DNA from: a virus
DNA length: 31,497 bases
IMG/VR virus record: IMGVR_UViG_3300023184_000366
Location: 1-31,497 of that record
Direction: 5' to 3' (one strand)
In this document: positions 1-31,497 of the stretch, one piece after another
How positions within the stretch are numbered: position 1 is the first letter of the stretch
Layout of the letters: each line of letters opens with the position of its first letter
Notes under the pieces: generated by a model
Database searches by the model: none
Seen by the model: the letters and a program-made list of their open reading frames with translations, nothing else
What the model was told of the DNA's origin: nothing
Made by a program: the position numbers and the translations under genes

Positions 1-2
1 CG

Positions 3-533
3 CTGACAACCAGTATTGGTCTAAAAGCACCTTTGGCTAGCCCAACTTTTACGGGTACTGTTTCAGGTATCACTAAAACTATGGTTGGTTTAGGGTCTGT
101 AGATAATACAGCCGATACTGCAAAACCTGTTTCAACTGCTCAACAGACTGCATTGGACCTGAAAGCAAATCTTGCTTCACCAACTTTTACTGGTACACCA
201 ACTCTCCCTACAGGCACCATTGCTACTACTCAAACTGCTGCGGATAGTTCTACCAAAGTTGCTACAACCGAATTTGTTACTACTGCAAACAACCTAAAGG
301 CAAACATTGCCAGCCCAACATTCACTGGAACCGTCACAATCCCTGCTGGCGCTTCAATTTCGGGTTTTGCACCACTTGCCTCACCAACATTTACGGGTAC
401 ACCAACTCTGCCAACTGACACTATCGCCACAACACAGAGCGCATCCAACAATAGTACGGCGGTTGCTACAACGGCGTTTGTCACCACGGGAATCCGTGAT
501 AGTCTACTTAAACTTTACATGGAGGTTATTTAA
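3..533 (+). CDS. Tail fibre protein, C-terminal part (5' end outside window)
   Basis: The reading frame is open from the first bases of the window, so the true start lies upstream. The protein has the low-complexity Thr/Ala/Ser/Pro composition of phage tail-fibre shafts. The motif ASPTFTG occurs four times. A 38-residue unit beginning LASPTFTGTPTLP and ending near VATT-FVTT occurs twice, encoded at about 171-284 and 375-488, with sequence changes between copies. Such repeats are known from phage fibre shafts and usually form trimeric beta-structure. The stop overlaps the next start (TAATG), which suggests translational coupling with the following structural genes. There is no recognisable receptor-binding tip domain; the chain ends in a short helical-looking tail (RDSLLKLYMEVI). 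It probably acts in host attachment at the tail or baseplate, but I cannot say whether it is a long, short or side fibre. Confidence 0.8.
   Translation: MTTSIGLKAPLASPTFTGTVSGITKTMVGLGSVDNTADTAKPVSTAQQTALDLKANLASPTFTGTPTLPTGTIATTQTAADSSTKVATTEFVTTANNLKANIASPTFTGTVTIPAGASISGFAPLASPTFTGTPTLPTDTIATTQSASNNSTAVATTAFVTTGIRDSLLKLYMEVI
171..488 (+). repeat. Two diverged copies of a 38-residue fibre-shaft repeat
   Basis: The unit at about 171-284 and the unit at about 375-488 both encode LASPTFTGTPTLPT followed by TIATTQ and VATT-FVTT. They are separated by a shorter segment that carries another ASPTFTG. Third-position differences between the copies show this is an old duplication rather than an assembly artefact. 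Confidence 0.75.
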
Positions 534-895
534 TGGCATTTACACAAAAGCGTCTTGCGGGACCAACCCAATTGACAACAACGTCTTCTACGGTGTTGTA
601 CACAACACCAATTAGCACTACGACAATTGTTAAGCAAATTGTGCTCTGTAACACCACTGCTAGTGCTGTGACAGTGACTTTGGTGCTGAAGCCACTAAAC
701 GTGGCACAGGCAACCACACAAAACTTCCTTACGGCCCTGTCATTGGCTGCTAACGAAACAGTTATGATGTCTACGTCATTGGTGCTCAACAACAGTGGAG
801 CAGCCGCAAGTGCTACCACTAGTGATCAAATTATTGGATACGCCAGCGCAAACAGTGCTGTAAACATCATCCTCACAGGTATTGAGGAGGCGTAG
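533..895 (+). CDS. Small beta-rich structural protein of the fibre cluster
   Basis: The protein has 120 residues and its ATG overlaps the preceding stop (TAATG). It is rich in Thr, Val, Ala and Ser with alternating hydrophobic positions, including strand-like segments around residues 38-52 (VKQIVLCNTTASAVT) and 72-85. This suggests a single beta-sandwich domain. There is no signal peptide or membrane segment. Its position between a fibre-shaft gene and two glycine-rich adhesin-like genes, and its coupling to both neighbours, suggest a virion component such as a fibre-tip or adaptor protein. I do not recognise a family from the sequence alone. It ends with GAGGAGG near its 3' end, which serves as the ribosome-binding site of the next gene. 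Confidence 0.6.
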   Translation: MAFTQKRLAGPTQLTTTSSTVLYTTPISTTTIVKQIVLCNTTASAVTVTLVLKPLNVAQATTQNFLTALSLAANETVMMSTSLVLNNSGAAASATTSDQIIGYASANSAVNIILTGIEEA

Positions 896-1629
896 TGGCA
901 TCTTTCGTTCGGATGAACGGAACTGGAATATCAACGGCTGAAGGAACTTCATCCATTTCCAGCGCATTGGTTGCTACCGCAACGTATCTGAACCTTCCTG
1001 ACCCTGTTTACGGAACTGGTATTGATGGTGATGCCACAATTTCGGTTAATACCACATTGACTACCGACAAGTTTTATAACAACCTAACAATAAACGACAG
1101 CATTACATTAAATTGTGGTGGTTACAGAGTGTTTGTTAAAGGAACACTGACTCTTGGATCTGGTGCAATTATTGGGTATACAACAGGTCAATCCACTGCT
1201 GGGTCCATTGCACAAGGTGGTGCAGCAACAACGGCTGTCATACATAGTCTTGGTGGTGCCAGCGCTTCACAAACTGCTACAGCACCAGTGGCTGGACTTG
1301 GTGGTTCTGCTTATTATCAACAACCATTACAAGCAATTAAGGGGTGGGCGGTCTCAGCATCAACAACGACACCTACATTCCTTCGTGGTGGTGCAGGTGG
1401 TGCATCGGGAGCAGGTGGCGGTGTAGTTATTATTGCTGCTCGTTACATTACAGTATCTTCAGGTACTGCTTATTTTAAAGCACCAGGAACTTCTGGTTCT
1501 GGTGGCGGTGGCGGTGGCGTAATCTTGATTGTGTCATCAGCATCAGTGCTTAACGCAGGCGTATCCACAGATGTCACTGGCGGAACGTCCTGCACAAGCG
1601 GAACTGTTAACTACATGCAGGTAGCCTGA
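895..1629 (+). CDS. Glycine-rich tail-tip/adhesin-like protein, short paralogue
   Basis: This 244-residue protein starts at a GTG that overlaps the previous TAG; GAGGAGG at 884-890 supports the start. Residues about 40-90 form a beta-rich domain (motifs YGTGIDGD, FYNNLT, SITL, FVKGTLTL) that aligns by eye with the same region of the next gene, so the two are paralogues. Residues about 165-215 hold glycine clusters (GGAGGASGAGGG and a run of six Gly) alternating with VVIIAARYI and VILIVSS strands. This pattern resembles phage glycine-rich receptor-binding domains, in which polyglycine helices pack side by side. It lacks the long collagen-like and His-rich insertion of its paralogue. A tail adhesin role is inferred from composition and neighbours. 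Confidence 0.65.
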   Translation: MASFVRMNGTGISTAEGTSSISSALVATATYLNLPDPVYGTGIDGDATISVNTTLTTDKFYNNLTINDSITLNCGGYRVFVKGTLTLGSGAIIGYTTGQSTAGSIAQGGAATTAVIHSLGGASASQTATAPVAGLGGSAYYQQPLQAIKGWAVSASTTTPTFLRGGAGGASGAGGGVVIIAARYITVSSGTAYFKAPGTSGSGGGGGGVILIVSSASVLNAGVSTDVTGGTSCTSGTVNYMQVA

Positions 1630-1630
1630 A

Positions 1631-2890
1631 ATGGCTGGACTAAGTAGATTTAAATCCGCACTAGTTCAAAAAACTGGAACAGACAAGGTTTTTGGCAACG
1701 GTCTGGACGGAACAGTAGTTGTCTCCACAAATACATCGTTATCTCGTGATATGTATTACGAAGCACTAACGGTAAACAGTTCCATTACTTTATTTACAAA
1801 TGGATTTAAAATCTTTGTAAAAAATACATTAACAAATAATGGCACTGTTGGTATGCCTGCTGGAACAAGCATGACAACAGGAGTGCTTGCTGGTTCGGTG
1901 ATGACACGCCTTGGCGCAAGTGATGGGTATGATGCAGCACAGTCAATTGGTACAGGTGGCTCATTGGCTATTGGCGCAGTTAAAGATTATGAAGCCCTTG
2001 TATATGGTGTCTATCAATCATCTAGCACATTAAATCGCTGGTTCGTGGGTGCACCTGGTAGTGATGGTGCTGACGGAACAGATGGTGCCGCTGGAAATGC
2101 TGGCGCTGCTGGAACTGCAAATGCTGGAGCGGCGGGTTCGGGCGGGGGTTCGGGCGCAGGTAATCCTGGAACGGCAGGAACTGGCGGTGCGGCGGGTTCG
2201 GGCGGTGCCAAAGGAACCAAGGGGACACATGGAGTAGGTGGAGGCTCCGTAGTTGTTGTTGCTAAGACCATTGTTGGTTCGGGTACTTTTGTTAGTGTTG
2301 GAACGTCTGGAACAAGTGGCAATCCTGGAGCAGGTGGCAATCCTGGTGGTAGTGGAAACGCTGGTACAGCAGGAAACGCTGGTACAAGTATTGGTGCAGC
2401 CAACCATGCAAACCCTGATGGTCACGCACACACATCTGCTCATAACCCAGGTGGTCACAACCCAGGTGGAACCGCTGGTGCCCACAACCCCGATGTAGCG
2501 GCACACCAAGCGTCACACCACACGGGAGGCAACTGTTCAGCGCATACTAAGTATGGTTGTAACGGACACCACCCTGGACACCATAACCCTGGACACCACT
2601 ACCACCACAGTGGAAGTATTTACTATCATTCACACCCTGGAAATGCACACCCTGGGAATGTTTACTATCATACCCACACGCACCCAACTCCAGCCACACA
2701 TAACCCTGCTTATCCAGGTGGAGCAGGTGGAACTGCAAATGCTGGGGGTTCGGGCAATGCTGGGGGTTCAGGAAACCCTGGTAGTGAAGGTAATCCTGGT
2801 AGTGCAGGCGCACTAATTGTGATGACTCGTAGTTTAAGCACACATGTTGCATCATCCGCTACAACACTTGTGCAAGATTTAGATAACTAA
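1631..2890 (+). CDS. Collagen-like, histidine-rich adhesin (long paralogue)
   Basis: This 419-residue protein starts one base after the preceding stop. Residues 20-70 (FGNGLDG, YYEALTVNSSITL, FVKNTL) match the N-terminal domain of the preceding gene. Collagen-type Gly-X-Y triplets follow at residues 140-163, 177-203, 224-253 and 372-393. Proline sits in the Y position in six of them (P142, P179, P232, P238, P383, P389), mostly as Gly-Asn-Pro. Residues 259-357 contain 25 histidines, two cysteines (302, 310) and repeated NPG, HPGN and YYH motifs. The last 25 residues resume an ordinary sequence (LIVMTRSLS). His pairs in phage fibres are known to bind metal ions, and Gly-X-Y tracts form collagen-like triple helices in other phages. 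Receptor binding is the likely role. The 2OG oxygenases that follow are candidate modifiers of its prolines. Confidence 0.7.
   Translation: MAGLSRFKSALVQKTGTDKVFGNGLDGTVVVSTNTSLSRDMYYEALTVNSSITLFTNGFKIFVKNTLTNNGTVGMPAGTSMTTGVLAGSVMTRLGASDGYDAAQSIGTGGSLAIGAVKDYEALVYGVYQSSSTLNRWFVGAPGSDGADGTDGAAGNAGAAGTANAGAAGSGGGSGAGNPGTAGTGGAAGSGGAKGTKGTHGVGGGSVVVVAKTIVGSGTFVSVGTSGTSGNPGAGGNPGGSGNAGTAGNAGTSIGAANHANPDGHAHTSAHNPGGHNPGGTAGAHNPDVAAHQASHHTGGNCSAHTKYGCNGHHPGHHNPGHHYHHSGSIYYHSHPGNAHPGNVYYHTHTHPTPATHNPAYPGGAGGTANAGGSGNAGGSGNPGSEGNPGSAGALIVMTRSLSTHVASSATTLVQDLDN
2048..2809 (+). repeat. Gly-X-Y and His-rich coding repeats inside the adhesin
   Basis: Nucleotide-level repetition encodes Gly-X-Y triplets (about 2048-2239, 2300-2389 and 2744-2809) around a histidine-rich block (about 2405-2701) with recurring cataaccc, cacaaccc and caccctgg words. 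Such DNA is prone to slippage and length change. Confidence 0.8.
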
Positions 2891-2899
2891 GGAATACTG

Positions 2900-2905
2900 T
2901 ATAAT
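2900..2905 (+). promoter_or_regulatory. Candidate -10 box TATAAT at the head of the accessory island
   Basis: TGTATAAT lies 10 bases after the adhesin stop and overlaps an ATG at 2904. Transcription starting about 7 bases downstream would place AGGAG (near 2940-2944) and the ATG at 2952 in a normal leader. The -35 is weak (TTTAGA at 2878, 16-base spacer). Confidence 0.4.
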
Positions 2906-2951
2906 GTCTTATCGTCGCAATGATAACCCCACCAATTCAGGAGAACTTTTT

Positions 2952-3188
2952 ATGGCTTATGGCTTTAGTACTTTAGATGCAAATGACCTAGTTGAAGCAA
3001 AGGCACGAGTCAAATATCAACTTGAGCGAGACCTTTATGATGCAGCACTTAAACTACAACAAGACCCAGCAACCTTTGACTACGAGGATCTTGTTGTTCC
3101 CGAAAACGCTGAAACGGACCCGTTGTACGCCTATAAACTAAGTCTTAAGACCATTTGGAATCAGATTAAGTGGCTGGAAACTATTTAA
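2952..3188 (+). CDS. Small helical protein of unknown function
   Basis: I chose the ATG at 2952 (78 residues) because AGGAGA lies 8 bases upstream. The in-frame ATG at 2904 would overlap a TATAAT box and has no clear ribosome-binding site, but a 94-residue product cannot be excluded. The sequence is mostly amphipathic helix (LVEAKARVKYQLERDLYDAA near residues 13-32, and a C-terminal LKTIWNQIKWLETI). There is no cysteine cluster, signal peptide or membrane segment. It is the first gene of the oxygenase/halogenase island and may be a small virion or regulatory protein. I do not recognise a family. Confidence 0.6.
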   Translation: MAYGFSTLDANDLVEAKARVKYQLERDLYDAALKLQQDPATFDYEDLVVPENAETDPLYAYKLSLKTIWNQIKWLETI

Positions 3189-3201
3189 GTTGTGCATAAC
3201 T

Positions 3202-3220
3202 GTGCTACGTTTAGTAGCAC
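3202..3220 (+). promoter_or_regulatory. 7-bp stem-loop in the leader of the first oxygenase gene
   Basis: GTGCTAC pairs with GTAGCAC around a GTTTA loop. It lies in the 50-base gap before the ATG at 3239, upstream of AGGAG at 3227. No T-run follows, so it is more likely an RNA structure or operator than an intrinsic terminator. Confidence 0.45.
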
Positions 3221-3238
3221 TAACATAGGAGAAACAAA

Positions 3239-3844
3239 ATGAAACCAATTGATTTGGGCAACTGTGTATACCTGTATGAGAATGCTTTTGCCCCAGGCAA
3301 CTTTGTAAACTTATTAGAAGAAGAGTGCAAGAACGATTGGGGATACCTATCATGGTTTAGGACACTTGTAGGTTCTGGCGATAACTTAAGGGCAGACAAC
3401 TACCGTTCTTCTTTGGGATGTGAACTGGCTCCACTGAATGTTCCCGAATCAGAAGTCTCAGTTGACCGTTTACTTCCTGTTCGTAGTGCTTGGGATAAGA
3501 TTAGGACTGACACAGATAAGGCTGTGTGGCATTACAGGAACGAACATGCACTTAACTTAGCCAAAGATGAGGGTTACCGTGTTCTTAAGTACGGACGGGG
3601 TGCGGAGTACCGTGGTCACGTTGACCATCACCCATCCAATCAGCGTGTTCTTAGTGTTATTGGGTATCTTAATGATGGCTACGCAGGTGGAGAATTAGTG
3701 TTTCCACTGTTAGATATAACAGTTAAACCGAAGGCTGGGGCAGTTTTGCTATTTCCATCTAATTTTCCTTATTACCACTATGCAAACTCTGTGGGAGATA
3801 TTTCAGACGAAATTAAGTATGCATTCGTTTCATGGTTTGTTTGA
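3239..3844 (+). CDS. 2-oxoglutarate/Fe(II) oxygenase, prolyl 4-hydroxylase-like
   Basis: This 201-residue protein has AGGAG 8 bases before its ATG. Its C-terminal half shows the double-stranded beta-helix core of prolyl 4-hydroxylase-like oxygenases. GHVDHH contains the iron ligands H127 and D129, GGELVFP is at 150-156, GAVLLFPS is at 167-174, the distal histidine is H180 (YYHYA), and K193 in EIKYAFVSWF is the probable 2-oxoglutarate anchor. The family hydroxylates proline or other side chains using O2, 2-oxoglutarate and Fe(II). Such genes are known in aquatic phages, often near tail-fibre genes. The substrate is not visible in the sequence; the collagen-like adhesin just upstream is the attractive candidate. 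The halogenase ATG follows its TGA by one base, implying coupled expression. Confidence 0.85.
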   Translation: MKPIDLGNCVYLYENAFAPGNFVNLLEEECKNDWGYLSWFRTLVGSGDNLRADNYRSSLGCELAPLNVPESEVSVDRLLPVRSAWDKIRTDTDKAVWHYRNEHALNLAKDEGYRVLKYGRGAEYRGHVDHHPSNQRVLSVIGYLNDGYAGGELVFPLLDITVKPKAGAVLLFPSNFPYYHYANSVGDISDEIKYAFVSWFV

Positions 3845-3845
3845 T

Positions 3846-5315
3846 ATGCAAAAGCACGTTTGTATTGTTGGATCAGGAACTGCTGGGTTAATTACAGCCA
3901 TAATGCTTCGTGGAATGTTTCCACTGTATAAAATAACGGTAGTATCTTCCTCTTCTATCGGAATCATTGGGGTTGGTGAAGGTTCCACCGAACATTGGAG
4001 ACAGGGATTTCAAACCCCATACAACATCAATGTTAATGAATTAGTTTCTGAATGTGCTGCTACACACAAGTATGGTATTAGGTTTGAGAATTGGACAAAC
4101 CATACGCCAGACTATTTTCATAGCGTAAGTCTCCCAGGAATGGGTCCTAATGACTTTGCAGCAAATTATGCGTTTTGTCTTGAAAACAATAGATTGCTAA
4201 CAAGTTCAATGATATCCCACCTATACAACAACAACATAGTAAAAGTCACGGGCGCAAATCAACACGATTCTGTAAACCAGTTTCACTTTGACACTAATAA
4301 ATTAAATAATTATCTTACAGTTGTTGCTAAAACAAGGGATGTTACATTTATTGATGACGAAGTTACAAATGTAAAACAAGACACAGTTTCTGGTTTTATA
4401 ACTGAGGTTGGTTTAACCAAGAATGGCTCAATCCTTGCTGATTTCTTTGTAGATGCATCAGGCTTTAGAAGGGCCTTAATGTCTCAAATTGTAAAAGAAG
4501 ATGATTTTGTAAGTTACCGAAAGTACCTTCCAACAGATTCTGCGGCGGTGTTCCAAACAGAGTCAGATCCTTCTGGTGAAATCCGACCATACACCCGTGC
4601 ACGAGCCTTGTCTAGTGGATGGGTGTTTGAAATACCTACGCAGGAAAGACGTGGAAACGGGTACATTTATGCATCTGACTTTTGCTCCGATGATCAAGCG
4701 GTCAAAGAAGTATCGGATCTTATTGGAAAAGAACTTACCCCAAGAATTATTAAATTTAAGTCTGGTTATTATAAGCAGGGCTTAAAACACAATTGTGTGG
4801 CAGTAGGACTGGCGGGTTCGTTTGTAGAACCTTTAGAAGCAACCTCTATCTCTACAACCATTCAACAAGCGAGAATGATTGGGCAATTACTTCCTACCTT
4901 TAATGAAGGAAGTAAGGCTCAAACAAAAGATTATAATAAGAAGTTTGCAGAACTAATGGACAACATTTTAGTTATGATTTCGTTGCATTACGTTTCTGAT
5001 AGAACCGATTCCGAAATGTGGAAAGCACAACAAAACGCTGAACTTCCTGAGACATTACAGAATCTTTTGGAATTGTGGAAAGAAAGAGTACCTTCTATAT
5101 TTGATTTTGCAGACACTGGGTATGGTCTATTTCATTCTGCACACTTGTGGCATGTTGCTCAAGGACAGGGAGTAATTAATCCCGAAGCGGCAACAACACA
5201 ACTCAATGCTTTTGGCTCAAGGGATTGGGCAGCAGGGGCACTGGCTAACTTTAAAAGTGAACAAGTAAAAAATGGATTGGTGGATCATGGGTCTATTTTC
5301 AAACAAAAAAAGTAA
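3846..5315 (+). CDS. Flavin-dependent halogenase (tryptophan halogenase family)
   Basis: This 489-residue protein starts at the ATG one base after the upstream stop. The frame is open 22 codons further up, but that part only overlaps the oxygenase gene. The FAD-binding GxGxxG is at VGSGTAG (9-14). GVGEGSTE follows at 42-49 and HKYGIRFENW at 74-83, where K75 aligns with the catalytic lysine of PrnA-type halogenases. DASGFRR is at 203-209, GWVFEIP at 258-264 (the family's WxWxIP motif in a variant form) and GSFVEPLEATS at 324-334. Family enzymes use FADH2, O2 and halide to make hypohalous acid that halogenates an aromatic substrate; a reductase supplies FADH2. No flavin reductase gene is seen here, so the host would provide it. 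Related halogenases occur in cyanophages. The substrate is unknown and could be a protein or a small molecule. Confidence 0.85.
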   Translation: MQKHVCIVGSGTAGLITAIMLRGMFPLYKITVVSSSSIGIIGVGEGSTEHWRQGFQTPYNINVNELVSECAATHKYGIRFENWTNHTPDYFHSVSLPGMGPNDFAANYAFCLENNRLLTSSMISHLYNNNIVKVTGANQHDSVNQFHFDTNKLNNYLTVVAKTRDVTFIDDEVTNVKQDTVSGFITEVGLTKNGSILADFFVDASGFRRALMSQIVKEDDFVSYRKYLPTDSAAVFQTESDPSGEIRPYTRARALSSGWVFEIPTQERRGNGYIYASDFCSDDQAVKEVSDLIGKELTPRIIKFKSGYYKQGLKHNCVAVGLAGSFVEPLEATSISTTIQQARMIGQLLPTFNEGSKAQTKDYNKKFAELMDNILVMISLHYVSDRTDSEMWKAQQNAELPETLQNLLELWKERVPSIFDFADTGYGLFHSAHLWHVAQGQGVINPEAATTQLNAFGSRDWAAGALANFKSEQVKNGLVDHGSIFKQKK

Positions 5316-6144
5316 CGAAAATGTTACGATTAAGGCCGACATCTGGGAAGGCTTACCAATACCAAAGAAGCATGAATTGTTGGCTATTCCTTTATCCAAC
5401 ACCTTGTGGCACCCAAAAGTAGCCCTTTACAAAAATAACAAGAAAACACCTGATTGGTTTAAAGAAGTTGCTACTGGGGAATTGGGATTGCGAAGATGTT
5501 ATGGTCTTGCAGATTATATGCGTACTGGGTATACCATTCCGTTGTGGGCACAATTAGACGTTCGGGAACCAATTTCAAAGTTAAATGCAAGTTGGGACGC
5601 TCGTTTTAATACTCCATCTTATTTGGTTGAACCACTAGACAATCAGGCGTATGAACAACTCATAAGCAAAGCAAACGTAGATCGTAATCAATTTGGGTAT
5701 GACCAAGCAGGGGAATGTCCCGTAGCAGCAATGAAGCAAAGGAAAAAGTCAGATTACCTAAAATTGCAAAACCCGTGGTTGATTAAGACAGCACCAGGTT
5801 ATTCGTCCTTATTTATAGCGCCGCAATGGGAACCCAACAGTAATTATTCTGTAATGGCTGGCGTTGTTCATACAGACTATTACCATCACTGCAACATCGT
5901 TTTGAATATTACGACAAATCAGCCCTTCTCTATTGACGAAGGAACACCAATGTTGCATGTTATTCCCTTTAAAAGAGAAAGCGCTTTAATCAAGAGTGAA
6001 TTGCTAAAGGGTGATGAATCCACCCACAAACTCCTTGACAAACTTGGGTTTGACAATATTGAACAAGGATACAACTGGAAAGGCGCTTACAAAAGAGAGC
6101 AATCCAGACACGATAAAGAATTGCGGGATATTGACAATGGATAG
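5287..6144 (+). CDS. Unknown protein of the oxygenase island, paralogue A
   Basis: The chosen ATG at 5287 (285 residues) has GGTGG just upstream. An ATG five codons earlier (5272) is possible. Both starts lie inside the end of the halogenase gene, so translation is coupled. The second half holds LFIAPQWEPNS, VVHTDYYHHCNIVLNI, and a glycine-centred turn followed by strands (EGTPMLHVIPFKRES). The same order of motifs occurs in the gene at 8248 (ASMTAPYFE, NIEFNLW, GDALCYIQFHTDRP). This suggests two diverged members of one family, probably beta-sandwich proteins, possibly related to DUF6065-type proteins. The His/Tyr/Asp-rich VHTDYYHHC could bind metal. The function is not known; co-transcription with a halogenase and oxygenases suggests a role in the same modification. 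Confidence 0.65.
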   Translation: MGLFSNKKSNENVTIKADIWEGLPIPKKHELLAIPLSNTLWHPKVALYKNNKKTPDWFKEVATGELGLRRCYGLADYMRTGYTIPLWAQLDVREPISKLNASWDARFNTPSYLVEPLDNQAYEQLISKANVDRNQFGYDQAGECPVAAMKQRKKSDYLKLQNPWLIKTAPGYSSLFIAPQWEPNSNYSVMAGVVHTDYYHHCNIVLNITTNQPFSIDEGTPMLHVIPFKRESALIKSELLKGDESTHKLLDKLGFDNIEQGYNWKGAYKREQSRHDKELRDIDNG

Positions 6145-6553
6145 GGTTATATATTGTCCTACGGAGGATCAATTAACTGAGGCTGAGGCACTGGCTAAAG
6201 AATGGCTATTGCCGATTCAAATTGGTGATTCTCCAAGAACTGAGAAGATTGATTTTAATAGAAAAGAAGTAATCGTTGTGACTGTTCCCGTTGATGTTGG
6301 GTTTGTTCCCGCATACTTTTCTGTTGAGATGTCTGTTCCATTTACTATTATGTATCTCAATGACTTTATGGATTGCTCATCTGTGTCTTTTCAGGTGTTT
6401 AGCAAAGACAACAGCAGCGTTGTCAAATCAGTCCGCCACGACAAGCACCGAATTGGTATTCCGTTAAGCATTGAAGTTTCTGGAGATTTTGTCCTAAAGT
6501 GCTTTGATGGTGATAATGTTTTGGATGAAATGACCATAAGCGTAAAACAATAG
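6137..6553 (+). CDS. Unknown beta-rich protein
   Basis: The frame is open from 6011, but the ATG at 6137 (138 residues, MDRVIYCPTEDQ) avoids a long overlap and overlaps the preceding gene by only 8 bases. After a short N-terminal segment mentioning a CPTEDQ turn, the protein consists of strand-like stretches (EVIVVTVPVDVGFVPAYFSVEM, FTIMYLNDF, DFVLKCFDGDNV) that read like an immunoglobulin-type or other beta-sandwich fold. No catalytic motif is visible. Context places it in the oxygenase island, between a paralogue-A gene and a 2OG oxygenase. It could be a structural or carrier protein. No family is recognised. Confidence 0.6.
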   Translation: MDRVIYCPTEDQLTEAEALAKEWLLPIQIGDSPRTEKIDFNRKEVIVVTVPVDVGFVPAYFSVEMSVPFTIMYLNDFMDCSSVSFQVFSKDNSSVVKSVRHDKHRIGIPLSIEVSGDFVLKCFDGDNVLDEMTISVKQ

Positions 6554-6561
6554 GAGAGTAG

Positions 6562-7239
6562 ATGCTTAACTTCGTGGGCGGTAAGTCTCACCACATTGCT
6601 GTCATAGACGACATTATTCCAAAAGAAGTATGCGTGGGAATAATTAATGAATGCAAGTACCACTACGACAAGTTATTTTATCCAGGACCAACCATTGGTG
6701 GTGTTCAGTCACATATTAAATCGTCTATGGATTTTGACTTTGGTTTTCGTGACTTAGCCGAAAAAGGTATTCCTGCTGAACCTTTTATGAATTATGAGGA
6801 GAAGATAACACATGCGTTGTATGGAGCACTTGCTTTGTATGTTGAGCAAATCCATGAGTTAAACGCTTTATGCCCACAACTGCTAGATACTGGGTATCGT
6901 GTACAGAATTACAAGCAAAGAACTAATTATTACAGACGACATTATGATGGCGCTCCGTGGAATAGTGGGTTACTCAATCAACGAGTTTTGGGAGTTGTGA
7001 TGTATCTCAACACAATTGAAGTTGGCGGTGGAACAGGGTTTCCAGAACATGATCTTGTGATACCTGCCAAGCAAGGTTCTATTGCGATATTCCCTGCTAG
7101 TTGGACACACCCACATATGGGCATGGTGCCAATATCAGAAGAAAAATGGATTATTAGCACATTTATGTACGCTAACCGAGATGAAGATATTCCTGCCACG
7201 CCCCCACAAACCATAGATCCAACTATCATCAAATTTTAA
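6562..7239 (+). CDS. 2-oxoglutarate/Fe(II) oxygenase, prolyl 4-hydroxylase-like (second)
   Basis: This 225-residue protein is preceded by AGGAG about 6 bases before the ATG. The core motifs are RRHYDG with iron ligands H127 and D129, VMYLNTIEVGGGTGFP (146-161) matching the family's YLN...GGxTxFP, GSIAIFPASW (172-181), a distal histidine at H183 or H185 (THPHMG), and K195 in EEKWIIST as the probable 2-oxoglutarate anchor. It is only distantly similar to the oxygenase at 3239, so it was probably acquired independently or diverged long ago. The likely reaction is proline (or related side-chain) hydroxylation. The active-site set is complete, so the enzyme is probably functional. Its substrate cannot be read from sequence. 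Confidence 0.85.
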   Translation: MLNFVGGKSHHIAVIDDIIPKEVCVGIINECKYHYDKLFYPGPTIGGVQSHIKSSMDFDFGFRDLAEKGIPAEPFMNYEEKITHALYGALALYVEQIHELNALCPQLLDTGYRVQNYKQRTNYYRRHYDGAPWNSGLLNQRVLGVVMYLNTIEVGGGTGFPEHDLVIPAKQGSIAIFPASWTHPHMGMVPISEEKWIISTFMYANRDEDIPATPPQTIDPTIIKF

Positions 7240-7242
7240 AAC

Positions 7243-7701
7243 ATGATTAACACCCGAACTTGTGGAACGTGCATTAAGTGCTGTGATGGTAACTTGGATG
7301 TTGTTATCAATGAACATGTTGTTCAAAAAGGGTCACCATGCCCGCATGTGTCCGTACACACTGGGTGTACGATATATCAAGACCGACCACCCATTTGTAG
7401 GGAGTTTGAATGCGCTTGGAAAAAGGACTTGCACATTCCAGAGTGGTTAAAACCAGAACACTCTAATGTAATCATTGTATACAAAGTGTTTGAAGGAATG
7501 GATTACACGCAAGCAATTGAGACAGACAGCGTTGTGTTAAGTGCCCAAGCCCTTAATTGGTTAATAACCGATGCAATTAAATGGAAATCCAATTTGGTAT
7601 ATCAAATAGGATCAAGAGGCTTTTATTGCATGGGATCTTCTGCATTTTGTAAAGCGTGGATAAAGGAACATAACGGGGTAGGAATTGCTTATGCAGAGTA
7701 A
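7243..7701 (+). CDS. YkgJ-like cysteine-cluster (zinc/iron-chelating) protein
   Basis: This 152-residue protein starts three bases after the oxygenase stop. Eight cysteines lie in the first 57 residues: CGTCIKCC (7-14), PCPH (32-35), GCTIY (41-45) and RPPICREFEC (48-57). The pattern CxxCxxCC...C...GC.IY..RP..CR.F.C matches the YkgJ family of predicted zinc- or iron-chelating proteins. The remaining 90 residues are ordinary and hold three further scattered cysteines near 129-136. YkgJ-type proteins have no well-proven activity. In this setting, between two Fe(II)-dependent oxygenase-type genes, a role in metal handling or in binding the same substrate is reasonable but inferred. The next gene begins inside its 3' end. 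Confidence 0.75.
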   Translation: MINTRTCGTCIKCCDGNLDVVINEHVVQKGSPCPHVSVHTGCTIYQDRPPICREFECAWKKDLHIPEWLKPEHSNVIIVYKVFEGMDYTQAIETDSVVLSAQALNWLITDAIKWKSNLVYQIGSRGFYCMGSSAFCKAWIKEHNGVGIAYAE

Positions 7702-8248
7702 ACTTGTCAGCCAATTCTTGTCACCCATAGAGTGCACAGAGATAAGAGAATCAATTGAATCAGAAGCATGGGGTGGCGATGACTGGGGTAGGAAATCATG
7801 CGATCTACCTAACAACTTAAAAATAGAAGAAGAAATGAAAAGGCAGTATGGGGAAGACTTAGTGTTCACTTATGCAAAATGGGTCAGGTATTCCACGCTG
7901 TACGGATCTCCAAAGGTTCCCCCTCACGTAGACATGCGCCCTTGTACCTATACTTTTGATATTCAATTACGCTCTACAGTTAACTGGCCCTTAGTTGTAA
8001 ATGGTGTTGAGTATTTGATGGGAAATGGCGATGCCGTGTTATATGGTGGAGAAGATCAACTTCACTGGAGACCGCCGTACCCCACAAAAGACCCGATGAA
8101 GTTTGTTGAAGTTGCTTTTTACCACTATGTAAAACCAAACCATTGGTCACTCACTGGTAGCATGACCCCAAGCGATAGCGATACATTGGCTAAACAAAAA
8201 ACAAAGAAGTTGCTAGATGAATACGAGAAAAAGATTAAGGGCGCTTAA
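7691..8248 (+). CDS. Cupin/double-stranded beta-helix protein, likely 2OG oxygenase-like
   Basis: The ATG at 7691 (185 residues) has GGGGTAGG upstream and is preferred over a TTG two codons earlier. PPHVDMRP supplies an HxD pair (H79, D81). It is followed by strand-like TYTFDIQLRS, WPLVVNG, a glycine turn (GNGDAVLYGGED), H125 (QLHWRPPYP) and VEVAFYHYV. This order (HxD, about 45 residues, His) is that of 2OG-Fe(II) oxygenases of the phage/eukaryote type with a compact core. The usual arginine or lysine co-substrate anchor is not obvious; K137 or H145 might serve. It may be an active third oxygenase or a metal-binding homologue. It overlaps both neighbours and ends in a lysine-rich helical tail. 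Confidence 0.7.
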   Translation: MQSKLVSQFLSPIECTEIRESIESEAWGGDDWGRKSCDLPNNLKIEEEMKRQYGEDLVFTYAKWVRYSTLYGSPKVPPHVDMRPCTYTFDIQLRSTVNWPLVVNGVEYLMGNGDAVLYGGEDQLHWRPPYPTKDPMKFVEVAFYHYVKPNHWSLTGSMTPSDSDTLAKQKTKKLLDEYEKKIKGA

Positions 8249-8985
8249 TGAAACAAATACTAGAACCACTTGACATTTATTGGGCACCTTATTGGATGAA
8301 GACAGATGTAACAAAGGACCTTAGCCATCTATTCCCTTCTCCAAAAACATTGTATGAAGAATGCCTAGAAAAGCAAATTGGTAACCCAGACCGATCTAAC
8401 TTTATAAATTGCCCAGCCGTGTCCGAAAAGATGAAACACACATATGTGTTTAGAACCATACAGGAAACTAAGGTTTCGTTAAATGGTTCAGATGTTGCTT
8501 ACGAACAAAACTTAAAGTGCCCAGCATACATAGAGCACCTACATGGGCCGACTATGGAAAACAATGAGCATCTTAACTATCACCATTGCTTATTGTTCTT
8601 CTCTTCAGAAAGCGTTATAGCAAGCATGACCGCTCCATACTTTGAGTTGCCAACCAGCCACAAGTACGGAATGATTGTTCCTGGAGAATATGATATTGGT
8701 CAATGGTACCGACCAATGAACATAGAGTTTAACCTGTGGAGTGGAGTCACTTCACTACATGTCAATGCTGGAGATGCCTTATGCTACATCCAGTTTCACA
8801 CAGACCGACCTGTGAGGCTGCATCGGTATCACGTAACCGAAGAGTTAAGTACCCTTGCCATGTCCTTAGTGCACATTAGTCCTTTACGATTCCTTGCAAG
8901 ATTGACAGAAAAATACAAGATGTTCAATAATGCCCAACTTAGAACCCGTGTTTTAAGGGAAATAAGAAAGAATATAGAGGAGTAG
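8248..8985 (+). CDS. Unknown protein of the oxygenase island, paralogue B
   Basis: This 245-residue protein has its ATG overlapping the previous stop (TAATGA). Motifs in the second half (ASMTAPYFELP, GMIVPGEYDIGQWYRP, NIEFNLW, NAGDALCYIQFHTDRPVRLHRY) correspond in order to those of the gene at 5287, suggesting an old duplication. GDALCYIQFHTDRPV resembles a beta-sandwich or cupin strand pair. The last 50 residues are helical and basic (ARLTEKYKMFNNAQLRTRV). The family may relate to DUF6065-type proteins, but I could not confirm this without a profile search. Placement directly after the third oxygenase-like gene suggests a shared pathway. Possible roles are enzyme partner, glycan-binding or modification; none is shown. 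Confidence 0.65.
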   Translation: MKQILEPLDIYWAPYWMKTDVTKDLSHLFPSPKTLYEECLEKQIGNPDRSNFINCPAVSEKMKHTYVFRTIQETKVSLNGSDVAYEQNLKCPAYIEHLHGPTMENNEHLNYHHCLLFFSSESVIASMTAPYFELPTSHKYGMIVPGEYDIGQWYRPMNIEFNLWSGVTSLHVNAGDALCYIQFHTDRPVRLHRYHVTEELSTLAMSLVHISPLRFLARLTEKYKMFNNAQLRTRVLREIRKNIEE

Positions 8986-8987
8986 TA

Positions 8988-9272
8988 ATGTTGAAACCAT
9001 CAGAAATCATAGAAGTAACACGCCGTTGGGGGCATAAAGACTATTGGACCAAAGTAAACATTATTGAGGCTTGGGCTTTTATGACCAAAATTTCAATCAT
9101 TGTTCCAGGTCTTATCTTTGATAAACAATGGTGGTGGATGTACCTTTTTGCCCTTGCATCAAGCATCGCCTTGGTTATCACGTCAACAATCAAGACCATG
9201 CCGACAATCATTTGGTTCAACTTTTGCTGGATGGTTCTAGCAACCACGGCTATCCTCAAGCACTTTTTCTGA
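8988..9272 (+). CDS. Small membrane protein with about three helices
   Basis: This 94-residue protein is preceded by GAGGAG 6 bases before the ATG. After a polar N-terminus there are three hydrophobic segments at about 28-44, 49-67 and 72-91, rich in Trp at the interfaces (DKQWWWMY, IIWFNFCW). There is no cleavable signal peptide pattern. It is the last gene of the island and lies just upstream of the endolysin gene, so it could be a holin or antiholin. Equally it could be an envelope protein tied to the modification island. The number and spacing of helices fit a class I holin, but composition alone does not decide. Confidence 0.55.
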   Translation: MLKPSEIIEVTRRWGHKDYWTKVNIIEAWAFMTKISIIVPGLIFDKQWWWMYLFALASSIALVITSTIKTMPTIIWFNFCWMVLATTAILKHFF

Positions 9273-9281
9273 GATTGATGG

Positions 9282-9287
9282 TAAAAT
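9282..9287 (+). promoter_or_regulatory. Candidate leaderless promoter of the endolysin gene
   Basis: TAAAAT, preceded by TGG (extended -10 type), ends 7 bases before the ATG at 9295. Transcription would then start at or next to the A of ATG. No good -35 is seen at 17 bases, and no Shine-Dalgarno lies between. Confidence 0.5.
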
Positions 9288-9294
9288 AGGGGTC

Positions 9295-9870
9295 ATGACA
9301 AAGATGCCTTGGCCTGTAGTTCCAATCAAATTCTGTGAACACCTAGAAGGTAAGAAGCCTTCCCAGATCACTCCTGCAATGCTTCGCAAGTTGTCGGTGG
9401 GTGGTCAGATGCACCACTGCGCCGCCCGTGCCTTTGAAGCAATGAAAGTTGCCGCACATGCTGATGGCGTTGTCTTGGCTCCGACTTCCAGCGGGGACAC
9501 ATTCCGCAGTATTGAGACCCAGACCAAAGGATTCCTTACTCGCTACCAGAAGGAAGTAATTCCAGACGCCACCACCCGTACATGGAATGGTGTGAAGTGG
9601 TACTTGAAGAAGGGTAACGCTCCTCTAGCGGCTCCTAACGATGACGCTAAGACCTGCTCACGACACATGCTTGGTATTGCCATTGACATTGCCAACACTG
9701 GCAATAAGAAAATCATGGACTGGCTCTTGGCTAACGAACAGAAGTTTGGTTTTAGCCATGAAGTAGTGGACATGCCAGGTGCTGAGAGTTGGCACATCCG
9801 CTTTACCGAAGGTAAGGCAATGCCTCAAGCAGTCCTTGACTACGAGGCAACGCTTCCTCCACAAGCGTAG
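9295..9870 (+). CDS. Endolysin, VanY/M15-type D-Ala-D-Ala carboxypeptidase-like
   Basis: This 191-residue protein shows the M15 metallopeptidase signature. SRHMLGIAID at 122-131 gives zinc ligands H124 and D131 (SxHxxGxAxD), and ESWHIRF at 164-170 gives the third ligand H167. The N-terminal 70 residues resemble the usual lead-in with TSSGDTFRS. The family cleaves peptidoglycan cross-link peptides (D-Ala-D-Ala carboxypeptidase or L-Ala-D-Glu endopeptidase). In a phage late region without vancomycin-resistance genes, a lysis enzyme is the natural reading. There is no cell-wall-binding domain and no signal peptide, so a holin should be needed for release. Two holin candidates lie downstream (14978, 17394) and one just upstream. 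It appears to have its own promoter. Confidence 0.85.
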   Translation: MTKMPWPVVPIKFCEHLEGKKPSQITPAMLRKLSVGGQMHHCAARAFEAMKVAAHADGVVLAPTSSGDTFRSIETQTKGFLTRYQKEVIPDATTRTWNGVKWYLKKGNAPLAAPNDDAKTCSRHMLGIAIDIANTGNKKIMDWLLANEQKFGFSHEVVDMPGAESWHIRFTEGKAMPQAVLDYEATLPPQA

Positions 9871-9881
9871 TGTAGAGCCTT

Positions 9882-10337
9882 ATGGCACCACGACCTAAAC
9901 CAGGACTAAGTAAGTCAACAAGAGATCGTTTAGTTGAGGGTTTAAACTATTACTCAGGTCAAGGTCTCATCCAAGAAGAGCGTGCTCGTAAGCGTGTAAA
10001 CGAGAAAACATTTACACCTAGCAGTCTCACTCCAATTCCATGGGATCCTAATACCACGTACTACCATCCACCTGATGAAAGTAGCCGTGTGGAAGCCTTT
10101 CGTTATGCTGCTTTGGAGGGCGCAAATGAAAATATTGGGTACACTGGCACACTATTTGTTCGCTTTATCAAGCATGGTACGCCTTGGAAATACCTAAATG
10201 TTCCATCACACATTTATCAATCATTTGCGTCGGCTCAGTCAAAAGGGCGCTATATTAACTCGGTACTCAATAACTTTCCAAACAGTAGGGCATCGGGCGA
10301 TGAAGAGAGCACGTTTTTCGTACAATCTCAAATGTAA
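9882..10337 (+). CDS. KTSC-domain protein
   Basis: This 151-residue protein starts at ATG 11 bases after the endolysin stop; the ribosome-binding site is weak. Residues 1-65 are basic and Pro-rich. Residues about 66-133 match the KTSC domain: LFVRFIKHGTPWKYLNVP, IYQSF and A-SKGRYINSVL. The KTSC fold is small and found alone or joined to lysyl-tRNA synthetase, phage and plasmid proteins; its function is unclear, with RNA or protein binding proposed. The C-terminal 18 residues are polar. It sits between lysis and packaging genes. I assign the domain with fair confidence but no function. Confidence 0.7.
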   Translation: MAPRPKPGLSKSTRDRLVEGLNYYSGQGLIQEERARKRVNEKTFTPSSLTPIPWDPNTTYYHPPDESSRVEAFRYAALEGANENIGYTGTLFVRFIKHGTPWKYLNVPSHIYQSFASAQSKGRYINSVLNNFPNSRASGDEESTFFVQSQM

Positions 10338-10339
10338 GC

Positions 10340-10606
10340 ATGAATAAGGTCCATGGCTTTGGACGCATTTATTGGATCATCAGGGATTTTGTAGATCTGC
10401 GTACACCTCTGATGTGTACAGGTTTCATGAAAGAAACCGACTACCCATGGCGACATGGTAAAGGTGTCCAAATTAGAACATCTAAATACACTCTGCAAAT
10501 AGGATTGTGTAAGCGCCGTGAGGTACTCACTGAAACAGACGGTATATTACAAGCCATAGGAGGGCGTGATTTGGATACGCCCGCACGAGAGATAGGGATG
10601 TGGTGA
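10340..10606 (+). CDS. Small unknown protein
   Basis: This 88-residue product starts 2 bases after the KTSC gene stop and ends with TGATG overlapping the next start. It is basic, with mixed strand-like segments (GRIYWIIRDFVDL, KYTLQIGLCKRREV) and two cysteines. No motif, membrane segment or family is recognised. Tight spacing with both neighbours supports that it is a real gene. Confidence 0.5.
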   Translation: MNKVHGFGRIYWIIRDFVDLRTPLMCTGFMKETDYPWRHGKGVQIRTSKYTLQIGLCKRREVLTETDGILQAIGGRDLDTPAREIGMW

Positions 10607-10839
10607 TGAGTTTTTTTGTTAAGAAGACAGAACCAAAAGAGATAAAGATTCCACAAAGGATCCGTAACTTGGACCGTGCGTCACTGCTCCAGTGGTTTGA
10701 TAACAGTATTATGAGTCTTGGAGCCAGTTTTGATAAATGGCGGTATCACGATGGTCCTATCGGAGAAGTGGATGATGCCATCATTGCACTCAATAATATT
10801 TGGGAAGAATTACAGGGAAGAGTTGACGCCCATAATTAA
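10606..10839 (+). CDS. Small unknown helical protein
   Basis: This 77-residue product uses the ATG at 10606, which overlaps the preceding TGA; a GTG two codons earlier is possible. After a basic N-terminus (KKTEPKEIKIPQRIR) the rest is predicted amphipathic helix (LLQWFDNSIMSLGASFDKWR and EVDDAIIALNNIWEELQGRV). No motif is recognised. It lies in the run of small genes ahead of the terminase, and its end carries the -35 of the next promoter. Confidence 0.55.
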   Translation: MSFFVKKTEPKEIKIPQRIRNLDRASLLQWFDNSIMSLGASFDKWRYHDGPIGEVDDAIIALNNIWEELQGRVDAHN

Positions 10840-10851
10840 TTCTGGTACCCT
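10823..10851 (+). promoter_or_regulatory. Sigma-70-type promoter, near-leaderless
   Basis: TTGACG (10823-10828), a 17-base spacer and extended -10 TGGTACCCT (TACCCT at 10846-10851) stand 7 bases before the ATG at 10859. There is no Shine-Dalgarno in the remaining bases, so the transcript would begin at about the start codon. Confidence 0.55.
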
Positions 10852-10858
10852 CACACTT

Positions 10859-11143
10859 ATGACAAACAACACGGAAACCAAACCAGTAATTACCAATCTA
10901 GATAAAGGTGATAAGCGCCGACTCACTAACGCTATTAATGACCTTTTCATGCTCACTGAATCTTACGCTTCTAAGATATTCACGACATCCCCTGATGATG
11001 CAGAAGCCACTCTTTTGGACATCAAAAACCTCACGATGCTTCTTGAAGATGCCGCCGCTCTAATTGCACAAGTTCGCCCAGCCAGAGTTAGTCAACCAAG
11101 CCCTGACCAAGGTCAGATGAAGTTTGACAACGACGCCTATTAA
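10859..11143 (+). CDS. Small acidic protein before the large terminase; possible small terminase
   Basis: The frame is open from 10718, but the ATG at 10859 (94 residues, MTNNTETKPVI) follows a strong promoter and avoids overlapping the preceding gene. Residues 13-73 look like two helices joined by an acidic turn (DKGDKRRLTNAINDLFMLTE, then DDAEATLLDIKNLTMLLEDA), and a short polar tail follows (QPSPDQGQMKFDNDAY). It is immediately upstream of the large terminase gene, a usual place for the small subunit. It is short for that family and no helix-turn-helix is evident, so the assignment is weak. Confidence 0.5.
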   Translation: MTNNTETKPVITNLDKGDKRRLTNAINDLFMLTESYASKIFTTSPDDAEATLLDIKNLTMLLEDAAALIAQVRPARVSQPSPDQGQMKFDNDAY

Positions 11144-11154
11144 TCGTCTATGCT
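11124..11154 (+). promoter_or_regulatory. Candidate leaderless promoter of the terminase gene
   Basis: TTGACA (11124-11129) and TATGCT (11149-11154) are 19 bases apart. The -10 box ends 6 bases before the GTG at 11161, where no Shine-Dalgarno is present. Confidence 0.5.
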
Positions 11155-11160
11155 AGGTCT

Positions 11161-12726
11161 GTGCTTACAGACGACGAACTAGACGAAAACCTTTTAGCCG
11201 AAGACGTAGCCGAAGAGTTAGACGAGACTTCGGCGGAGTTTCTTGACGAATTGGTTAAACGGATTATTGTATTTACTGAAGAGTTTTGTGATATTGAATT
11301 CTTTCCGTATCAGGTTCCCATTGCTTATCGTTTGATTGAATCTGTCGTTCTTGGTGACGGTGAAGAAATAACTGTTGTCGCAACACGTCAAAGTGGTAAG
11401 TCCGAAGTGCTCTCTAATGTGATGGCTTCCATGATGGTTATCTTGCCCAAATTGGCAAAGGTGTATCCGACATGGTTAGAGAAGTTTGAGCGAGGTTTTT
11501 GGTGCGGCGTGTTTGCTCCTGTAGAAGATCAAGCCGACACTGTCTTTAGTCGTATCGTTGGCAAGTTAACAAGTGAGCATGCCCTTGACTTCCTCCTAGA
11601 TCCTGAGATTGATGACAAAGCCACATCAGGTGGAGCACGAGGTAAAGGACGCATCATCACTTTGAAGCATTCAGGTTCTCTCTGCCGTATGCAAACTTGT
11701 AACCCAAAAGCCAAGATTGAATCAAAAACGTATCACTTCATTCTGATTGATGAGGCTCAAGGCGCCGACGAGTTCATGATTGCCAAATCTATTAAGCCAA
11801 TGCTTGCTTTTAATAACGGAAGCATCTGCCTCACAGGAACGGCTACCCGAAACAAGTGCTACTTCTACAAGATGATTCAGTACAACAAAAGACGAATGGT
11901 CAATGGTGGTCGTAAGACCCGCCCTGCACACTTTGAGTACGACTGGAAGATTGCTGCTAAGTACAACGCCAACTATGGCAAGTTTATTGCCAAAGAAAAA
12001 CTACGCATCGGGGAAGACTCTGATGAGTTCCAAATGTCTTATCAAAACAAGTGGGTCCTTGATAGAGGTATGTTTGTCACAGATGAGCGCTTAGAGAGGC
12101 TCTATGACCCCTCTATGGGGCTTGTAAAGCAATGGTGGAGGACACCCGTAGTGGTTGGTATTGACGTTGCTCGCTCTAACGACTCCACGGTAGTGACGGT
12201 CTGCTGGGTTGACTGGGACCACCCAGACCCTTTTGGCTTCCACGAGCATCGTGTCCTCAACTGGCTGGAGATTAACAACGAGGAATGGGAAACGCAATAC
12301 TTCCAAATCATTGACTTCTTGCGCAACTATGACCCTCTCAGAATTGGTATTGATTCTCAGGGTGTAGGTGGCGCTGTGGCTGAACGCTTCAAAGTTCTCT
12401 TGCCAGATATTGAAGTAGTTTCCGTATCCTCAGACTCTAAAGCGCAGCACGAGCGTTGGGTTCATCTAACAGAACTGATTCAGAGAGAGCAATTAATTAT
12501 TCCAGGGCACTCTAAGGCTAAACGTACCCGTGGTTGGAAGCGCTTTAACCAGCAAATGGGTGATCTAGAAAAGGCTTATCGTGGTCCGTACATGTTGGCA
12601 GAGGCTCCTAATGAAAAAGGCGCTTTTGACGACTACCCCGATTCCCTTGCTATTGCTTGCTTTATGACCATGACGGATACCATGCCCCAGATACAGGTAG
12701 CGGAATCTCCATTCTTCGGTCGCTAA
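11161..12726 (+). CDS. terL: Terminase large subunit
   Basis: This 521-residue protein starts at GTG. An acidic N-terminal 35 residues precede an ATPase domain with the terminase-type Walker A TRQSGKS (75-81), Walker B and catalytic pair LIDEAQ (195-200), and coupling motif TGTATR (225-230). The C-terminal RNase H-like nuclease domain has VVGIDVARSND (D335), IGIDSQGVGG (D398) and DDYPDSLAIA (D494), the expected three acidic residues. It pumps DNA into the prohead through the portal and cuts concatemers. Length and motif spacing are normal and the gene looks intact. A promoter lies directly before it. The packaging mode (cos, pac or headful) cannot be read from this sequence. Confidence 0.95.
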   Translation: MLTDDELDENLLAEDVAEELDETSAEFLDELVKRIIVFTEEFCDIEFFPYQVPIAYRLIESVVLGDGEEITVVATRQSGKSEVLSNVMASMMVILPKLAKVYPTWLEKFERGFWCGVFAPVEDQADTVFSRIVGKLTSEHALDFLLDPEIDDKATSGGARGKGRIITLKHSGSLCRMQTCNPKAKIESKTYHFILIDEAQGADEFMIAKSIKPMLAFNNGSICLTGTATRNKCYFYKMIQYNKRRMVNGGRKTRPAHFEYDWKIAAKYNANYGKFIAKEKLRIGEDSDEFQMSYQNKWVLDRGMFVTDERLERLYDPSMGLVKQWWRTPVVVGIDVARSNDSTVVTVCWVDWDHPDPFGFHEHRVLNWLEINNEEWETQYFQIIDFLRNYDPLRIGIDSQGVGGAVAERFKVLLPDIEVVSVSSDSKAQHERWVHLTELIQREQLIIPGHSKAKRTRGWKRFNQQMGDLEKAYRGPYMLAEAPNEKGAFDDYPDSLAIACFMTMTDTMPQIQVAESPFFGR

Positions 12727-12775
12727 ATGGTGCTAATCTTAGATATTAATTAATTCAACCCTCACGGAGGCTTAC

Positions 12776-13177
12776 GTGAACGTAGCACCAGCACCACAAT
12801 TCCCAGAGCGCTCACCGAACGTTTTTGAACGTTCAATGGCGCCAAGCATCCCAGGCAACCGAGGACCGTTGCGTTTTGAAGAAGGTGTCGCAACTGACAC
12901 TGACGTTCCAAACGACTTCGCCAAGGGCGCATACATGGATCCGACATCTGCTCCAGGTCGTCAGAACCATAACAACCCTGAGATGTTTTACAAGTACCCA
13001 GAAGAGACTATGCGTGAGCGTGCTCACGTTGGCTCCGCTTCATGGATTGAAGCCCCATCGGTTTTGAGCGAATTCGTTCAAGGCTCAATGGCAGGCGACG
13101 GCATGCCAGCATTTGAGTACGAGTACAACAGCGGCGGTCACATGAACCGCATGAACCCAACAGTCGTTAACGACTAA
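12776..13177 (+). CDS. Unknown protein downstream of terminase
   Basis: This 133-residue product starts at GTG, supported by CGGAGG (12765-12770) six bases upstream. It is rich in Pro, Asn, Gly and Met and has little hydrophobic core (SPNVFERSMAPSIPGNRGP, NHNNPEMFYKYPEETM, ends GGHMNRMNPTVVND). It may be largely disordered, as are some packaging-motor or capsid accessory proteins. GC content is visibly higher than in the island upstream. No family is recognised. Confidence 0.55.
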   Translation: MNVAPAPQFPERSPNVFERSMAPSIPGNRGPLRFEEGVATDTDVPNDFAKGAYMDPTSAPGRQNHNNPEMFYKYPEETMRERAHVGSASWIEAPSVLSEFVQGSMAGDGMPAFEYEYNSGGHMNRMNPTVVND

Positions 13178-13179
13178 GT

Positions 13180-13638
13180 ATGGAAGGCGGCGCCGACGCA
13201 GGCGCCAGCACATCCGACAGCGATGTTAATGGTGGGGGGAGTCCAACGACTCCCCCTACTAATACCCAAAGTGGGATAGCCATCGGTCAGGTGTACGCTG
13301 GGGCTGGATTCTTTGCTGGTGCGGTTAAATCCCGCAAGCAACATTTCCACGAGACTCAGCAGCAGTACCGACGCCCTGATTACGGGACAGGTGACCGCAA
13401 CCCAATGATAGGACACACGCCAGGTCCTAAGGGCGGCATTGATATGAAGCGCAATATGTCTGGTCTGGGTGTGGGTTACACAGATGCTCTTGACTTGTTT
13501 AAGCCACAAGGCACTTCTGTCAACAAGAAATCTAATGGTGTAAAACGCCAATACCGTGCTATTGATCCTCAGCGTCGTCGTAACGCAGGTACCCGTGCGT
13601 ACATCAAGAACAACCCTAAAAACAAAGACGGCATCTGA
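13180..13638 (+). CDS. Unknown basic, low-complexity protein
   Basis: This 152-residue protein starts two bases after the preceding stop. The first 32 residues are Gly/Ser/Thr/Asp-rich and disordered. A short hydrophobic stretch (IAIGQVYAGAGFFAGAV, about 32-49) follows and could be a membrane-associated helix. The remainder is strongly basic (RQYRAIDPQRRRNAGTRAYI). Such a layout could bind DNA or sit in the virion. No known domain is visible. Its stop TGATG overlaps the next start. Confidence 0.5.
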   Translation: MEGGADAGASTSDSDVNGGGSPTTPPTNTQSGIAIGQVYAGAGFFAGAVKSRKQHFHETQQQYRRPDYGTGDRNPMIGHTPGPKGGIDMKRNMSGLGVGYTDALDLFKPQGTSVNKKSNGVKRQYRAIDPQRRRNAGTRAYIKNNPKNKDGI

Positions 13639-14975
13639 TGGCGGCTAAGAAAAAGGCTAAAGGTCCTAAAGTAACTGCACCACCACCAGGTCGTGCTCTA
13701 CAGATGTCAGATTTGACTACCCGAGAACAACAAGTCGCTAACGAGAATATGGCTGACTGGGGAAAACAAAAATCTAAGGTAGAAGGTTATAGAACATCCC
13801 TTGAAAAAGGAAGTGCTCAAGATAAAGATAAAAAACTAAAGACTTTAGAAACAGTTGCGCCGTCATTAACAGATGCAAATGTAACCCTTACAACTGCCGC
13901 TAATCGCCGTGTCAATTTAATGTCTCAAGGTGCCAAAAGAGTACGACGAGATGCAAAACGAGGTGGAACAGAATCACGAACTCGTGACGCAGGTGCTGGT
14001 TGGTACTTTTCACATCATGGCGACCTTGCAAATATCTCGCAGTCTACGGGGGTTGATAAAGACCGTGTAATTACTGCATCAGCAGTAATGTCCCCAATGA
14101 ATAGTCCTGAAAGTGAAAAAAAGGCTGTCGCTTCTTTAGCCCATCTTCACTCAACTAACCCTACATTGTCATTCTCAGAGACCGCTCAAAAGCATTTGGG
14201 ATTGCGGTCTGCTTCTGCTAGGTATTCAGACTTAACTTCCGCACAAGCGGCTCAACTTGGAAACCCAAAACTACGTGACCACATATCTGGGGTGGACGTA
14301 AGCGTTTTAGCGGGGCAAGCAAAGGGTGGTAGCCACGAGCAAGTAGGTAGAGCAATAGATGTAATGCGTGGAAATATACACCATACAGAGGCTATTGACC
14401 CCCATAGCAGTCCAAAAGTGTGGAGTTACCACCACAATATTAAACAGTCAGTTCCTGGTACTGCTGTACATCAAGAATACTTAACTCGTGCAGATGTCGC
14501 TCTTTTTAATCCTGATCAAGGTCGTTTAGACCTTTGGGGACTTAAAGATTCTATGGAAGGACCGTTAAACCCTAAAGGACACACAGCCTCTGACACGTGG
14601 GAAGGTGCAATTAGTTCTGGACAGCAATTAGAGAGTGTTGGTAAAACACGCACATCTCCAGCAAAGGTTGTGGCTTCAGATGCTCCATACACCCCTTCAT
14701 CAAAAAAGGGAACTAAAGGAATTATTGGCACCGCAGATGTATCACCTGAAATGGTTACTCATGCATGGCATAACGAAGCCAATATACGTGCGGGAGCAAA
14801 AATGTCTGCTAGAAGCGGGGAAGTCATTCCCGCTACGCTCAGTCAAGAAACTGGGTGGACTGAAGCACGACGTGTTGCAGGGAAAGACGCTGCTTATGGA
14901 TCTAGAATGGCGCATTTTGCAAACGGGCATAAAAAGGTTAAAAACACTGACCAACCACGACTTCCTGGGATGTAA
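13638..14975 (+). CDS. Large unknown protein with WY...MSP motif, possible virion or nucleic-acid-acting protein
   Basis: This 445-residue protein overlaps the previous stop. The N-terminus is lysine-rich and disordered to about residue 110. Residues about 118-170 read DAGAGWYFSHHGDLANISQ and then VITASAVMSPMNSPESEKK. A tryptophan-tyrosine, a helix, and an A-x-x-SP motif in this order recall a widespread phage protein family of unknown function (phrased WY...A.L/MSP...N/E). HPSS-like PHSSPKVWSYHHNI occurs near 255-270 and YLTRADVALF near 285. The C-terminus is positively charged. It has no membrane segment. The family resemblance is by eye only and no activity can be claimed. Confidence 0.55.
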   Translation: MAAKKKAKGPKVTAPPPGRALQMSDLTTREQQVANENMADWGKQKSKVEGYRTSLEKGSAQDKDKKLKTLETVAPSLTDANVTLTTAANRRVNLMSQGAKRVRRDAKRGGTESRTRDAGAGWYFSHHGDLANISQSTGVDKDRVITASAVMSPMNSPESEKKAVASLAHLHSTNPTLSFSETAQKHLGLRSASARYSDLTSAQAAQLGNPKLRDHISGVDVSVLAGQAKGGSHEQVGRAIDVMRGNIHHTEAIDPHSSPKVWSYHHNIKQSVPGTAVHQEYLTRADVALFNPDQGRLDLWGLKDSMEGPLNPKGHTASDTWEGAISSGQQLESVGKTRTSPAKVVASDAPYTPSSKKGTKGIIGTADVSPEMVTHAWHNEANIRAGAKMSARSGEVIPATLSQETGWTEARRVAGKDAAYGSRMAHFANGHKKVKNTDQPRLPGM

Positions 14976-14977
14976 GT

Positions 14978-15211
14978 ATGACCGATGCATGGGCGCTTAT
15001 TATTGCCACACTTATTACTTCTGTAACAGGAGCACTTGGTCTTGCCATTAAGCAATTTATTGCTATGCGCAAAGAGAACCGTAATGACCACGGCATGGTC
15101 ATGCTTCAATTAAAAAGTGTAAAACGTGCTGTTGAGAGCAACAGTGAAAAACTAGACACTGTAGGCGAGCGCCTCCACAATCATTTGGATTGGCACATCA
15201 CAAAAAAGTGA
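14978..15211 (+). CDS. Holin-like protein (DUF2746-type)
   Basis: This 77-residue protein has one hydrophobic segment at residues about 5-27 (LIIATLITSVTGALGLAIK). It is followed by RKENRNDHGMVMLQL and a coiled-coil-like polar helix ending in KK. One N-terminal membrane helix plus a charged helix with a NDH motif is the layout of DUF2746-type proteins annotated as holins in actinophages. It would open the membrane for the endolysin. It could instead be a membrane-anchored virion protein. The start follows the preceding stop by two bases. Confidence 0.6.
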   Translation: MTDAWALIIATLITSVTGALGLAIKQFIAMRKENRNDHGMVMLQLKSVKRAVESNSEKLDTVGERLHNHLDWHITKK

Positions 15212-15254
15212 TGCTAGACACGCCCGTGAATAGGGTGTTAGGATGTTCCTGACC

Positions 15255-15269
15255 GTAATTCTGAATTAC
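15255..15269 (+). promoter_or_regulatory. Perfect 7-bp inverted repeat upstream of the HTH-like gene
   Basis: GTAATTC-T-GAATTAC is a near-perfect palindrome 17 bases before the GTG at 15286. A one-base loop cannot form an RNA hairpin of that size, so a dimeric repressor operator is the more natural reading. Autoregulation by the following gene is possible. Confidence 0.4.
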
Positions 15270-15285
15270 AAAAGGTTAGGTATTT

Positions 15286-15585
15286 GTGAAACAAGAAGAC
15301 CATAAAAGTAGTTTATTGGATGCACTATTAAATCCTAAAGATAATGCAACATCCGATACTTGCAAGTTTACTCGCACCAAAATGAAGATGTCTTCTAATG
15401 AGCAAGAGGCGATAGACAAAGCCATTGAACTTATCCGAGAAGACAACGGTTTGGGCAAAAGTAAAACGTACAGTGCGTCATGGCTTACTAAAGTCATGCG
15501 TCAACATGGATACAGCGTAAGTATAAGTACCATCCAACGGCATGTCAATAAGGATTGCTGTTGTTACCAAGGAGGCGCACAATGA
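15286..15585 (+). CDS. Small helix-turn-helix-like DNA-binding protein
   Basis: This 99-residue protein starts at GTG with AAAGGTTAGG upstream. Residues 37-54 form a charged helix (NEQEAIDKAIELIREDNG). Residues about 61-91 read as a helix-turn-helix: YSASWLTKVMRQHGY, a turn, then VSISTIQRHVNKD. A CCCY cluster lies at the C-terminus. This layout is seen in small phage DNA-binding proteins and in the DNA-binding part of some small terminase subunits. It overlaps the phosphoesterase start by four bases. Candidate roles are a small terminase or a regulator acting on the palindrome just upstream. Neither is shown. Confidence 0.6.
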   Translation: MKQEDHKSSLLDALLNPKDNATSDTCKFTRTKMKMSSNEQEAIDKAIELIREDNGLGKSKTYSASWLTKVMRQHGYSVSISTIQRHVNKDCCCYQGGAQ

Positions 15586-16736
15586 GTGAACTGGCAGACG
15601 CATTAAGTAATCCACCACAAGACAAGAGCAAACTTCTTGGCAAGTTGGTGGAAATGTTGGAACGTAAAAACATTGACATCAACGAAATTGGTGATGTTAG
15701 AAAAGTAAAGTTGTATCAGTCACTTACAAAAGACGCTGATGGTGAAGCACAAATTCATGATCTTGCAGCAATTCAGTTCAGCCCTAAATGGGAGACTGGT
15801 CCTGAATGGCCTGTTGTAAAGCAAGGTCCTGCTGTCAAGATGCCACCAGTAACAGCCAAAGCAAAGAAGCCAACGACATTCAAAACATGTGTAGTTGTTC
15901 CCGATATTCAGATTGGGTATTACCGTGGTCGTGATGGTCAGTTAGAGCCAACTCATGATGAGAAAGCAATCCAGGTTTGTTTAAAGATGATTCAAGATAC
16001 ACAACCTGAAGTCATTGCATGTGTGGGAGACAACTTGGACTTTCCTGAAATGGGCAAGTACCTGACATATCCTGCGTACGCACAAACTACACAAGCATCT
16101 ATTGATCGTGCAACCTTCTTCTGTGCACAGATGAGAGCAATGGCTCCTAACGCAAAGATCATTTGGCTTGCAGGAAACCATGAGGAGCGTATGCCTAAGT
16201 ACATCCTTGTTAACGCAGGTGTTGCTTATGGTCTGCGTAAGGGAAACATTCCTGAGTCATGGCCTGTGTTAAGTGTCCCTTACCTTTGTCGCATGGATGA
16301 ATTTGGCGTGGAGTACCGTCCAGGTTATCCAGCAGCAGATTTCTGGGTTAATGAAAAACTCCGTATTATCCACGGTGATCGTGTGAAGTCGTCAGGCTCC
16401 ACAGCACACGTTTACCTCAACCAAGAAAAGACGAGCGTCATCTATGGTCACATACACCGAATTGAAACAGCATTTAAAACTCGTGAAGACTTTGATGGAC
16501 CAAGAACCATCATGGCGGCTTCTCCTGGTTGCCTTGCTCGGATTGACGGCGCTATCCCTAGCACTAGGGGTGGGGTGGATCTAGACGGACGTCCGTTAAC
16601 TCGTTACGAGAACTGGCAACAGGGTCTTGGAGTCGTTCAGTACGAAGACTCAGGAGCACATCGCTTCTCCTACGATGTCATTCCAATTTATGACGGTTGG
16701 GCAATGTACAACGGCAAGGAATATCAGGCGGACTAA
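15582..16736 (+). CDS. Calcineurin-like metallophosphoesterase
   Basis: The ATG at 15582 (384 residues) follows GGAGG at 15571-15575; a longer frame from 15555 is rejected. The N-terminal 90 residues are helical and Pro/Lys-rich, possibly a DNA- or protein-binding lead. The catalytic domain shows the metallophosphoesterase motifs: PDIQIG (D108), GDNLD (149-153), GNHEER (198-203), IHGD (263-266) and GHIHR (289-293), which together bind two metal ions. The family hydrolyses phosphodiesters or phosphomonoesters, including DNA ends and nucleotides. In phages such enzymes are found near packaging or replication genes, with usually unknown substrate. It is preceded by a helix-turn-helix-like gene and followed with a one-base overlap by the Ntn hydrolase gene. 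Confidence 0.85.
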   Translation: MSELADALSNPPQDKSKLLGKLVEMLERKNIDINEIGDVRKVKLYQSLTKDADGEAQIHDLAAIQFSPKWETGPEWPVVKQGPAVKMPPVTAKAKKPTTFKTCVVVPDIQIGYYRGRDGQLEPTHDEKAIQVCLKMIQDTQPEVIACVGDNLDFPEMGKYLTYPAYAQTTQASIDRATFFCAQMRAMAPNAKIIWLAGNHEERMPKYILVNAGVAYGLRKGNIPESWPVLSVPYLCRMDEFGVEYRPGYPAADFWVNEKLRIIHGDRVKSSGSTAHVYLNQEKTSVIYGHIHRIETAFKTREDFDGPRTIMAASPGCLARIDGAIPSTRGGVDLDGRPLTRYENWQQGLGVVQYEDSGAHRFSYDVIPIYDGWAMYNGKEYQAD

Positions 16737-17365
16737 TGACCACGATTATTGGCGTACAAGGTGATGGTTTTGCTGTCGTGTGCGTTGATTCTCGTATTTC
16801 TTCTATGGACTCTACTGGGTTATCCCAGATTGGTACCTTGAGAGAAGGGTCTAGCAAAGTTGCAGTAAACGGCAAATACTTGTTAGGAGCGGCTGGGGAC
16901 GTCCGTGCAATCAATATCTTGCACCATGTTTTTCAACCACCTGCACCCCCTCCAAATATCAAAGGCAAGAAACTGGATCAGTTCTTTACTGCCAAGTTCA
17001 TTCCGTCTTTACGAGAATGCTTTGATTCCCAAGGCTATTCCATTCCTGATCGTGAAGACAAAGAGCATATGGCAGAACAAGGGTCTACCCTTTTAATTGC
17101 TGTCAACGGAGTTATCTACATCGTGGATGGGGATTACTCGTGGGCGTCAGAAGCCAATGGTCTCTACTCAATCGGTTCAGGATCTGCTTATGCTTTGGGG
17201 GCTATGCAGGTCTTAACACATAATAAGAAGCAAACTGTTCAGCAGGCTAAAACCCACGCTATTAAGGCTTTAACTGTCGCTGCTCGCTTTGATCCTCATA
17301 CGGGCGCCCCATACCACACGTATATTCAAGAGCAAGAAAACACCCGTACCCGTAAAACGGTATAA
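16736..17365 (+). CDS. Proteasome beta/HslV-like N-terminal-nucleophile hydrolase
   Basis: The ATG at 16736 overlaps the preceding TAA; an upstream in-frame ATG at 16697 is rejected because it would bury the nucleophile. The 209-residue chain begins MTTIIGV. Removal of Met would leave Thr1-Thr2 as in HslV. Counting from that Thr, the conserved Asp-17 falls exactly on VDSR, and a lysine in SSKV (mature 40, seven beyond the usual 33) can be the general base. LLGAAGDVRA and YSIGSGSAYALGAM correspond to the family's G-x-x-G and GSG(S)xYA motifs. It should be an Ntn-fold peptidase. A lone subunit with no ATPase partner nearby, in the head-gene region just ahead of the portal, could mature the prohead or act on host proteins. 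It may also assemble into rings on its own. Confidence 0.85.
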   Translation: MTTIIGVQGDGFAVVCVDSRISSMDSTGLSQIGTLREGSSKVAVNGKYLLGAAGDVRAINILHHVFQPPAPPPNIKGKKLDQFFTAKFIPSLRECFDSQGYSIPDREDKEHMAEQGSTLLIAVNGVIYIVDGDYSWASEANGLYSIGSGSAYALGAMQVLTHNKKQTVQQAKTHAIKALTVAARFDPHTGAPYHTYIQEQENTRTRKTV

Positions 17366-17366
17366 T
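17361..17366 (+). promoter_or_regulatory. Candidate -10 box TATAAT
   Basis: A perfect TATAAT overlaps the stop of the Ntn hydrolase gene and lies 28 bases before the ATG at 17394, giving a short leader with AAGGAG at 17383-17388. No clear -35 is seen. Confidence 0.4.
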
Positions 17367-17393
17367 CAATCTAAACCTATTCAAGGAGTCATC

Positions 17394-17660
17394 ATGGCTG
17401 ATCTCAATAAAACACACGCAGACGCAACAATTAAGGGTGCCGCTATTGGTCTCTTGACTTATGTCGCTGCAAAGTACAACGTTGCACCAGAAGCAGTTGC
17501 TGTGGCAATCCCACTAGTAGCCGCTGGTTTGTCATTTCTCTCAACCAAGATTGGTGATAAGAACACTGCACTTTTGTTGAACCTTGCAACAAAAGCAATT
17601 GCTGCTGTCCCTGCTGCAAAGGCACCTGCTAAAAAGACACCTGCTAAAAAAACCAAGTAA
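17394..17660 (+). CDS. Small membrane protein, holin candidate with Lys/Ala tail
   Basis: The ATG at 17394 (88 residues) has AAGGAG 6 bases upstream. Two hydrophobic segments, about 12-27 (TIKGAAIGLLTYVAAK) and 33-50 (EAVAVAIPLVAAGLSFLS), are joined by a short turn. A helix (NTALLLNLATKAIAA) and a repetitive basic tail (KAPAKKTPAKKTK) follow. Two membrane spans with a charged cytoplasmic tail fit a class II holin. The Ala/Lys/Pro tail also recalls histone H1-like DNA-binding ends, so a membrane-anchored DNA-interacting role is a lesser alternative. It overlaps the next start by one base. Confidence 0.6.
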   Translation: MADLNKTHADATIKGAAIGLLTYVAAKYNVAPEAVAVAIPLVAAGLSFLSTKIGDKNTALLLNLATKAIAAVPAAKAPAKKTPAKKTK

Positions 17661-18283
17661 TGGCTCGTAAAATACCTCACGGTACTGCTGAGGGTTGGAC
17701 GTATCCAATAGATCCAAAGACCGTGTTACACAACACGTTAACGGGCACTGGGTACACTGTCAACTTGCAGACGGGTAAAACCCCCACCACAGGAACAATG
17801 GTCTCCATTCCTGGGCATGAGCACACTGTCCGTACTGACAGTATTACACCTGGTGACATTTCCGATTTTGCTACATCTGAAGAGCACAAGGCAGCGCTAA
17901 CTAAAAGAGAGAGCAATCTAGGTACTTGGAATACTGGAACAGACGTATTTCTTGATGTATCCCGCAGGTACCCCGATACCACAAGAGGAGCACGGGCGGC
18001 ACGGTCAGCCGCAATGCGTGGCGACCAGTTTGCTATCTACAACGTTGACCGAGGTTTGACTGAGCAAAATGTGGCGGCTCCTAAAGTTCAACAACAGTAT
18101 TTGCAAGATAAGAACATTGAACTATCTGAAGGGGCAGGTCAGGACTACTTGGAAAGCACATCCCCTGTTGGGTTGCATGTAACTACGGGGATCCGCACAG
18201 CGCCAGACAAGGGAACTCGTGGCAAGCGTAAAGCGGGCACAGGTCAAGGAACTATTGTCTGGACTGGTGAACCTAACCAGTAG
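17660..18283 (+). CDS. Unknown protein preceding the portal
   Basis: This 207-residue protein overlaps the previous stop. Residues 1-75 are beta-like and Thr/Gly-rich (TLTGTGYTVNLQTGKTPTTG). Residues about 87-135 read LGTWNTGTDVFLDVSRRYPD, then ARAARSAAMRGDQFAIYNVDRG. This combination (aspartate-rich strand, helix, QxAI strand) is often seen in proteins of actinophages and related elements, and has been noted next to toxin-like or processing domains. I do not know its activity. The tail is basic (GTRGKRKAGTGQGTIVW). Context is head assembly; a minor virion protein is plausible. Confidence 0.5.
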   Translation: MARKIPHGTAEGWTYPIDPKTVLHNTLTGTGYTVNLQTGKTPTTGTMVSIPGHEHTVRTDSITPGDISDFATSEEHKAALTKRESNLGTWNTGTDVFLDVSRRYPDTTRGARAARSAAMRGDQFAIYNVDRGLTEQNVAAPKVQQQYLQDKNIELSEGAGQDYLESTSPVGLHVTTGIRTAPDKGTRGKRKAGTGQGTIVWTGEPNQ

Positions 18284-18324
18284 CAGAATGCCTTATATTA
18301 ATAACCTTCCCTTAGATATCAGGC

Positions 18325-18330
18325 TACAAT
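18325..18330 (+). promoter_or_regulatory. Candidate -10 box before the portal gene
   Basis: GGCTACAAT (TACAAT at 18325-18330) lies in the 81-base gap before the portal, which then has a leader with AAGGTG at about 18353 and ATG at 18365. The -35 is not convincing. Confidence 0.35.
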
Positions 18331-18364
18331 TTATACATCCACAAACTTTGATAAGGTGTAACTG

Positions 18365-20053
18365 ATGGCTGTTGATTTCTGGTCTCCGTCTTACCGTGCA
18401 TCTTCAAGCGACCTCACTGTTGCTATTAGCCCTCTGGGCTTGGTGGAGTTGGCAGACGAAGAGTTTGAAGTACATGGACCACGCTTAAACCGCTACAGCG
18501 CAGCGTGGGCTTGGTATTTAGGGCACCACTGGAGTTATCGCCGTGAGATGGGCGAGTCACAGTTCTATCTGAACTATGTCCGCACCATGTCGGATTACAT
18601 CACTAACTTTTGTTTTGGTAAGGGTGTTCAATTTAAAACACCTGAACAGAACGGCGCCATCATTCCACACTTGCTTCATCGTGTATGGGATCAAGACAAC
18701 AACAAGCACTATGTGTTGTGGGAAATGGGTCAACTTGCTTCTGTAACTGGTGACTGCTTTGTCAAAGTTGCGTTTGAAGAACCTTACGTGGACTCCGTAG
18801 GAATTGGGCATGAGGGTCGTGTGCGAGTTATTCCTTTGAACCCAGCACACTGCTTTCCTGAGTATCACCCGCATGACCGTGACCGTTTAATTCGTTTTAA
18901 ACTCAAGTATCGTTTTTGGGGAACTTCGCCAGAAGGTACTCGTCAGGTATATACCTTTACTGAAATCCTTACTGACGACACTGTTCAACAATTCATCAAT
19001 GACGAAATCATTGATCAATACGACAATGTGTTGGGAACTATCCCCATCGTGCATATCCCGAATACGACCATCTCGTCGTCCCCTTGGGGTCAATCTGACG
19101 TCTGGGACATCATCCCATTGAACCGTGAACTTAACGAAAAGATGGTTGAAGTATCTGACATCATTAACTACCACGCTGCTCCAGTAACAATTATTACTGG
19201 TGCAAAGGCTTCACAACTAGAGCGTGGTCCTAAGAAGGTTTGGGCAGGTCTTCCTAAAGACGCTAACGTTTTCAACCTTGAATCTCGTGGTGAGATGGCT
19301 GGCGCATTAGAATACATTCAAGTTATTAAGCGCACCATGCACGAAATAACAGGTGTTCCTGAAACAGCCCTTGGTCAATTCCAGCCAGTATCTAATACTT
19401 CAGGTGTTGCTTTGGCTATTCAGTATCAGCCAATGATGAATCGTTTCATGATGAAAAAGATTCACTTTACTAAAGGTTTAGAGCGGGTAAATGAACTCAT
19501 CATTCGTACCGTGGCTATCTTTCAACCAGAATGGCTCACCTATAACCCTTCACTTGGTGCTGAACCTGAGCCAGACCAACTCCCTCAATTAGACCCTCGG
19601 GATCCAAGTATCTATAAGACCACAGTGCATTGGCCTGAGCCATTGCCTGTAGATGTGCTTATTAAACTTAATGAGGTTCAAGCCAAAATGGCATTGGGTC
19701 TGGAATCTAAGCGTGGTGCCTTGCGTACCTTGGGCGAAGAGTTCCCCAATGAGAAGATGCTTGAGATCTTTGAAGAACTTCAAGATGACGCCTTGGATCA
19801 GGGCGCTCTTGACATGATGCGTGCCCAAATCCAGCAAGCCATTATGTTGGCTACTGGAATGGTTACGAATCCAGACGGAGGGGCGGCTCCCGCACCCACA
19901 CCTTCTGGAGATGGTAATGTGGCTTCATCTGATAGCGGTAACGCTCCTTTACCAGGAGTGCCACCAATAGAAGAGGAGTTAGTAAACAAGATAGTTTCAC
20001 GGGCATACGGAGCAAGGTTCGCCCAACGCCGTAACCCAGACGAAGACAATTAA
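18365..20053 (+). CDS. Portal protein, SPP1 gp6-like
   Basis: This 562-residue protein has AAGGTG before its ATG. The order of motifs matches SPP1 gp6-type portals: NRYSAAWAWYLGHHW near the start, YVRTMSDYITNFCFGKG, the wing segment ASVTGDCFVKV (a Gly-Asp turn), IPIVHIPN, and LNRELNEKMVEVSDIINY. GVPETALG, with a following S-SGVALAIQYQPM helix in the stem/crown region, is typical. The C-terminal 80 residues are low-complexity (PAPTPSGDGN). Twelve copies would form the ring through which the terminase packs DNA and to which the neck attaches. Size is normal. It is followed by scaffold and capsid, the canonical order. Confidence 0.9.
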   Translation: MAVDFWSPSYRASSSDLTVAISPLGLVELADEEFEVHGPRLNRYSAAWAWYLGHHWSYRREMGESQFYLNYVRTMSDYITNFCFGKGVQFKTPEQNGAIIPHLLHRVWDQDNNKHYVLWEMGQLASVTGDCFVKVAFEEPYVDSVGIGHEGRVRVIPLNPAHCFPEYHPHDRDRLIRFKLKYRFWGTSPEGTRQVYTFTEILTDDTVQQFINDEIIDQYDNVLGTIPIVHIPNTTISSSPWGQSDVWDIIPLNRELNEKMVEVSDIINYHAAPVTIITGAKASQLERGPKKVWAGLPKDANVFNLESRGEMAGALEYIQVIKRTMHEITGVPETALGQFQPVSNTSGVALAIQYQPMMNRFMMKKIHFTKGLERVNELIIRTVAIFQPEWLTYNPSLGAEPEPDQLPQLDPRDPSIYKTTVHWPEPLPVDVLIKLNEVQAKMALGLESKRGALRTLGEEFPNEKMLEIFEELQDDALDQGALDMMRAQIQQAIMLATGMVTNPDGGAAPAPTPSGDGNVASSDSGNAPLPGVPPIEEELVNKIVSRAYGARFAQRRNPDEDN

Positions 20054-20105
20054 GGTTCAAAAAAACAGTTATTAACCGCCAAACAAACTAGGTAAGGAAA
20101 TCATT

Positions 20106-20906
20106 ATGGCTAAGAACGTCAGTCCCGAAGGGGACATTATTACTGTACCTGCGGACGCACCGATGGTGGAACGCTTCGTAGAAAGTGCTATGAGTAAGCC
20201 CAGCAAAACCTTCACTGAAGAAGAAGTTGAAGGCATCCGCAAGCAAGAAAAAGATAAAATGTACAAGCGCATTGAGGAAGCGGATTCCCGTGTGAAGTCA
20301 ATGGAAGACCAAATGAGTGTAATCTCCTCAGAGCGTGAGGCAGCCCGTAAAGAGGCTGAAGAACGTAAGTCCAAGGAATCAGAACTTCTTCGCCAACGTG
20401 AAGTAGACGAACTGAGTGCCAAGGAACTTATCGCCAAGCGAGAAGACGAATTCAACCTAAAACTCAAAGAAATTGATGGCGACTACCAGCGACGCTTTGC
20501 AGAGATTGAAGCCCAGCGACAGGCCCAAGAGGCGATCATTGAAAAAGAGCGCCGTCTCCAAGAACTCAACTCCTACCGCCAGCGTCGTCTGGGGGAGGAA
20601 CAAGAGAACATCATCCCTCAACTCGTTGATCTTGTGGCGGGTAGTTCGGAAGATGAGATTGAAACATCTATTAGTGTACTTCGTGACCGAAGTAATGCTA
20701 TTATTGAATCAATCCAACAAGCGACTGCGCAACAGCAAGGTCGCTTGAGGGGGGCACCAGTAACGGCGCCTCCTATAGGGCCAATGGAAACTCAGACGGA
20801 ATACCAACAGTTGAATGCGGATGATATCCGAAATATGACGATGGACCAATATGCAAAAATGCGTGATCGGCTACTCAATGCCCGCCCTAATAGGGGCAGG
20901 TTTTAA
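20106..20906 (+). CDS. Capsid scaffolding protein
   Basis: This 266-residue protein is almost wholly charged helix from about residue 35 to 200 (Glu, Lys, Arg, Gln-rich, e.g. EQEKDKMYKRIEEADSRV-like runs and QRRFAEIEAQRQAQ), a long coiled coil. The N-terminus carries EGDIITVPADAPMVER and the C-terminus is Pro/Gly/Met-rich with a basic end (MRDRLLNARPNRGRF), as in scaffolds that bind capsid protein through a basic tail. It lies directly between the portal and the capsid genes, the standard site. There is no protease domain, so capsid maturation, if any, needs another enzyme. Confidence 0.8.
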   Translation: MAKNVSPEGDIITVPADAPMVERFVESAMSKPSKTFTEEEVEGIRKQEKDKMYKRIEEADSRVKSMEDQMSVISSEREAARKEAEERKSKESELLRQREVDELSAKELIAKREDEFNLKLKEIDGDYQRRFAEIEAQRQAQEAIIEKERRLQELNSYRQRRLGEEQENIIPQLVDLVAGSSEDEIETSISVLRDRSNAIIESIQQATAQQQGRLRGAPVTAPPIGPMETQTEYQQLNADDIRNMTMDQYAKMRDRLLNARPNRGRF

Positions 20907-20922
20907 ACCACATACCCAAACT

Positions 20923-20939
20923 TAATCCTAGGAGGATTA
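20923..20939 (+). promoter_or_regulatory. Hairpin holding the Shine-Dalgarno of the capsid gene
   Basis: TAATCCT pairs with AGGATTA around AGG; the ribosome-binding site TAGGAGG spans the loop and 3' arm, 5 bases before ATATG. Formation of this small stem would hide the site. Confidence 0.45.
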
Positions 20940-20943
20940 TAAT

Positions 20944-22029
20944 ATGGCTTTCCCAGCCCCAACAGGTGGTGCGGTAACAGGAGCAGATCTGTCGTCAATC
21001 ACGACTACTGGTTACTCCTCAGACGCAACACTTTCACCAGCAATTCAGCAAATTTGGTCAAAAGAGATTTTGTTCCAAGCAATGCCAGTCCTTCGTTTTG
21101 AACAGTTCGCTGTCAAGAAGACAGAATTGGGCGTCATGCCAGGACTCACCGTCAACTTTATGCGTTACAACAACCTCACGGTTGGCGATAGCGGTTCAGA
21201 GTTGGTAGAAGGCGTCCGCATGGAACCATCGGCTTTGACTGCTTCGCAGATTCAAATCACCGTGAAAGAACAAGGTAAGTCGGTTGCAGTAACCGAGTTG
21301 CTCTTGAACGCATCATTTGATGACGTTATGGCATCGTCCAGCCGCTTGCTCGGTCGTCACATGGCACAGTCCATGGACGTTCAGGCACGCAACACGCTGT
21401 ACGCCGCAGGCGTTCCATTTGGTGGCGGTTCAGCAGTAGCACCAAGCGTTGTCTTCGGTCGCAAGACCAACGGCAGCACTCGTGGCTCCATTGCTCCATA
21501 CGAGTACTCGGCAGCAGGCTCGGCTTCGGCTCCTGGCTACCTCTCACCAGCAACCATCAAAGACGCAGTTCAGGTCCTTGCTGGTCAAAACATTCCACGC
21601 CTTGGCGACACCTACGTGTGCTTCGTTCACCCAGCCCAGAGCCGCTCGCTCCGTGACTGGCCTGAATTCATTGAAGTCACGAAGTACGCTGCTCCTGGCA
21701 ACTTCATGCTCGGTGAAATCGGTCGTATCTACGACGTAGTGTTCATTGAGACCACGCAAGTTCTTCAGGGTGGCACTGGAATCGTTGACGTAACCCCAGG
21801 TGGTTCAATCAACGATCCAACAGCAACATCATACTCAGCCATGATGATCGGAGACAACGCATTTGGTCAGGCTATTGCCTTGCCAGTTGAACTCCGTGAC
21901 GGTGGCGTCATTGACTTCGGTCGTGAGCATGGTCTTGCTTGGTACGCAATCTGGGGCTTCGGCGTAATCACGCACGAATCCCGAGTGTTGATCAACACCA
22001 AGGGTGGCGCTATTGACGCTAACTTCTAA
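20944..22029 (+). CDS. Major capsid protein, N4-gp56 family
   Basis: This 361-residue protein has the strong site TAGGAGG upstream. LSPAIQQIWSKEIL near residues 30-43, LRFEQFAVKKTELG, GLTVNFMRYNNLTVGD, SELVEGVRMEP, and VAVTELLLNASFDD follow the pattern of the N4-gp56 family of HK97-fold capsid proteins. Codon use is cleaner and GC higher than in the accessory island, as expected for a heavily expressed gene. The N-terminus is short (about 27 residues before the conserved region), without the long delta domain that a maturation protease would remove. The gene sits after scaffold and before a GC-rich stem-loop. Several hundred copies would form the shell. Confidence 0.92.
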   Translation: MAFPAPTGGAVTGADLSSITTTGYSSDATLSPAIQQIWSKEILFQAMPVLRFEQFAVKKTELGVMPGLTVNFMRYNNLTVGDSGSELVEGVRMEPSALTASQIQITVKEQGKSVAVTELLLNASFDDVMASSSRLLGRHMAQSMDVQARNTLYAAGVPFGGGSAVAPSVVFGRKTNGSTRGSIAPYEYSAAGSASAPGYLSPATIKDAVQVLAGQNIPRLGDTYVCFVHPAQSRSLRDWPEFIEVTKYAAPGNFMLGEIGRIYDVVFIETTQVLQGGTGIVDVTPGGSINDPTATSYSAMMIGDNAFGQAIALPVELRDGGVIDFGREHGLAWYAIWGFGVITHESRVLINTKGGAIDANF

Positions 22030-22055
22030 TCTTTAGAAGTAAAATGCAGTAGAGT

Positions 22056-22080
22056 ATGGGGCGGGGGAAACCCGCCCCAT
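22056..22080 (+). terminator. GC-rich 10-bp stem-loop after the capsid gene
   Basis: ATGGGGCGGG pairs perfectly with CCCGCCCCAT around GGAAA, starting 27 bases after the capsid stop. Only ATTC follows, with no T-run. It may end or attenuate transcription, or protect the 3' end of the abundant capsid mRNA. A TAAAAT box at 22040 could also make it a 5' stabilising stem of the next transcript. Confidence 0.65.
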
Positions 22081-22115
22081 ATTCATAAGTAAACTCAAAC
22101 AACTAGGAGACAATG

Positions 22116-22352
22116 ATGGCAACCAAAAAAGACAACGTAAGTCAATTTGTAGAAGTAGACGAAGAAATTCCTGCTGTAGAGGTACAACCCCTTGAAGTGC
22201 AAGCCGATCAAGTAAGTGGTCGTGTAAAAGGCACTTGGCTTATGTTCTGGGGTTCAAACAGTTACGACTTTAAAGATGGTGTGCGCTACAACCTTCCTCG
22301 TGATCTTTATGATTACTTGAAGAAGAGTGGCAATATCTACGACACACTCTAA
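22116..22352 (+). CDS. Small unknown protein after the capsid gene
   Basis: Two ATGs are adjacent. The one at 22116 has AGGAG at 22105-22109 with six bases between, a better spacing than the one at 22113, giving 78 residues. The first 35 residues are acidic and disordered (VEVDEEIPAVEVQPLEVQ). The rest forms a compact basic/aromatic domain (GTWLMFWGSNSYDFKDGVRY, LPRDLYDYLKKSGN). Position suggests a head-completion or capsid-associated accessory protein. No family is recognised. Confidence 0.6.
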   Translation: MATKKDNVSQFVEVDEEIPAVEVQPLEVQADQVSGRVKGTWLMFWGSNSYDFKDGVRYNLPRDLYDYLKKSGNIYDTL

Positions 22353-22365
22353 AGTGTCGGGCAGC

Positions 22366-22395
22366 GTGCTCTGTAAATAAGTATACTTAGAGCAC
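22366..22395 (+). promoter_or_regulatory. Inverted repeat between head genes
   Basis: GTGCTCT (22366-22372) and AGAGCAC (22389-22395) enclose the palindrome AAGTATACTT. The element sits 27 bases before the ATG at 22423. It may be a stem-loop or an operator; there is no T-run. Confidence 0.4.
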
Positions 22396-22422
22396 ATACT
22401 CTCTAGACCCATGAGGTAATCA

Positions 22423-23601
22423 ATGCCTGGTTTTACCGTTCCTAATGCAACCGATTATGCAGGCGGGACCATTGCCTCATTGGACCAGTCAGAGCCAGAC
22501 TCTTTAGACTTCTCAAGTGTTGCTAACGACCGCAATGGTGTAATTAGCGGAGGAGCCTATAGTTCAGTTACTACAGCCGCAAGTAATACCCCTGCGGCTT
22601 ACCTTAACATTGCCTTAGATGCTTCCGAAGTGCGCATTAATGGTGTCTACGGTTCTATCAGTGGCGCAACCCTCATTGTGCCAGCGGCTCCTACTAACAC
22701 AGACGCACGCTTTGACATTCTTGTTGCGTATAACAACACAGGAACATTTCAGTATGCCGTGGTATCGGGCACTGCAAGTTCTACAAACCCTGTGTTTCCA
22801 ACACTTCCAGATACTCAGATTCCTTTGTATGTGGTGTATGTTAAGAACACATTTAATACTTCTAACACCACATCACTTCTTGTAGACAAGCGAACCCTTA
22901 AGTTATCTTCATTAACTCGTACAGGCTCAGGTGCTCCTTCATCAGGATTAGGATCAGTGGGCGATACCTTTGCCACGACTACCACAACGGCTAATGTTGG
23001 ACAATCACAGGTTTATATCAAAACTGGTGCGTCTACTTGGACAACACTTGCTCAATACGTAAACACAGTTTCTACTAATACAGCCAACTCTGTTGTATAC
23101 CGTGACGCAAGTGGCAACTTTGCCGCAGGTGCTGTAACTGCAACATCCTTTACTGGTTCAGGTGCTTCGCTTACAAGTATCCCTGGGTCTGCCCTTAACG
23201 CAGGTTCTGTAGGAACGACACAACTGACAGATGCCTCAGTAACGGTCGCCAAACTGGCTACAGGAACGGCTCGGGCAGGGTTTAACTCCACAAGGGCTAC
23301 TGCTACCATCACAAGTAATAATTACACGGTATCAGTTAATGACCTTGGCAAACTTCTTGAGTTTAACCCCACAGCAGCAAACATGACTGTTACTGTTCCA
23401 GGAACAGGTTTTACTGACGGTGACCGTATTGACCTTCTTGCAATTAACTCCTCTGCTTACACAGTTACTATCCAAGGTGACTCTGGTGTAACGGTAAATG
23501 CTGAGGGTAATAGAAAGACTCTAAAGGCTCAATGGGCTGGAGCCACCCTTATAAACCGTGGAACCAATACGTGGGTGCTTATCGGCAACCTGATCGCCTA
23601 G
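22423..23601 (+). CDS. Fibre-like structural protein, possible head fibre
   Basis: This 392-residue protein has GAGG ahead of the ATG. It is rich in Thr, Ser, Ala and Val and mostly strand-like. The N-terminal 150 residues read as a beta-domain (AYLNIALDASEVRINGVYG, RFDILVAYNNTGTFQYAVVSG, PLYVVYVKN) of the type found at fibre bases. Residues about 215-270 carry the shaft-like NSVVYRDASGNFAAG, TATSFTGSGASLTSIPG and VGTTQLTDASVTVAKLA motifs common to phage tail fibres. The C-terminus (TVPGTGFTDGDRIDLLAINS, then NRGTNTWVLIGNLIA) looks like a small trimeric tip. Its place right after the capsid gene rather than among tail genes suggests a capsid fibre or decoration, though a tail role cannot be ruled out. 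Confidence 0.65.
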   Translation: MPGFTVPNATDYAGGTIASLDQSEPDSLDFSSVANDRNGVISGGAYSSVTTAASNTPAAYLNIALDASEVRINGVYGSISGATLIVPAAPTNTDARFDILVAYNNTGTFQYAVVSGTASSTNPVFPTLPDTQIPLYVVYVKNTFNTSNTTSLLVDKRTLKLSSLTRTGSGAPSSGLGSVGDTFATTTTTANVGQSQVYIKTGASTWTTLAQYVNTVSTNTANSVVYRDASGNFAAGAVTATSFTGSGASLTSIPGSALNAGSVGTTQLTDASVTVAKLATGTARAGFNSTRATATITSNNYTVSVNDLGKLLEFNPTAANMTVTVPGTGFTDGDRIDLLAINSSAYTVTIQGDSGVTVNAEGNRKTLKAQWAGATLINRGTNTWVLIGNLIA

Positions 23602-23605
23602 GGCC

Positions 23606-24709
23606 ATGATTCCAGGAATCGTAGAATCCTCAAGGTGGGTCGCTTCTTTTAGCGATACTTTTAATCGTGCTGATGCTGCAAACATCAATACGAATAACCT
23701 TGAATGGCAAGAGATTATTGGTGACTGGCAAATCTCTTCAAATACGGCATACTCCCCTACGGCTGCTTCCTCTTATCCCCTAGCAGCCATTAACACCTTT
23801 AAAGAAAACACTTCTGTTATTTCATATAATGGCAGTGCAGGTGCTGGCTTTGGTGTTGCTTTTTGGGTAGTTGATTCAAACAATTGGTGGGCAGTAGTTA
23901 GTAACACCACTACAAGTACTTCAACTGGCACAGTTTATTCTTGCCCTAATGGTGGCACACTTTCAGGAACAACCTGTCTTAACACTTGCTACAGCACTTG
24001 CTATGACACTTGCTATGAACAGTGCTGCTCAGGTGGTTCGTGCCCAGGTGGCTTGTCAGGATCATGCGGTGGTGGCGGTTACGCTTTTGGGTGTTATCAA
24101 CCAGGAGGCTGTGGTTGCCCGCCAGGGACCGCAGGAGACGTGTCCACCTGTACATGTTATAGCGATTACCAAGGTGGACCAAGTACCCTTTGCATTGGTA
24201 GCACGTGTGGTTATGGATGTTGGTACAACTGGCCTTTTGCTACGTCTTATGCATTTGCAGGAGGCTGTTATGGTTCCGCCACTAGTGGTGTTGTAGCCGC
24301 AGGTTGGGTGGCGGGAACAGTCACATCCACAAGTAATTGTAACCCTTACTCTTGTAACCCTTACTCTTGTAACCCATACGCATGTAACTCCGCTGCAACT
24401 GCAACAAACAACACCATTACAACGTATGCGCATACTCTAACGTTACTTAGAAAATTAGCAGGAACTGTTTCAGTAGTAGAAACGCAGACGCATGGAGCAG
24501 ACCAAACTACTCCTATCTACTTCACTTCCCTGTCAGTATCCACTGTAGGTAACGTCATTAGTTATTCAGGTTTGCGCAATGGTTCTACAAATGCTTATAC
24601 TGCTACAGCCGTATCTCCTACTAAGGGAACAAAACACGGTATCATAATGGCACCAGTAACGGCGGGTACGCAAGCAAATAGAGTAGACCGATTTGACTAC
24701 AACGGATAG
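23606..24709 (+). CDS. LamG-like protein with a cysteine-rich insertion
   Basis: This 367-residue protein starts four bases after the fibre-like gene. Residues 14-98 (FSDTFNRADAANI, EWQEIIGDWQIS, GAGFGVAFWVVDSNNWWAV) match the start of a concanavalin/LamG-type beta-sandwich. The family's second half appears at about 270-365 (HTLTLLRKLAG, FTSLSVSTVGNVISYSG, GIIMAPVTAG). Between them lies an insertion, residues 113-260, with 22 cysteines and none elsewhere. They are spaced every four residues at 124-140 (CLNTCYSTCYDTCYEQC), then in CGGGG, GCGC and CTCY clusters, and every five in a CNPYS repeat at 245-260. It may bind sugars or form a disulphide- or metal-stabilised surface loop. A virion surface role is inferred from position. 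Confidence 0.65.
   Translation: MIPGIVESSRWVASFSDTFNRADAANINTNNLEWQEIIGDWQISSNTAYSPTAASSYPLAAINTFKENTSVISYNGSAGAGFGVAFWVVDSNNWWAVVSNTTTSTSTGTVYSCPNGGTLSGTTCLNTCYSTCYDTCYEQCCSGGSCPGGLSGSCGGGGYAFGCYQPGGCGCPPGTAGDVSTCTCYSDYQGGPSTLCIGSTCGYGCWYNWPFATSYAFAGGCYGSATSGVVAAGWVAGTVTSTSNCNPYSCNPYSCNPYACNSAATATNNTITTYAHTLTLLRKLAGTVSVVETQTHGADQTTPIYFTSLSVSTVGNVISYSGLRNGSTNAYTATAVSPTKGTKHGIIMAPVTAGTQANRVDRFDYNG
24338..24391 (+). repeat. Three tandem 15-bp repeats in the cysteine-rich loop
   Basis: TGTAACCCTTACTCT occurs twice in tandem (24338-24352 and 24353-24367), followed by a diverged copy TGTAACCCATACGCA and then TGTAACTCC. They encode the C-N-P-Y-S units of the LamG-like protein and suggest expansion by slippage. 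Confidence 0.8.
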
Positions 24710-24718
24710 GAACACAAT

Positions 24719-24871
24719 ATGGAACAACAGTTAACAGCAGAGGAAAGACTTACAATTTGTAAAGGTTGTGAGCGTCTTTTTAAGCCCACAATGACGTGTA
24801 GAGAGTGTGGTTGTTTTATGAAAATTAAAACACATATTAAATCTCAACAGTGCCCAATAGGAAAGTGGTAA
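24719..24871 (+). CDS. 50-residue zinc-ribbon protein
   Basis: The gene is short but clear. It starts 9 bases after the preceding stop and encodes MEQQLTAEERLTICKGCERL and onward. It has CKGC (14-17), CRECGC (27-32) and a final C45 in QQCPIGKW. The CxxC...CxxCxC...K...CPxGKW pattern is that of small phage zinc-binding proteins (DUF6171-like) also seen in cyanophages. The probable fold is a zinc ribbon; its function is unknown. It is likely cotranscribed with the neighbouring small genes. Confidence 0.7.
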   Translation: MEQQLTAEERLTICKGCERLFKPTMTCRECGCFMKIKTHIKSQQCPIGKW

Positions 24872-24875
24872 TAAT

Positions 24876-25193
24876 ATGTCTTATAAAATAATTAAAACAA
24901 GTCTTGGACCTTTGATTGAGAACGAAGGAGGCTTTTACTCCCTGACAGACCACTACGATCTTTTTGACATTATTGAAAAGAATGCAGATTTCATGGTCGC
25001 ATTAAAGCAACACCTTTTGGATACTTCTACAGAGATGCTCAATGAACTCAAAGAAGGTTTTGAAATGGGCGGGGTGCTGCCAGCCAATGGGTTATACGCT
25101 TACCTAAACTCTTTTGGCACATACATACAATTTCTTCAACAACACTGGGGTCCTTACCAGCAAGCATTGACCCAAGCGAAAGCCACACAATGA
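24876..25193 (+). CDS. Unknown small helical protein
   Basis: This 105-residue protein starts four bases after the zinc-ribbon gene. A beta-hairpin-like N-terminus (IIKTSLGPLIENEGGFYSL) is followed by a helical body (LFDIIEKNADFMVALKQHLLD, MLNELKEGFEMGG, YIQFLQQHWGPYQQAL). There are no cysteines and no signal or membrane segment. The neck genes begin just downstream, so a small virion or assembly protein is possible. No family is recognised. The stop overlaps the next gene (ATGA). Confidence 0.55.
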   Translation: MSYKIIKTSLGPLIENEGGFYSLTDHYDLFDIIEKNADFMVALKQHLLDTSTEMLNELKEGFEMGGVLPANGLYAYLNSFGTYIQFLQQHWGPYQQALTQAKATQ

Positions 25194-25345
25194 CACTAAA
25201 ACGACCTATTCCTAAGCCCACGGGAACCGTTGTGGACATCACAAGAGTACGTGGAGTCATGTCACATCGCCGCCGAGAACAACAACCAGAGGTAAACCAA
25301 CCGTCACGAGACTCTACGCCTGGGGCTGGTTCAGGCGATCAGTAA
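25190..25345 (+). CDS. 51-residue basic peptide, unknown
   Basis: The ATG overlaps the preceding TGA by four bases (ATGA), which favours coupled translation. The product is MTLKRPIPKPTGTVVDITRV and onward, with Arg-rich SHRRREQQP in the middle and a disordered polar end (DSTPGAGSGDQ). It is too short to classify. Its reality rests on the ATGA overlap and on filling the gap to the next gene exactly. A candidate -10 box follows. Confidence 0.45.
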   Translation: MTLKRPIPKPTGTVVDITRVRGVMSHRRREQQPEVNQPSRDSTPGAGSGDQ

Positions 25346-25352
25346 TTTGAAG

Positions 25353-25358
25353 TAAACT
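25353..25358 (+). promoter_or_regulatory. Candidate leaderless promoter of the connector genes
   Basis: TAAACT ends 6 bases before the ATG at 25365, with no Shine-Dalgarno between. TTCAGG at 25330 is 17 bases upstream and is a weak -35. Confidence 0.4.
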
Positions 25359-25364
25359 ATAGGC

Positions 25365-26177
25365 ATGGCTATATATTCCGCTGCAATCCTTAATGATGTT
25401 ATGACTGTAGCGAGAAACTACCTTCGTGACTTTCCTCGCTTTTTTCAAGTATCTTTTGATGCTGTAGGGCGTACCTACGAACTAGGGCACCCTAATATTG
25501 ATCAGGACACTATGTGGATTGCCTCCAATGTAGGAGCCTCAGTAACTACTCTTTCCACTTCGCAGTACTCTTTAGATAACCGTAATGGTATTTTGCGACT
25601 TGCTGCAACACCTGCTAATAACGCCAAAATCATGGTGGAGGGTTACCACTATGAATGGGTATCCCCTACCGACCTTGAATTTTATTCCAAACAAGCCATT
25701 GCACAGCATCTTTTTAGTCTTGAAATACCTCTTGAGAACATGTCGGCTCTCATCATTGAAACCATTGGCATTGGAGCCATTGTAGAATCTTTGGGCGCCT
25801 TAATGTCCGAGTTCAGCCGAGACATTGATGTCATGACATCAGAATCCATACATATCCCAGCCAGCCAACGCTTCCGCATGGTTCAAAGCCTGCTTGGATA
25901 CTGGAGCGAGCAATACCAAAAGCAGGCTCGTGCCCTTAACATTGGCATTGACAGAATTGAAATATTTAATCTACGTCGTGTTTCTCGTACCACAAACCGC
26001 TATGTGCCTATCTTTAAGTCCAGAGAACTTGGCGACTATGGTCCTACAGAACGACTCTTTCCAAATAGTGATAAAGAAATTATCCAACTGGAAGAATCAC
26101 CAATTGATAACTTGCGTGAGGATGTATATGTTGATACCGACCCACCAGAGGGTTACGTCAACAATACTTACTTCTAA
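25365..26177 (+). CDS. Putative head-tail connector (neck) protein
   Basis: This 270-residue protein appears to start at the ATG just after a -10 box. It opens with an alpha-helical segment (NDVMTVARNYLRDFPRFFQVS), then strand-rich sequence (LSTSQYSLDNRNGILRLA, AKIMVEGYHYEWVSP), then long helices (FYSKQAIAQHLFSLE, FRMVQSLLGYWSEQYQKQA) and a basic C-terminal arm (NLRRVSRTTNRYVPIF). Helix-rich adaptors with an extended arm follow portal and capsid genes in many phages and dock to the portal ring. No direct family match is claimed. The stop overlaps the next start (TAATGG), tying it to a second neck gene. Confidence 0.55.
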   Translation: MAIYSAAILNDVMTVARNYLRDFPRFFQVSFDAVGRTYELGHPNIDQDTMWIASNVGASVTTLSTSQYSLDNRNGILRLAATPANNAKIMVEGYHYEWVSPTDLEFYSKQAIAQHLFSLEIPLENMSALIIETIGIGAIVESLGALMSEFSRDIDVMTSESIHIPASQRFRMVQSLLGYWSEQYQKQARALNIGIDRIEIFNLRRVSRTTNRYVPIFKSRELGDYGPTERLFPNSDKEIIQLEESPIDNLREDVYVDTDPPEGYVNNTYF

Positions 26178-26713
26178 TGGACCTTAGGCGAGAACTAAGC
26201 CAAATACGACACCATTACCGTGAGTACACAAGGAACTACGGTGAGACGGTTGTCTGGTTTGAGTATCTACCTCATACCACCCCTGCCAGCGCTGGTTCTA
26301 TCTATGATGACGTCTACGACGAAGGCATTGCAGGCTCAGGAGGTAGGAAATACAAAAGTGGTGTAGTCATTCCTGTACTGCTCATTACCGAAACGGAAGA
26401 CCAAAAGAGGGCTATTCCTGAAGGTCGTCAGCCTGTAGAACTCACAAACTTTGTTGCGTCTATTGAAGACTTCAGAAACGCTGGAGTGACTGATCCTTTT
26501 GAGTATCAGTCACATCTCAATGACATGTTTCTTTATGATGGTCGTTACTTCAGTATTGCTACTTACCGTGTGAGGGGACGTTTGCGAGATGACGTTATGG
26601 TTGTTGTGGAAGGCATTGAAGTGTACATAAACCAAGAAATGCCGTTTGATACAGGTCCAGCAGCAATGAACACACAAAACCTGCCTTGGCCTACAACACT
26701 CCCTAATCTTTGA
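26177..26713 (+). CDS. Putative head-closure/neck protein
   Basis: This 178-residue protein overlaps the previous stop. The N-terminus is a basic helix (LRRELSQIRHHYREYTRN). The remainder is a beta-barrel-like domain (YGETVVWFEYLP, GVVIPVLLITETEDQKR, LNDMFLYDGRYFSIATYRVRGRLRDDVMVVVEGIEV) reminiscent of head-completion proteins that carry a long insertion loop. Position between a connector-like gene and the tail-completion genes supports a role at the head-tail junction. No signature is diagnostic, so the call is contextual. Confidence 0.5.
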   Translation: MDLRRELSQIRHHYREYTRNYGETVVWFEYLPHTTPASAGSIYDDVYDEGIAGSGGRKYKSGVVIPVLLITETEDQKRAIPEGRQPVELTNFVASIEDFRNAGVTDPFEYQSHLNDMFLYDGRYFSIATYRVRGRLRDDVMVVVEGIEVYINQEMPFDTGPAAMNTQNLPWPTTLPNL

Positions 26714-26728
26714 TAAACTTAGAATAAT

Positions 26729-26744
26729 CTTAGCGAGCGCTAAG
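26729..26744 (+). promoter_or_regulatory. Stem-loop between the neck genes
   Basis: CTTAGC and GCTAAG can pair around GAGC, giving a 6-bp stem in the 62-base gap before ATG 26776. It is preceded by two possible -10 boxes, TAAACT at 26714 and TAATCT at 26725. No T-run follows, so its purpose is unclear. Confidence 0.4.
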
Positions 26745-26775
26745 GGGTCCAACGCCTAGAACTTAAGGATGCGCC

Positions 26776-27165
26776 ATGATTGGCTATGATTCCCCCATAC
26801 CCTCAAGTTCTAAATCATTTCTGTCAGGCGAGCCTTCCGTACTTACCCGTCTGATGAACCAGACCTTAAACCTTCCAACCATGATGGCTAGTGCCATTGC
26901 AGCGGCTGCCCAAGAGCAGGAAGATATCTTGCGTAAAGCCTACAAGAAGGCTGGACATAAAGAGTTAGCCAACAATGCTTCGGTTACTTACAACGTAATG
27001 GATTCAAAGTTTGAATTTAAGGCTTCTGGTGAAGGTGCCACCACCATTGAGTATGGTGACCTTGGAGAAGTCCCTAACCCAGTAGTGCGTACTACAGCAG
27101 CCCGTTCGGTACACAAGATTGAAAAGTCCATTAAAAAAGCATTAGATAAGAACCTCAAAGTATGA
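26776..27165 (+). CDS. Unknown protein in the tail-completion position
   Basis: This 129-residue protein is preceded by AAGGATG. It has a disordered Ser/Pro-rich start, a helix rich in Ala/Gln/Glu (MMASAIAAAAQEQEDILRKAYKKAG, about 36-60), a strand region (VTYNVMDSKFEFKASGEG) and a basic C-terminal helix (SVHKIEKSIKKALDKNLKV). HK97 gp10-type neck proteins occupy this place, between head-closure and terminator genes, but the sequence does not clearly match. Four bases overlap with the next gene. Confidence 0.5.
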   Translation: MIGYDSPIPSSSKSFLSGEPSVLTRLMNQTLNLPTMMASAIAAAAQEQEDILRKAYKKAGHKELANNASVTYNVMDSKFEFKASGEGATTIEYGDLGEVPNPVVRTTAARSVHKIEKSIKKALDKNLKV

Positions 27166-27797
27166 AAACAGGGTTCCTACTTGCTGAAGACGAGGCTATT
27201 AAACTTCGTTTTTCCAATATCAAGGTATCAGATGACCGTGATGTTAGTCGGGATGTCCAAGTGTTCTTTCGGTACCCTGAAGGGGAGACGGAACGCACGT
27301 ACCCTTTTATCACTATTGAACTTATTGACATTATGCATGCCAAGAACCGCCAGCACTCTGAGGTCACTTTAAACACCCATCGTGCTGGTCACCCTAACAA
27401 TCTCTCGTACTGGCCTAGTACATCCTCTGCAAGTGCTCCTAACCTCTCTGGCAGTGACCTATATAGCACTACAGAGTTCACACCTGTTGATATTCTTTAC
27501 CAAGTTTCTACGTTTACAAGAAGTGCCCTACATGACCGACAACTTGCTTCACAAATGCTTACTACCGTAGTTCCTTTCAGATACGGTTCAATCCTTGTAG
27601 GGGCGGACGGAACGTCCCGAAGATTGGACCTTTTGGACTGGACTACAGCCGACCTTCTAGACCCAGAGGCTGGTTACCGTAAGCGTATCTTCCGTAAAAT
27701 ATACACATTACAAATGAATGCTGAATTAACAACCTCTGCACTAGTCGGACTCAAGAAAGTTCAATCTGTATCAACTACACTTGAACAGACCAATTAA
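27162..27797 (+). CDS. Putative tail terminator/tail completion protein
   Basis: This 211-residue protein overlaps the previous stop (ATGA). It begins with an acidic helix-like stretch, then strands FFRYPEGETERTYPFITIELID, a disordered loop, and TPVDILYQVSTFTRSALHDRQ. That order (paired strands, then a helix following V-xx-Y-x-V-x-x-F) resembles tail-completion proteins that cap the tube. The C-terminus holds KRIFRKIYTLQMNAEL. It lies directly before the sheath gene, the usual site of the terminator in contractile-tail phages. No single residue is diagnostic. Confidence 0.5.
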   Translation: MKTGFLLAEDEAIKLRFSNIKVSDDRDVSRDVQVFFRYPEGETERTYPFITIELIDIMHAKNRQHSEVTLNTHRAGHPNNLSYWPSTSSASAPNLSGSDLYSTTEFTPVDILYQVSTFTRSALHDRQLASQMLTTVVPFRYGSILVGADGTSRRLDLLDWTTADLLDPEAGYRKRIFRKIYTLQMNAELTTSALVGLKKVQSVSTTLEQTN

Positions 27798-27837
27798 TTT
27801 GAAACCCTGTAAGACACCCCTGATTTAGGAGTAAACA

Positions 27838-29415
27838 ATGGCATATGATCGTCCAGGAGTCTACGTAAGAGAGACTCCATTTACCAGTAATCTTGCTAGC
27901 CGTACCGCTACGTCTGTTGCCGCTTTTGTAGGTGAAGCAGAACGTGGTCCCGAAGTAGCAACTCTAATTAGTTCGTGGAATGATTACAAATCTAACTACG
28001 GAGAAATCTCCAACACATACGATTTGGGCTACGCCGTCTATCATTACTTTGCTAATGGTGGTCGTGATGCTTACGTATCACGAGTAATTGATACCACTGC
28101 TCTTGCTTCCACAACCACCTTTCAGGGAACCATTACAGGTGCATCAGCAGCAAGCACACTGTTTACTTTGAAAGCCGCTTCTAAAGGCGCATGGGGTGAC
28201 CAACTTTCAGCGGTTATTACGTTTGATCCAAGCACTCTGACGGATCCAACAGGAACACCAAAGGTCAACTCAACAAGCCTGTTCTCATTGGCAGTTAACT
28301 TGGTAAGATCAGGTACGACTGTAGAAGTTGAGCGTTGGCAAGAATTGTCTTTTGACGCTACCTCTAGCCGTTACTTCAAGAGTGTTCTTGATTTGTACTC
28401 AGCATACTTTAAAGTTTCAGGAACACCAGCCACAATCTCAAGCAACGTCACAATTGCTGTAAGTGGTATCACATCAAGTGTTTACAGCAAGACACTTACT
28501 CTTTCAGGAGGTTCAGATGCCGTTAATGCAAGTGCTATCACTGCTGACACTGAGTGGGCAACTGCTGTAAATAACTTAGACATGGTTGCTGGTCCGTTGT
28601 TAATTAACCTTGTTGGACAAACATCCAGCACACGTGTTAACCAAGCCCTTGCATATGCAGCAAACCGTGCCGATTCATTTGTTATCATTGACAGCCCACT
28701 GTCAGCAGCAACAAAAGCAGATATGCAAACTGCAATAGCGGGCTACAGCACCACCAATGGTGCTTTTGGTGCAGTGTACTTCCCAGCATTAAAAATGTAT
28801 GACCCAGCAAAGAGCGGTCCAACGGCTATCCGTGACACCTACGTAGGTGGTGCAATTGCTGGAGCGTATGTACGTTCTGAGACTCTTCGTGGTGTTGCTA
28901 AAGCCCCAGCAGGTTATTTCTTGGATCTACAAAATGTGTTTGGTCTTGCAGCAACGCTTTCTGATGCAGATCAGGGAACTTTGTACAACACTAACCATGT
29001 AAACTGTTTGCGTCTAATCCCAGGAGGCGGAACCATTATCAATGGTGCTCGCACCTTGGCAAAGAACCGCCCAGAAAAGTACATTCCAATCCGTCGCACC
29101 CTTTCGTACTTGCGAGTAATGTTAGATGCACAAACACAATTTGCGGTCTTTGAACCAAACGACGAGCGTTTGTGGGATCGCCTTAACGTATCTATTTCCA
29201 GTGTTCTTACAGACTTCTGGGCTAAAGGTAATTTAAAAGGTGTTAATGCAACTAGCGCCTTCTACATTGTTTGTGATTCGTCAAATAACACGTCATCAAG
29301 TATTCAAGATGGATATGTAAACATTGAGGTTGGTGTCGCATTGCAATACCCAGCCGAATTCATTGTAATCAACCTTACCCAGTCGGCTGGCAGCGGCTTC
29401 GCTGGAAACCTCTAA
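27838..29415 (+). CDS. Tail sheath protein
   Basis: This 525-residue protein has TTTAGGAG before the ATG. It starts DRPGVYVRETPF, the typical sheath N-terminus. AFVGEAERGP and WNDYKSNYG follow, then the sheath core NHVNCLRLIPGGGTIINGARTL, YIPIRRTLSYLRVM, FEPNDERLWDRL and the C-terminal strand INIEVGVALQYPAEFIVI-like segment. Sheath subunits form the contractile outer tube; contraction drives the inner tube through the envelope. The middle 150 residues (TGASAASTLFTL, TISSNVTIAVSG) are a variable surface domain. The call fixes the phage as a myovirus-type particle. Codon use is clean and the gene is intact. Confidence 0.95.
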   Translation: MAYDRPGVYVRETPFTSNLASRTATSVAAFVGEAERGPEVATLISSWNDYKSNYGEISNTYDLGYAVYHYFANGGRDAYVSRVIDTTALASTTTFQGTITGASAASTLFTLKAASKGAWGDQLSAVITFDPSTLTDPTGTPKVNSTSLFSLAVNLVRSGTTVEVERWQELSFDATSSRYFKSVLDLYSAYFKVSGTPATISSNVTIAVSGITSSVYSKTLTLSGGSDAVNASAITADTEWATAVNNLDMVAGPLLINLVGQTSSTRVNQALAYAANRADSFVIIDSPLSAATKADMQTAIAGYSTTNGAFGAVYFPALKMYDPAKSGPTAIRDTYVGGAIAGAYVRSETLRGVAKAPAGYFLDLQNVFGLAATLSDADQGTLYNTNHVNCLRLIPGGGTIINGARTLAKNRPEKYIPIRRTLSYLRVMLDAQTQFAVFEPNDERLWDRLNVSISSVLTDFWAKGNLKGVNATSAFYIVCDSSNNTSSSIQDGYVNIEVGVALQYPAEFIVINLTQSAGSGFAGNL

Positions 29416-29435
29416 TTCAAGGAGTTATCTAAATC

Positions 29436-30071
29436 ATGGCATCAGCAACAGTACTTCGTACCGATCCACTACGTAACTTTAAGTTCCGTGTGCAAATCAT
29501 TCCAAAGATGACTGGCAATCTTTCAAAAACCCTTAACGAAATTGGTGAATTGGGGTTTGCTCAAGTTAGTGGAATTTCGGTAACTAACGAAATCATTTCA
29601 TACCGAGAAGGTGGTATGAACACCCACCCACACAAAATGGTTGCTCAATCCGATTTTGCTCCTGTGTCTTTTGCACGTGGAGCATTTAGTGGACAAGGGC
29701 AATTGTTCCAGTGGCAGAAGTTTCTCCATGCGTGGCTGGATGGCGGAGTAGGCGGCGAGGCTGGCTTGGCTAGTGGTGATGGTGACTACCGTTGTGACAT
29801 CCTTGTGAAGGTTTATGACCATCCACATACCGCTTCCGAAGTTCAAGGTCAATCGGGATTGAAGTACCAATGGGATGGCAGCGAAATGATGGGCGCCATT
29901 GTGCCTGGTAAAGTAAAGTTTCAATTTAAACTTTACAACGCATGGCCTGGAGCGTACGCTTTGACTGACTTGAACGCTGGAGACAACGGCATTTTGATTC
30001 AGTCCATGACCGTACACCACGAAGGTTTCTATATAGACTGGGATGGATCAGAGAATTTGGCTATCAAATAA
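29436..30071 (+). CDS. Tail tube protein, T4 gp19-like
   Basis: This 211-residue protein follows the sheath gene, with AAGGAG about 12 bases before the ATG. DPLRNFKFRVQI, GFAQVSGISVTNEIISYREGG, and APVSFARGAFSGQGQLF match the gp19/Hcp-like tube fold, in which a GF-x-x-VSG strand and the YREGG turn are hallmarks. KFQFKLYNAWPGAYALTDLNAGDNG, with a following long strand (LIQSMTVHHEGFYI), is the conserved C-terminal part. Hexamers stack to form the inner tube through which DNA passes. The gene next to the sheath and before the chaperone is in the expected position. Confidence 0.92.
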   Translation: MASATVLRTDPLRNFKFRVQIIPKMTGNLSKTLNEIGELGFAQVSGISVTNEIISYREGGMNTHPHKMVAQSDFAPVSFARGAFSGQGQLFQWQKFLHAWLDGGVGGEAGLASGDGDYRCDILVKVYDHPHTASEVQGQSGLKYQWDGSEMMGAIVPGKVKFQFKLYNAWPGAYALTDLNAGDNGILIQSMTVHHEGFYIDWDGSENLAIK

Positions 30072-30111
30072 GTAAGTAATACAACCCAATACAAACTAGG
30101 AGTAGTACTAA

Positions 30112-30894
30112 ATGGATACAAAACAACAAGCCGATGCGCTCAATGCTGCATTAGGTGATCCACCTCCAGAAATAACGGGACCTCCAGTAACACTTGTTGA
30201 TCTTATTTGTGGTGTCTTTAATACAGAGACCAACTCATGGGAGATAGAGGCTGAAGTACGAGAACTCAATGGCTTTGATGAAGAGGCACTTGCTTCTTTG
30301 GATAGCAAGAACGTCGTCTATGCCGAATACATGACGGCGCTTTTGAAGCGTGCTGTTGTACGGGTTGGTTCCATCATTATTGAGACTAACCCTGCCATCA
30401 TTGATGACCTCATCATTGGTGACAGAGATGTCTTGTTTCTTAAGATCATTGAAGCAACGTATGGCAAAGATCGTCAATACCAAGTGATTTGTAACACCTG
30501 CACAGCATCTAATGATGTCATTGTGTCTTTGGATGAGTTCACAAGGCGAGAAGTTGCTCATGACCCCAAACAACCATTAGAACACACCATTGCTGATGGC
30601 ACCACTATTAAGATGCGTCTGCCAAATGGTATGGACAGCCAGTTAGTTTCTAAAAAAGCAAAAAATACAGCAGAACAAAATACCCTTATGCTGGCACGCT
30701 GTGTTACCTCTCCACCAATGAACAATCCCCAGCAATGGGCTAAGACATTGGGAATGAAGGATAGAAATGACCTTGTCAAAATCCTGCTGGACAGCCAGCC
30801 AGGACCTGAGATTGGGGAGGTGAATGCCCAATGCGCTACGTGTGGAACAGATTTAAATATCGTGCTTGATTGGGCATCCCTTTTATTTGGTTAA
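30112..30894 (+). CDS. Tail assembly chaperone / gp26-like protein with two CxxC pairs
   Basis: This 260-residue protein has AGGAG before its ATG. A flexible N-terminus (to about 25) precedes a helical region (ELNGFDEEALASL, YAEYMTALLKRAVVRVG). The sequence VICNTCTASNDVIVSLDEF (126-144) and QCATCGTDLNIVLDW (240-254) supply two CxxC pairs that could form one zinc site, with a helix-rich segment between. This organisation resembles gp26-like chaperone or hub-assembly proteins of contractile phages. Position between the tube and the tape measure is that of tail-assembly chaperones. It overlaps an out-of-frame open region (30857-31033) that may encode a second chaperone part. Confidence 0.75.
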   Translation: MDTKQQADALNAALGDPPPEITGPPVTLVDLICGVFNTETNSWEIEAEVRELNGFDEEALASLDSKNVVYAEYMTALLKRAVVRVGSIIIETNPAIIDDLIIGDRDVLFLKIIEATYGKDRQYQVICNTCTASNDVIVSLDEFTRREVAHDPKQPLEHTIADGTTIKMRLPNGMDSQLVSKKAKNTAEQNTLMLARCVTSPPMNNPQQWAKTLGMKDRNDLVKILLDSQPGPEIGEVNAQCATCGTDLNIVLDWASLLFG

Positions 30895-31033
30895 CCTAAG
30901 TAATATATACTGGGAATACGATTTGATAGCCACGGTTTACAAGGGCTTTACGCTCAATGACATACAAAACATGGCAGTACGTCAAAGACGGTACTGGGCA
31001 AGCATGGGTAAATGGCGTAACTCTGGAGACTGA
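30887..31033 (+). CDS. Hidden chaperone partner, read by frameshift or from a TTG start
   Basis: A frame shifted +1 (equivalently -2) from the upstream gene is open from 30857 to a TGA at 31033, which lies just 6 bases before the tape measure ATG. It reads NIYWEYDLIATVYKGFTLND and then IQNMAVRQRRYWASMGKWR: a W..YD.I...Y..FT..DI..M...RR.YW pattern like the short second products of tail chaperones. The earliest ATG (30971) would drop the conserved first half. It could start at TTG 30887 or 30923, or be translated as an extension of the upstream protein by slipping in the shared open stretch 30857-30891 (around TCCCTTTTATTTGG). The slip site is not a textbook one, so mechanism is open. Confidence 0.55.
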   Translation: MVNLSNIYWEYDLIATVYKGFTLNDIQNMAVRQRRYWASMGKWRNSGD

Positions 31034-31039
31034 TGACAT

Positions 31040-31497
31040 ATGGCTGAAGAAGAGCGTGGATTAGGTGATGGTGCTTTAGGAGGGCGACCAGCATCCCGTG
31101 ATACCTCTGCGGTTACTGCCACAGTTGCTTTACGTTTAGACAAGTCGGTTGCGAAGTTGTGGATGACCACATACGATGAACTTACTGTTAAAGTCAAGAA
31201 ACTTAGAAATGAAATCAAGGAACTAAACAAAGAAGCAAATAAAACCACATCTGCAATTGCGGGGTTAAGTAGTGGTGGAACTGCCACTAACGCATCTACA
31301 TCAACTTCTTCGGCTATTTCCGCTGCTACAGAAGCAAGCAAAGCCAGTGTAACTCCCAAACCCTCTGGAGGTGGAGGTGGAGGTGGAGGTGGTGGAGGTA
31401 AAGGCTTAGATTCTCCTATGGTATCCGCTGCGGCTGCCGCTATGGGACCTGAAGCACAGGCTGCTTTGATGGCGGCTAAAGCAGCATTGAAGATTAT
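31040..31497 (+). CDS. Tape measure protein, N-terminal part (3' end outside window)
   Basis: The ATG has GGAG at 31025 and the frame stays open to the window edge for 152 complete codons. After a variable N-terminus (EERGLGDGALGG) come strands and a charged helix (LWMTTYDELTVKVKKLRNEI), then a Ser/Thr/Ala-rich linker with a run of 11 glycines, and then Ala/Met-rich helix (SPMVSAAAAAMGPEAQAALM). Alternating helix and low-complexity linkers are typical of tape measure proteins, which set tail length. Its place after the chaperone genes is decisive. The total length is unknown because the gene is cut by the window. Confidence 0.75.
   Translation, partial: MAEEERGLGDGALGGRPASRDTSAVTATVALRLDKSVAKLWMTTYDELTVKVKKLRNEIKELNKEANKTTSAIAGLSSGGTATNASTSTSSAISAATEASKASVTPKPSGGGGGGGGGGGKGLDSPMVSAAAAAMGPEAQAALMAAKAALKI

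Follow-up and report, generated by a model that had tools for sequence, protein, structure and literature searches.

The crystal structure of gp38 from phage S16 is described as a beta-helix with short and long glycine extensions that form a polyglycine-II sandwich, and the variable loops of gp38 were suggested to be its receptor-binding parts (PMC6851490, PMC12892980). A defining feature of gp38 is an N-terminal attachment domain in which three Trp residues are conserved (PMC6851490). HxH iron-binding tail fibers provide a known precedent for metal binding by a fiber (PMC11705849). Genes for 2OG-Fe(II) oxygenases and tryptophan halogenases occur widely in aquatic phages, where they are generally classed as auxiliary metabolic genes without a known purpose. 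Literature searches for His-rich collagen-like fibers and for prolyl hydroxylation of phage tail fibers returned nothing relevant.

We analyzed a 31.5-kb stretch of DNA, here called the window, from IMG/VR record IMGVR_UViG_3300023184_000366, which derives from an uncultured aquatic phage. The phage is contractile-tailed, with a sheath gene at 27838–29415, and the 46% identity of its terminase to those of Streptomyces myophages suggests an actinobacterial host. The window encodes a His- and glycine-rich protein, which is probably a receptor-binding adhesin composed of a beta-helix core, polyglycine rods, and a variable loop and carried in an enzyme module (Table 1). A 367-aa ORF elsewhere in the window (23606–24709, + strand), whose middle part is rich in Cys, Tyr, and Gly (CYSTCYDTCYEQCC..., CNPYSCNPYSCNPYACNS) and which matched nothing in PHROG, is perhaps a second unusual surface protein.

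Table 1. Positions in the window of the adhesin gene, its segments, and the adjoining genes
Feature	Position	Strand	Residues, basis, or remarks
Tail-fiber protein, C-terminal part, truncated by contig start	33..533	+	PHROG tail-fiber families, phrog_4209 (E 9e-12) and others
120-aa protein, phrog_20100	533..895	+	Precedes the two glycine-rich genes in freshwater-type loci
Glycine-rich paralog, 244 aa, no His insert, same predicted beta-helix core as adhesin	895..1629	+	Profile comparison and AF2
Putative adhesin, His- and glycine-rich, 419 aa	1631..2890	+	ORF and composition
Predicted beta-helix core, most conserved part (FGNGLDG...LSRDMYY...LFTNGFKIFV)	1679..1870	+	Residues 17–80
Glycine block 1 (triplet runs 1 and 2)	2048..2242	+	Residues 140–204
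Conserved strands GSVVVVAKTIVGSGTFVSV between glycine blocks	2243..2299	+	Residues 205–223
Glycine block 2 (triplet run 3)	2300..2398	+	Residues 224–256
Hypervariable His/Gly/Pro/Asn-rich insert	2399..2701	+	Residues 257–357; dN/dS 0.59, pLDDT <50
Insert center, C-x7-C-x2-HHPGHHNPGHHYHH	2534..2608	+	Residues 302–326; recurrent in freshwater relatives
Anchor NPAYPGG and glycine block 3 (triplet run 4)	2702..2809	+	Residues 358–393
Last beta-strand and C-terminus	2810..2887	+	Residues 394–419
94-aa ORF, function unknown	2904..3188	+	Retained at this place, ahead of the oxygenase gene, in several freshwater loci
2OG-Fe(II) oxygenase 1, prolyl-4-hydroxylase-like by sequence	3239..3844	+	PF13640, E 2.5e-12
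Flavin-dependent tryptophan-type halogenase	3846..5315	+	PF04820, E 4.8e-98
phrog_7084 protein, function unknown	5287..6144	+	PHROG; kept in module
2OG-Fe(II) oxygenase 2	6562..7239	+	PF13640; HxD...H...K in 20/20
phrog_2954 protein	7688..8248	+	PHROG; kept in part of modules

Sequence anatomy and relatives of the adhesin gene

A preliminary description of the window had reported a 419-residue protein with four Gly-X-Y runs of about 7–10 triplets, a dense His segment between the last two runs, and NPG, HPGN, and YYH repeats. All of these features were recovered. The runs span residues 140–163 (8 triplets), 177–206 (10), 224–253 (10), and 372–395 (8), and they exceeded those in shuffles of the same glycine-rich blocks (P = 0.0017, <0.0001, and 0.0008); their triplets are rich in Ala, Thr, Asn, and Ser and never have Pro at the X position. 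Of the 27 His residues in the protein, 25 fall within the 99 residues 259–357, between runs 3 and 4, and this segment is followed by the short conserved anchor HNPAYPGG and then the last run. For comparison, His makes up 2.2% of the 6013 residues in the other proteins of the phage (binomial P = 1.5e-19 for the insert), and at most 11 His residues occur in any other 100-residue stretch when all frames of the window are considered. The NPG, HPGN, and YYH repeats are all present. The His codons of the segment are mixed (18 CAC and 7 CAT), as are those for Gly and Pro, so this part of the gene is neither a simple repeat at the DNA level nor a microsatellite.

The family profile related 79 IMG/VR loci to the adhesin, from which approximately 55 distinct insert-bearing homologs were read, all from uncultured phages and each with an insert rich in His or Tyr at the corresponding position. 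The order of core, glycine block 1, strands, glycine block 2, insert, anchor, glycine block 3, and last strand is family-wide, and this architecture is unchanged in relatives down to ~30% identity. The consensus is FGNGxDGxVxISTNxxLSRDMYYxxLTVNxxxTLFTNGFxxFV for the core, GGxVxVxAKTIxGxGTFVS for the strands between glycine blocks 1 and 2, and HNPxYPGG or a variant for the anchor. A Pfam scan of the adhesin found no family at E 0.1, and tblastn with the window adhesin and two divergent relatives found no match in cultured phages at E 1e-3; the N-terminal domain alone gave nothing better than E 0.3 there. One bacterial genome contig, L094, carries only a relative that is glycine-rich and His-poor. 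The earlier statement that no known family joins such a His segment to triplets agrees with these searches, and the adhesin family is a real and undescribed one, probably of the glycine-rich beta-helix kind, with a hypervariable loop in which His is selectively retained.

Relatives were sorted into "freshwater" and "marine" types, labels for sequence clades that were taken from knowledge of similar sequences and not from sample records. Freshwater-type inserts contain 11–26% His, and marine-type inserts contain 5–7% His and 14–18% Tyr; one long insert, in L077, has no His and is rich in Tyr, Asn, Pro, and Thr. Charged and aliphatic residues are few in most inserts. A heptad, [H/Y]-P-G-N-x-[F/Y]-S, is repeated in both types, and thus His and Tyr can occupy the same place. 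Insert length reaches ~790 residues among the relatives, the largest of which (L053 and L063 5971–9195) have 1074 residues with ~103 His; the 61-kb L063 contig also contains ten PF13640 matches. In L058, L064–L076, and L083–L087, long NNYSYPGN, GYSYGYSY, and TNYGSNP repeats flank an invariant alternating-His tip, HTHYHWH...YHYHY(A/N)HxH, and the order of the adhesin and paralog genes is reversed relative to the window.

The neighboring genes and the insert support the identification of the protein as an adhesin, as the preliminary description had proposed. The tail-fiber gene upstream, which is cut by the contig start in the window, is full-length in L001 (3275–4903), and PHROG gave weak tail-fiber matches for the adhesin itself. 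The tandem paralog matched the adhesin family by profile comparison with a probability of 99.9 and E 1.7e-35, and the insert is hypervariable, as described below.

Evolution and predicted structure of the insert and glycine blocks

Comparison of the window with L001 determined a dN/dS of 0.59 for the insert and 0.08–0.10 for the core, glycine block 1, and C-terminus, so that the insert changes about 7 times faster than the rest of the adhesin (0.59 versus ~0.08). Fast evolution of a segment between a slow core and C-terminus is as found in the receptor-binding loops of gp38 (PMC6851490, PMC12892980). In ten further freshwater-type pairs, His was the best-kept common insert residue (0.88), followed by Gly, Pro, and Asn (0.80–0.82), with Ala, Ser, and Thr at 0.57–0.68; in marine-type pairs, His was kept at 0.97. 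In the window–L001 pair, Asn (0.97) and Pro (0.93) stood above His (0.88). The preliminary description had named disorder together with poor conservation as evidence that would count against it; disorder is indeed predicted for the insert, but its His residues are not poorly conserved.

AF2 modeling of the adhesin with 39 sequences predicted a small helix-like beta core and ordered, non-regular glycine blocks. The pLDDT was 75–93 for core residues 20–80, ~53–87 for the glycine blocks, and up to 85 for the last strand, and it fell below 50 in the insert, which is thus predicted to be disordered in isolation. The paralog was modeled with a pLDDT of 86 and a pTM of 0.81, and its strands resemble small beta-helices. 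Foldseek and VIA searches with both models gave no significant match; beta-helix proteins appeared weakly (Z <8), and gp38 was not listed. A PDB profile search with the adhesin returned one match, of composition type (E 0.82). A monomeric beta-helix with polyglycine-II, as in gp38, would account for the predicted layout no less well than a triple helix.

The collagen triplets of the preliminary description are real as a pattern, whereas their reading as collagen is not favored. Were they a true collagen triple helix, the protein would form a trimeric collagen-like fiber tip in which the His segment served as a spacer. Its runs of 8–10 exact triplets are longer than chance, and the top structural matches are viral collagen-like proteins; however, these matches, collagen-like giant-virus proteins found by Foldseek among viral models, reached a TM of only ~0.2–0.27 and were judged to be driven by composition. 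Moreover, the adhesin has no match to Pfam collagen (PF01391), and its triplets, of the composition given above and without Pro at X, form short runs that are broken by predicted beta-strands, making a triple helix unlikely. Even less probable is that the insert is low-complexity filler that arose by repeat slippage and is under no constraint. Its variable length, its visible repeats, and its low pLDDT would agree with such an origin, but the dN/dS of 0.59 is still below 1, the codons are mixed, few charged or aliphatic residues are found throughout, and within the same segments the retention of His, Asn, Pro, and Gly far exceeds that of Ala, Ser, and Thr. The retention of His could instead reflect a metal-binding tip, where several ions of Zn, Ni, Cu, or Fe would be coordinated by His and by the central Cys pair; the bound metal would either give the loop order or engage receptors for metal uptake, in line with what was proposed for HxH iron-binding fibers. 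A C-x7-C-x2-HHPGHH-type center recurs in one freshwater-type insert clade, and the alternating-His tip surrounds a variable loop in 19/19 of the marine-type relatives that have a tip. Given these two recurrent patterns, a metal site at the insert center is plausible. Nevertheless, HxH spacing was not above chance either in the window insert (5 observed versus 5.75 expected) or in the family (z −0.6); the enriched His spacings were 5 and 7, which are the repeat periods. Furthermore, L077 keeps its long insert without His, and in marine relatives Tyr stands where the repeats otherwise have His. A metal-binding tip is a possible account of the insert as a whole but less likely than not.

The enzyme module and its link to the adhesin

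The enzyme genes of the module lie downstream of the adhesin gene, beyond positions 1631–2890, to which the preliminary description was confined. Their active-site motifs are intact. The nearest solved structures to oxygenase 1 are bacterial prolyl 4-hydroxylases, with modest sequence similarity (E 8e-7), and its iron triad and basic 2OG residue (H127, D129, H180, and K193) are present in nearly all of 62 distinct homologs. For the halogenase, the nearest structure is 6nsd, and viral VirX1 also matched; GxGxxG and the catalytic Lys occur in 32/32 sequences, and EPLE and I-P occur in 28/32, the other 4 being gapped there. In the window copy, the WxWxIP motif appears as W-x-F-x-IP, and the catalytic Lys and Glu are present. 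The dN/dS of the module enzymes between the window and L001 was 0.05–0.06. HxD-like motifs are also contained in the phrog_7084 and phrog_2954 proteins, the latter labeled "ferrochelatase" in PHROG, and both may be further oxygenases. A Cys-rich protein (TCGTCIKCCDG...; 7243–7701, + strand), which lies within the enzyme cluster and is kept in several modules, may partner the oxygenases as a metal or iron-sulfur protein. In Synechococcus phage S-H38, a 296-aa very glycine-rich protein is encoded in the tail-fiber cluster (L095 1542–2432), ~4.5 kb before a halogenase gene.

An oxygenase was found downstream of the insert-bearing adhesin in 42/42 distinct cases with at least 4.5 kb of downstream sequence, versus 0/6 usable insert-free homologs; one row that appeared to be insert-free with an oxygenase was a mis-started paralog and was not counted. 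PF13640 was found in 0/9 control contigs. The halogenase accompanies the freshwater-type and intermediate clades, and none was found near marine-type adhesins. As for the phage backbones, the terminases of L029 and L010 are 81% and 79% identical to that of the window. The L003 module is 66–88% identical, gene by gene, to that of L029, but their terminases are not shared: the 68-kb L003 contig, which is possibly a chimera, has an unrelated terminase and no sheath match. Likewise, L021 carries a module close to that of the window together with an unrelated terminase. Thus, barring assembly chimeras, the adhesin and the enzymes appear to be exchanged as a unit between unrelated phages.

This linkage raises the possibility, less likely than not, that the module enzymes modify the adhesin and that the whole is a self-contained, horizontally exchanged receptor-binding unit with its own chemistry. 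Oxygenase 1 would hydroxylate Pro (or Asn/His) in the triplets and the insert, while aromatic residues of the adhesin may be targets of the halogenase; the phage would thereby chemically diversify or stiffen its own receptor-binding protein, which is compatible with a tail-tip adhesin. The 42/42 versus 0/6 distribution, the nine control contigs, the occurrence of the module as a unit on unrelated backbones, the likeness of oxygenase 1 to prolyl 4-hydroxylases, and the low dN/dS of the enzymes all favor such a modification. Additionally, triplet Pro in insert-bearing adhesins sits at Y, the collagen hydroxylation site (105 Y versus 5 X), whereas oxygenase-free homologs lack this bias (6 Y versus 5 X). 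The Y-position Pro was first read as a hydroxylation signature; however, S16 gp38, which has no such enzyme adjoining, shows it as well (GNPG), and therefore the bias may only reflect polyglycine-II packing. Nor does the oxygenase link represent many independent events, since the tree indicated that the insert arose once (2 Fitch changes), and thus the co-occurrence of insert and oxygenase by itself amounts to one evolutionary event. Furthermore, L054 has no oxygenase within the 1.5 kb available downstream of its adhesin, and oxygenases and halogenases of these kinds occur in cultured cyanophages and pelagiphages that lack this adhesin.

Comparison with described systems

In the reading that we prefer, the adhesin would be located at or near the tail-fiber tip and bind the receptor. 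Its small beta-helix core would bear glycine blocks stacked as polyglycine-II-type rods that hold out the hypervariable loop, and rods and loop may have the roles that the polyglycine sandwich and the variable loops have in T-even gp38. The loop would have grown in this family to ~100 residues, and much further in some relatives, from short His/Gly/Pro/Asn repeats, with His (Tyr in marine relatives) supplying selected side chains for contact with the host surface and possibly for metal binding at the loop center. The adhesin is inherited as one module with its paralog, the prolyl-4-hydroxylase-like oxygenase, the flavin-dependent halogenase, and the second oxygenase; this module may, alternatively, serve a different stage of infection. 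Such a family would matter because a loop of the receptor-binding type changes fast while its His residues are kept, in a protein without a Pfam model or a cultured-phage match.

The T-even gp38 proteins (S16, T2, and PP01) share with the adhesin its predicted order of parts, in which strands are followed by a glycine block, further strands, a larger glycine block that holds the variable segments, and a last strand. GNPG motifs mark the glycine region in both, the S16 region using the same GNPG/GAPG motifs as the adhesin, and hypervariable segments lie between the glycine motifs. Unlike gp38, however, the adhesin lacks the N-terminal Trp attachment helices, with no Trp in residues 1–136 and its only Trp at 137, and shows no sequence similarity to S16 gp38 (hhalign probability of 0.1–0.2%; BLASTP of the paralog against gp38, E 0.48). 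Therefore, the adhesin may be said to work like gp38 but not to be a gp38. Its variable segment is also His-rich and ~100 residues long, whereas gp38 has short loops, and it comes with a tandem paralog and an enzyme module. With collagen-like phage and giant-virus proteins, the adhesin has in common Gly-X-Y runs of 8–10 triplets, but its runs are short and interrupted, have Pro only at Y, match no PF01391 model, and accompany a predicted beta-helix core. The T4 gp37 tip and HxH iron-binding fibers resemble it in having a His-rich part that is distal, as the adhesin would presumably be, and the marine relatives have alternating His strands; in the adhesin, however, HxH spacing is not enriched and the His residues form a loop between glycine blocks.

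The module enzymes belong to the same families as the 2OG-Fe(II) oxygenases and tryptophan halogenases of cyanophages and pelagiphages, which often occur in the same genomes. Those enzymes are usually read as products of auxiliary metabolic genes and are not tied to one structural gene, whereas the module enzymes are fixed downstream of the adhesin and occur with it on different backbones. Being fixed to one adhesin family in unrelated phages, they offer a testable case for action on a structural protein; if true, modification of the adhesin would explain why oxygenases and halogenases lie beside tail genes in these aquatic phages.

Follow-up and report, generated by a model that had tools for sequence, protein, structure and literature searches.

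The window, that is, the whole 31.5-kb stretch of DNA analysed here, is a fragment from an uncultured myovirus akin to Streptomyces phage BRock. It carries a gene island in which a Gly-rich tail adhesin (1631-2890) is followed by a 2OG oxygenase, a flavin halogenase, a dUTPase-fold protein and further oxygenases. All features described below lie on the plus strand, and the genes of the island are spaced by -29 to +50 nt, which bears out the operon-like run of the original prediction. The island proposed there is real, with corrections to details.

The adhesin, which is the proposed substrate of the enzymes, was assigned from tail fibre PHROG matches of itself and of a homologue. In nearly all relatives, it is adjoined on its upstream side by a tail protein akin to its N-terminal domain (F3; 895-1629 in the window, phrog_13336 domain). 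This sister protein has a low His content and lacks the His-rich block described below. The small protein encoded after the adhesin (2904-3188) occupies the place of family F4, and its conserved position makes a chaperone or a tail part possible. Further along the run are found F6 (~6131-6553), a small protein of unassigned function present in most relatives, whose gene went unmentioned in the original prediction, and F34 (8248-8985, phrog_17480), an accessory protein of close relatives only. The run ends with 8988-9870, encoding a small protein that appears membrane-like from its sequence (8988-9272) and a VanY-type peptidase (9295-9870; PF02557, E 4e-11); these are probably lysis genes, outside the cassette.

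Enzymes and partner proteins of the island

The halogenase gene (3846-5315) starts at 3846, an alternative ATG at 3780 falling inside the oxygenase gene. Its product is a predicted flavin-dependent halogenase by family profile (Trp_halogenase, E 4e-98) and catalytic motifs, as had been proposed. Among 82 aligned relatives, all or nearly all retain the GxGxxG FAD site, the catalytic Lys and the FxEPLE Glu; the WxWxIP motif has the WxW form in 66 of them and the WxF form in the window and 15 others.

The two prolyl 4-hydroxylase-like 2OG-Fe(II) oxygenases (3239-3844, PF13640, E 2.5e-12; 6562-7239, PF13640, E 2.1e-8) were likewise recovered, both scoring above the family cut-off and having prolyl 4-hydroxylases as their closest solved relatives (E ~1e-6). 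They have in common with the PF13640 family (3itq, 5hv0) the fold family and the HxD...H motif, and the HxD and distal His of the iron triad are 98-99% conserved in 154 relatives. The third oxygenase-like protein (7685-8248; phrog_2954/3531, with the PHROG label "ferrochelatase") is of the 2OG type, its residues H81, D83, H127 and R129 being invariant in 29 relatives. The predicted cysteine-cluster protein (7243-7701) is an accessory CxxCxxCC-like protein matching phrog_9155 (E 1e-30) and, under the gathering score, PF03692 (E 0.0013).

The gene following the halogenase encodes F2 (5287-6144, phrog_7084). A model built from a 74-sequence alignment, which replaced a weak earlier model (pLDDT 66.5), reached a pLDDT of 90, and the best 50 PDB matches listed are all dUTPases or dUTPase complexes (best E 2e-4). 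F2 shares with the dUTPase superfamily (PF00692) the fold and a motif-3-like strand pair, but it has additional N- and C-terminal parts and, according to the alignments, His or Asn at the position of the usual motif-3 catalytic Asp in nearly all members. F2 is therefore unlikely to be an active dUTPase. The family is essentially virus-only (3 matches in 84,980 species, all on phage-like contigs in MAGs), and homologues also adjoin ribonucleotide reductase in haloviruses and S-RIM4. F2 and F34, described initially as two related unknowns, have at most a weak relationship (phrog_7084, E 0.08); with an hhalign E of 0.13, clear kinship is unsupported.

The His-rich block of the adhesin

Residues ~242-376 of the adhesin (2354-2758) form a His-rich block, the proposed modification region, which is found in 101 of 102 adhesins. 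The block is hypervariable, rich in His, Pro, Asn and Gly, and flanked by Gly-rich stretches. Across the adhesins, His makes up 19.6% of the block vs 2.7% of the background, a roughly 7-fold enrichment. The window adhesin has 18 His within 60 residues, a cluster reached in 0 of 2000 shuffles.

The adhesin had been called collagen-like. The term holds loosely: G-x-y runs are present around the His-rich block, but they are short and interrupted, the longest counting 10 triplets, instead of the long uninterrupted Gly-X-Y repeat of a collagen. The six prolines singled out as hydroxylation sites (P142, P179, P232, P238, P383, P389) are placed as predicted, each in a local G-x-P-G. Moreover, all adhesins taken together, Pro is enriched at the Y position over the X position (354 vs 64 of 3634 triplets). 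However, 16 of the 102 adhesins have no Y-position Pro, which rules it out as a general defining target, and 35 have at most one; the oxygenases are retained in 15 of the 16 loci whose adhesin has none. Regarding the aromatic residues proposed as halogenation targets, Tyr and Trp are both below background in the block (3.5% vs 4.3% and 0.8% vs 1.8%, respectively), His being enriched instead. Tyr occurs in all blocks but one, WW in 8 and HHW in 16 of 101 blocks. The conserved feature of the adhesin is the His-rich block, not the collagen Y-position proline.

Linkage of adhesin and enzymes among relatives

Loci were retrieved with three independent handles, F3, the adhesin N-terminus and F2, and each query keeps recovering the same gene set. 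The adhesin N-terminus of one relative (L012), used as a query, recovered no isolated phage. A halogenase is found at the locus in 105 of 111 distinct complete adhesin relatives. Among the six others, five are on contigs ending within 3 kb; the sixth (L261) has no His block and no halogenase in 35 kb. Because its contig begins 542 bp upstream of the adhesin and the enzymes of its relatives lie upstream, L261 is not decisive as an adhesin-without-halogenase control.

In 104 distinct loci, the gap between adhesin and halogenase has a median of 1.3 kb and a maximum of 3.9 kb, both genes being on the same strand in 103; in 92, the F2 gene directly follows the halogenase, the two being at most 100 nt apart. 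Gene order varies while the gene set is kept: the halogenase is upstream in 7 loci, L116 is rearranged, and the order of F2 and halogenase is altered in L068, L155 and L159. The linked halogenases fall into 34 clusters at 70% identity and 16 at 60%. Shared descent accounts for part of the linkage, many of the loci being related. Some loci additionally carry genes for a P450, an FkbM methyltransferase or a GT4; these are optional, the adhesin being the fixed partner. Enzymes occurring regularly without the adhesin, which would have spoken against the original prediction, were not found in the halogenase clade of the window. The only exception among F2 loci with enough flank is L158, which carries three P450s and neither halogenase nor adhesin.

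The same layout exists in cyanophages. VirX1 (PDB 6qgm) is a protein of cyanophage Syn10, where the order is Gly-rich adhesins, small gene, HAL, VirX1, F2 and JmjC_2/2OG genes. This layout recurs in S-RIM44, Sf-CH3 and P-TIM40, and also in S-SZBM1, there with no F2 detected. The cyanophage halogenase clade containing VirX1 is separate from the window clade in the tree (98/93). No adhesin adjoins the halogenases of other clades, from P-SSM2, S-PM2, Syn1, S-MbCM6, S-B64 and HTVC008M. A virion proteomics study of S-SZBM1 lists the neighbours 51 to 54; no mention of the gp38-like adhesins 48 and 49 was found in its text (PMC9146016).

A proposed tailoring cassette and its counterparts

The near-invariant linkage of adhesin, halogenase, F2 and oxygenases in a large group of uncultured phages suggests that the phage modifies its own host-binding tip. 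We consider it fairly probable (about 0.6) that the island is a tail-adhesin tailoring cassette, the enzymes of which modify the phage's own adhesin. The linkage gives this core idea of the original prediction strong, if indirect, support; the residue chemistry proposed with it was only partly right. We infer the substrate, its target residues, the sequence of events and the advantage gained as follows. The enzymes would probably be made late, together with the tail, and the adhesin would be modified before or during assembly. The 2OG oxygenases may hydroxylate Pro, Asn or His of the adhesin tip, and the halogenase may act on His, or on the few Tyr or Trp, with F2 as a putative non-catalytic partner. 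The benefit could lie in receptor affinity, in stiffening, or in tolerance of metal or salt. A broader proposal, to which we give slightly less than an even chance, is that phages use a dedicated halogenase together with 2OG oxygenases, escorted by a dUTPase-fold protein, to put halogenated and hydroxylated residues, mainly His, into the hypervariable tip of their adhesin. Receptor binding would then draw on more than the chemistry of the 20 amino acids. Such a system would have originated, or been maintained, in two or more halogenase clades and would give VirX1-type enzymes their native role.

Several observations count against the cassette. The block is far richer in His than in Tyr or Trp, and we know of no protein-His halogenation by the Trp_halogenase-type family. 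The extra genes at some loci (P450, FkbM methyltransferase, GT4) would suit the tailoring of a small molecule or glycan as well. Finally, other-clade halogenases lie away from adhesins, F2 homologues are found beside ribonucleotide reductase, and L158 has no adhesin.

In the main rival explanation, the enzymes synthesise or modify a small molecule or glycan (a halogenated amino-acid or sugar product, a capsule or receptor decoration), and the adhesin neighbourhood is just a late-gene region where insertion is easy. Natural products are the classical domain of flavin halogenases, reviews class those of phages as auxiliary metabolic genes, and a halogenated secondary metabolite or capsule decoration was predicted for the S-SSM6a cluster (Iyer et al., 2021; PMC7824862). 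Nevertheless, no scaffold-forming enzyme (NRPS, PKS, or RiPP precursor with maturase) was found among the island proteins scanned, and the glycosyltransferase, FkbM and P450 genes that would suit this rival are optional. Moreover, the linkage with the adhesin outlasts changes in gene order and is seen again in a separate clade of halogenases whose adhesins are of another type, and the adhesin has a matching compositional feature. We regard this explanation as unlikely.

Two other explanations appear improbable, each to the same degree. One is collagen-type modification, with the prolyl 4-hydroxylase-like enzymes hydroxylating Y-position Pro of Gly-X-Y and the halogenase acting on Tyr. The closest solved relatives, the excess of Pro at Y and the near-ubiquity of Tyr agree with it, but not the adhesins that lack Y-position Pro beside retained oxygenases, nor the depletion of Tyr and Trp in the block. 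The other is descent only: a conserved tail-to-lysis segment would have been passed on as one block, its enzymes having targets elsewhere, in host proteins, defence or nucleotides. The relatedness of many loci, the dUTPase fold of F2 and its place near ribonucleotide reductase in other viruses are in line with this; the 16 halogenase clusters at 60% identity, the shuffled order with the same gene set, the recurrence of the layout in the VirX1 clade and the His or Asn at the dUTPase catalytic position of F2 argue against it.

Annotations of phage "tryptophan halogenases" are of long standing in cyanophages, where the genes were assigned an auxiliary metabolic or antibiotic role (PMC2984593; PMC10452541). 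VirX1 iodinates many small aromatics in vitro (PMC8407142). In the open-access literature searched, no native substrate of VirX1 is named, and nothing was found on tail fibre modification by a halogenase or hydroxylase. The linkage described here names one concrete candidate protein substrate for such phage halogenases. If the tailoring cassette is real, phages oxidise and halogenate their receptor-binding tips after translation and so widen the chemistry available there, and protein-directed halogenases would be on offer as tools. Recombinant, unmodified adhesins might then not bind, which would change how adhesins are studied.

Flavin halogenases are known to tailor RiPPs, such as MibH in lanthipeptides. 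The tailoring cassette would similarly direct a flavin halogenase to a ribosomal product, but its proposed substrate is a structural adhesin, and neither leader peptide nor RiPP recognition element was noticed in the window. A difference from the prolyl 4-hydroxylase family (3itq, 5hv0) is that Gly-X-Pro is not kept throughout the adhesins proposed as substrate. In halophilic archaeal viruses, the adhesins (phrog_13336; HF1, HCTV-8) have a homologous N-terminal domain and a Gly-rich body (24-30% identity), with an F2 homologue nearby as in the window, but they have no His block (His 0.9-1.7%), and the whole HF1 and HCTV-8 genomes, when searched, yielded no halogenase. The VirX1 clade shares with the window the enzyme family and the gene arrangement, in which Gly-rich adhesins are accompanied by a halogenase, an F2 homologue and 2OG/JmjC oxygenases, but its adhesins are T4 gp38-like (Gly_rich_2) instead of being of the window's type. 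As judged from sequence, the window adhesin would resemble the gp38 polyglycine adhesin of phage S16/T4 type in its Gly-rich segments and in hypervariable loops at the receptor-binding end, but it differs by an unrelated N-terminal domain and by its long His-rich block (PMC6630733).

The enzyme island in the window

All genes between 1631 and 9272 run in the same direction, spaced by -29 to +50 nt, and every enzyme of the oxygenase and halogenase island described in the original prediction is there, once starts are corrected and one overlooked gene is added. The window, a virus record of 31.5 kb, has no end repeats and includes myovirus structural genes for terminase, portal, capsid, sheath and baseplate. 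The closest matches to its terminase (46% identity) and capsid (59%) come from the Streptomyces phage BRock group, an indication that the host is actinobacterial. BRock-group phages were absent from the halogenase matches, and the N-terminus of a relative of the adhesin, used as query, matched no isolate at all, BRock group included. Between phosphoesterase and structural genes, the product of 16697-17365 matches proteasome subunits (PF00227, E 3e-7) and is possibly a phage protease. The 23606-24709 product, with a Cys-rich central stretch of many CxxxC repeats, has no Pfam or PHROG match; similar Cys-rich tails also occur in protein family F14 of related loci.

The adhesin and its putative modification

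The N-terminal domain of the adhesin (1631-2890) is common to the neighbouring tail protein F3 (895-1629) and to halovirus phrog_13336 adhesins; a relative at locus L012 matches tail-fibre PHROGs. Beyond this domain come Gly-rich runs and a His-rich block, found in 101 of 102 distinct complete adhesins (median 204 aa, second half of the protein). The median maximum of His per 60 residues is 17.5 in the adhesins and 1 in F3. Compared with the rest of the annotated proteins at these loci, the block is rich in His (19.6 vs 2.7%), Pro (8.8 vs 4.8%) and Asn (8.8 vs 5.5%), whereas Trp (0.8 vs 1.8%) and Tyr (3.5 vs 4.3%) are scarcer, so that the proposed targeting of tyrosine does not generalize. The most over-represented frequent dipeptide is N-P (2.8-fold). 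As for collagen-type hydroxylation, proline in G-x-y runs does favour the Y position (354 vs 64 at X, 102 adhesins), but this feature is not general, since 16 of these adhesins have no Y-position proline.

Modification of the adhesin by the island enzymes is, in our view, the best candidate explanation (probability roughly 0.6). The adhesin and adjoining enzymes would be co-expressed late in infection, and side chains of the exposed His-rich block would be hydroxylated by the oxygenases and halogenated by the halogenase. Glycosylation of virion proteins by phage-encoded enzymes is already known. Halogenated histidine exists in nature, since sponge skeletons contain bromohistidine together with halogenated tyrosines (PMC8659048). 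Published readings of phage halogenases invoke auxiliary metabolism, antibiotic protection or secondary metabolites (PMC10452541, PMC2984593, PMC7824862), and cyanophage 2OG oxygenases were connected with either DNA repair or levels of 2-oxoglutarate (PMC3037559); in the open-access literature, we found no paper proposing adhesin modification.

Linkage of adhesin, halogenase and F2

Loci were retrieved by the halogenase, then independently by F3, by F2 (phrog_7084, 5287-6144 in the window), by the adhesin N-terminus and by a divergent adhesin set; the best 80 loci per scan were retained, distant relatives being thereby under-sampled. In the combined set, the halogenase (3846-5315 in the window) accompanies 105 of 111 distinct complete adhesins; the loci cover 34 halogenase clusters (70% identity). 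Five of the other six contigs end within 3 kb downstream of the adhesin. The sixth, L261 (IMGVR_UViG_3300027839_000036), has no halogenase but lacks its upstream side, and carries the only family adhesin without the His block. Among 104 distinct loci, adhesin and halogenase are no more than 3.9 kb apart, and in 92 of them F2 lies immediately next to the halogenase. Gene order varies between loci while the gene set is retained, a pattern that favours functional linkage rather than mere co-inheritance. An exception is the F2 locus L158, with three consecutive cytochrome P450 genes (4935-10645) and neither halogenase nor adhesin. P450, FkbM methyltransferase and GT4 are optional neighbours; a P450 gene shortly follows the halogenase-F2 pair in L012, L014, L020, L026, L105 and other phage contigs.

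The F2 model, built from 74 sequences, reaches pLDDT 90. The PDB matches listed for it are dUTPases or dUTPase complexes, and 13 of the 74 members match Pfam dUTPase. His or Asn occupies the usual catalytic-Asp position, and we infer a role in binding or escort. dUTPases are typically trimeric, as tail adhesins often are. VirX1, a Syn10 gene product (locus L273, 7986-9578), was also reported to be trimeric (PMC8407142). F2 would make an attractive candidate for a trimeric escort. Halovirus F2 genes are flanked by the adhesin operon on one side and by ribonucleotide reductase on the other; F2 or F34 (phrog_17480) homologues occur near ribonucleotide reductase genes in HF1, HCTV-8, S-RIM4 and CRP-6 (L192 to L195, respectively).

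Comparison with other phage halogenases

In the halogenase tree, the VirX1 clade (98/93) stands apart from the window clade (100/100). The nearest neighbours of the latter, such as P-SSM2 and S-H38, have halogenases not directly adjacent to an adhesin; in S-H38 a Gly-rich protein lies about 4.5 kb upstream. Adjacency is also lacking in S-B64 and S-MbCM6 of the VirX1 clade. In S-SRM01, an annotated adhesin sits beside the halogenase and F2 was not found. Outside the window clade and the VirX1-type loci described below, other phage halogenases sit elsewhere in their genomes. That of S-SSM6a (L285) is not adhesin-adjacent; it lies in another gene cluster together with nucleotidyltransferase and RfaE-type genes, which Iyer et al. 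interpreted as a metabolite cluster (PMC7824862).

The Syn10 locus comprises, in order, Gly-rich adhesins, a 164-aa protein, a halogenase, then VirX1 itself, an F2 homologue and further genes including JmjC_2, DUF6445 and 2OG proteins. JmjC_2 (PF08007) is the ribosomal-protein hydroxylase family that acts on Arg and His. The same layout recurs in S-RIM44, Sf-CH3 and P-TIM40, and in S-SZBM1 without detectable F2. His clustering is modest in the gp38-like Gly-rich adhesins of these VirX1-type loci, at 4-10 His in 60 residues.

Follow-up and report, generated by a model that had tools for sequence, protein, structure and literature searches.

The gene before the putative tape-measure gene at the right end of the DNA analyzed here, a viral contig of 31,497 bases (IMG/VR record IMGVR_UViG_3300023184_000366, positions 1-31,497; hereafter the window), probably encodes the tail assembly chaperone of a contractile-tailed phage in two forms, which would be made by +1 programmed ribosomal frameshifting on the tetranucleotide YUU_Y; from sequence comparison we put the probability of this reading at roughly 87%. 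Most ribosomes would stop at the TAA at 30892 and release a protein of 260 amino acids, while in a minority the tRNA-Leu on CUU (30880-30882) in the P site would move forward by one base to UUU. These slipped ribosomes would skip U30883, resume at UAU (30884) and add 49 residues up to position 31030, giving a long form of 306 amino acids (257 common residues plus 49) with the predicted fusion junction ...LDWASL-YLVNLSNIYWEYD..., in which CTT is read, T30883 is skipped and TAT at 30884 comes next. We infer such a slip and its frequency or efficiency, as well as a division of labor between the two forms and a function of the fusion: by analogy with gpG/gpGT of phage lambda, the residues shared by both forms would cover the tape-measure protein, and tail-tube subunits would be brought in by the extension. 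A preliminary description of this DNA had already suggested a frameshifted tail chaperone, an idea that is now supported by the conservation of the extension, of its frame and of a slip site; the site itself, CTT_T at 30880-30883, was absent from that description and was found here.

The right end of the window (G+C content 45%) is a contractile-tail module (Table 1), in which the 260-aa gene sits between the tail tube gene (29436-30071) and the putative tape-measure gene; tRNA genes were not found in the window. A search with the shifted-frame translation identified 41 viral contigs that encode the downstream segment with 73-98% identity, and further relatives were gathered by searches with the upstream protein and with alignments. 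The relatives were reduced to two sets of 57 genes, within each of which the upstream proteins share less than 90% amino acid identity: the window's own clade (clade A, 57 non-redundant genes), and clade B (57 genes), which is approximately 30% identical to the window and comprises the Streptomyces phages BRock, LuckySocke and pSt2308, actinobacterial chromosomal loci and many metagenome phages. In the weaker matches on Streptomyces chromosomes (L248, L249, L251-L274), a comparable +1 domain was missing beyond the next in-frame stop; these matches were left out of the analysis. In clade A the next gene downstream is, where complete, an ORF of 681-951 amino acids at a median gap of 5 nt; the ORF that follows the 260-aa gene occupies the tape-measure position.

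Table 1. Positions of the tail module features in the window.
Feature	Position	Strand	Basis
Tail sheath protein (context gene)	27838..29415	+	phrog_23 tail sheath match, E 2e-44
Tail tube protein, T4 gp19-like (context gene)	29436..30071	+	PF06841 (Phage_T4_gp19), E 1.8e-20
Zero-frame tail chaperone gene (candidate), 260 aa, PF12322 (T4_baseplate, gp26-like), two CxxC pairs	30112..30894	+	PF12322 profile, AF2 model, nearest solved folds
GAGGTG, invariant, Shine-Dalgarno-like	30817..30822	+	codon invariance in clade A
Proposed +1 slip site CTT_T (zero frame CTT TTA)	30880..30883	+	CTT 57/57 in clade A; homologous TTT 57/57 in clade B; then always T or C
Zero-frame stop TAA	30892..30894	+	TAA, TGA or TAG at corresponding place in clade A relatives
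+1-frame extension, 49 aa plus TGA	30884..31033	+	conserved in 114 relatives; pN/pS 0.32; three helices predicted
Putative tape-measure gene, start only	31040..31497	+	runs off window; 681-951-aa ORF at corresponding place in relatives

Relative to the gene at 30112-30894, the +1 frame runs without a stop for 58 codons; it opens at 30857, immediately after a TAA at 30854-30856, and closes with the TGA at 31031-31033, six bases ahead of the next gene. Both an open frame of this length, ending six bases before the tape-measure start, and a pattern W..YD.I...Y..FT..DI..M...RR.YW had been noticed before, and both were recovered in our analysis, the translation containing W.EYD...Y.GFT..DI..M...RR.YW. 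The extent first given to the segment needs to be narrowed, since the frame is indeed open from 30857 but its functional part begins at about 30884, the +1 residues of 30857-30883 only following the zero frame.

Beyond the zero-frame stop, each of the 114 non-redundant relatives continues with an open +1 frame whose product is 46-83 residues long, and the 60 extensions that were aligned have an R.R..W core in common. Within clade A not one of the 57 genes has a stop in the +1 frame, whereas stops interrupt the two remaining frames in 55 and 42 genes. Over the 37 codons after the stop region, the differences between clade A genes fall mostly on the third position of the +1-frame codons (17604/13318/31550 for the three positions), and pN/pS is 0.32 in the +1 frame versus about 1.3-1.5 in the other two frames, a ratio that is qualitative because synonymous sites in this clade are near saturation. 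Stop codons or amino acid drift in the shifted frame of relatives, which would have spoken against the earlier idea, were thus not encountered among the 57 clade A genes. On this comparative evidence the shifted frame is part of a gene, far beyond what chance would produce, and the extension in the window's clade is under amino-acid selection.

A selected downstream frame might also be a separate small gene, reached by coupled re-initiation from TTG (30866, 30887 or 30923) or from another weak start. TTG codons are present in the window, several annotated phages show a truncated separate ORF at this place, and comparable segments exist as separate ORFs with overlapping starts in L159, L250, LR756511 and Atu_ph07. 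However, no start codon is conserved: the TTG at 30887 is TCG in many relatives and that at 30923 is CTG in most, so that neither of the two starts proposed in the preliminary description as an alternative can be upheld, and 45 of the 114 relatives (20/57 plus 25/57) have no ATG, GTG or TTG in the +1 frame before the conserved core. Since a separate gene would also leave the invariant YUU_Y without explanation, we consider re-initiation very unlikely.

This invariance emerged from codon usage. Among 54 conserved, degenerate codon columns of clade A only three use a single codon, and one of them lies four codons ahead of the stop, a Leu column with CTT in 57 of 57 genes although CTT accounts for 27% of the Leu codons. 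At almost every other conserved Leu column five or six codons occur side by side; the column directly after CTT, three codons before the stop, departs from this with TTA or CTA alone, and it would be constrained by the Tyr codon of the +1 frame. In clade B, the sole single-codon column of 30 is a Phe column at the place corresponding to the clade A CTT, with TTT in 57/57 genes compared to 27% of Phe codons overall. The base that follows the slip codon is always T or C in both clades, the context being UUU_C in 55 and UUU_U in two of the 57 clade B genes and CUU_U in the window.

The position of the shift is further confined by the surrounding frames. In some relatives the +1 frame opens just 3-4 codons upstream of the YUU codon, and in clade B the zero-frame stop lies between one codon after the slip codon (TTT CGC TGA in L209 and L216) and 5-6 codons after it (L206 and L238), with YUU_Y unchanged throughout this range of 1 to 6 codons. 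The upstream opening and the downstream stop therefore place the shift within a few codons of YUU_Y. If the +1 shift took place on the stop codon (GGU_UAA), in the manner of antizyme or Listeria tsh, the constant distance to the stop in 57/57 clade A and 47/57 clade B genes would fit. A shift there is at odds, however, with the codon before the stop, which is not conserved and mostly unable to re-pair at +1, with the occurrence of all three stops, and with the variable spacing in clade B; this last point, together with the invariant UUU_Y, led us to drop a shift at the stop, the least probable of the routes considered here.

A ribosomal shift of -2, as used by phage Mu (PMC5009743), reaches the same frame as a +1 shift and would leave one extra residue at the junction; the preliminary description had named +1 and -2 side by side. 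Relatives differ in the bases that precede YUU (TCC, TCA, GCA, TAC, CTG, TTG, ATC and others), so that re-pairing two bases back cannot be conserved, whereas YUU to UUY at +1 pairs well in all of them. A -2 shift is for these reasons hardly to be expected, and even less so than re-initiation; the proposed displacement into the +1 frame is supported by the comparison of relatives, and the choice between the two ways of reaching it favors +1 as far as the sequence tells. P-site re-pairing of the YUU-reading tRNA on UUY would be the simplest mechanism. The invariance alone would also fit a +1 shift one codon earlier, because Leu or Phe in the zero frame and Phe in the +1 frame force identical bases, and could thus partly reflect double coding; yet the earlier codon varies among the relatives without any shared slippery property, which argues against a shift at that codon. 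Slippage on YUU_Y is moreover plausible in the light of two precedents, since in bacteria +1 shifting occurs particularly readily on UUU_Y even when no stop is adjacent (PMC5009743) and the influenza PA-X site is UUU_C, where the Phe tRNA pairs better on UUC (PMC3498833).

With regard to possible stimulators, no consistent downstream RNA structure was seen when 10 sequences were folded, nine giving z-scores of about -1 to +1.6 and one (L127) a z-score of -2.3. The other two single-codon columns of clade A form GAG GTG upstream of the slip site: GAG was found in 56 of 56 Glu codons (one relative has GGG instead) and GTG in 57 of 57, compared to usages of 45% and 22%. This GAGGTG belongs to a strong Shine-Dalgarno-like (A/G)GGAGGTG inside the chaperone gene, and a conserved start codon at suitable spacing after it was found in no frame in clade A. 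It is separated from the slip codon by 57 nt (63 nt measured from its own start), which is too distant for the usual spacing of Shine-Dalgarno-like frameshift stimulators; the element may pause ribosomes or do something unrelated. A Shine-Dalgarno-like GAGGT was also considered in clade B and rejected, as it largely follows codon usage there (GAG 92% against 70%).

A well-known +1 site, that of prfB (release factor 2), is CUU_UGA, with a Shine-Dalgarno-like sequence about 3 nt before the shift codon. The window would share with it the slipping of CUU in the P site to UUU. Unlike prfB, it lacks an A-site stop, and a Shine-Dalgarno-like sequence is missing immediately before the slip codon, the nearest one in clade A being the GAGGTG described above.

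The 260-aa protein is of the T4 gp26 type, whose members are usually named baseplate hub proteins. It matches PF12322 (T4_baseplate) with 46 bits, above the curated cut-off of 24.5, and its AF2 model (pLDDT 92.4), which was made separately from that of the extension, resembles predicted T4-like baseplate hub assembly proteins. Searching solved structures by sequence gave nothing credible, and Foldseek with the model against the PDB gave nothing below an E value of 0.7. In VIA-align, which only re-aligns Foldseek candidates, the top three solved structures were HK97 gp13 (2ob9, Z 7.4), YqbN (3klu, 7.0) and Rbstp2171 (3fgx, 6.9), followed by a PICI protein at Z 4.3 and then zinc-binding domains at 3.4. 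Since these first three matches are all phage tail assembly chaperones (PMC9603447), we give them weight: among solved structures, the predicted fold of the upstream protein best matches HK97-type tail assembly chaperones, with Z values below 8 that alone are no proof.

The extension was modelled as three helices (pLDDT 83.5). It matched no PHROG, and in Pfam it gave only a sub-threshold arginine deiminase match that was taken as chance. DUF6760 (PF20546) was not matched by the extension of the window, and gave sub-threshold matches for BRock, L159 and others. A profile built from the extension scored L159 at 18.1 bits, above all 200 shuffles.

A similar arrangement is found in cultured phages. 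BRock, LuckySocke, pSt2308 and GiJojo all have TTT C and then a +1 domain, which is annotated as a truncated small ORF in BRock, LuckySocke and GiJojo and not annotated in pSt2308. Outside these clades, UUU_Y and a +1 extension were also observed after the gp26-like gene of distant Bacillus, Listeria, Streptococcus, Microcystis and Rhodothermus phages and of a huge phage. An open +1 frame directly follows the site in SP-15 (L285/L291, TTT TTT CAC), LIS04 (L294, TTT TTT AGT), SagM-GXN1 (L295, TTC TTT CGT), Mel-JY01 and RM378 (L298 and L275, TTT TTT TGG) and the huge phage LR756508 (L297, TTT CTA). In SP-15 the annotation at the extension is limited to an internal 39-aa ORF, SP15_046. The extensions of SP-15 and LIS04 are clearly homologous to each other, and homology of the SP-15 and RM378 extensions to that of the window was not supported by the extension profile. 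SP-15 and RM378 share the layout and the slip site with the window without demonstrable sequence homology of the extension, and for this reason the shared layout is the evidence in the outer phage group. We modestly favor the view that +1 frameshifting on UUU_Y or CUU_Y is a general route to a two-form chaperone of the T4 gp26 type in a whole branch of contractile-tailed phages, namely those that infect Actinobacteria, Bacillus, Listeria, Streptococcus, Microcystis and Rhodothermus, together with some huge phages; it would then represent a deeply conserved, natural non-stop +1 recoding class in bacteria with no visible structural stimulator, overlooked because annotations omit the extension or shorten it to a start inside it.

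A different organization was observed in L159 (a Lysobacter MAG), L250 (Streptomyces), L296 (LR756511) and L299 (Atu_ph07), in which a comparable helical segment lies in the -1 frame and has its own overlapping ATG or GTG start; the segments of L159 and L250 weakly resemble DUF6760. These separate ORFs suggest that split and frameshifted forms interchange.

Frameshifting in tail chaperone genes is a textbook case of recoding, mostly of the -1 type. Published examples often shift by -1, by -2 in Mu, and, as predicted, by +1 in HSTV-2 (PMC5009743; PMC8211752). The arrangement in the window resembles lambda gpG/gpGT in its position between the major tail protein and tape-measure genes and in having a second overlapping conserved frame with a conserved slip sequence; the nearest solved folds to the modelled upstream part, at Z values below 8, are tail chaperones. 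In contrast to lambda, which shifts by -1 (PMC5009743), the window has its extension in the +1 frame, with YUU_Y as the conserved element in place of X_XXY_YYZ; moreover, the protein is of the T4 gp26/PF12322 type, with zinc-ribbon-like CxxC pairs, and occurs in contractile-tailed phages. The haloarchaeal myovirus HSTV-2, likened here by its published description rather than by sequence comparison, shares the predicted +1 direction, the contractile tail and the chaperone position but has an archaeal host (PMC5009743, PMC8211752). PA-X (UCC_UUU_CGU) likewise combines P-site slippage from UUU to UUC with the lack of an adjacent stop (PMC3498833), and UUU_C is the prevailing context in clade B; it differs from the CUU_U of the window, the hosts here are bacterial, and the A-site codon of clade B is not conserved. 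For Listeria tsh and SPP1 gp17.1*, +1 shifts at the end of a phage tail gene that add a C-terminal part are documented; there the shift occurs on CCC ahead of a stop, and the protein lengthened is that of the tail tube (PMC5009743, PMC6316719).

As frameshifted tail chaperones are already known, what would be new here is that a protein of the T4 gp26-type family is made as a two-form tail chaperone through a +1 shift on YUU_Y. The open-licence papers searched held no report of frameshifting in the PF12322 family, and an earlier report is possible; the word "frameshift" does not occur in the SP-15 genome paper, and for phage 0305phi8-36 a two-gene chaperone is described without a frameshift (PMC2147016). 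If the proposed frameshift is true, it would give T4 gp26-type proteins a concrete chaperone mechanism, offer a natural family in which the determinants of slippage on YUU_Y can be measured, and lead to corrected annotations in many phage genomes. The proposed +1 version is conserved across 114 distinct relatives, on a simple tetranucleotide with neither a stop codon next to it nor an RNA structure in evidence, and it could be put to a direct test in cultured members, among them SP-15 (Bacillus subtilis W23) and BRock (Streptomyces).

T4 gp26 and gp51, which belong to the same Pfam family as the upstream protein, differ from it in having no +1 extension, as does the homologue in Campylobacter phage CP220. 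In the T4 genome (AF158101, 115802-117228; L293), gp26 and the neighboring, oppositely oriented gp51 both match PF12322 (E 8e-65 and 2e-53, respectively), and the two look like paralogues.
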